IMG/VR virus record: IMGVR_UViG_3300021091_006432
Span: 1-35,040 of that record
Reading direction: 5' to 3' (one strand)
Length of the DNA: 35,040 bases
From: a virus
Below are positions 1 to 35,040 of this stretch, in pieces. Positions within the stretch are counted from its first letter, which is position 1. Every line of letters begins with the position of its first letter. The notes below the pieces were generated by a model that saw nothing but the letters and a program-made list of their open reading frames with translations, had not been told where the DNA came from and made no database searches. The translations under genes and the position numbers were made by a program.

Positions 1-81
1 AACAAAAATGTTGAAGTTCGTCCGCAACGAGATTGGGAAAAGTTAGTTGGACGAGCAATCTCAAAGAAACCAAAAGATTGA
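1..81 (+). CDS. C-terminal fragment of an unidentified protein
   Basis: An open frame runs in from the left edge and ends at TGA 79-81. The 26 visible residues are basic and end in ISKKPKD, with a single Trp. The frame is open from base 1 and the next gene follows after 32 bases on the same strand, which fits a real gene end in the same transcription unit. There is too little sequence to assign a family. Confidence 0.45.
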   Translation, partial: NKNVEVRPQRDWEKLVGRAISKKPKD

Positions 82-113
82 ACTAACAATTAAGAGGGTG
101 TTACTATCACATA

Positions 114-932
114 ATGCAAGAAGTAATACCCTCATTTGAGGTACTACCGACGGGAAAACAACACGTTTCATTTTCAGAAGTTAAGCTCTGGAAAGAGTGT
201 TCGTATCGTCACAATTTAGTTCATATCAAAAAAGTCGATCTTTCGAAACCATCTCCCGTATTAGACTTTGGTACGGCTGTTCACGCTTCATGTGAGCACT
301 ACCTACTGACTCGCGAGATGAAACCTGAGATTGCTTTCGAGCATATGGAGAAAGCCTGGGCGAAGTACGAAGGAAATCCAGACTTTTCTCCAGCATCTCT
401 TGCAAAAGCTAAGTCAGAAGCTGCTCTAATTCTCTCAGAAGTTCCAAAGTTTTTAGATGATACTTTCCCCGAATGGGACGTCGTAGCCGCCGAGCATCAA
501 CTTTATGAAGCGGTTGAAAATCATCCTCATGCTTTTAAGGGTTTCATCGACGGTGTCATCAAGGCAAAAGGTAAACGAGGAGAGACGATCTATTGGATCC
601 TCGACTGGAAAACAACGTCGCGCGGGTGGTTTAGAGAGAAGCGCAGCGATGACATGGTAAAAGCTCAGTTGGCTCTTTATAAGAACTATTGGTGTCAAAA
701 ACATCCTGATGTTCCCATGAAAGACGTCCGCTGCGGTTTTGTGCTTCTCAAGAAGGCAGCGAAACCTGGTGATCACTGCGAGTTATTTTCAGTTTCTCTT
801 GGGGAAGTTCCTATCAAGCGATCTCTTAAAGTCGTTAGCAATATGATAACGTCTGTAAAAAGAGGTATTGCTCTAAAAAACCGTGATGCATGTACGTGGT
901 GTGAATTTAAAAATAGTGAACACTGCACTTAA
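114..932 (+). CDS. PD-(D/E)XK nuclease, RecB/Cas4-like, with cysteine cluster
   Basis: Predicted DNA nuclease of the PD-(D/E)XK superfamily (PDDEXK_1, RecB/AddB/Cas4 type). Visible in order: the N-terminal SFSEVKLWKECSYR segment with C29; H57 in FGTAVH (motif I); E128 in AAEHQL; D146 in GFID; D164 and K166 in the DWKT motif; and Q185 in KAQLALYK. These are the metal-binding and catalytic positions of the family. C260, C263 and C271 near the C-terminus plus C29 form the pattern that holds a 4Fe-4S cluster in Cas4 and AddB; that this one binds a cluster is inference. Phages use such enzymes in recombination or host-DNA degradation. The length (272 residues) is normal for single-domain members. 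ATG 114 has a GAGGGTG stretch upstream but at a long spacing, so the start is likely rather than certain. The 38-base gap to the next gene shows nothing notable. Confidence 0.85.
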   Translation: MQEVIPSFEVLPTGKQHVSFSEVKLWKECSYRHNLVHIKKVDLSKPSPVLDFGTAVHASCEHYLLTREMKPEIAFEHMEKAWAKYEGNPDFSPASLAKAKSEAALILSEVPKFLDDTFPEWDVVAAEHQLYEAVENHPHAFKGFIDGVIKAKGKRGETIYWILDWKTTSRGWFREKRSDDMVKAQLALYKNYWCQKHPDVPMKDVRCGFVLLKKAAKPGDHCELFSVSLGEVPIKRSLKVVSNMITSVKRGIALKNRDACTWCEFKNSEHCT

Positions 933-970
933 AATATTACAAATTTTTCAAAAGTTAGTAATATAACGAC

Positions 971-2215
971 ATGCAGAAAAAAACAGTATTAATGCTTTCA
1001 GACCATCCACTAAGTTCAAGTGGGGTAGGTACACAAGCTAGATGGTTAATTCACGGATTGATCGCTACTGGAAAATGGAAGTTTAAGTGTTTTGGTGGCG
1101 CTGTTAAACATGAAGATTATAGAACGGTTGTTGTTAATGATGATTTTATAATCAAACCTACCAACGGATTCGGCGACAGAAATATGTTACGTCAGGTTTT
1201 AGCTACAGAAAAGCCTGACGTTTTATTACTTTTTACAGACCCAAGGTTTTTCATTTGGGTCTGGGAAATGGAAGATGAAATTCATCAAGTATGCCCAATA
1301 GCATACAATCATCTTTGGGACAACTACCCATGGCCAGACTTTAACAAGGTTTTGTATGAATCTACTGATTTAATAAACTGTATCAATTGGCCGACGTATG
1401 ATATGGTAAAATCTAGATTTCCTGAAAAAACTAATTACATCCCTCATGCAATTCCAAAAGAAATTTATCATCCGCTTTCAGAAGAAGAACAAAAGAAATA
1501 TAAGACTTCATTATTAGGAAAAGAAAAACTGGATCATTTTACTGCTCTTTTTGTTTCAAGAAATGCTAGAAGAAAAATGCCATCTGACATACTCGTCTCT
1601 TGGAAAAAATTTATTGATCAATTAAAAGAAAAGCATGGACATACAAAAGCAACGCTAGTAATGCATACAGAACCATTAGACCCTGAAGGTCCTAACTTGT
1701 TGCATGTTGTTGACATGTTAGGAATAAAAGATCATGTTGTCTTTTCAAAAGATAGAATAGAGTTTAAAGATATGAACAAACTCTACAATGCTTGCGATAC
1801 AGTAATTAACCGTAGTTGCAATGAAGGATTCGGATTGTCAACTCTTGAAGGAATGATGTGTGCAAAACCAATCATTGCAATCAAAACAGGAGGGTTGACC
1901 AGACAAGTAGAAGATCATGAAACAGGAGAACAGTATGGAATAGCTTTAAATCCAGATGCTAGTTCTCTAGTAGGCAATCAATTAGTTCCTTACATTTATG
2001 AAGACTATATTACTCATGATACGTTAACAAACGCATTTATGAAAATGTATGAGTGGGGACCAGAAAAGAGAAAACAAGTTGGTCAAAGGGCTTTTGAACA
2101 TGCGCAAAAAGATTATGACATCGAAAATGTAATCTTACAATGGGATAAAACTTTAACTGATTTGTGCGAAAACTGGAAGCAAAATTACAAAAGCTGGAGT
2201 CTTACTGAGGTTTGA
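971..2215 (+). CDS. GT-B glycosyltransferase (GT4-like), first of a pair
   Basis: Predicted retaining glycosyltransferase that uses a nucleotide-sugar donor. The N-terminal half starts with a GT-B-type strand and glycine-rich turn (VLMLSDHPLSSSGVGTQ). The C-terminal half carries the E-x7-E signature E285-GFGLSTL-E293, followed by the usual MMCAKPIIAIKTGG donor-site segment. The length of 414 residues is that of complete GT4 enzymes. No signal peptide or membrane segment is seen, so it should act in the cytoplasm. It is followed one base later by a second glycosyltransferase, so the two are probably co-translated. The acceptor cannot be read from the sequence: phage DNA bases, virion proteins and host surface glycans are all possible. 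No good Shine-Dalgarno sequence precedes ATG 971. Confidence 0.85.
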   Translation: MQKKTVLMLSDHPLSSSGVGTQARWLIHGLIATGKWKFKCFGGAVKHEDYRTVVVNDDFIIKPTNGFGDRNMLRQVLATEKPDVLLLFTDPRFFIWVWEMEDEIHQVCPIAYNHLWDNYPWPDFNKVLYESTDLINCINWPTYDMVKSRFPEKTNYIPHAIPKEIYHPLSEEEQKKYKTSLLGKEKLDHFTALFVSRNARRKMPSDILVSWKKFIDQLKEKHGHTKATLVMHTEPLDPEGPNLLHVVDMLGIKDHVVFSKDRIEFKDMNKLYNACDTVINRSCNEGFGLSTLEGMMCAKPIIAIKTGGLTRQVEDHETGEQYGIALNPDASSLVGNQLVPYIYEDYITHDTLTNAFMKMYEWGPEKRKQVGQRAFEHAQKDYDIENVILQWDKTLTDLCENWKQNYKSWSLTEV

Positions 2216-2216
2216 A

Positions 2217-3377
2217 ATGAAAAAAGTAATTTTTAGAGGTCCTGCTTTAACTCAATCAGGGTACGGAGTACACAGCCGACAAGTCGCAAAATGGTTATTA
2301 TCTAGAAGCGATATCGATGTTAAGTTTTTGTTAACTCCATGGGGAGATACTCCTTGGATATTGGATAGAGACAAAGACGGAGGTCTTGTTTCAAAAATAA
2401 TGGAAAGAACTGTCAGCCCAGAATATAAAGCTGACGTTTCTATTCAACTACAATTACCAAATGAATGGGATCCGAATCTTTGTAAGACTAATATTGGAAT
2501 TACAGCAGCCGTTGAAACAGACGTAGCAAACCCAGCTTGGGTTTCAAGTTGTAATAAAATGTCTTGTGTTGTTGTGCCATCGTTACATGCCCTTTCAAGC
2601 CTTAAAAACACTGCTGAACTTCAAACGCCGGCGTATGTAATTCCTGAATCATTTCCAGAAGAAATTTTAACTTCAAAAAAAGAAATAGATTTATCGACTG
2701 TTGATACAACATTTAACTTTTTGTTGTTCGGCCAGATGACAGGAAACAACCCATTTAATGATAGAAAAAATCTTCTATTTACCATTAAATGGATTTGTGA
2801 AACATTTTCTAAGGATGAAGATGTAGGAATTGTTATAAAAACTAACGCCGGTAGGAACACTCTAATAGATAGAAACATAGTTCTAAGAAATCTAGAAGGA
2901 TTATTAAAAGAAGTAAGAAAAACTAAGTTTACAAAATTCTATCTTTTACATGGCGACATGAATGATGAAGATGTGTCTGCAATATACAGACACCCGAAAA
3001 TAAAAGCTTTAGTTTCTTTAACGAGAGGAGAAGGTTACGGATTACCTCTTCTTGAAGCCGCAGCCGCTGGATTACCTGTTATCGCAACGGGATGGTCTGG
3101 CCACATGGATTTTATGAATCATGTCAAGTTTATTAACATAGACTATGAGCTAAAACAAATACATCCAAGCAGAGTTGATGAAAAGATCTTTGTAAAAAAT
3201 GCTAAATGGGCAGAAGCAGTAGAAAAAGATTTTAAGAAAAAAATATTAAAGTTCAAAAGTGCTCCAAATGCTCCTAAAGAGTGGGCAGAACAAGGAGCAA
3301 AAAAAATAATTGAACGTTACAGTCATTCAGAAATTTCTAAAATTTATGATGAAAATCTTTCAAAATATTTAACATGA
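2217..3377 (+). CDS. GT-B glycosyltransferase (GT4-like), second of a pair
   Basis: A second predicted GT-B glycosyltransferase. It begins with KKVIFRGPALTQSGYGVHSR, the same glycine-rich entry as its upstream neighbour. It carries E272-GYGLPLL-E280, a match to the E-x7-E donor-site motif, followed by AAAAGLPVIATGWSGHMDF. The two enzymes are clearly diverged, so they probably add different sugars or act on different acceptors. The start ATG follows the upstream TGA after one base, and the gene ends in a 4-base ATGA overlap with the next gene. This tight packing indicates translational coupling. The acceptor is unknown. Confidence 0.85.
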   Translation: MKKVIFRGPALTQSGYGVHSRQVAKWLLSRSDIDVKFLLTPWGDTPWILDRDKDGGLVSKIMERTVSPEYKADVSIQLQLPNEWDPNLCKTNIGITAAVETDVANPAWVSSCNKMSCVVVPSLHALSSLKNTAELQTPAYVIPESFPEEILTSKKEIDLSTVDTTFNFLLFGQMTGNNPFNDRKNLLFTIKWICETFSKDEDVGIVIKTNAGRNTLIDRNIVLRNLEGLLKEVRKTKFTKFYLLHGDMNDEDVSAIYRHPKIKALVSLTRGEGYGLPLLEAAAAGLPVIATGWSGHMDFMNHVKFINIDYELKQIHPSRVDEKIFVKNAKWAEAVEKDFKKKILKFKSAPNAPKEWAEQGAKKIIERYSHSEISKIYDENLSKYLT

Positions 3378-3679
3378 TATATCTTTTACTAATAACAAAT
3401 CTTATCACTTTATTTTCTTTACTAACAATGATAAAAAAATCGCTAAAGTTAGTAGAACAAATAGATGAGATAGGATCGCAGATTGAAGAATCTTTAGACA
3501 TCATAGATAAGTCTTACCAAGACGTGTCTAGGCATCTAAAATCTCCAGTTTTATTTGATGATCCAGTCGTTATATCGATGGTAAAAGACGTAAAGAATGC
3601 TAGAGAAGCTATGTTGTTGATAGCGAACAAGGTAATTGTACCTTTCGAAAAAGAAAAAGAAGATGGGATATTATCGTGA
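3374..3679 (+). CDS. Small single-pass membrane protein
   Basis: A 101-residue protein not assigned to a family. Residues 1 to about 19 are almost wholly hydrophobic (MIYLLLITNLITLFSLLTM) and look like an N-terminal membrane anchor. The rest is charged and largely helical, with a possible coiled coil at about 23-52. Its ATG overlaps the stop of the preceding glycosyltransferase by 4 bases (ATGA), and its own stop overlaps the next gene's GTG start. It is therefore embedded in the glycosyltransferase to late-sigma operon. The placement makes it a real gene; the function is open. Confidence 0.65.
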   Translation: MIYLLLITNLITLFSLLTMIKKSLKLVEQIDEIGSQIEESLDIIDKSYQDVSRHLKSPVLFDDPVVISMVKDVKNAREAMLLIANKVIVPFEKEKEDGILS

Positions 3680-4431
3680 CGACTGGAAAAAGTAAAAGAA
3701 CTAATAAAAAATTATTAAAAAACAAAGAAGTGAAATCAGATCCACAAAATCCAAAGTTTTATTTTACGAATGAAACTCAACAGGCTATCGTGGAGTTTCA
3801 AAAATCTTCAGATAGAAAAGTAAGAGAAAAGCTATATGTTGAAAAGATATTACCGGCTTTTGAAAAGCTAGTAGAAAACTTAATCAATATTCATAAATTT
3901 AGTGGGTTGCATGACACATATGAAGATTTAAAAAATGATTGTGTCAACTTTCTATTTGAAACAATTCATAAGTTTAATCCGACCATGGGAACAAACGCAT
4001 TTTCTTATTTTAATGTCGTCGCAAAAAATTGGTTGATTATTAAAACCAAACAAAAAGTGCAAAGAGGAAGAAGAGATGTAAGCATAGATGACCCCAAAGG
4101 GTTAAACAATTCAGAAATTCAAATTGTAGAAGAAAGAAGAATGATTCCATCTCAAGACTATTTTTTGGAAAACTCTGAAAATGTAGCAGAAATATTGAAG
4201 ATGATGTATGAAATACGTTCTAGAGTCAAAGTTGAAAACGAACTTCTTTGCATTAATTCTGTCATAACGATATTCGAAAACATAAACGACATTGACATTT
4301 TAAACAAAAGCGCAATTCTCTTATACATAAGAGAACTTTCAGGGTTAAGTCCCAAACAATTGACAACGTCGATGCAGGCAGTAAAAAAACACTACAATAA
4401 ACTAAAAGTGGAACAGGCTTTGAATTATTAA
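3676..4431 (+). CDS. 55: T4 gp55-like late-transcription sigma factor
   Basis: Predicted RNA polymerase sigma factor for late genes. The region from about residue 58 to 125 (PAFEKLVENLINIHKFSG, then an acidic TYEDLKNDC segment, FNPTMGTNAFSYFNVVAKNW and IIKTKQK) has the layout of sigma region 2 as found in T4 gp55: helices that grip the polymerase beta-prime coiled coil, followed by a basic, aromatic DNA-contact segment. There is no region 3 or 4, as expected for gp55. In T4, gp55 recognises TATAAATA and acts with the gp33 co-activator and the sliding clamp. The start is GTG 3676, whose last two bases are the TG of the upstream TGA (GTGA overlap). At 251 residues it is somewhat longer than T4 gp55 (185) because of extra basic N-terminal and helical C-terminal parts. 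It sits directly ahead of the structural block it would be expected to switch on. Confidence 0.75.
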   Translation: MTTGKSKRTNKKLLKNKEVKSDPQNPKFYFTNETQQAIVEFQKSSDRKVREKLYVEKILPAFEKLVENLINIHKFSGLHDTYEDLKNDCVNFLFETIHKFNPTMGTNAFSYFNVVAKNWLIIKTKQKVQRGRRDVSIDDPKGLNNSEIQIVEERRMIPSQDYFLENSENVAEILKMMYEIRSRVKVENELLCINSVITIFENINDIDILNKSAILLYIRELSGLSPKQLTTSMQAVKKHYNKLKVEQALNY

Positions 4432-4467
4432 ATAATTTTTATATGACAAGAAAGAGGAAATATCGAT

Positions 4468-4851
4468 ATGTCTGACGATGACGTAGATGTTACCCAAACA
4501 GAGATTGTTGAAATACCTGATAGAAGCATAAAAGATAGGATTAAAGACTTTAGCGGTCTTTTAAATCAAATTGAATCTATAAACGATAAGAAAAAACAGC
4601 TGTGGAAAGAAATTTATGAAAATGCGATTTGTGATCGACAAAATGCATATATCATGTTCACAAAACTTGTGATGATCGTTCAAGACAAGAGCACTGAGCA
4701 TGCAGTACATGGAAGAACTATTTCTTCTTATATAGAGAGAATGAGTAAAGCTAACGACCAATTAATAAAATTAGCAGAGCTTGTTGCTCGAGCAGAAGCA
4801 GCTTCTGAATCTATCGATCCAGATGATTTGTTTAATAAAATAAAGAATTAA
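4468..4851 (+). CDS. Small acidic helical protein next to the late sigma factor
   Basis: A 127-residue protein not confidently recognised. The N-terminus is acidic (MSDDDVD) and the rest is predicted helical, with probable coiled coil at about 20-50 and 85-112 (RMSKANDQLIKLAELVARAE). The start ATG 4468 has an AGAGGA Shine-Dalgarno sequence in AAAGAGGAAATATCGAT. The gene lies between the gp55-like sigma factor and the baseplate hub gene. The position would suit a gp33-like transcription co-activator or a small structural chaperone, but I see no diagnostic motif for either. Confidence 0.6.
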   Translation: MSDDDVDVTQTEIVEIPDRSIKDRIKDFSGLLNQIESINDKKKQLWKEIYENAICDRQNAYIMFTKLVMIVQDKSTEHAVHGRTISSYIERMSKANDQLIKLAELVARAEAASESIDPDDLFNKIKN

Positions 4852-4852
4852 T

Positions 4853-6454
4853 ATGTCTATAACAACCAAGCTAGCAGAAAATAACTTTTATAGAGACAAT
4901 TATTTAGATACTATTTATAATTCTTTACAAAAGAATTCAATAAATCTTCCTCCTGTTTTTCAGCGTTGGGTTGTTCTTGAAACTATTTTTGATCCAACGT
5001 TGATTGACATAGACAAAATTTCTCAATTAGAAAATCTATATGGTGAAATAAAAAATTCTAAATATGCAATAAACACCACGCTCCCTAGAAATTCAATTCT
5101 AGCAAGACAAGTTTTTAATTCAAGATTGGGAAATAAAGTTATTACTAACATGTTTTTATTTCCTTTGTTTCCTTCTGCGTTAGCAATGCCGTGTAAACCA
5201 GGAGAACATGTATGGGTAATGTTTGAATTGTTAACACAAAAACAAACATTAGGATATTGGGTGTGTTCTATAGTCGGTCCTCATCATATAGATGATGTAA
5301 ATCATGCGCATCATCCAAGAGAATTTGATAGAACGTTCTTATCTTCAGAAGATAATTCTGATGCATCAACAAAACATCAAGAAAAAGTAAAAAAACCAAG
5401 ATACCATTTCAAGAATGGTGTGTATGCAAAAGTTATAGAAAATGAAGAACCGATAATTTATCCTGAAACTGGATTTGTGTTTGGAGATTCTGAAGAATAC
5501 GAAAGAATGATGACTTTATCTGACGCAGCAAAAGCGTCAGTGTATGAATCAGTTCCTAGATTCAAAAAAAGGCCAGGAGATATAGCGTTAGAAGGAAGCA
5601 ACAACACACTAATAGTATTAGGAAGAGATAGAACTGGAAACGTTGCAAACTATTCTAGTACTGATGAAGAGCAAAATTTTCTCTCTGTTGATCAAACTGA
5701 TTCTATTTTATCTAAAAAAAATGCAGGATCAATTGACATAGTTGCAGGAAGAGGCCAAAAACCTGAAACATCAGGAAGAAAAGTTATTAACCATCTTCAA
5801 AACGAAGAGCTAGCAAAAGACAAAACATCAGCAACTCAATTATCTAGTGAAGGAGATCCTGACTTTTTTAATGATAGAAGCAGAATTTATATTTCTCAAA
5901 ACACTAAAGTTGATGAAGGTTTACTTTTAGTACAAAAAAACTCTTCAAGAAATCCTAAAGTTCTTGATTCTCCGAATGGTGATGCAGGAATAATCATTAA
6001 ATCAGATAAAGTAAGAATTTTTGCAAGATCAGACGTTCAAATTTTAGTAACTGGATTTACTGAAGAAAGTGTAGAATATCCAGCTGGAGATTATGAACCA
6101 GGATTATCAAATGATCCAGATCAAAAATTATCTACAAATAACATAAAAACTCAAAATCAAGACACAAAAAGTTGGGCATCTATTACTATAAAATCGAATG
6201 GTGATATCGTTTTTGAACCATCAGATAAAGGATACATCAAATTAGGAGGAGAAGATGCGAATCGAGGAATTGTTTGTTCATCACAACCTGTTATACCTTC
6301 TAATGGAGGTGTAGCAGGAACTCCTATAATGACTGATGGAGGAGGGTCTTTTGCTGGATCGATGAATCCATCCCCGGCCGGAAACATACCAGCTCTTCCA
6401 CAAACTGCAAATATGGATTTAGGCACTTTCGCAAATAAAGTTTTAATCAAATGA
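4853..6454 (+). CDS. Baseplate hub/spike protein with gp5-like OB fold
   Basis: Predicted structural protein of the central baseplate hub. Residues about 78-145 (FLFPLFPSALAMPCKPGEHV, then WVMFE and LGYWVCSIVGPH) match the beta-barrel OB-fold layout of T4 gp5 and gpV-type spike proteins, in particular the P-x-KPGE-x-VWV turn. Around residue 235 comes RPGDIALEGSNNTLIVLGRD, a motif often seen where such proteins continue into beta structure. The C-terminal half is rich in short beta repeats (IIIKSDKVRIFARSDVQI; ITIKSNGDIVFEPSDKGYIK) and ends in a Gly/Pro/Ser-rich tail. No lysozyme domain is visible, unlike T4 gp5; the lytic activity may lie in the next gene. The start directly abuts the upstream stop (TAATATG). 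Confidence 0.7.
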   Translation: MSITTKLAENNFYRDNYLDTIYNSLQKNSINLPPVFQRWVVLETIFDPTLIDIDKISQLENLYGEIKNSKYAINTTLPRNSILARQVFNSRLGNKVITNMFLFPLFPSALAMPCKPGEHVWVMFELLTQKQTLGYWVCSIVGPHHIDDVNHAHHPREFDRTFLSSEDNSDASTKHQEKVKKPRYHFKNGVYAKVIENEEPIIYPETGFVFGDSEEYERMMTLSDAAKASVYESVPRFKKRPGDIALEGSNNTLIVLGRDRTGNVANYSSTDEEQNFLSVDQTDSILSKKNAGSIDIVAGRGQKPETSGRKVINHLQNEELAKDKTSATQLSSEGDPDFFNDRSRIYISQNTKVDEGLLLVQKNSSRNPKVLDSPNGDAGIIIKSDKVRIFARSDVQILVTGFTEESVEYPAGDYEPGLSNDPDQKLSTNNIKTQNQDTKSWASITIKSNGDIVFEPSDKGYIKLGGEDANRGIVCSSQPVIPSNGGVAGTPIMTDGGGSFAGSMNPSPAGNIPALPQTANMDLGTFANKVLIK

Positions 6455-6463
6455 TGAGGCAAT

Positions 6464-9292
6464 ATGGCTGCGCAACAACATGTAGGAATTTTAGATAAGA
6501 ATAAAAAGCTAACACAAGAAGCAAAAGAAAGCTTTATTTCGCAAGTTCTATTGATTCTTGAATATGGTACCGAAAACATACCTGCAGATAAAAAACCTCC
6601 AATACCTTTTCCTGAAAAAATAGAACCATCTCCAAATTTTAAAAACATAAAAGATGTCGATTATCTAAAAGATGAAAAAAAATATCCTGGATTTCATAAA
6701 ACTTGGATAACTAGGTATGAAAAACTAGCGAACGATTTAAACTTAAACCCAAATTATAGCTTTTTGCCTGCATTTGCAGATCCTATCTCTTTAGCAAAAG
6801 ATGCGTTTAATGTTGATATTCCTCCTATAAGTTTTCCCGGAGGATACATGCCATATTTTACTGGATTGCTACCTGCTAAACTTATTGGGAATTTAATAGA
6901 TGAAGGAAAAACTGACTTTTTATCTCCGACGGGGCCAGCGAATCTTATAAAAACAATGGTGGAAAAAAAAGCTCCACCGCCTCCTGTCGTACCAGCTCCT
7001 CCAATAATTATCCCCCCTGCAATGCCACCTGGTTTTTCATTACCAAAACCAGACATTAATTTTAACGTCGATTTAACTCCAGATCAAATACTTGCAAATT
7101 CTCCAAAGCCTCCTGAAGTCGTATTTTCATCTTTATCAAAAAAAGAATTCGCAGCAGTTGAAAACATCCCTAAAATCGTTGTTGAAATTATAGGAAAAAT
7201 ACCAAGTTTAATTGGAAAACTTAATGATCCAAAAAAAGTTGTTGGAGAAGTAGCTGTTATTGTAAAAAAATCAGGAGTTATGGGCCCGCCACCAAAAGAA
7301 TTTTCGTTTTTAGAAAAAGCAGCTGATGCAGTTTTAACAGTAAAACTTGCAGAAATGTTTATCGTTGCAACTCTTGCAACTACGATAGGCTCTGCTCCTG
7401 GATCTGCTACAACTGGAATAACTCAAGTGACCAGTGCAAATGAACCTGAAAAAAAATATATTCCCATGCAGCCTGTTCAGGAGAAAGTAAAAGAGAAAAA
7501 AATGACTCCTGGAGAAAAAGCTAAAAGGTATGGAATAGGTCTTGGAGGATCTTATTACGGTTCATCTAACGATGGACATACAAGCGAAAGAGAAAGATAT
7601 CTATCAGGACTTTTTTATGCTGAAAATTATTACAGAAGTTATCCAAAAGGAAGTTTAAATGTTTATGGGGAATTTGTTACCGACGATCCTAAAAATGTCA
7701 TCTCTCCTAATAATCTCAATTCAGGGTATCTTTATTCTGAACAATCAAACGAAGTTCAACGTGATGCAACTCCAGTTATAGATAATACTGGATTTTTTAA
7801 GCAAGCAGAAAGAGCTGCTGGTGAATTGTCTTCATGCGGAATGTTCGTAAGAGGTTGTCTTCAAGCAGGAGGAGCAGCAAATAGATTTTTTGTTTCCATG
7901 TATGCAGCAGGAAAAGCCATACAAATCCTTATTAACATAGGAATAATGAGAAATTACAGATGGGTATCTGAAACTTGTGTGCACCCAAATTATGAATACA
8001 ACTTTGAAAATCCTGAAGGCGGCCGTGCAATTATAAATGATTTGTACGATATAAAACTAGATGATAAAGGTCTAATACAAATTACGCCTAGAGACTCTAA
8101 CACTCAAATACCAAACGTACAAATAAATGCTCGAGAAGCGAAAGTTCAGTCAAAAACAAAAACGTCGAATACTGCCAATGCTACTGTTGGAGATATAGAA
8201 CGACTTTTAAATAAACATGCAGGAGCAAACTGCATTTATAATACTTACGAGAAAGGCCAAGCAGCACTAAAACAAGATGAATTTAGAACAGATTGGAGTT
8301 TAAACAAAGATTTAAAACCAAACTTGTATTGGCTTGAACCTTACTTAAAACCTAGAGATAAAAGATCACTTCTTTGGGGATTTGAAATAGGAGAAATGTT
8401 AAAAGACCCTCAATCAAAAGATTCAGGATTTCCTGCGTTACAACAAGGTGATGCAATTTTAATCAATAAATTGGGTCCCGGACAAAAATATCCACATTCT
8501 CATTGGATTATGAATGGAGAACACGTATTATTAGTTACTGAGGATAGAGAACATGGGTATGAATTTTTTACAGATACAAATAAAAAAATGAAGCATGCGC
8601 GCCTGAGAAATCCAATCATTGGAATTGAAGGAGGGGCTCTTGATGATTACAACACGAAAGAAGTTCCTAGACCTAAGACATTTAAAAAAGACAGCGGCCA
8701 ATCAGAAAAAGCTTTTAGAGATATGCTAAAACGTGCAATTAACACGCCCGACACGTCTAATGAAAAAACGTGGAAATATCAAGAATTGTACGATGGAATA
8801 TCACAAGATAAACATGATGAGATGATTGCTGCGTTCGAAAGCAACGGAGAATATACTCTCTACATGTTTGTTGAAATTCCAAAACCTTCAGCAATATTAC
8901 AATGTAAATATGACAGAGGAGAATATTCTCCTTCTCCTCCTTATCAAGGCGCTACACGAAACAATTATAGTAGTGAAGCAACCATGTGTTCATTTTTTGT
9001 TGGAACAAGTAACATGGCTAGATCAAATCCAGCATTAAATTCATCCAATGTAAACAATATGGAGCCTATAGGAGTTTCCGCAAGAGAAAGAAAAATCATT
9101 GCAATTTTTAAAACAAACAATTATTGTAATGAAGCTGAAAATCTAGGTCCTTTAGCTCCCATAGCAATAGAATACATGGACGATGTCAAACATAATTCAG
9201 TTTCTACATATTTTAAATCAGAAAGCGTTTTTAATGTATTTGCATTTGATTCATTCCCTGGAAAAGTAGCATCATATCGACCAAAAAAGTGA
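6464..9292 (+). CDS. Large tail protein with embedded NlpC/P60- or CHAP-like peptidase domain
   Basis: A 942-residue virion protein. Residues 1 to about 330 include a long proline-rich linker (KKAPPPPVVPAPPIIIPPAM, about 168-187). From about 450 to 720 there is a cysteine-peptidase-like layout: C458 in GELSSCGMFVRGCLQAGG, G662-D663 in QQGDAILINKLG, and H687 in MNGEHVLLVTED followed by a beta hairpin. Cys at a helix start, a GD strand, then His-hydrophobic-strand is the core order of NlpC/P60 and CHAP peptidoglycan hydrolases. The Cys-to-GD distance is larger than usual, so the domain is interrupted or divergent. The likely role is a tail-associated cell-wall hydrolase acting during DNA injection, next to the hub protein. 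The domain call is inference from motif order. Start ATG 6464 follows TGAGGCAAT, a usable ribosome-binding site. Confidence 0.6.
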   Translation: MAAQQHVGILDKNKKLTQEAKESFISQVLLILEYGTENIPADKKPPIPFPEKIEPSPNFKNIKDVDYLKDEKKYPGFHKTWITRYEKLANDLNLNPNYSFLPAFADPISLAKDAFNVDIPPISFPGGYMPYFTGLLPAKLIGNLIDEGKTDFLSPTGPANLIKTMVEKKAPPPPVVPAPPIIIPPAMPPGFSLPKPDINFNVDLTPDQILANSPKPPEVVFSSLSKKEFAAVENIPKIVVEIIGKIPSLIGKLNDPKKVVGEVAVIVKKSGVMGPPPKEFSFLEKAADAVLTVKLAEMFIVATLATTIGSAPGSATTGITQVTSANEPEKKYIPMQPVQEKVKEKKMTPGEKAKRYGIGLGGSYYGSSNDGHTSERERYLSGLFYAENYYRSYPKGSLNVYGEFVTDDPKNVISPNNLNSGYLYSEQSNEVQRDATPVIDNTGFFKQAERAAGELSSCGMFVRGCLQAGGAANRFFVSMYAAGKAIQILINIGIMRNYRWVSETCVHPNYEYNFENPEGGRAIINDLYDIKLDDKGLIQITPRDSNTQIPNVQINAREAKVQSKTKTSNTANATVGDIERLLNKHAGANCIYNTYEKGQAALKQDEFRTDWSLNKDLKPNLYWLEPYLKPRDKRSLLWGFEIGEMLKDPQSKDSGFPALQQGDAILINKLGPGQKYPHSHWIMNGEHVLLVTEDREHGYEFFTDTNKKMKHARLRNPIIGIEGGALDDYNTKEVPRPKTFKKDSGQSEKAFRDMLKRAINTPDTSNEKTWKYQELYDGISQDKHDEMIAAFESNGEYTLYMFVEIPKPSAILQCKYDRGEYSPSPPYQGATRNNYSSEATMCSFFVGTSNMARSNPALNSSNVNNMEPIGVSARERKIIAIFKTNNYCNEAENLGPLAPIAIEYMDDVKHNSVSTYFKSESVFNVFAFDSFPGKVASYRPKK

Positions 9293-9361
9293 TATTACGT
9301 TTTTATCAATCTTTTTGGGGTATGAAGAATCATTAAAATGATATTTACCGTTGGGTATTGA

Positions 9362-9826
9362 ATGTCCTCTTATAAGTTTAAAAGCACCGGAAGAACAGCT
9401 TCAGTAATAGAATCTGAAACAATTCTATCTACGGTCTTACCGATAGGCATAAAAACCCCGCTAAGAATAGATGAAAAAAATATTTTTGCAATGCATTATA
9501 ACCTTGCAGATCAAGCTCATGATAATTTAAAAAATCTATTACTAACTAATTGGGGAGAAAGACTTGGATTATATGAATTTGGTGCAAATTTAAAAGAATT
9601 AACTTCAGAATATACAAATATAGATTCTTTTGATGAAGAAGCAATCGTTAGAATAAGAAATGCAGTAACCAAGTGGATGCCATTTATTATATTAAAAAAC
9701 TTTGCTTCATTTGTTGATAGAGAACAAAATCAGCACGTTGGAATATTAAAAATAGCAATAACATATGACATTCCAAGTTTAGGTGTACAAGATAAAGCTC
9801 TTCGAATATCGATGTATGTGACGTAA
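9362..9826 (+). CDS. 25: Baseplate wedge protein, gp25/GpW family
   Basis: Predicted T4 gp25-like (GPW_gp25 family) baseplate wedge component. Key stretches are FAMHYNLADQAHDNLKNLLL, then NWGERLGLYEFGANLKEL, EAIVRIRNAVTKWMPFI and the closing beta strands VGILKIAITYDIPSLG. The GER-x(5)-FG core is the family signature. The length of 154 residues is typical (T4 gp25 has 132). The protein joins the wedge to the sheath start. It is followed after one base by the gp6-like gene, the same order as in T4. The 69-base gap in front of it is the largest in the structural run; it contains a weak 14-base hairpin at 9329-9342 and no promoter that I can defend. Confidence 0.9.
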   Translation: MSSYKFKSTGRTASVIESETILSTVLPIGIKTPLRIDEKNIFAMHYNLADQAHDNLKNLLLTNWGERLGLYEFGANLKELTSEYTNIDSFDEEAIVRIRNAVTKWMPFIILKNFASFVDREQNQHVGILKIAITYDIPSLGVQDKALRISMYVT

Positions 9827-9827
9827 A

Positions 9828-11669
9828 ATGGCAAAAACAACATTAAAACAGTTTAGAAACAGAAGTTATCTTGCAAAAGATTTCGATGCTTTGCGAGCAA
9901 ATCTTGTTCAATATGCTAGGCTTTATTATCCAGATAAAATACAAGATTTTTCTGAAACTTCTTTGGGCGGATTACTTCTTGACATGGCAGCATATACAGG
10001 AGACGTCATGTCATTTTACATGGATCATCAATATAATGAGCTAGATCCAGATACTGCTATTGAAACTTCAAATATTGAAAAACTTATTCGAAATGCAGGT
10101 GTTCCGATAACGGGAGCATCACCAGCAACAGTAGACGCTACTTTTTATATAGAAGTACCAGCGATATTATCAGAAGTTGAAAAAAAGTATGTTCCAAATC
10201 CAATTTCTTTACCCATAGTAAAAACAAATTCTATTTTTACATCAATAAATGGAGTTAATTTTATACTTCTAGTAGACGTTGATTTCTCTAAAAAAGACGT
10301 TAATGGAAATTATAGCGCAGAGATTAAAGTTTCAAAATTAAACCAAAATGGAACTCCTAATACGTTTACAATGGCATTAAACGGTTTATGCATTTCTGGA
10401 ATTCAAACAACCGAATCATTTAATTTAGGTAAATTTTCTCCATTTAAAACAATCACATTGTCACAAAATAATGTTACTGATATTTTAACAGTAAATGATT
10501 CTTTAGGAAATGCTTACTATGAAGTAAGCAGTTTAACCGAAGACATAGTCTACAAAAATGTTGTAAATACATCTAGCGATTACAACGAAATATCTGATTC
10601 TTTAAAAGTTGTGCCAGCTCCATATCGTTTTGTTAGCGTTGTAGACTTAGGGTCTAGATCTACAACTTTGATTTTAGGAGGAGGAGACGATGCTAACATT
10701 GATGATGATGCAGTACCTGACCCTTCAGATTTTGCAATATCGTTTCCTTATTCAAAAACGTTCTCAAGAACATCAATAAATCCCTTGCAATTATTAAAAA
10801 CTAGGACTTTAGGAGTTTATTCTCCAAATTCGATATTGTCAGTTACTTATCGATATGGAGGAGGATTAAGTCATAATATTCCTCCCAACAACCTTACTAC
10901 TGTAACTCAAGTTTCTTTGGAATTTCCATTAAATCCAAGGTTGGAAATAATGAATTTTGTAAGAAAAAGCTTTTCTGTAACAAATCAAAAAACTGCAACA
11001 GGTGGTGAAGATTCACCTAGCATCAATGAGTTAAAGTCCCTTATACCGTCTATACGAAATTCTCAAGAAAGAATTGTTACAAGGGAAGATTTGCTAGCAA
11101 GAATCTATACGATCCCATCTAATTTTGGTCGGCCATTTAGAGCAGCTGTAAGATCAAATCCGACGAATCCGCTATCAACGCAACTTTTTATAATTTGTAG
11201 AGATTCTTCATCTAGATTGATACATGCTCAAGATACTTTAAAAGAAAACATAAGAAAATATTTAGCACCTTATCGTTTGATTACAGACGCTATTGATGTT
11301 TTAGACGTAAAAATAATCAATTTATCTTTTCAATTTGACGTATTAATTGATCCATCTATAAATCAGCAGATCGTATTGCAACAAATCATTAGTTCATTAG
11401 TAAACCAGTTTAATGTAACTAAATTCTATATTGACCAACCAATAATTTTGTCTGATGTTCAAAATATAATTTATACTACGACCGGAGTTATATCAGTAAC
11501 AAACATGGAATTTAGAAGCGTAAATGGTATTGTCAATGGACGACAATACAGCGACGCTAGCTACGATATAAAAAATAATATAAGAAAAGGTTTGTTATAT
11601 CCTCCAGAAGGAGGAATTTTTGAGTTTAAATATCCTGAATTTGATGTTATAGGAAGGACTGCTTTGTAA
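9828..11669 (+). CDS. 6: Baseplate wedge protein, gp6/GpJ-like
   Basis: Predicted T4 gp6-like (baseplate J family) wedge protein, which forms the inner ring linking wedges around the hub. The N-terminus (NRSYLAKDFDALRANLVQYA, then DFSETSLGGLLLDMAAYTGD and VMSFYMDHQYNELDPDTA) is the characteristic opening of myovirus gp6 proteins. The central region carries REDLLARIYTIPSNFGRPFR. The C-terminus has the paired strands of the J-like domain (LAPYRLITDAIDVLDVKI). The length of 613 residues is close to T4 gp6 (660). It starts one base after gp25 and ends two bases before the next structural gene. Confidence 0.9.
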   Translation: MAKTTLKQFRNRSYLAKDFDALRANLVQYARLYYPDKIQDFSETSLGGLLLDMAAYTGDVMSFYMDHQYNELDPDTAIETSNIEKLIRNAGVPITGASPATVDATFYIEVPAILSEVEKKYVPNPISLPIVKTNSIFTSINGVNFILLVDVDFSKKDVNGNYSAEIKVSKLNQNGTPNTFTMALNGLCISGIQTTESFNLGKFSPFKTITLSQNNVTDILTVNDSLGNAYYEVSSLTEDIVYKNVVNTSSDYNEISDSLKVVPAPYRFVSVVDLGSRSTTLILGGGDDANIDDDAVPDPSDFAISFPYSKTFSRTSINPLQLLKTRTLGVYSPNSILSVTYRYGGGLSHNIPPNNLTTVTQVSLEFPLNPRLEIMNFVRKSFSVTNQKTATGGEDSPSINELKSLIPSIRNSQERIVTREDLLARIYTIPSNFGRPFRAAVRSNPTNPLSTQLFIICRDSSSRLIHAQDTLKENIRKYLAPYRLITDAIDVLDVKIINLSFQFDVLIDPSINQQIVLQQIISSLVNQFNVTKFYIDQPIILSDVQNIIYTTTGVISVTNMEFRSVNGIVNGRQYSDASYDIKNNIRKGLLYPPEGGIFEFKYPEFDVIGRTAL

Positions 11670-11671
11670 CC

Positions 11672-13216
11672 ATGTATAAGATATTGAAAGCAGATAAAGA
11701 TTCGTACATAACGAATAGATTTATAAAAATAGCAAGTTCAGGTTCTTTTAGAACAGGATCTAACATCGGCGCCGCCGGAACTTTAGATTTATTTAAACTT
11801 TATGGAGTCACATTTACAAATAATGACACAAATCTACCAACCCTAGAATTAAGTAGATTGTTGATTCATTTTGACTTACAACCTGTAAGGGATTTAATTT
11901 ATTCAAACTCTATAAACATTAATCATGATACTTTTAATTGCACATTAAAACTTTTTGACGTTTATGGAGGTCAAACTACGCCTTCAAATTTTGATGTTTC
12001 TGTATTTCCTATGTCAAAATCTTTTGATGAAGGAGTCGGAAGAGACGTAGTTTATTATTCTGATTATGATTCGTGCAATTTTGCTTCCGCATCACGCGGT
12101 GTAAGTTGGGAAATTTCCGGATCAGGAAAAGGTGGAGGAGCAGAAGAAATTTGTGATTACATAACTGCATCAGCTAATTTAGGCGTAGCTAGTTTTGAAG
12201 TTTCTCAACATTTTTCTACAGGAGAAGAAGACCTGAATGTTGACGTGACCAAAATCATCTCTGCAACTTTAGCTGGAATCCTTCCAGATAGAGGATTTAG
12301 ATTATCATTAAAACCATCTCTTGAAAATGATTCATATTCTTACTTTGTAAAAAGATTTTCTAGTAGAACTGCTTATGACTCAACAAAGCATCCTCAGTTA
12401 ATCATTAAATATGATGATTCTATTCAAGACGATTCTCAAAATTTAAGATTTGATCAACATTCTACGATATTCTTAAGAAATTATCTTCATGGAGAACCTG
12501 CAAATATAGCTAGCGGGTCATCCTCTACGGAAATAACGGGATCAAATAGTTTATTATTAAAACTTGTTACTGCGGTATCAGGAAATGGTAGCTATTCTTT
12601 AATATTTACTGGATCTCAATATTTCGATGGTTTAAATTATTATCCAGGAATATATTCTGCATCTTTTACGATATCACAAACAAATCAAACTTTATATAAA
12701 GAGTTGCAACATTCAGGTTCTGTGACGTTTACTCCTGTGTGGTTGTCTCTTGATGAATCAATACCATACTTTACTGGAAGCAAATTGATTGTCTATCCAG
12801 CACAAAGATCTAATTCTGCAATAGACTTTAAGAATTATGTTATTAGCACTTCTGGTCTGCAAAATTTGCACAGAACAGATGAAAAAGTTTTTGTTAGGGT
12901 CAACATATTTGATCACACATCACCTATAATCAAATTAGTAAAAAGACCGATAGAATTATCTGGCATCGTCATAAGAAAAGCGTATTATCAAGTTAGAGAT
13001 GTTTTAACGAATGAAATAATTTTATCTTTTGATGAAAAGCATGGATCAACAAGGATTAGTAGCGATTTTGATGGGATGTATTTCAATTTAGACGTTTCTA
13101 ATCTTTTAAAAGAAAGAAGTTATGTAATAGACGTCATGCTGGTTTTAGGTGGAACAAAGAAAACGTTTAAATCGGTTTCAAACGTTTTTAAAGTTAGCGA
13201 TACTCAGGTCGTTTAA
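11672..13216 (+). CDS. Virion structural protein with DNRLRE-like beta domain
   Basis: A 514-residue structural protein in the baseplate operon. Residues about 5-250 show the pattern of DNRLRE/CBM96-like beta sandwiches: SYITNRFIK at the start, SRLLIHFDLQPV at 61-72 (the strand after which the family is recognised), then LKLFDVYG, a VDVTKII strand and a closing HPQLIIKYDD. Domains of this kind bind carbohydrate or decorate virions. The second half (about 270-514) consists of further beta-rich segments with many Ser/Gly turns. The protein is probably a baseplate-peripheral or fibre-attachment component. The family match is by pattern only. Gaps of two bases on either side place it firmly within the wedge operon. 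Confidence 0.55.
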   Translation: MYKILKADKDSYITNRFIKIASSGSFRTGSNIGAAGTLDLFKLYGVTFTNNDTNLPTLELSRLLIHFDLQPVRDLIYSNSININHDTFNCTLKLFDVYGGQTTPSNFDVSVFPMSKSFDEGVGRDVVYYSDYDSCNFASASRGVSWEISGSGKGGGAEEICDYITASANLGVASFEVSQHFSTGEEDLNVDVTKIISATLAGILPDRGFRLSLKPSLENDSYSYFVKRFSSRTAYDSTKHPQLIIKYDDSIQDDSQNLRFDQHSTIFLRNYLHGEPANIASGSSSTEITGSNSLLLKLVTAVSGNGSYSLIFTGSQYFDGLNYYPGIYSASFTISQTNQTLYKELQHSGSVTFTPVWLSLDESIPYFTGSKLIVYPAQRSNSAIDFKNYVISTSGLQNLHRTDEKVFVRVNIFDHTSPIIKLVKRPIELSGIVIRKAYYQVRDVLTNEIILSFDEKHGSTRISSDFDGMYFNLDVSNLLKERSYVIDVMLVLGGTKKTFKSVSNVFKVSDTQVV

Positions 13217-13218
13217 AA

Positions 13219-16200
13219 ATGTCGAATTATAATCAATCGCAATATGTCCCTTCATTCTTAAAGACTGCTCTTCAAAATGGAAGATCGATATCTTTAACTT
13301 ATGCTGACGTTTCAGGATCAAATGTAGAAAATCAAAATTCTTTCGGATATTCTATAGAAGGAACAGGACTAAAATCTACTCAGCAGTTGAATGTTGACTG
13401 GTCAAGATTTGAAAATCACACGTTTTTTATGTCTGCAGAAGCTAAAGTAAATTTAGCATTTGAACAGATTATCAACGGATTTCCATTTGATGGTAATCGT
13501 TTAGAGATAGAAAACTTTTTCTCTAATTTAACAGGTTTTGACAAATGGGTTTTTGATAACTTTCCAAAGTTTAAAGGACAGCTACATTTCTCAGGAACTC
13601 AATTAATAGAAACGTTGCCGACTAAAGGAACGTACATAAAAATAAAAGATATACCAGGGTCATTATTCCCAGGGCTAAGCCCAAATGCAACCGCAGAATC
13701 ATCTATAATAAATCCTAAAAACAATAAATCTTTAAGCATAGAAATGCAATTAAAAATTCCTGAAATTGCAACCAATGGAACCCAGGTTATATTACAAAAA
13801 ATTAATCCTGATGACAATCATGGATTTTCTATACGTTTAAACTCTACAGTATCAACTTCTATAGTACAGACAGTTTTTGATGTATTTTCTGGATCTTCAA
13901 GCATGTCTGTGTCGACAAATATAAACAAAGGTGAATTTAATCATTTATGTTTTATATTTGATAGAGACTCTGCATTCCATAATTTAAAAATCTATAATAA
14001 AGAATCATTAGTAGCTACGTCTGCAACCCAAGCAAAAATTAATGATCTAATGATAAGTTATTCAGATCTATTAGTAGGAAGCGGCTCAAGTTATAAAGTT
14101 TTAGGATCTACAATTACACCTCAACAAACGTTATCTGGAAGCATTGATGAGCTTAGAATATTTCATTCTGTTCGATCAATTGAACAGATGAAGTCTTATG
14201 CTAAAAAATCTATCTATTCTTCTGATGACTTAAAGCTGTATTATAAATTTAATGAACCACCTCCGCCATTATCTCCTGTCTCAAGCGATTTAGTAAATTC
14301 AATAGTCTTAGATAGCTCAGGAAATGCATTACATTCATACATTTCAAATTTCACTGGAAGTTTGAGACAGAATGCAGAAGATGATGTTGACAGCAACATG
14401 ATATATGAAAAACATAGCTTGTCACCCATCCTTTTTCCTGCGCATGAAGATGTAATAGCTTTAAATTTACAACTATTGACTAGCGCTTCTAGCTATGATG
14501 AAGAAAACCCTAATATTATCACTAAACTTATTCCCAAACATTATTTGCTGGAAGGAAGCGCTTCTGAAGGATTAGTGTCAGAAGATCAAAATGATCGAAC
14601 TCCATATGGCGGAAATGGGATACCCGGTCAAGGAGAATTAAATAACGTTCAAGTAATGCTTTCTCTTTTATATATTTGGGCAAAGTTTTTTGATGAAATT
14701 AAATTATTTTTAGATTCATTTAGTGCTTTAAAAACAGTAGATTACGATTTAAACAAAAGCATTCCCAACAACCTTTTGTTCGATATTGCAAAACATTACG
14801 GTTTTTTCATACCTCCCCTTTTTACTTCATCAACGATAGAACAGTATGTTTCAACTGAAAATATAGATCCTTTGATAAAAGGAAATGAAAATTTGTCTCT
14901 TCAATCGGTTCAGCATGAAATACTAAGAAGAATTTTAATAAACTTGCCATCAGTTGTTCGTTCAAAAGGAACGCAACATAGCATAAAATCTTTTCTTCGT
15001 TCAGTAGGAATAGACCCAGATTCTAGCATGCGATTTAGAGAATATGGCGGTTCAAATTATAGAAGCATTCTTTCGTCTAGAGAATCAAAATCTGACGTAA
15101 CTGGTATTGTTAACTTTTTTACAGGATCTTTTGTTACATCTACATTCCTATCTTCTTCTAGAACTGAAACAGGGTATCCTTATCCAGAAGGAAGCTTTGT
15201 AAATAAAAAAGATTATTATCCTCATGGAATATCTACGTCTTTAAATGATGGATTATTCACGTCTGGATCATGGACATTTGAATGTTCTTACAAATATAAT
15301 TTAAATACCGTCAGGTTGAATTCATTAACACAGTCTTTAGCAAGACTGTGTGTAACAGGTTCCGGAATACAAAATCCAGGATTGACTGCTAACCTTCTAG
15401 GATATTATGATGAAACGGCACCAAAAGTATCTTTATTCTTAAGACCAGGAAATGATTTTGACGCTCCAGTTTTAAAAATGTCTTTGGATCTTCCAAAAGA
15501 CGCAATATTTGGTGGTGACTTATGGAATATTTCTTTCGGATGTAAAAGAAATGATTCATTTGGATCAATCGCAACATCTTCTTATTTTTTGCGGGCTGGG
15601 TTACAAAACAATGGAGAAATAAGTCACGTTTTAATGACTTCATCATATTTTTATGAGCTCACAGGATCTTCATCTCCATTAAACTCAAATACATTTAGAT
15701 CTTTAGATCTTGTTCATAAAACTAATGAATCAGGATCTTTTATTTGTTTAGGAACAAATCAATCTATACCTGCTGGGTCATCAACTTCTTATAGGTTTTT
15801 GAATAATACAACAAAAGTTTTTGATGATTCAGCTCGCGAAACTATATTTGATGGTCGAGCAATGAAGCTTAGATTTTGGTCAAAGCCGTTTGAAGAAGAT
15901 GAATGGATTGAGCACGTAAAAAACTATCAATCTTTAGGTGTTGATGATCCATTAAAAAACTTTAACTATGAAAAAATAGTAACAGGATCTTTTGAAAGAC
16001 TACGTTTAGATTCTTTGTCAAAACAAGAAGATAAAAAAGCTAACATCAACGGTAATATAACGTTTATAGACTTTAGTGAGAATAAGATGCATCTTTTAGG
16101 AAACGGGTTTCCTAATGATTTAAATTGCATAACCCCCGAAATAATTCTATATTCGCATCTTTCTCCTTATTTTGATGAATTGATAACTAATGAAAAAATA

Positions 16201-16701
16201 AGAGTCAGAGGATATCAAAGTGAAGACTTGATAGACAGAAATCCATGGTCACAAAAAACCCCCGTTTATGAAATCGTTGCATCAGAATCACCAATAGATG
16301 ATCCAAGATTTTCTATAGATTTTTCTTTAGTAGATGCATTAAATAAAGACATAATAAACATGTTTTCTACATTCGACTCTATGCAAAACTATCTAGGAAA
16401 ACCAGAACTAATGTTTTCTTTAGATTATCCAGATCTAGAAAAAATAAGAATGGTTTACTTCAATAAACTAAAAAATAAACTTAACTTTAAAGCATTTTTT
16501 GAATTTTACAGTTGGTTTGATGCTTCGATAAGTTCTTTTATTGAACAGTTAATTCCAAGAAAAGCAGTCTTTAAAGGAACAAACTTTTTAGTTGAATCTC
16601 ACATGTTAGAAAGACATAAATTCGAGTATAAGTTTGCAAACAACTATTTTATTTCATCAAATAGCAGAAAAACTCAATTTAATTCGGGTATAGGAAGTTG
16701 A
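13219..16701 (+). CDS. Giant baseplate wedge protein with two LamG-like domains (gp7 position)
   Basis: A 1160-residue structural protein directly downstream of the gp25 and gp6 genes, near where T4 has gp7 (1032 residues). Residues about 130-345 look like a concanavalin/LamG jelly roll: KSLSIEMQLKIPE, then FNHLCFIFDRD and LSGSIDELRIFHSVRS, followed by a proline linker EPPPPLSP. A second similar domain spans about 660-910 (GSWTFECSYKYN to AMKLRFWSKPFEEDEW). Between them, LLYIWAKFFDEIKLFLDSF and LPSVVRSKGTQHSIKSFLRS resemble the wedge segment of gpI/gp7-type baseplate proteins, where a skGT-x-x-ai motif is common. The C-terminus is helical and rich in Phe and Tyr. The gp7 equivalence is inference from order, size and this motif. 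The LamG domains could bind host glycans or stabilise the wedge. Confidence 0.6.
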   Translation: MSNYNQSQYVPSFLKTALQNGRSISLTYADVSGSNVENQNSFGYSIEGTGLKSTQQLNVDWSRFENHTFFMSAEAKVNLAFEQIINGFPFDGNRLEIENFFSNLTGFDKWVFDNFPKFKGQLHFSGTQLIETLPTKGTYIKIKDIPGSLFPGLSPNATAESSIINPKNNKSLSIEMQLKIPEIATNGTQVILQKINPDDNHGFSIRLNSTVSTSIVQTVFDVFSGSSSMSVSTNINKGEFNHLCFIFDRDSAFHNLKIYNKESLVATSATQAKINDLMISYSDLLVGSGSSYKVLGSTITPQQTLSGSIDELRIFHSVRSIEQMKSYAKKSIYSSDDLKLYYKFNEPPPPLSPVSSDLVNSIVLDSSGNALHSYISNFTGSLRQNAEDDVDSNMIYEKHSLSPILFPAHEDVIALNLQLLTSASSYDEENPNIITKLIPKHYLLEGSASEGLVSEDQNDRTPYGGNGIPGQGELNNVQVMLSLLYIWAKFFDEIKLFLDSFSALKTVDYDLNKSIPNNLLFDIAKHYGFFIPPLFTSSTIEQYVSTENIDPLIKGNENLSLQSVQHEILRRILINLPSVVRSKGTQHSIKSFLRSVGIDPDSSMRFREYGGSNYRSILSSRESKSDVTGIVNFFTGSFVTSTFLSSSRTETGYPYPEGSFVNKKDYYPHGISTSLNDGLFTSGSWTFECSYKYNLNTVRLNSLTQSLARLCVTGSGIQNPGLTANLLGYYDETAPKVSLFLRPGNDFDAPVLKMSLDLPKDAIFGGDLWNISFGCKRNDSFGSIATSSYFLRAGLQNNGEISHVLMTSSYFYELTGSSSPLNSNTFRSLDLVHKTNESGSFICLGTNQSIPAGSSTSYRFLNNTTKVFDDSARETIFDGRAMKLRFWSKPFEEDEWIEHVKNYQSLGVDDPLKNFNYEKIVTGSFERLRLDSLSKQEDKKANINGNITFIDFSENKMHLLGNGFPNDLNCITPEIILYSHLSPYFDELITNEKIRVRGYQSEDLIDRNPWSQKTPVYEIVASESPIDDPRFSIDFSLVDALNKDIINMFSTFDSMQNYLGKPELMFSLDYPDLEKIRMVYFNKLKNKLNFKAFFEFYSWFDASISSFIEQLIPRKAVFKGTNFLVESHMLERHKFEYKFANNYFISSNSRKTQFNSGIGS

Positions 16702-16722
16702 ATAAATTCATACATAATTTTT

Positions 16723-17628
16723 ATGTCTAAACGAATATTAAATCGAGCTAATCAACTATTAACTCCTAAAAAAAATGAAGCATTTTTCTTCAACTATTTG
16801 CCTAAAAAAGATGTTTTATTTTTTGATGATAGTCCTGGTATCGATTTAAATGAAAAAATAAAAAATTCAAATTCTAATCAGTATTTCATCACAGGTTCGA
16901 TGGATACAAAATTGATAGATGGATTTCGTCAAGGCGTCGAAATAACTCAATACTCACATTTTTATGCTGGAAATTCTATAAGAATTCATGCTGGTGAACC
17001 AGGACACGTCATAAGAAAAAATTTATATGGAGTAGACCGGAACTTTTTACGCCAAAACCATTTTCAGGAAACTGAATATTTTAATGCTTTAAAATACATC
17101 AATTATGAGCAAACAATAACTTATCCGTTGGTTACTCATGATAGCGATGAAACAGAAAATTATAACTTTAATGGTGTCATAGAACCGTTAACTATCAGAG
17201 CTGTTGCAGCCTTATATAGCATAGATGTTCCATTCGAGGCTCATTCAATTAAAGGAATGTTAATGGATGGAAATTCAGATATAACGACAGCATCAAGCAA
17301 AATTCTTAATGTTAAATTGAAGGTAGAAAATCATAAAATTCAACCGTGGTTAGATTTAATAGACATGATGGGAACAGCAAAAAAAGTTCCTACTATGGTG
17401 TATTTTAATGATGATAAAACTTACATAAATCCTTTTAATGATTCTTCAAATAAGGTACAATTATCAACAAACTTACCTTCAGATATGCTTGATAAAGCTT
17501 TAAAATTGATAGGGTCTACAGAAAACTATATTTCTGAAAATGAAATTTCTGCAACATGCGGATGGATGTATGATGATGTTACAACAAAAGGGACTGATTC
17601 ATTGGCATTCGGAGGCTTAGGTTACTGA
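16723..17628 (+). CDS. Virion structural protein, unknown family
   Basis: A 301-residue protein, not recognised. It starts at ATG 16723, 21 bases after the preceding stop, without a clear Shine-Dalgarno sequence. The sequence is soluble and mixed alpha/beta, with many Asn, Asp and Tyr residues, and has no membrane segment. Recognisable stretches are FYAGNSIRIHAGEPGHVI and RAVAALYSIDVPFEAHSI. It lies between the giant wedge protein and a nidogen-like virion protein and overlaps the latter by one base, so a baseplate role is likely. T4 has gp8 (334 residues) after gp7, but I cannot show homology. Confidence 0.55.
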   Translation: MSKRILNRANQLLTPKKNEAFFFNYLPKKDVLFFDDSPGIDLNEKIKNSNSNQYFITGSMDTKLIDGFRQGVEITQYSHFYAGNSIRIHAGEPGHVIRKNLYGVDRNFLRQNHFQETEYFNALKYINYEQTITYPLVTHDSDETENYNFNGVIEPLTIRAVAALYSIDVPFEAHSIKGMLMDGNSDITTASSKILNVKLKVENHKIQPWLDLIDMMGTAKKVPTMVYFNDDKTYINPFNDSSNKVQLSTNLPSDMLDKALKLIGSTENYISENEISATCGWMYDDVTTKGTDSLAFGGLGY

Positions 17629-20564
17629 TGCCATCGCCAAAATCTTTACGATCAGCTCCTTCTAGAACTTTCGAAAGTTATATTTTAACGTTATCAATCA
17701 ACAATGATTTAGGATTAACTAGAGTTCCTCAAGAAAAATTTTCACAGGTACCCGGACCTCCTGGAACTAGCGGAAATGATGACGATACAAGCGACCCATT
17801 GAACATCGGGTTTCCTTTTCAAATTGATGGTACAACATATCATAAATTCATGGTTTCAACTAATGGATGGGTATTGCTTGTAGATCCCACAACTCCAGCT
17901 GGAACACCAAATGGTACAATCGTTGCTGATGTAATGGTAAATACATACAGCAATTCAAGAATCAATTCGTTGTTCACAAGAAACCACGCGTTATTTGCTG
18001 TTTGGTATGATGATTTATTAAACACATATTCTTCACCACAAAGTTTGGGATTAACTGCACAACAAATAGAATTATACGAAAAAGGGATAAACCAACCTGA
18101 TAAAAGAGTTAATCCTAGAAAGTATGGAGTTCAATATTTTATTGAAAAAAATTCTTCTCAAGGACAAAGATTAATAATTCGGTGGAATTGTGTATCTGAT
18201 TATTTAATTCCTAATAGCGTTTTAAACTTTGAATTTGTTTTATACGAAAATGGAAAAATTGAATACAGATATGCTCAAAGAAACTCTATAGGGTCTACAA
18301 CTGCAAATGAAGATGCAACGATAGGAATCTTCATGCCTGGAGGTACATGGAGATTTAGAGATTTTTCTTATGAATTGGGGTATGAATCTTCTTTAAGAAA
18401 GAAGTATTCACTCGGAGGTGCGATTTATAATTCTTCATACTCTGATACAGCAGATGGATACACTGTACCTTATGGTGTTGGATTAAAACCTGAAACTCAT
18501 TGGCCTGGGCAAACAAACTCCGGTGCAATTTTTACATTTCAGCCTCCTCTTAATAGAAGAAAAATTTTACCGAAACTAGAATTAAAAGATAAGGATTCTA
18601 AGATATCTTTACCAACAGTTTCTAGAACTGGTGATTCTTCGAGACCAGGAAATGATAGTTCTATATTTGATGATAGAAAATCTATTAATTATGTCACAAG
18701 AAACGACATAAACTATCCAACAACTTTACCAAGATTTTACGCATCAACACTCTTTTCTGAAACAGAAAACCAAAATTTATTTTCTGAAGATATCGTAACA
18801 ACAGGATCAGTAAACAAATTGTTGGTCCAGGATTTTCTTGAAGATAATTCTAAAAACTATATTTCTCCTTTCACGGAAAATAAACTTTTCGAAAATGATC
18901 CAGGATCAGAAGCTGATTCTTTTTTCACTGTCGGATCATCTGTTCGAGACGTAGGAGAAGGATTTACTAGTCCATTAAAATCAAAAACTCAAATTAGATT
19001 ATCTTACAGGGTAGATCACAAGACTACAATGTTTGGAGCATCGTCTAGCATATACTATTTCAATAACAAAACTGGAAGGTGGCAGTATCCTACGTCTTCA
19101 TTTAAAACAGGATTTGACATTGCTGATCATTACCAATATCCTTCAAACTATAAAATGACAGAAGTAGATAGAGGATTTAACGCATTTGGATTTTGCGTAG
19201 CTTCAGGTTCAAACCAAACGCCTGGCACATCAGGAACTGATGTAACGTTTAATCAGTATCTAAATAGGCAATCAGAAATTGAAATGATGATTAAACGTTA
19301 TCCAAAGTCTGTTCAGGTAAATCAAGAATATGATGCTGTAAATGATGAAACAATAACCATACCGATTAATCAACCTTTCTTATTAGAAAAAGCCGTAATA
19401 GAAATACCCATCGAAGCAGGACCAGGGTGGTTTTATGACAGGACGCAGTGTATCATACCAGGAGCTCCAGGACATCCAGCATACTTGAACTCTGGAGATG
19501 GAGCTACGTTCGACATCGGTGGGCCAGGTCTTACATTTGCTCTATACAATCAAATACCTCTAGGAAAAACTAAATATAGAAGAGATCTAATATTAAGTGG
19601 AACTGTAACTCATGATGAAGACAATAGCGCAAAAATTGCGTATTTCCAAATGTTATATGGAAGTTCATATTATGGAGGAACAATAATTTCAACACAAGAT
19701 GTATATCAGGCCTCACCCAGAGGGTTTTTAGCATATGGAACTCCTTCAGGCGTAGTTAAAGGAAATAACTATTTCTTTACCGGAAGCGCAAAATTTAAAT
19801 GCACTGCAGCAATTTCAAATGGGGTTTTAGTAAGAGATTCTGCGTTTATCGATCAAGATCCTTCTTCTTATCCTACGAATAGAATTTCAGCAACGACTAA
19901 AATGTTTAAGTCTCCAACTTTTAAGTTAGATAAGACAGGAAAAATTCAAGACTTCTATAGCACTACATCACCAGCTCTTCCCAGTGAGGAAGGAGAAGGA
20001 TGTAAGCAAACGGTTCTCATAAACGTTAATAACTTTTCAAGATCAGCAATAGGATTTGAACCCTCAGGAAGATCGATGTTAGGAAAAGAATATATCACTT
20101 CGCAATCAAGAAAAAATTCCAATCCTGATGAGTATGACAATCCTTTTTACTTATACAGTGGATCGATTGTAAGTTTAAGTCATGGGTCATCAGGACCTGT
20201 TATCGAAGGAGTTCCTGAAGACGTAGAAGTAATTATTCAAGATTTTGCATACAATTATCGCGTAGTGATAATGACGCATGTTATACAAAAACAAAAAGCA
20301 AATCCTTCGCCATATCTTTTGTTTCCTAATGATAAGTTAGTGTTGTCAATATCGAAATCAAGGCCATTTTTATTATCAACAGAAGCCCCAGATCCTTATA
20401 CCATGAATCAAATTCAACATGATATTAAGCTAACTACTGGGAGCATCAATATAACGTTATACGGAAGTTTGATATCTAATGCAAAAGAATTTCACGACAC
20501 TTTAAATCAACCTCTTTCATCAGATGCAATACATGAAGTTGTAATTGGAGAAACGAAAACATGA
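17628..20564 (+). CDS. Large virion protein with N-terminal nidogen-like domain
   Basis: A 978-residue structural protein. Residues about 55-260 fit the nidogen-like (NIDO) beta-domain pattern: IGFPFQIDGTTYHKFMVSTN followed by GW, then FAVWYDDL, RLIIRWNCVSDY and LNFEFVLYENGKIEYRYAQR. Such domains are known in adhesive extracellular proteins. The remainder is beta-rich, with a segment around 430-500 (TQIRLSYRVDHKTTMFG) and many Ser/Gly turns. It is probably a peripheral baseplate or fibre-anchor protein exposed on the virion. Its ATG shares one base with the upstream TGA, and its last four bases overlap the next gene's start (ATGA). The NIDO call is by pattern. Confidence 0.6.
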   Translation: MPSPKSLRSAPSRTFESYILTLSINNDLGLTRVPQEKFSQVPGPPGTSGNDDDTSDPLNIGFPFQIDGTTYHKFMVSTNGWVLLVDPTTPAGTPNGTIVADVMVNTYSNSRINSLFTRNHALFAVWYDDLLNTYSSPQSLGLTAQQIELYEKGINQPDKRVNPRKYGVQYFIEKNSSQGQRLIIRWNCVSDYLIPNSVLNFEFVLYENGKIEYRYAQRNSIGSTTANEDATIGIFMPGGTWRFRDFSYELGYESSLRKKYSLGGAIYNSSYSDTADGYTVPYGVGLKPETHWPGQTNSGAIFTFQPPLNRRKILPKLELKDKDSKISLPTVSRTGDSSRPGNDSSIFDDRKSINYVTRNDINYPTTLPRFYASTLFSETENQNLFSEDIVTTGSVNKLLVQDFLEDNSKNYISPFTENKLFENDPGSEADSFFTVGSSVRDVGEGFTSPLKSKTQIRLSYRVDHKTTMFGASSSIYYFNNKTGRWQYPTSSFKTGFDIADHYQYPSNYKMTEVDRGFNAFGFCVASGSNQTPGTSGTDVTFNQYLNRQSEIEMMIKRYPKSVQVNQEYDAVNDETITIPINQPFLLEKAVIEIPIEAGPGWFYDRTQCIIPGAPGHPAYLNSGDGATFDIGGPGLTFALYNQIPLGKTKYRRDLILSGTVTHDEDNSAKIAYFQMLYGSSYYGGTIISTQDVYQASPRGFLAYGTPSGVVKGNNYFFTGSAKFKCTAAISNGVLVRDSAFIDQDPSSYPTNRISATTKMFKSPTFKLDKTGKIQDFYSTTSPALPSEEGEGCKQTVLINVNNFSRSAIGFEPSGRSMLGKEYITSQSRKNSNPDEYDNPFYLYSGSIVSLSHGSSGPVIEGVPEDVEVIIQDFAYNYRVVIMTHVIQKQKANPSPYLLFPNDKLVLSISKSRPFLLSTEAPDPYTMNQIQHDIKLTTGSINITLYGSLISNAKEFHDTLNQPLSSDAIHEVVIGETKT

Positions 20565-22000
20565 CCGCTGTTTTAGATCAGTTTGAAGTTGAGTATAAAG
20601 AATCTTATATTTCAGGTTCTTATGACCAAGTTGTCATGGGAAGAATGTTCTATACCATTAATAATCGTGGTCAAAAAAAATATGTTTATGGCGAACGAGG
20701 CGTAGTTTATGGGTCAGTAGAAAGTTCTGACGCTTCAACCCCTGGAACTAAAATTTTTGACTCAAATAGCTCAGTTTCATATAGGCTTCAACCTTATAAA
20801 GAAAAAGCAGGGAATTGTAGAGCTGCAAAACATTCATGTTTTGAAGAAAGAATATATGACACAATTTTACCTAACGTTTTTTCTTGTTTTAAATTAAATG
20901 GTGCTCAACCAACCGTATTGTCAGGAACAGATTCTCAAAATCCTGCATTCATTCCTCCGACGACTTCACCAGCTCCTTCAGCGATAGATGAAAAAAATGC
21001 TTTTTTAATGTTTAATAACCACACAAAAAACACTTCAAACATTAGGTCGAGGTTAAATCCTATTGTTGATACTACATGGACAAGTTCTTTTCCATTTGAA
21101 CCAAAATATTCTTCTGTACAAAGAAGCTTAACGCAAAGTTTTAATAGCGTAAAAGCTGCGTACAGAACAATTTTTTCAAGTTCATTGCCTCTTCCTGCAG
21201 GACCAAATGTCGCATCGATTCCTTCTCAATTAATGCCGACGATGCCAGGAATTATATTTGGAACGATAGGCCCAGAATCAGACTTTATAGGATCATATTC
21301 AAACTCAACATTTTATCCATCTACGTCTATTTATCATAGATGGTTTGCTGACACAAATCTATCAAAAACAAAAATTGTGCGGGGCTTATTAGGGACTAGA
21401 CCTGTCACTGGATCTATGTCATACAATGATAACATCAAGGTATTATTTGGATTTGGAGACGGTGTGACGATTCATTATGATAATCAATTCACTGATTCAG
21501 GAGATCCGACAGGATACCAGCGAAGAGGAGTTAAGAACGCTCCAACATTTAGATCAGTAAAATTTACCGAAATTGATATTATTTTTTTACTTTCGCTCAA
21601 AGGCAACTACCCAACGGGAAGCCTGTGGTGCACATCTCCCATAATAAGAGGATGGAAGTACGGAATACATAATGGATTGCCAGACTACACGCATTCGTAT
21701 TATAGACAAGGAAAGTATGGACAGTTTAGAGACATGCTTGAACAAAGAAAGTATACAACAGTTATTGATGAAAAAAGCAATGCTTTAAACGATGGTGTAG
21801 TTACTGTAAAATTTTTAGATCAAGACGAGAATCTAACACAACCGATAAACACGCAATCGCATAATTTAAGTTTATTTGCAACGTCATCGTTACCATATTT
21901 CGATCTTGAACAAAGAAATCGTCCTACAAATTCATTGCAGGTAAATAATCTTCAGCTTGTTAATCTAAAATTTGATAAAAATAGAAATTTAATGGTTTGA
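20561..22000 (+). CDS. Virion structural protein, unknown family
   Basis: A 479-residue protein coupled by an ATGA overlap to the nidogen-like gene and followed after four bases by another virion protein. It has no membrane segment and is rich in Ser, Thr, Pro and aromatic residues, as in tail structural proteins. Visible stretches include YKESYISGSYDQVVMGRMFY near the start and WCTSPIIRGWKYG near residue 350. A cluster of three Cys (NCRAAKHSCFEERIYD and FSCF, residues about 86-108) is unusual for this block. I do not recognise the family. The position between baseplate and fibre genes points to a fibre-connector or baseplate-rim role. Confidence 0.55.
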   Translation: MTAVLDQFEVEYKESYISGSYDQVVMGRMFYTINNRGQKKYVYGERGVVYGSVESSDASTPGTKIFDSNSSVSYRLQPYKEKAGNCRAAKHSCFEERIYDTILPNVFSCFKLNGAQPTVLSGTDSQNPAFIPPTTSPAPSAIDEKNAFLMFNNHTKNTSNIRSRLNPIVDTTWTSSFPFEPKYSSVQRSLTQSFNSVKAAYRTIFSSSLPLPAGPNVASIPSQLMPTMPGIIFGTIGPESDFIGSYSNSTFYPSTSIYHRWFADTNLSKTKIVRGLLGTRPVTGSMSYNDNIKVLFGFGDGVTIHYDNQFTDSGDPTGYQRRGVKNAPTFRSVKFTEIDIIFLLSLKGNYPTGSLWCTSPIIRGWKYGIHNGLPDYTHSYYRQGKYGQFRDMLEQRKYTTVIDEKSNALNDGVVTVKFLDQDENLTQPINTQSHNLSLFATSSLPYFDLEQRNRPTNSLQVNNLQLVNLKFDKNRNLMV

Positions 22001-22004
22001 TAAA

Positions 22005-22478
22005 ATGACAGATCTAAACGAAAAAAAAGTAGCTGAATCTACGTTTTTAACAGTAAAAGATAGAATAAGCCAAAATGTTGAATTGATCGTATCACCTTCT
22101 AAATTTCAAGTAGGATTATCAAGTTTGCCTGCTGATTTTACTGTGTTTGGAAGAACTTCATTAAGCATAAAAAACTATACGTTTGATAAATCGCATTTAG
22201 TACAAATAGAAAGCTATGTAACCATAGCAACGATAATCACACCGATTGATTCTCTTGTTCCAAGACCTTCATATTTGAGTGTAACCCTACCAGGAGATCC
22301 TCGTGTGGGGCAAATCGTAATAGTTAAAGATTATTCAGGAATTTGTGGATCGATACCAATCAGAATATTTGATGCTTTTGGTGTAAAAATTGATGGAAGC
22401 GATTACCAACAAATTATTACAAACTATGGAAATGTAACATTTTCATGGAATAATGGAACTTGGTTTACAATCAGTTAA
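22005..22478 (+). CDS. Tail/baseplate appendage protein with phage C-terminal beta domain
   Basis: A 157-residue protein whose second half (residues about 91-157) has the layout of a small beta domain common at the ends of phage fibre and structural proteins: LSVTLPGDPRVGQIVIVKDY, then GSIPIRIFDAFGVKIDG and closing FSWNNGTWFTIS. The Gq-x-x-x-vkD-x-x-G, then IDG, then final NG-x-W pattern is what I rely on. The N-terminal half is polar and may attach to the virion. It is the last gene of the plus-strand structural run. Its stop (22476-22478) lies inside the end of a gene on the opposite strand, with 8 bases shared. Confidence 0.6.
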   Translation: MTDLNEKKVAESTFLTVKDRISQNVELIVSPSKFQVGLSSLPADFTVFGRTSLSIKNYTFDKSHLVQIESYVTIATIITPIDSLVPRPSYLSVTLPGDPRVGQIVIVKDYSGICGSIPIRIFDAFGVKIDGSDYQQIITNYGNVTFSWNNGTWFTIS

Positions 22479-22944
22479 TCACATCCTCTTCTAACTCTCT
22501 TATTACATCTTCATGTGTCTTATTGTCTTGAAACAACTCAGAAAAATCGTATTGATCTTCGCAAAAATCCATCAGTTTTACTGACATTTTGTTTTTCTTA
22601 TAAGATTTAAACCGCAAATGTTCTCTTAACATCCATCCAAAATGTACTGAAACTAGTGCATCGTCATTATTTAATGACGATTTAGAAATTTTTATTAACC
22701 TTACATAGTTCATTCTAGTCGTTGCAAAATCATCAGTAACGTTTTGACAACCATTCCATTCTACTTCTATACACTCATTTTGATCCAAGGTTATTATTTC
22801 TATTTCAGAATTAGATTTTAAGTTCTTTATTATGGTTTTGTTTGTTGAAATTGCGGATACTAGATACAACAACTCTGCACTAGAAGCTAAATAAAAAAGT
22901 TTTTTTTTAGCTCCTGGTTCGAGCGTTATCTTACATTTCTTCAT
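22471..22944 (-). CDS. Unknown protein, last gene of the reversed NADAR/PTH2 cassette
   Basis: A 157-residue protein, not recognised. It begins with a basic MKKCKITLEPGAKKKLFYLA segment, has two short hydrophobic beta-like stretches and an acidic C-terminal tail (THEDVIRELEEDVIN). There is no clear membrane span. It is third in a minus-strand trio after the NADAR and PTH2-like genes, 40 bases downstream of the latter. Its stop overlaps the convergent structural gene by 8 bases. A TATAAA-like element lies in the gap in front of it (about 22954-22962) but is too close to the start to be argued as a promoter. No Shine-Dalgarno sequence is obvious. Confidence 0.6.
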   Translation of the reverse strand: MKKCKITLEPGAKKKLFYLASSAELLYLVSAISTNKTIIKNLKSNSEIEIITLDQNECIEVEWNGCQNVTDDFATTRMNYVRLIKISKSSLNNDDALVSVHFGWMLREHLRFKSYKKNKMSVKLMDFCEDQYDFSELFQDNKTHEDVIRELEEDVIN

Positions 22945-22984
22945 TTATGTAATTTTATAATCTATTAATGAAAACAGTTAAAAC

Positions 22985-23362
22985 TTATAAGGATTTTAAT
23001 CCGTAAATAAGCTTGTCTATAACACCAGCTTCATCAGGTCCTAGCGCAATGCAAACTGTTTCTTCTGATTCTTCATCTTTTTTGTTGAAGACTGGATACG
23101 CTTCTATTCCTAAAATTTGTGCGCGAAACATTATATCATTTAATTGTTCCTGGTTTGTTACACCTAAAATGTCTTGAGAGAAAGACCCTGTTAGCCACGC
23201 AACCTCATCATTGGATAAGCTTACAACCAGTTTTCCTCCTCTGTCTGCTTCATTATTTTCTACAATAAACTTTAATGAAGCTTGAGCAACCTTATTTGCA
23301 ACTTGCCGTTTGTTAAGATTTAAATCTTTTCTAACAACTATAGCTTGTTTTAATCCAGTCAT
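22985..23362 (-). CDS. pth2: Divergent PTH2-fold protein (peptidyl-tRNA hydrolase 2 family)
   Basis: A 125-residue protein with the frame of peptidyl-tRNA hydrolase 2, the archaeal/eukaryotic-type enzyme that recycles peptidyl-tRNA. It opens with LKQAIVVRKDLNLNK and ends with VCIALGPDEAGVIDKLIYGL followed by KSL, the two most conserved stretches. The length is exactly typical. However, the first helix reads NKRQVANKVAQAS where the family usually has a GKGK-x-AAQ-x-AHA pattern. The D-A-G-x-T segment before the last strands is replaced by VFNKKDEESEET. Several residues held to be catalytic are thus altered, so it may be inactive, repurposed for binding, or specific for another substrate. ATG 23362 is set by a perfect GGAGGT (23367-23372) four bases upstream, the strongest ribosome-binding site in the cassette. 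It lies 18 bases after the NADAR gene. Confidence 0.75.
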   Translation of the reverse strand: MTGLKQAIVVRKDLNLNKRQVANKVAQASLKFIVENNEADRGGKLVVSLSNDEVAWLTGSFSQDILGVTNQEQLNDIMFRAQILGIEAYPVFNKKDEESEETVCIALGPDEAGVIDKLIYGLKSL

Positions 23363-23380
23363 GTTTACCTCCGCAGAAGA

Positions 23381-23911
23381 CTAAAATTCATAAGAATCTT
23401 CGCAAATAATTTGATTTCTTACCTCCTCTAATATCTTTCCAAGTAAATTTTGACCTGCCCCATTCGTCACCCCCCAAAACTTATCATTCCATCTGTTTTC
23501 GTTAATCAGATTATACTCATTAGTTAATAGAAGCATGTGTCTTAAAAATGGGTTCTTAAATTTTTCGCTTATCAAAAATCTCATTACGTCTATTTTTATT
23601 TCATCCCATCCTTCTCGCAAAACTAAAGATTTTCCCATCTTTTTTGCTTCATAGGGAGTTTTTGCTTTTTTTATCAACTCCCTTGTTTCTAGATTTAAGC
23701 TTTTTGAAGCTTGATACGCATGCTCGACTGTAGGATACAATGATGCTTCAAAAGAAACTGTCGACGGATAGAAATTAGAAAGAAACTCAGAATTATTTTT
23801 TTTATTAAATCCTATGATACTATTTTGATTATTAAAAATATTTCTATGATGGTCAGGATCATCTATATGATCCTTTACAAGCATATTCCAATATTTCCTA
23901 ACCAGATTCAT
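23381..23911 (-). CDS. NADAR-domain protein (YbiA-like), possible ADP-ribosyl hydrolase
   Basis: Predicted NADAR/DUF1768-family protein. Visible hallmarks (numbered from ATG 23911): FLSNFYP at 43-49; YPTVEHAYQASK at 59-70; AKKMGKSLVLREGWDEIK; the M-x-x-F-L...KF helix; and WGVTNGAGQNLLGKILEEVR at 146-165. Known members cleave N-glycosidic bonds of riboflavin intermediates or remove ADP-ribose from guanosine in DNA; the latter reverses DarT1-type modification. The domain is complete, and the length of 176 residues is normal. A GTG at 23920 would add three residues; neither start has a Shine-Dalgarno sequence, and I prefer the ATG. It is the first gene of a minus-strand trio that interrupts the plus-strand virion genes, an accessory position. 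Which substrate it cleaves cannot be told from sequence. Confidence 0.88.
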   Translation of the reverse strand: MNLVRKYWNMLVKDHIDDPDHHRNIFNNQNSIIGFNKKNNSEFLSNFYPSTVSFEASLYPTVEHAYQASKSLNLETRELIKKAKTPYEAKKMGKSLVLREGWDEIKIDVMRFLISEKFKNPFLRHMLLLTNEYNLINENRWNDKFWGVTNGAGQNLLGKILEEVRNQIICEDSYEF

Positions 23912-23921
23912 GGTTAACACT

Positions 23922-23929
23922 TATAAATA
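23922..23929 (+). promoter_or_regulatory. Possible T4-type late promoter (TATAAATA) ahead of the tail-fibre block
   Basis: The 138-base divergent gap between the NADAR gene and the first fibre gene contains an exact TATAAATA at 23922-23929 on the plus strand, the octamer used by T4 gp55 RNA polymerase. A gp55-like factor is encoded in this window. Transcription would start around 23936 and leave a leader of about 110 bases before ATG 24050. Chance matches are expected in DNA this rich in A and T, so the support is positional only. A TATAAT at 24002-24007 is an alternative sigma-70 -10 element without a good -35. Confidence 0.25.
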
Positions 23930-24049
23930 TTCGTTTTTTATTATTACAGGCACAAAATTGGGCAAGTAATGTTTAAAAGTAAATAATTTTACTCTGTAGG
24001 ATATAATTCTGCATAATACGTAATACAATCTCATGGGTTATCTCCCAAA

Positions 24050-24787
24050 ATGGTCGACGATAAAAATAGGTTAAGAAAAACATACTCATTTTTTAGGCAG
24101 CAACCTGTCTATGCATCCGGCGGCGGTGGCGGCGAAGGAGGTACAGGCGGAGGTGATCCGGATGCATCGTACCTTGTTCTATCATTAACATCTTCTTTGT
24201 CCAATGAAAGGCTGTTTAATCCTACGACTGGATTAAAAGCGACGGACGGTGGCGCAAACGGAAATTACACGTTATTTATAAATGATAATGTTGTCGCGAC
24301 GATCAGCGGTTCAACGTTCACGGGGCCGACGAAACACTCATTAGGACTGTCTGGTTCTCTTACAAAGTTAGTAGATGGAACTTCATACCTAATTGCTGGA
24401 GCAAACGTAACAATATCTTCCGCATCAAACGGTCCAGTTACAATATCAGCAACCTCAACAGCAGCGTCTCCTGCTGGAAATGATACAGAAATACAGTTTA
24501 ACAATGCTGGTTCATTCGCCGCATCACAAAACTTAAATTTTAACTCATCAACAAATACAATGTCATTGACAGGGTCTTTTGGGATGAAAGGAAATATCAT
24601 ACCTGATGAAGACACAACATATACACTAGGAACATCTGAAAAAAGATGGGGCCACGTATATACAGGCGATTTACATTTAAGAAATGATCGTGGGGACTGG
24701 ACGATCATAGAAGAAAAAGATTTTTTGTGCGTTGTCAATAACATCACTGGAAAAAAGTATAAAATGATGTTAGAACCGTTAGACTAA
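24050..24787 (+). CDS. Short tail-fibre protein 1 with glycine-rich hinge
   Basis: A 245-residue tail-fibre protein. The N-terminal about 23 residues (MVDDKNRLRKTYSFFRQQPV) are probably the virion-attachment part. They are followed by a glycine hinge at about 25-35 (GGGGGEGGTGGG), then beta-rich fibre sequence. A module at about 94-135 (LSGSLTKLVDGTSYLIAG and ISSASNGPVTIS) and the C-terminal about 60 residues (RWGHVYTGDLHLRNDRGDW and TGKKYKMMLEPLD) recur in the next fibre gene. The shared C-terminus may be a trimerisation or tip domain. The gene follows the divergent gap and starts the plus-strand fibre block; no strong Shine-Dalgarno sequence is seen before ATG 24050. Confidence 0.75.
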   Translation: MVDDKNRLRKTYSFFRQQPVYASGGGGGEGGTGGGDPDASYLVLSLTSSLSNERLFNPTTGLKATDGGANGNYTLFINDNVVATISGSTFTGPTKHSLGLSGSLTKLVDGTSYLIAGANVTISSASNGPVTISATSTAASPAGNDTEIQFNNAGSFAASQNLNFNSSTNTMSLTGSFGMKGNIIPDEDTTYTLGTSEKRWGHVYTGDLHLRNDRGDWTIIEEKDFLCVVNNITGKKYKMMLEPLD

Positions 24788-24796
24788 ATCGTTAAC

Positions 24797-24837
24797 GAAT
24801 ATTTACAACAGTCTACACTCGACAGGAGTAAATATTC
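24797..24837 (+). promoter_or_regulatory. Inverted repeat enclosing the ribosome-binding site of fibre gene 2
   Basis: GAATATTTAC (24797-24806) is perfectly complementary to GTAAATATTC (24828-24837), a 10-bp stem with a 21-base loop. The right arm ends exactly at the base before ATG 24838, and the Shine-Dalgarno AGGAG (24824-24828) lies at the loop edge. If it forms in RNA, the structure would affect initiation of the fibre gene. The stem is weak because it is nearly all A-U, so the effect is uncertain. Confidence 0.4.
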
Positions 24838-26196
24838 ATGGCATTAGTTGGTAATATATCAGGTAGTATTCAATCAAATTCAGTAATCGGTGTATCCGGT
24901 TCAGTCATCGTCGCAAATCGTCCACAGGCGTTGTTTCCTTCCTTACCCGGAACGGACACAACCTTCTTTGTTTCAGGTTCTGCAGACGGAACCGGTCGAA
25001 GCGTTTTCGGCGGAGATCTAATCTCTTCGGGTTCTTTCAATCTAAAGAGCGGAACAGACGGAACTTCTCAATTCTCAGCTAGCTCGACAGGAATACTTGT
25101 CAATACGGCTGCGGGATCCAACACGGTTCAGATCGCTGCATCGACGGGTAACATTACGACCTCAGGAGATATCGCTGTCAACGGAGGAGATATAACAACT
25201 ACGTCTGCTTCGGCGACTCTTTTCAACTCTAACGCAACCGTGGTAAGCATTGCTGCGGCTGGCACCTCTGTTGCTATCGGTTCTGCAGCCGGCGCAGGTA
25301 CGACCACGGTCAACAACAATTTGGCCGTCTCTAAGAACGTGACAGTCACCGGCGACCTTACGGTAAACGGGTCAATGACGACCATCAACACCATAAACCT
25401 CGAAGTCAAAGATTCCGTCATCGGTTTAGGATTCTCTTCTGGAACAATAGCACTTCCAGCAAATGGAGATAGAGGGTGGATAGGATCAAACCTTACCGCC
25501 GGTGCTGATACTCATGTAATGAACAAATGGGACAACACAAATACAGAATTCGTATTTGCTAGAACATCATCTTCAGCAACTGGAAGTTTTGGAATATCTT
25601 CATATTCAGACCTCCATACAAACAACATCCAAGCGAATATCGTTTCTGCAAGCCTTGGCTTCAGCGGCTCTCTTACGAAATTGATGGATGGAACTTCATA
25701 CATGATCGCAGGATCTGGAATATCGATATCTTCTGCGTCAAATGGTGCAGTTACTGTCAGCACTTCAGGAGTTGTAACCGGACCTGGATCATCAACACAA
25801 TATGCAGTTGCATTATTCAACGACACAACAGGACAGGTTTTAAGAAATTCTTCTCTTACGACCAACGGAGGAACTTCTCTATGGATTGCAGCTGATCTAG
25901 GAGTTTCCGGATCAGTTGCATTAGGAGATACAACGTCTAACACTGTTACATTTACGGCAAGAGTCAATTCAGACATCATACCTTCTGGTGATAATGCACA
26001 AAACCTAGGTTCACAAACAAATCGTTGGGCAAACGTATACACAGGCGACTTACATCTCAGAAACGATCGCGGAGACTATACCCTCATCGAAGAAGAAGAT
26101 ATGCTCACGATTCGATTCAACAAGACAGGCAAACGCTACAAGTTCCTTCTTGAAGCAGTTCCTCAACTTGATGAAGAACCATCTCTAAAGTTCTAA
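24838..26196 (+). CDS. Tail-fibre protein 2, mosaic of shared modules
   Basis: A 452-residue tail-fibre protein rich in Ser, Thr, Gly and Ala. Its first 50 residues (MALVGNISGSIQSN, then FVSGSADG) are shared with the following fibre gene and probably form the attachment domain. Then come repeated short beta turns of the kind VNGGDITTTSASATLFNSN and VTGDLTVNGSMTTINT, common in phage fibres. Near residue 271 the LSGSLTKLMDGTSYMIAG module of fibre 1 recurs, and the last about 65 residues (RWANVYTGDLHLRNDRGDY and TGKRYKFLLEA) match the end of fibre 1. The stretch from about 24900 to 25430 is clearly richer in G and C than the rest (35 of 60 bases at 25261-25320), suggesting module exchange. ATG 24838 has AGGAG upstream and lies immediately after a hairpin arm. 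Confidence 0.8.
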   Translation: MALVGNISGSIQSNSVIGVSGSVIVANRPQALFPSLPGTDTTFFVSGSADGTGRSVFGGDLISSGSFNLKSGTDGTSQFSASSTGILVNTAAGSNTVQIAASTGNITTSGDIAVNGGDITTTSASATLFNSNATVVSIAAAGTSVAIGSAAGAGTTTVNNNLAVSKNVTVTGDLTVNGSMTTINTINLEVKDSVIGLGFSSGTIALPANGDRGWIGSNLTAGADTHVMNKWDNTNTEFVFARTSSSATGSFGISSYSDLHTNNIQANIVSASLGFSGSLTKLMDGTSYMIAGSGISISSASNGAVTVSTSGVVTGPGSSTQYAVALFNDTTGQVLRNSSLTTNGGTSLWIAADLGVSGSVALGDTTSNTVTFTARVNSDIIPSGDNAQNLGSQTNRWANVYTGDLHLRNDRGDYTLIEEEDMLTIRFNKTGKRYKFLLEAVPQLDEEPSLKF

Positions 26197-26238
26197 AATT
26201 TCCCTTTAATTAATAAACAAAAATAGAGAGGGTGAATT

Positions 26239-28932
26239 ATGGCTTTAATTGCAAATAATATTTCTGGATCAATTAGCAATTTTTCAAAAATTGGTATAAC
26301 TGGGAGCGTAGTGTTTGCAAACAGGCCTAATTCATCCTTTCCTACTCTTCCGACAGATACAACATTTTATGTTTCAGGATCGAAAGGACTTACTAGCAAT
26401 AGAGCGGTGTTTCATGGTGATGTTGTCTTAAGCGGAACGACATACGTTGGAACATCTGAAAATGGAGGATCTTTAGGGGTAATTGGTCACGGTGGCATCA
26501 TTATGAATCCTTATGGAACTGGTGCAGGTCAGACCAGCGAAATTAGATTTAAAGAGCTTGCTGCAAATGGGGGAAATTATGTGGCGTTAAAAGCCCCAAG
26601 CAGTATTGCGGCAAACGTTTCTTTTGTTCTTCCGTCATCTGATGGGTCTGCGAATCATGTCATTAAAACTGACGGAGCAGGAAATCTATCTTTTGCTGCT
26701 GCTACGACTCTAGTCACACCAGGCGGGTCTGATACCCAAGTTCAATTTAACGATGGAGGATCTACGTTTGGTGGAGATGCAGGACTAACCTATAACAAAA
26801 CGACTGATGCTCTTACGATAGCCGGCGATTTAATTGTCAACGGCGGAGATGTTATCACGACGAATGCAGCATCAACAGTAAATTTATTTAACACTAACGC
26901 TACAACGCTCAACCTCGCGGGAGCTGCAACTACAGTTGAAATAGGAGCAGCTACAGGAACAACATTTGTAAATAATTCTTTGACCGTAGATGGGAAGTTA
27001 ACGGTAACCGGCGGTACCACAGCGGTTACAGATGCTGTTCTTGGAAATGCGGCGGTAGGTTCTTTCCCATTTTACGATGGTGGAGCCGGCGCCGGCGTTT
27101 ATGCGATGTTTGGTCACAAGGACCTAGACCATTCTACTGCAATCACGAATTATGCATTATATCAGGACAACGTAGGAAATACTGTCGTCAATGCATCAAA
27201 TGATAAAACATTATTCTTGTCAGTGAACAACACTGCGATGGGTTTTATTACCAATAACCTTTTAGGAACAGGAATAGACGCAATATCGTTAACTGGACAA
27301 TCTTCTACAAAAACGAATATGGCGTTAGGAAATGATACAAGCGATTCATCAACAACTATTTATGCTGGCACGGGAGGAATGTTATTAACCGGTGCAATTG
27401 GAACTGCCTACACAATAGGTGGTCAAGGCGGAACAGGAACTATAACCGTTGGTCGATCGATAGATAACAACACTGTAAACATTGCAACTGGAACGACTGC
27501 AGCTGGGAAAACACAAACGATAAATGTTGGAAATAATACAGGAACTACAGGAAACACGATAATATCCATAGCTTCTTCATCTTTAGGAACTAAAAAAGTC
27601 TATATCGGAAGAAACGGCGGCATAGGATACTTTTTCGGATCAGGAACAGGAAGCGAAGTTTATGTAAACGGAAACATCATAAAAATTGGTGACAACGTTG
27701 GTAGTTGGCCGGCAGCCATCACGCTCAGCGGAAGCATAAATTGTATAGGATTAACAACAACGGAGTCTGACTTGTTCGCAGGGTCAGCAGAACTAGGTTC
27801 ATTTCCAGCATGGACGCCAGATCCTTCAGCGTTCGCAATGTTTGGACACAAAACGTTGTCTCACAGCTCTATAGGAAACTATGCATTGCTTCAAAGTTCT
27901 GCCGGCTCGACGGGCGTCAATGCAGCTTCTGGACAAACTTTATACCTTAGAAACAACAACACGGATTTAGCTTCTTTAACTTCAGGAATAACATCGATAA
28001 CGGGTGCTTCAAACGTTGCAACGACAACGACAATAGGAAACACTGCATCGACGTCAACGACTTCAATATACGCTGGTTCAGGTGGCATAACACTGTCTGG
28101 TTCAGGCGGATCCACAGTCATAACAGGTTCATCTACAACATACACAGATGCCACAGTTGGCGCTTGGGAAATTGGTTCTCTACCTGCTACACAGACTGCT
28201 TTCCCAAATGCTTACGCATTCATTGGTCACAAAGATCTAAATCACAGTGTTGACGGAAATTATGCTCTTGTGCAAAGCAATGTAGGTGACACGTTCTTAG
28301 GCGCCGTTTCAACAAAAGATATTTTCTTCAAAAACGGTACAGACATCGTTGGAACATTAAGCAATGACACGGTGTCTTTTACTGGTAAGACAACGACCGC
28401 GACGACAACGACAATTGGGAATACGACAGGTGCTTCATCTACAACAATACAAGCTGGGACTGGTGATATTGTGATGGCGGCTACCGTAAGAAACTCTAGC
28501 CAACCATCTTTCCTTGCAACATTAAACGCTGCTCAAAATAATTTTGCAACAAGCACAAACGTAACCGTTTTATTTAATTCGGAAATATACGACAATGCGA
28601 ATAATTTTGATGTAGTATCATATACTTTTACAGCGCCAGAAACGGGAAAATATCTTTTTAGTGTCGCTATACGTTTAGATAACGTTGATACAGCGGCAGA
28701 TTATTACACACTATATTTGATAACTTCAAACAGAGATTATAGATTATCTTTGATAGATCCCGGAAATTTTGCAGCAGATCCTGTTTATTGGTATTTAAAT
28801 GGTTCTGCAATTGCAGACATGGATGCTACCGATACAGCATATGTTGTAATAAGACAACAAGTCGGTACAAGTCAAACTGATATACTTAATGGTACTGCAA
28901 ATTCATTTTTTAGTGGGTGGTTTTTAGGATAA
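26239..28932 (+). CDS. Long tail-fibre protein 3 with triplicated repeat and C1q-like tip
   Basis: An 897-residue tail-fibre protein. Residues 1-50 (MALIANNISGSISNFSKIGI and FYVSGSKG) match the start of fibre 2. A shared VNGGDVITT and LTVDGKLTVTGG module follows at about 195-265. Three imperfect repeats of about 100-113 residues then begin at residues 274, 520 and 646. Each contains an FGHK-x-L-x-HS or close variant, NYAL-x-Q and a TTIYAGTGG-like segment. The last about 145 residues (FNSEIYDNANNFDVVSYTFT, then APETGKYLFSVAI) have the jelly-roll pattern of C1q-like domains, a known type of receptor-binding tip. The most likely role is host recognition. The start is supported by GAGAGGGTGAATT upstream. 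The gene is followed after nine bases by a small conserved gene. Confidence 0.8.
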   Translation: MALIANNISGSISNFSKIGITGSVVFANRPNSSFPTLPTDTTFYVSGSKGLTSNRAVFHGDVVLSGTTYVGTSENGGSLGVIGHGGIIMNPYGTGAGQTSEIRFKELAANGGNYVALKAPSSIAANVSFVLPSSDGSANHVIKTDGAGNLSFAAATTLVTPGGSDTQVQFNDGGSTFGGDAGLTYNKTTDALTIAGDLIVNGGDVITTNAASTVNLFNTNATTLNLAGAATTVEIGAATGTTFVNNSLTVDGKLTVTGGTTAVTDAVLGNAAVGSFPFYDGGAGAGVYAMFGHKDLDHSTAITNYALYQDNVGNTVVNASNDKTLFLSVNNTAMGFITNNLLGTGIDAISLTGQSSTKTNMALGNDTSDSSTTIYAGTGGMLLTGAIGTAYTIGGQGGTGTITVGRSIDNNTVNIATGTTAAGKTQTINVGNNTGTTGNTIISIASSSLGTKKVYIGRNGGIGYFFGSGTGSEVYVNGNIIKIGDNVGSWPAAITLSGSINCIGLTTTESDLFAGSAELGSFPAWTPDPSAFAMFGHKTLSHSSIGNYALLQSSAGSTGVNAASGQTLYLRNNNTDLASLTSGITSITGASNVATTTTIGNTASTSTTSIYAGSGGITLSGSGGSTVITGSSTTYTDATVGAWEIGSLPATQTAFPNAYAFIGHKDLNHSVDGNYALVQSNVGDTFLGAVSTKDIFFKNGTDIVGTLSNDTVSFTGKTTTATTTTIGNTTGASSTTIQAGTGDIVMAATVRNSSQPSFLATLNAAQNNFATSTNVTVLFNSEIYDNANNFDVVSYTFTAPETGKYLFSVAIRLDNVDTAADYYTLYLITSNRDYRLSLIDPGNFAADPVYWYLNGSAIADMDATDTAYVVIRQQVGTSQTDILNGTANSFFSGWFLG
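27058..28479 (+). repeat. Three diverged about 0.3-kb repeats inside fibre gene 3
   Basis: Units begin at 27058, 27796 and 28174 and run about 339, 306 and 306 bases. Each encodes GS(F/L)P..., then A-x-FGHK-x-L-x-HS (FIGHK in unit 3), NYAL-x-Q, a Gly/Thr turn, and a closing GN-x-x-x-SS-TTI-AG-x-G segment. The spacing between units 1 and 2 is larger and contains unrelated Gly/Thr-rich sequence. Divergence at DNA level is considerable, so the duplication is old or the units came from different fibres. Confidence 0.7.
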
Positions 28933-28941
28933 GGTGAAATT

Positions 28942-29208
28942 ATGAAAATTATTCAAATTGAAATAAGCGATCTAGACGAAAAAATTTTGCAGCATGACCT
29001 TTTAAGTGTGCAACAATGGGTTCAAGGAGCTGTTGACGGAAAAATCAATAATGTGAAAAAAAGGTTATTAAAAGAAGCTCAAGAAAAGTTATTTAATGAC
29101 GCAGAAATTCAATCAATCCCGGCTTCTGAAGAAGGCTGCTTACAACTTTATTTTTCTAGACCATATTACAAAAATAGAGTTGATAGAGAATCAGAGATAA
29201 GCATATAG
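28942..29208 (+). CDS. Small conserved phage protein after the fibre genes
   Basis: An 88-residue soluble protein starting at ATG 28942 with AAGGTGA as ribosome-binding site. The opening IEISDLDEKILQHDLLSVQQ and the WVQGAVDGKINNVKKRLLKE segment resemble a small protein I associate with fibre or structural genes of large phages. No function is established from sequence; it could assist fibre assembly. It is the last plus-strand gene, 12 bases before the palindromic terminator. Confidence 0.6.
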   Translation: MKIIQIEISDLDEKILQHDLLSVQQWVQGAVDGKINNVKKRLLKEAQEKLFNDAEIQSIPASEEGCLQLYFSRPYYKNRVDRESEISI

Positions 29209-29220
29209 ATGTTAAAGTGA

Positions 29221-29248
29221 CAAAGGCAGGAGATATCTCCTGCCTTTG
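29221..29248. terminator. Perfect 28-bp palindrome between convergent genes, bidirectional terminator
   Basis: The half-site CAAAGGCAGGAGAT is followed directly by its exact reverse complement, giving a 14-bp stem with several G-C pairs in an AT-rich gap. It lies between the stop of the plus-strand fibre block and the stop of the minus-strand lipoprotein gene. There are T-rich bases on the plus side (CTTCTTAT) but no long U-tract, so termination may be only moderate on either strand. Confidence 0.75.
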
Positions 29249-29269
29249 CTTCTTATAAAAATATAAGAT

Positions 29270-29470
29270 TCACTTCTTTTCTGCAGATACCGCCGCTGTA
29301 GATGAAGCTGAAGGAGCTGCAGAAACTGCTGCCGTTGCAGTGACAGCGGCTGAGGGAGCAACCTCAACAGGTGCAATTGCTGAAGCAGAAGCATCAGATG
29401 CAACAGGATCCTTTCCTGGGCAACCGGCAATGACACAAGCAGCGAGCGAAAGTAATACAAAATTCTTCAT
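29270..29470 (-). CDS. Tiny lipoprotein with Ala/Ser/Pro-rich tail
   Basis: A 66-residue predicted lipoprotein. After MKN there is a hydrophobic core (FVLLSLAACV) and a lipobox I14-A15-G16-C17, so signal peptidase II would leave a lipidated Cys17. The mature part, 50 residues, is almost only Ala, Ser, Val, Pro and Thr and looks disordered. ATG 29470 is preceded by GGAGAAAAAA, a clear Shine-Dalgarno sequence. A promoter lies just upstream and a palindromic terminator just downstream, so the gene is its own small transcription unit. Possible roles are superinfection exclusion, alteration of the host envelope or an outer-membrane spanin subunit; none is demonstrated. Confidence 0.7.
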   Translation of the reverse strand: MKNFVLLSLAACVIAGCPGKDPVASDASASAIAPVEVAPSAAVTATAAVSAAPSASSTAAVSAEKK

Positions 29471-29524
29471 TTTTTTCTCCGTTATTTGTAAACAAATGTA
29501 ATCATCTAGATTACGCGATCATAA

Positions 29525-29553
29525 ATTATACATCACAACATGATTTGTATCCA
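29525..29553 (-). promoter_or_regulatory. Sigma-70-type promoter for the lipoprotein gene
   Basis: On the minus strand a perfect -10 TATAAT (29525-29530) lies 17 bases from a -35-like TGGATA (29548-29553; four of six to TTGACA). Transcription would start near 29518, leaving a leader of about 48 bases before ATG 29470. The spacing is ideal and the position is just downstream of the ligase stop. It would let the lipoprotein be made by host sigma-70 polymerase early in infection. Confidence 0.55.
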
Positions 29554-29574
29554 GAATTTACAATCTATTACAAT

Positions 29575-30909
29575 TCACTTATTTAAATAAGCTTGACCAG
29601 CAGCAACGACTTTCTGATCAACATCCCTAGGATCACGTGCACGAATGTAGACAGGGAACCTAACCTTACCATCTTTCGTCAATCCGTCTCCTGTAAGAGG
29701 ATCAGGTTGACCTTCCATCTCAATGATTCGTCCAATCCATGAATCCGGATCGATGTTGATATCGGCCTTCAATTTGTCAGTAAATCCACCGGCCACCCGG
29801 GTCACCACACCATTCGGCATGACGACCTCAAAGCCGCCCCACAGGCCCTCACGCTTGGAGCCTCTCCGGCCCTCGTAGTGACCCACGATAACTCCTTCGT
29901 AAGTGGCGATAGGTTTCATCTTTCTAATATTAGAAGACCTTTTAAAGAGGTACGGAGCCACCAGATCCTTCACCATGATGCCCTCGTAGCCGGCATCTGT
30001 GTCGTGGAGGTACGCGGCGAGGAGTTCCTCCTGGTCGTTGACGAGTCGACCCTGGACCTGGACCACGGCCGGGGCTCCGACCTGTGATACTAATTCCTTG
30101 GCGAGTTCCAACCTGTCCTCGAGGCCGAGGTGGCTCCCCCGGCCGCGCCAGTCCTCGAACGGCAAGGCATCGAAGACGTGAAAGACCATTTTCGAGTCGT
30201 CCTTACCTTTCTTATGAGACATGACTACCGAAGCAGAATCATTCCACGTTTCACCCATGACCTCACCATCGAGGATGAACTCGTCCCACGGAGCAGATTC
30301 GAGGAGAGACTTGATCCGGGGTAGGGTCTCGAGGACAGTACCGTTACGGGTGAACATCGTCACCTCTCCGTAATGTTTCACAGCCACGCACCGAAGACCA
30401 TCGAGCTTCGGTTCGACCCACGTCGGGTACATCACTGGTTCGCAGACGATGATTCCCTTACCTTCCTCGTACCGAGTTTCTAGGGTCTCGGCTAGTTGAA
30501 CCGAGAATCCAACAATTGCACCGGGCCACACCTTGTTGACAGTGGTTGACTGGACACCACACCGGAGGTTCTTGAGGAGGATCCTCTGACACCACTTCTG
30601 CTGTGGGCCAGTCATGTCCGCGAAGAGCCGGATAACGAGGTCCTTGGCGGCATTACCGGTCACTTTGCGTGTGGACAACTTTTCATAGATGTCCTCAAGA
30701 AAATGTTCTAGAACAAGATCGTCTGCATCGCAGGACTCGGCCTTGGGCATCTTGAACTTGTTGACGTAATAGTTAATGTACGGATCGCCGACGGCCACGA
30801 AGACCTTCTTGAGGAGGTCATTGCTAACATGAGAATCAAGAAGTTCCTCTTTAAAGAGACGAGAATTATTGGATTCTAGCTGCTCGAGAATGTCAACTAC
30901 AGATGTCAT
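29575..30909 (-). CDS. lig: ATP-dependent DNA ligase, T4 gp30-like
   Basis: Predicted ATP-dependent DNA ligase that seals nicks in phage DNA. An N-terminal helical DNA-binding region occupies about 1-150. The nucleotidyltransferase core follows: motif I E-P-K168-L-D-G171 (K168 takes AMP), TRNG at 187-190, motif III LDGE at 213-216, motif IIIa FHVFDALP, motif IV YEGIMVKD at 308-315 and motif V RKMKP at 329-333. The C-terminal OB domain begins about 336 (YEGVIVGHYEGR). All catalytic motifs are intact; the length of 444 residues is near T4 ligase (487). The base composition is exceptional here: 39 of 60 bases are G or C at 30001-30060, against 15 of 60 at 31261-31320. This suggests recent acquisition from a GC-richer source. 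It lies 41 bases after an unknown gene on the same strand. Confidence 0.93.
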   Translation of the reverse strand: MTSVVDILEQLESNNSRLFKEELLDSHVSNDLLKKVFVAVGDPYINYYVNKFKMPKAESCDADDLVLEHFLEDIYEKLSTRKVTGNAAKDLVIRLFADMTGPQQKWCQRILLKNLRCGVQSTTVNKVWPGAIVGFSVQLAETLETRYEEGKGIIVCEPVMYPTWVEPKLDGLRCVAVKHYGEVTMFTRNGTVLETLPRIKSLLESAPWDEFILDGEVMGETWNDSASVVMSHKKGKDDSKMVFHVFDALPFEDWRGRGSHLGLEDRLELAKELVSQVGAPAVVQVQGRLVNDQEELLAAYLHDTDAGYEGIMVKDLVAPYLFKRSSNIRKMKPIATYEGVIVGHYEGRRGSKREGLWGGFEVVMPNGVVTRVAGGFTDKLKADINIDPDSWIGRIIEMEGQPDPLTGDGLTKDGKVRFPVYIRARDPRDVDQKVVAAGQAYLNK

Positions 30910-30950
30910 AAAAAGATCTTACTACAAAATGATCAGAGATTGCACTCTTA

Positions 30951-31247
30951 TCACCCCCAGTAATCTTTTTTAAACTCTAGTTTCATTTCTTCAACGATAG
31001 AAGAAATTTTCTCTATCGCTTCTTTAATAACCGGTGCATCAGTTCCTGGGTCGTCTAACTTAAGAGCTTTAATTGATTTCGCAATATCACTCAAAACGCC
31101 GGCGTTTTCGATAGTTTTCATAGCACGTTTTCGTTTTTCTATCGACCAAGGGTCTTGATTCTTTTTAGAATTTTTTACGTCTTCTGAATGTTCAACAGAA
31201 GTTTTAGGTTTTTTCTGTTCAAAATCGTAAATAACAACTCTTTTCAT
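30951..31247 (-). CDS. Small charged helical protein, unknown
   Basis: A 98-residue protein not recognised. The first third is Lys/Glu-rich and polar (SVEHSEDVKNSKKNQDPWSI), and the rest is predicted helical, ending in IVEEMKLEFKKDYWG. ATG 31247 has an excellent ribosome-binding site (GGGGGGAGGAAC). It lies 18 bases after the previous gene of the minus-strand operon and upstream of the ligase gene. A possible DNA- or polymerase-binding accessory protein, but without a diagnostic motif. Confidence 0.6.
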   Translation of the reverse strand: MKRVVIYDFEQKKPKTSVEHSEDVKNSKKNQDPWSIEKRKRAMKTIENAGVLSDIAKSIKALKLDDPGTDAPVIKEAIEKISSIVEEMKLEFKKDYWG

Positions 31248-31265
31248 GTTCCTCCCCCCAAATAC

Positions 31266-31697
31266 TTAAATTTTTGCTTCCTGCTTCTTTATTTGTTTTC
31301 TTTGCTTTTTAGACATTTGTTTTCCTGAAACTGCAACAGCTTCTTTTAAAATGATAGACACAGATCCATCTTCAGTTTCCGATGTTACTGAAATTTGTGG
31401 TTGAAAATCTTCGAAAGAATCTCCTACAACTTCAGGTTCCCCCGTGTTTTCATGTAAAACTGCGGGAGGAGGAATCACAACGACACCTGCAGCAGGATTT
31501 GAGATGTACTTTTCGATGCATTGGAAAAATGAATTTTGATCCGGCGTTAAAACGCCTAATCTCTTACAAATTCTATCCAAACTTTCGTACGTCGTAATTC
31601 CTCTTTCTTTCAGAAAGATGTTCAACGTCGTTTTTCTTCTTCGCAAAAGATCTTCTAGCTTAATCTGGGATTTTTTTTGATATTTTGTTGCCTTCAT
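31266..31697 (-). CDS. Unknown protein of the split-sigma operon
   Basis: A 143-residue protein not assigned to a family. Its N-terminus is basic (MKATKYQKKSQIKLEDLLRR), followed by RKTTLNIFLKERGITTYESL and a segment that looks like a small helical DNA- or RNA-binding domain. The middle is proline-rich (VVVIPPPAVL) and the C-terminus very basic (KQMSKKQRKQIKKQEAKI). An in-frame start further upstream exists, but it would overlap the neighbouring gene by 74 bases. I choose ATG 31697, one base after that gene's TGA, with AAGGAAG as Shine-Dalgarno sequence. The basic ends suggest nucleic-acid binding. Confidence 0.65.
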   Translation of the reverse strand: MKATKYQKKSQIKLEDLLRRRKTTLNIFLKERGITTYESLDRICKRLGVLTPDQNSFFQCIEKYISNPAAGVVVIPPPAVLHENTGEPEVVGDSFEDFQPQISVTSETEDGSVSIILKEAVAVSGKQMSKKQRKQIKKQEAKI

Positions 31698-31698
31698 T

Positions 31699-31983
31699 TC
31701 AATACTTCCTTGCACACTCAATGTCTTGAAGAAGTTCAGCAATCCCGCTTTGGAACATAGGCGATCGAGCAATTGAATCTAATGAAGAACTAGGCACTTC
31801 AATTCCATATTGATCAACAACTGCTTCAGCAAACTTTCGCATAACGCGCAAAACGTAGTTCCTCGCGGAAGAGTGATTCATTCTATACCCAATCTCCGTC
31901 ATTGTATCTGCAATATCTCTATAATTTACACCATCATCGACGGTTGCATACCCAGATTCAAACTTTTTTCCTTTTTTCATCAT
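31699..31983 (-). CDS. Small HTH protein resembling sigma region 4.2
   Basis: A 94-residue protein. Residues about 17-55 (DGVNYRDIADTMTEIGYRM, then NHSSARNYVLRVMRKFAE) have the form of the helix-turn-helix in sigma-70 region 4.2: an initial Y-R-x-I-A helix, a turn, and a recognition helix with R41 and R47 followed by an MRKFA ending like the family's ALRKL. This is the piece that recognises the -35 box in ordinary sigma factors. The rest is a helical tail. The sigma-like protein two genes upstream in the same operon lacks exactly this part. The gene begins with an ATGA overlap after the membrane protein gene and ends one base before the next start. A stand-alone transcription regulator is the alternative. 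Confidence 0.65.
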   Translation of the reverse strand: MMKKGKKFESGYATVDDGVNYRDIADTMTEIGYRMNHSSARNYVLRVMRKFAEAVVDQYGIEVPSSSLDSIARSPMFQSGIAELLQDIECARKY

Positions 31984-32237
31984 TTCAAATCTTCTCCTCT
32001 ATCCGGAAACAATCGAATCACCGGTGCTGCCATCCTCGGCGAAAATTGTGCGGTCTGAATCTCTCGCAACCTGGTGTTCAGGTCATTTTCAATTTGAGAC
32101 ATTTGTTTGTCTTGCAAATCCGCACGCTCACGCTCTTCAATCTTCAATCCAAGAATAGCTCTCTTTAATAAAAAATATTGAAAAAAATTAAAAAATAATT
32201 GTAATGCCGTTATACCCAAAATAATTTTTAAAATCAT
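31980..32237 (-). CDS. Membrane-anchored coiled-coil protein within the sigma operon
   Basis: An 85-residue protein with one N-terminal membrane span (residues about 1-24, MILKIILGITALQLFFNFFQ), a positive KRA flank, then a charged heptad-like helix at about 31-62 (LKIEERERADLQDKQMSQIE). Its start overlaps the sigma gene's stop (ATGA), and its stop overlaps the HTH gene's start in the same way, so all three are translationally coupled. The topology resembles inner-membrane spanin subunits, but the placement between two transcription genes is unusual. The function is not known. Confidence 0.65.
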   Translation of the reverse strand: MILKIILGITALQLFFNFFQYFLLKRAILGLKIEERERADLQDKQMSQIENDLNTRLREIQTAQFSPRMAAPVIRLFPDRGEDLK

Positions 32238-33076
32238 TTTAGCCCATGTCCTGATTGAATCATGCTAACATCTTCTTCTGTAATGTTGTATGATGGATCA
32301 TCCAAAACGTCATCGACTAGCCCGAATCTAAGCCTCAAAATCGCAGCTTCTTTCGGTGTCAATTGTTCAAGCACTGATCTAGCCACTTGAATAAGTTGCT
32401 GCGATGAAATCATCTCAAGAGGAGAAATGTTCTTGTCATCGACCAACTTGGTTTCAAGCGTTTCAGCGCCAGATTCTAGTGACAACGGTTGGTCAAGCGA
32501 TATAACGTTTTTTCCTACGAAATTTGTTGCGTTAAAGACTGCGTCTGAAGTTCCTGTCATCTCTTTAAGTTCATCGACTGACGGATCACATCCCATTATC
32601 TGTCGATACTCTGCGGCTGCTGCTGCAAGCTTCTTCTGCGCAGTGACAGCATGCGCAGACATTCTAATAATTCGTTTGCGCTTTAGAATATACTGACCGA
32701 TTGCTTGCTTCACCCACCATGTCGCATATGTTGAAAAACGAAATCCTTTCGTCCAATCAAACTTTTCTATAGATTTCATCAATCCAAGGTTTCCCTCTTG
32801 AATAAGATCTTCAAGCGGGATGTTATAACCCTTGTACTGTTTCGTAATGTATACGACAAGCCTTAAATTTGATTCAATAAGCTTTTTCTTCGCTTTTACA
32901 GCAATGTCTCCTCCGATTTGATACTGTTTGAATAACTCAACCATCTCTTCATGGGAAAGTTGCGGATACCGCTTTAAGGAAGTCAAATAATTTGACATTC
33001 CATTTTTTTCTTCATCCAAAATTGACCTCTTCTTCAATTTTGAACCGGTCTTTTGAAGAGGCTTTTGAATCTCCAT
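32234..33076 (-). CDS. Sigma-70-family factor lacking region 4.2
   Basis: Predicted RNA polymerase sigma factor, group similar to RpoH/RpoS/RpoD. Region 1.2/2.1 is at about 29-75; region 2 at 70-140 is unmistakable (IPLEDLIQEGNLGLMKSIEK, then FDWTKGFRFSTYATWWVKQA). A region 3 follows at about 140-197 (AQKKLAAAAAEYRQI and PSVDELKEMTG), and LEQLTPKEAAILRLRFGL at 237-253 is region 4.1. The protein ends at residue 280 with ITEEDVSMIQSGHGLK, so the -35-binding HTH of region 4.2 is absent. The downstream DNA does not encode it in another frame at the junction; a membrane protein starts there by an ATGA overlap. A protein two genes on may supply the missing region. The start follows the previous gene's stop by one base. 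Confidence 0.85.
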   Translation of the reverse strand: MEIQKPLQKTGSKLKKRSILDEEKNGMSNYLTSLKRYPQLSHEEMVELFKQYQIGGDIAVKAKKKLIESNLRLVVYITKQYKGYNIPLEDLIQEGNLGLMKSIEKFDWTKGFRFSTYATWWVKQAIGQYILKRKRIIRMSAHAVTAQKKLAAAAAEYRQIMGCDPSVDELKEMTGTSDAVFNATNFVGKNVISLDQPLSLESGAETLETKLVDDKNISPLEMISSQQLIQVARSVLEQLTPKEAAILRLRFGLVDDVLDDPSYNITEEDVSMIQSGHGLK

Positions 33077-33077
33077 T

Positions 33078-33434
33078 TCAAATAACCTCGTCTGAAGGAC
33101 TCGGATTCTTGCTTACCCATTCAGAATGAGCAGTTCGACGTGTTGAACGCATCTGCATCTCTCGCTGAACATAACACATCTCAACCTCCCAAGGATACGG
33201 ATTAAGATTCATCTTTGATACACGATTGATAGAGTTAAACAAGGATCGGCCAAGCGTGTGAAGATCATCATCATCCATGGATACAATCATTTCATTTTCA
33301 ATCTTGCGTGGATATTGAACAGGAGATTCATATGAATAATCCCCTCCATCCATCACCTCAACTTCTTCCATCATCTCAACTTCTTCCATCATCTCAACAT
33401 CATTCTTCTTGTTTTTCTTGTTCTTCTTAGCCAT
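33078..33434 (-). CDS. Charged unknown protein heading the sigma operon
   Basis: A 118-residue protein not recognised. The N-terminus is Lys/Asn-rich (MAKKNKKNKKND) and is followed by a tandem EMMEEV repeat, then an acidic, Tyr-containing stretch. The C-terminal half (TLGRSLFNSINRVSKMNLNP, then YPWEVEMCYVQREMQMR) is more conserved-looking and helical. It starts at ATG 33434 with GAAAGG at good spacing and AGGAGA slightly further off. It ends one base before the sigma gene's ATG, so the two are probably co-translated. Confidence 0.65.
   Translation of the reverse strand: MAKKNKKNKKNDVEMMEEVEMMEEVEVMDGGDYSYESPVQYPRKIENEMIVSMDDDDLHTLGRSLFNSINRVSKMNLNPYPWEVEMCYVQREMQMRSTRRTAHSEWVSKNPSPSDEVI
33350..33396 (-). 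repeat. 18-bp tandem repeat in the charged protein gene
   Basis: Two identical 18-base units (33361-33378 and 33379-33396) plus a partial third unit with one mismatch (33350-33360). In frame they encode repeats of EMMEEV. The repeat keeps the reading frame and could vary in copy number through slippage. Confidence 0.7.
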
Positions 33435-33507
33435 GTTTTTTTGCCTTTCGGTCTCCTTTTATGTTATATCAAACAACCAAATCAGTTTGCCCAGCGCAAA
33501 GTAAACA

Positions 33508-34449
33508 TTAACACAACGGAATGTCAAACTTTTTAGACATTTCAAAAACAGCAACGTTCTTTTTCTTCGCCTCAACCTCAACGTCGATCTTCTTGTCTCG
33601 TAAAAACTTCAATTGACAATCTGGAACGTAGTGAATCATGTCGCTGTGTTTCCTACGATCGATAAAATTTCCATTCATCAAGTGAGGTTCTGTGTTGCTG
33701 ATGTGCTGAAGCGGATTCACACCTGTTGGCCATGTTTCCATTGTTGCCAACATTGCTTCTTCCATTGACAACGAATCATCGTTAAAAATGTGATGGTGCG
33801 TATCAAATACTATAGGCACACCGGTCCTCTTATGTACATCTAAAAGATTCATAACAGAGTATGCAGTTTCATCGTTCTCTAACGTCAATCTACATCGAAC
33901 GTTGTCAGGCAACTCGTCAATTCGACGACACAATTGATCACTTCGGTCAGACTTTCCACCATGAACGTTGATAGCATACTTACAGCTGCTGTCAAGACCC
34001 ATAACATCGAACATCCATGCATGAATCTCCAGTTCCGTGAATGCTTTCTTTACAACATTTTCAGAATCAGAAGACAATACACAAAACTGTCCAGGATGCG
34101 TCGTCACACGCATATTAAATTCTTTGATGATACGACCGGCACGGTCGAGAAGGCTCGAGAGCTTTTCATTTTCGCACCACAACGAAGGATCAACTTGATC
34201 AGCCAACGGAAACATTGCTGAAGAAATACGAAACAACCGAACACCAGATTTTGCGATTCTAGGAAGCATTTTTACCAAAGCTTCAACATTGTGTTCATAA
34301 GTTCCAGAGATCTGCTCTGAAACATACTTTCCTGTTCGATACCTACCCAGCTGCAATGTCCTTTCATCCATCGCATTGTAAGTTTCAACACGACCAGTTC
34401 GAGGAATCGTCCGCTGGTCAAGCCAATGACAACAAATACCTAATGACAT
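33508..34449 (-). CDS. uvsE: UV damage endonuclease UvsE/UvdE
   Basis: Predicted UV-damage endonuclease that nicks DNA 5-prime of pyrimidine dimers and related lesions, starting a repair path independent of UvrABC. It has a TIM barrel with three-metal site residues. Visible family motifs: LFRISSAMFPL around 72-82; THPGQF at 117-122; NVHGG at 161-165; LENDE at 190-194; FDTHHH at 215-220; KHSD at 267-270; and VEVEAKKK at 290-297, where a lysine of this type is carboxylated in characterised enzymes. All metal-binding positions appear intact and the length of 313 residues is standard. The start ATG 34449 is the first in frame; no strong Shine-Dalgarno sequence is seen. It lies 72 bases downstream of a HAD phosphatase gene, on the same strand. 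Confidence 0.95.
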   Translation of the reverse strand: MSLGICCHWLDQRTIPRTGRVETYNAMDERTLQLGRYRTGKYVSEQISGTYEHNVEALVKMLPRIAKSGVRLFRISSAMFPLADQVDPSLWCENEKLSSLLDRAGRIIKEFNMRVTTHPGQFCVLSSDSENVVKKAFTELEIHAWMFDVMGLDSSCKYAINVHGGKSDRSDQLCRRIDELPDNVRCRLTLENDETAYSVMNLLDVHKRTGVPIVFDTHHHIFNDDSLSMEEAMLATMETWPTGVNPLQHISNTEPHLMNGNFIDRRKHSDMIHYVPDCQLKFLRDKKIDVEVEAKKKNVAVFEMSKKFDIPLC

Positions 34450-34521
34450 AGATTATAGTCTACAATCAACCACTCTTACTTTGCACATCCATCAACAAAC
34501 TTTTTACGTAATCGATCAATA

Positions 34522-35040
34522 TCATCCAACTTTTACTGCAACGATGTTCACACCAGGAAGATCTTGCCTCAATGCTCGAACAGCCATGATGTTCTTCACA
34601 GCATCGTCATAAAAATAAACTCTTTTTATCTTTCTAGACAAAACTTCATTCTCTATCACTTCTGCCTTTGCCTGTGGATTACTAGTACCTACAGTGAATA
34701 TCCGGATCTCAGGAATCCCTTGATCACGAAGAAATTCTCGTACAGGAACTTGGTTACCACGCGCTGTCAAAATAAAAACGTTCTCAGGTCCTACGTCTCT
34801 GATTGCAATCTTCAACTTCAATAAAGTGTTGTTGACAGGTTTTGGATCAATCAATCCTTCAAAGTCAGAAAAATCAAAAACATCACCTTCTGCAGGCGAA
34901 TACATTGCATACTGTCTAGGCGTCAAAGAAAACGTCTCCCCATCAGAGGCAGTAACGTGTATCATAGATCCTGTCTTCACTATCGTGTCATCAAAATCGA
35001 AAACGTGTATTTCTTCTGCATGCCGAAAGGTTTTATTCAT
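34522..35040 (-). CDS. HAD-superfamily phosphatase, possibly polynucleotide 3-prime-phosphatase-like
   Basis: Predicted HAD hydrolase. Motif I is VFDFDDT (D15 nucleophile, D17 acid/base), motif II is ILTARG (T92), motif III is likely K125, and motif IV is FYDDA (D145, D146). The T-A-R-G and Y-D-D forms are typical of the phosphatase half of phage polynucleotide kinases and related nucleotide phosphatases, so a role in nucleic-acid end repair or nucleotide metabolism is plausible. There is no kinase P-loop in the 172 residues. The ATG at 35038-35040 touches the window edge, so an earlier in-frame start outside cannot be excluded and no ribosome-binding site can be seen. Confidence 0.8.
   Translation of the reverse strand: MNKTFRHAEEIHVFDFDDTIVKTGSMIHVTASDGETFSLTPRQYAMYSPAEGDVFDFSDFEGLIDPKPVNNTLLKLKIAIRDVGPENVFILTARGNQVPVREFLRDQGIPEIRIFTVGTSNPQAKAEVIENEVLSRKIKRVYFYDDAVKNIMAVRALRQDLPGVNIVAVKVG

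Follow-up and report, generated by a model that had tools for sequence, protein, structure and literature searches.

Sigma factors are taught as single chains. Their region 4 is a small domain in two halves, which act together to hold the polymerase flap and to read the -35 box. Divided sigma factors are already known, and the nearest working analogue of the system described here is SigO–RsoA. According to the accessible passages of PMC10028694, SigO corresponds to sigma-4 and RsoA to sigma-2; the table in the accessible part of PMC10141391 lists the two domains in the opposite order. In the case of phage T4, the review PMC2988020 applies the term split sigma to gp55 with gp33, and gp33 is described as related to sigma region 4 neither by sequence nor by structure (passages of PMC2988020 and PMC7892883). 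In phage SPO1, two small proteins, gp33 and gp34, jointly serve late transcription (PMC3601020, in part), and their genes overlap and are located beside the DNA ligase gene. In the group 2 jumbo phages, a sigma-type helix-turn-helix (HTH) occurs as a stand-alone protein, as it does here. According to the passages available of PMC7824862, these HTH-only minimal sigmas are one of two alternative types and not a missing half, and this description sets them apart from the present case.

The locus studied here belongs to the IMG/VR record IMGVR_UViG_3300021091_006432. The window is the entire 35,040-base record, which probably covers part of the genome of a large tailed phage. It encodes a sigma factor that stops inside region 4. 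The combination of a conserved truncated sigma, a constant HTH neighbour and a detached region 4.2 encoded elsewhere would be a new form of such a divided sigma. As in SigO–RsoA, one promoter-specificity factor would be made from two cooperating polypeptides, with -10 and -35 reading on separate proteins. SigO–RsoA is cut between the sigma-2 and sigma-4 domains, whereas the cut here separates 4.1 from 4.2 within region 4, and the -35 reader would lie on the small part, with a cysteine-rich head. SigO–RsoA is a host system, whereas the present one is a phage system known from genes and homologies alone. As in T4, a phage promoter-recognition factor is proposed to work with a small helper at the beta flap, the usual place of region 4; unlike T4 gp33, the small protein here is a homologue of region 4.2. 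The original prediction knew of no described system with this arrangement for this kind of phage. Divided sigmas as such are described, in T4 gp55–gp33, which it named, and in SigO–RsoA, which it did not. No description of a cut inside region 4 was found in the passages of the literature searched, most subscription papers lying outside that search.

The SPO1 pair resembles the present locus as a two-protein late-transcription set with overlapping genes near a DNA ligase gene. SPO1 gp33 forms its own family, PF25742, which gave no match in the 94-residue HTH protein (E up to 1) or in three region 4.2 proteins (E up to 0.1). SPO1 gp34 matches region 2 just under the cut-off and region 4 weakly, including the HTH positions. 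By these matches gp34 appears to be a small sigma, and thus the sigma regions are apparently not divided between SPO1 gp33 and gp34. As a homologous precedent the pair was ruled out; against the four local profiles, neither protein scored above 1.2 bits.

We propose that the sigma factor is divided inside region 4, so that region 4.2 would be provided in trans by a separate small protein and the 94-residue HTH protein would be a further partner. We give this reading about an even chance of being right.

The gene row and the truncated sigma factor

The minus strand of the window carries a row of genes for a polynucleotide-kinase-like protein, UvdE, a small acidic protein, the sigma factor, an 85-residue protein with a hydrophobic head, the 94-residue protein, two further small proteins and a DNA ligase (Table 1). 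Each of the two ORFs after the sigma gene overlaps the preceding one by 4 bases, which indicates a tightly coupled row, with the 94-residue gene two genes downstream of the sigma gene as originally predicted. On the plus strand, PHROG matches were obtained for two of the eight long ORFs scanned, a glycosyltransferase and a baseplate wedge protein. The nearest named records of the latter, from a 484-kb uncultured phage, Flavobacterium immuto phages and Microcystis phage Mel-JY01, are just 28–31% identical. No tRNA was found in the 35,040-base window.

Table 1. Features of the window discussed in the text, with positions, strand and basis of assignment.
Feature	Position	Strand	Basis
Truncated sigma-70 family factor, RpoD/SigA-like, 280 residues; regions 2, 3 and 4.1, without 4.2	32234..33076	-	Pfam r2 1.7e-21; best PDB matches of the family profile are RpoD/SigA; 87 distinct homologues share the end point
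Sigma region 2, residues 66–135	32672..32881	-	Pfam Sigma70_r2, profile 1–70 of 71
Sigma region 4.1, residues 235–254; sole clear part of region 4 retained	32315..32374	-	Sigma70_r4, profile 1–18 of 50, E 0.0081, under the curated cut-off; family hhalign to sigma region 4, 94.8%
Conserved 18-residue C-terminal sigma tail, YxITxEExxxIxxGxGLK; possible recognition-helix remnant with acidic residues	32237..32290	-	Exactly 18 residues from Y/F in 78/87 distinct sequences; hhalign alignment to the 4.2 helix
85-residue small protein; hydrophobic N-terminus (membrane segment by eye), conserved motif DLNxRLxxxQxxxFSP	31980..32237	-	4-base overlaps on both sides; family alignment
94-residue HTH protein; constant neighbour of the truncated sigma, by profile not region 4.2	31699..31983	-	Linkage; AlphaFold model; no sigma region 4 match
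Predicted HTH of the 94-residue protein, residues 21–59; its most conserved stretch	31807..31923	-	AlphaFold helices 21–30 and 37–59, pLDDT block means 91–98; invariant residues in 70 sequences
Conserved gene that follows in the row, about 143 residues; N-terminus LxDLLRRRKxxLxxFLKExGIxTYxxLxxxCxxxGVxxP	31266..31697	-	Family alignment
ATP-dependent DNA ligase closing the syntenic row (context)	29575..30909	-	phrog_114, 1.7e-100

Two groups of related loci were compared. The first group contains 148 loci besides the window's own, with some contigs fetched twice; they came from sigma searches (15 relatives, and the best 80 of 469) and from searches with the 94-residue protein (34 loci, and 80 of 133). 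The second group contains 8 loci fetched with proteins from G024, a divergent relative, six by sigma and two by the 94-residue protein. The 85-residue protein is recognizable by BLAST in 37 of 40 loci (L002–L041). The gene of about 143 residues gives a profile match in 147 of the 148 first-group loci and weak matches in two of the 8 second-group loci.

The 280-residue protein matches Pfam Sigma70_r2 with 76.2 bits against a cut-off of 24. Its region 3 match (E 0.0053) is under the cut-off, and so is the weak Sigma70_r4 match, which covers only the first 18 of 50 profile positions. These results indicate that a complete region 4 with a -35-reading HTH is not present, and that the originally predicted sigma-like ORF is real and ends before that HTH. 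NCBIfam RpoD_Cterm is matched at positions 1–194 of 238, and the family profile (69 sequences) has RpoD and SigA as its best solved relatives, with an E value of 3.9e-62.

All 87 distinct first-group sigma ORFs, including two that lack their 5' end, terminate 24–31 residues past RxRFG ([RK][LM][RK]FG), and in most of them (78 of 87) the distance from the conserved Y/F to the end is exactly 18 residues. In the second group the stop is located 13–28 residues past RFG in all 8 loci, one of which (L331) retains a stretch like the start of the recognition helix. As the truncation is kept in 87 distinct homologues, a sequencing or assembly error is ruled out as the cause of the short sigma. A region 4.2 hidden downstream by a frameshift or read-through was also ruled out, because a six-frame scan of the window with the profiles of sigma region 4 and of the 4.2 protein matched the sigma alone. 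No fused form was seen, and no sigma homologue with its own region 4.2 that retains the small gene was seen among the loci examined. In a tree of 39 sigmas, 23 of the 24 truncated ones are located in a single clade (94/91, not starred); the sigma of G024 is unplaced on a long branch. In hhalign the C-terminal tail lines up with the helix that serves DNA recognition in an ordinary region 4 (94.8%), and it has acidic residues at the places where arginines usually contact DNA. From this alignment, the tail may be a remnant of the recognition helix.

A sigma of this kind might, like T4 gp55, read a -10 type element alone, with no -35 reader needed, and the HTH proteins might be co-activators or timing regulators. 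In T4, a -10-like element makes up the late promoter, and gp33, which bears no structural relation to sigma region 4, clamps the flap tip helix (PMC7892883, accessible passages); the term split sigma for gp55 with gp33 (PMC2988020, likewise in part) fits with such a reading. However, the sigma studied here is RpoD-like and retains region 4.1 in well conserved form, together with a stretch resembling region 3; we consider the explanation improbable. The T4 clamp family PF02916 (gp45) was matched in none of the 12 large contigs of the lineage, but the controls were also unmatched, and the result carries no weight.

The 94-residue helix-turn-helix neighbour

The 94-residue protein is encoded on the same strand as the truncated sigma and 152–718 bases downstream of it. 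This holds for 148 of 148 first-group loci, among which those fetched with the 94-residue query contain the gene by construction. An independent test of the linkage is given by the sigma-fetched sets, in which the gene is present in 15 of 15 and in 80 of 80 loci (the best 80 of 469), and by the six sigma-fetched loci of the second group. The homologue follows the sigma gene directly in every one of the 8 second-group loci, with no intervening gene, and its start overlaps the sigma stop or lies within about 4 bases of it, allowing for start choice. The co-occurrence of the two genes, a check named in the original prediction, was thus found in both groups. According to this constant linkage, the 94-residue protein probably takes part in the same job as the truncated sigma.

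The mean column identity is 55% for the 94-residue family and 44% for the sigma. In 70 first-group sequences, the window included, the core GxNxRxIxxxMxxxGxxMNHSSxxNxxxRxMxKF contains 16 invariant residues, among them N36, H37, S38, S39, N42, R46, M48, K50 and F51. The AlphaFold model (mean pLDDT 84.1, pTM 0.70, with the first 16 residues below 50) shows helices at residues 21–30, 37–59, 65–73 and 75–93, that is, an HTH with a long second helix. The motif YRDIAD...NHSSARNYVLRVMRKF is the most conserved part of the family and looks like an HTH of a non-sigma kind.

The protein had been predicted to carry a segment like region 4.2, and the profile searches do not bear this out. No significant match was found in Pfam, PHROG or NCBIfam, sigma families included; the best Pfam match is ComJ (E 0.011, under the cut-off). 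The hhalign probability of the family profile (70 rows) against ten full-length sigma region 4 sequences is 1.8%. In a PDB sequence search with the profile, an unrelated spore germination protein comes first (E 0.002, over the C-terminal half), and SigR is the single sigma matched (E 0.36). In the fold searches (Foldseek, VIA-align), no sigma region 4 chain was among the matches listed, which is neutral by VIA-align's own caution. The StbA DNA-binding domain, DosR and Sap1 gave weak fold matches only, and a 72-residue uncharacterized phage protein in BFVD was matched with a probability of 1.00 but an E value of 0.097.

It is conceivable that the 94-residue protein replaces region 4.2 and reads DNA upstream of the -10 element, and that the separate 4.2 protein has another role. 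Such a replacement would account for the same-strand linkage in 148 of 148 loci, for the position adjoining the sigma gene in the 8 second-group loci and for a conservation higher than that of the sigma, and the predicted HTH is consistent with it. We nevertheless regard it as unlikely: part of the linkage count is built in by the 94-residue query, the protein does not resemble sigma region 4 by profile, the fold matches listed include no sigma, and a bona fide region 4.2 is present in 9 of 12 large contigs that carry the sigma/94-residue pair.

A separate region 4.2 protein in relatives

Twelve large contigs of the lineage (100–369 kb) were searched with Sigma70_r4. In 9 of the 12, a separate small protein matches above the cut-off (34.6–38.1 bits; cut-off 24.1), from profile positions 12–21 through 49/50; in the same search, the truncated sigma itself is matched weakly, at the beginning of the profile. 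The three copies scanned are all Sigma70_r4 members over the Pfam cut-off, with E values of 1.9e-9 to 8.5e-9. The family is aligned with sigma region 4 by hhalign across the 4.2 columns (97.7%, E 1.9e-12), and its best PDB match is SigA region 4 (E 3.6e-7). The profile of the 4.2 protein, built partly from four of the 12 contigs, finds the same nine, with marginal matches in G012 (E 0.018) and G010 (E 0.028). The idea of a sigma split between polypeptides is thus supported, with a true region 4.2 in a third gene, outside the window, in relatives; the original prediction was right in kind, and its partner was probably misassigned.

The two proteins cover complementary parts of most profiles compared. 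In Sigma70_r4, the window sigma covers positions 1–18 and the 4.2 protein covers 12/19 to 49/50; in phrog_351, the corresponding ranges are 461–690 and 692/694–725. The ranges are 1–194 and 194–227 in RpoD_Cterm, 7–239 and 240–273 in RpoS, and 358–585 and 586–618 in PRK05658, where all matches are far under the cut-offs of the full-length models, as expected of halves. In PRK05901.1-3 the two overlap (297–512 and 493–524). By these alignments, the coverage of the 4.2 protein appears to begin about where that of the sigma ends.

With likely starts, the 4.2 protein has about 80–110 residues. It contains the stretch GPxTLQEIGxIYGLTRMRICQIEK, with the HTH pattern TLxEIG...TRxRIxQIE. In 62 diverse copies, 16 columns are invariant, including C11, C22, C27 and C39 and, in the recognition helix, T61-R62-M63-R64-I65-C66-Q67. 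The four-cysteine N-terminus probably binds zinc. In E. coli sigma-70 numbering, R584, R586 and Q589 are kept, E585 is replaced by M, and R588 is replaced by C. These two substitutions would predict an altered -35 sequence.

On the nine contigs the sigma gene and the 4.2 gene are located 40–270 kb apart, and this lack of linkage counts against a division inside region 4. One of the nine, G009, has another above-cut-off Sigma70_r4 match, in a second, apparently complete sigma, and G005 has a second, weak region 2 match. In G004, G006 and G012, the three contigs that lack the 4.2 gene, PhoH is missing as well; its gene lies within 1 kb of the 4.2 gene in three 4.2-bearing contigs tested alongside (G001, G005 and G010). 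As this neighbour is missing too, the absence of 4.2 in the three is uninformative. In G004, a 426-codon frame gives a weak match under the cut-off at positions 20–49.

Eighteen further records bearing the 4.2 gene were searched, and a sigma match was found in five. The other 13 are contigs of 79–236 kb and may be incomplete. The pair of truncated sigma and 94-residue protein is present in three of the 18 (G017, G018 and G024). G026 has a short sigma of 159 residues, G030 has three sigma matches on contigs of a bin titled Halobacteriovorax, and in G022 the 94-residue profile gives a marginal 27-codon match only. G014 illustrates how a sigma gene could be missed. In it, PhoH is located 20.7 kb closer to the contig start than in G010, and the sigma gene of G010 is about 67 kb before its 4.2 gene. 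Thus, if the two are collinear, the sigma gene of G014 would lie beyond the contig end. The strongest single case of co-occurrence is NHDW01000006.1 (305,838 bp), a divergent contig from a bin titled Methylococcaceae, which carries the truncated sigma, the 94-residue homologue and the 4.2 protein together. The 4.2 gene was not found in the window, a 35-kb fragment too short to test co-occurrence; the window's own phage presumably carries it.

The distance from the sigma gene, and the 13 of 18 further records (possibly incomplete) without a sigma match, would also fit with a 4.2 protein that acts on its own, as a minimal sigma or a regulator, and has nothing to do with the truncated sigma. The HTH-only proteins, which make up one of the two sigma types described in group 2 jumbo phages (PMC7824862, accessible passages), give such a reading a precedent. 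However, the boundaries of the protein complement those of the truncated sigma in most profiles compared, and no region 2 was found in it in the profile scans. Moreover, among twelve named control phage records, in which the sigma profile was matched in 8 and the 94-residue profile in none, the 4.2 profile was matched in only 2, both times inside the phage's own full-length sigma. We consider this independence very unlikely.

Proposed assembly and comparison with cultured phages

Region 4.1 normally sits on the beta flap. According to the proposed division inside region 4, the phage would steer the RNA polymerase of its host by means of a sigma whose parts meet on the enzyme. Regions 2 and 3 of the 280-residue protein would bind the core polymerase and open the -10 element, and the protein would keep region 4.1. 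Region 4.2, the DNA-reading half, would be supplied in trans by the four-cysteine, probably zinc-binding small protein. The 94-residue HTH protein would be a further DNA-binding partner in the same initiation complex, where it probably adds DNA contact or control. In a more specific form, which we put forward only tentatively and consider somewhat improbable, the three would make up one specificity factor: the sigma with regions 2, 3 and 4.1, the detached 4.2 on its zinc-binding carrier, and the HTH subunit encoded beside the sigma.

If the halves work from separate proteins and still make a functional initiation complex, the reading of -10 and -35 could be controlled separately, and promoters with two or three inputs could be built from naturally occurring parts. 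If the three-part form is true, the use of -35 could be switched by supplying the 4.2 piece at a different time than the sigma. The locus also offers a way into the gene regulation of large uncultivated phages. A cultured phage that shares their genes and arrangement was not found in INPHARED, where the 94-residue protein remained unmatched at E up to 1 and the 4.2 protein at E up to 0.01; another 4.2 copy was matched in five records with only 25–26% coverage (E 0.2–1).

A k-mer and EM search for promoter motifs in one 187-kb relative gave AT-rich noise only, with no -35/-10 pair recognized; the upstream regions of the window were read by eye only. No sigma match was found in the baseplate-protein relatives Flavobacterium immuto, Microcystis Mel-JY01, LR756508 and PA5oct. 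Seven sigma proteins of named phages were compared with Pfam. Four of them, from Vibrio 2.275.O, VAP7, MA01 and S-B68, have a covalent region 4 over the cut-off. In the other three, from K64-1, CBB and Munch, region 4 is not over the cut-off, yet the chains extend well past the 4.1-like segment. Thus region 4 has diverged in these three too.

Genes of the sigma row

Of 40 loci, 37 have a BLAST-detectable homologue of the small protein encoded between the truncated sigma factor and the 94-residue HTH protein; in the eight divergent loci (second group), a counterpart of this protein is absent. The next gene of the row is conserved, being found in 147 of the 148 first-group relative loci, and its second-group matches are weak (2/8 loci). 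This gene could be assigned to no family, and may share a function with its neighbours in the row.

In the closer relatives, the UvdE-type gene adjoins the sigma row, and in loci L026-L034 it was not found near the row within the stretch examined. In SPO1, the DNA ligase gene is followed directly by late genes 33 and 34; in the window's lineage, too, a DNA ligase gene adjoins such genes, at the end of the sigma row. The ligase adjacency common to both is possibly due to chance.

Coordinates of the features discussed
Feature	Location	Remark
Small protein, hydrophobic head	window 31980-32237	between sigma and 94-aa gene
Next gene of the row	window 31266-31697	
UvdE-type UV endonuclease gene	window 33508-34449	E 2.3e-54
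DNA ligase gene, genes 33 and 34	L329 (SPO1) 4412-6636	
Sigma-like protein, 159 aa	L277 1243-1722	contig G026
Second sigma of G009	L169 1045-1734	besides its truncated sigma

Sigma-like proteins and region 4.2 in relatives

The 159-residue protein, which seems likewise to lack region 4.2, is encoded on the same contig as a separate 4.2 gene. The second sigma of G009 apparently has a complete, though compact, region 4.

Contig NHDW01000006.1 (305,838 bp; L278, L255) carries the truncated sigma, the 94-residue homologue and the 4.2 protein. It is binned as a Methylococcaceae genome and looks like a large phage. Judged by eye, chaperonin-like and peptide-deformylase-like ORFs are located close to its sigma gene.
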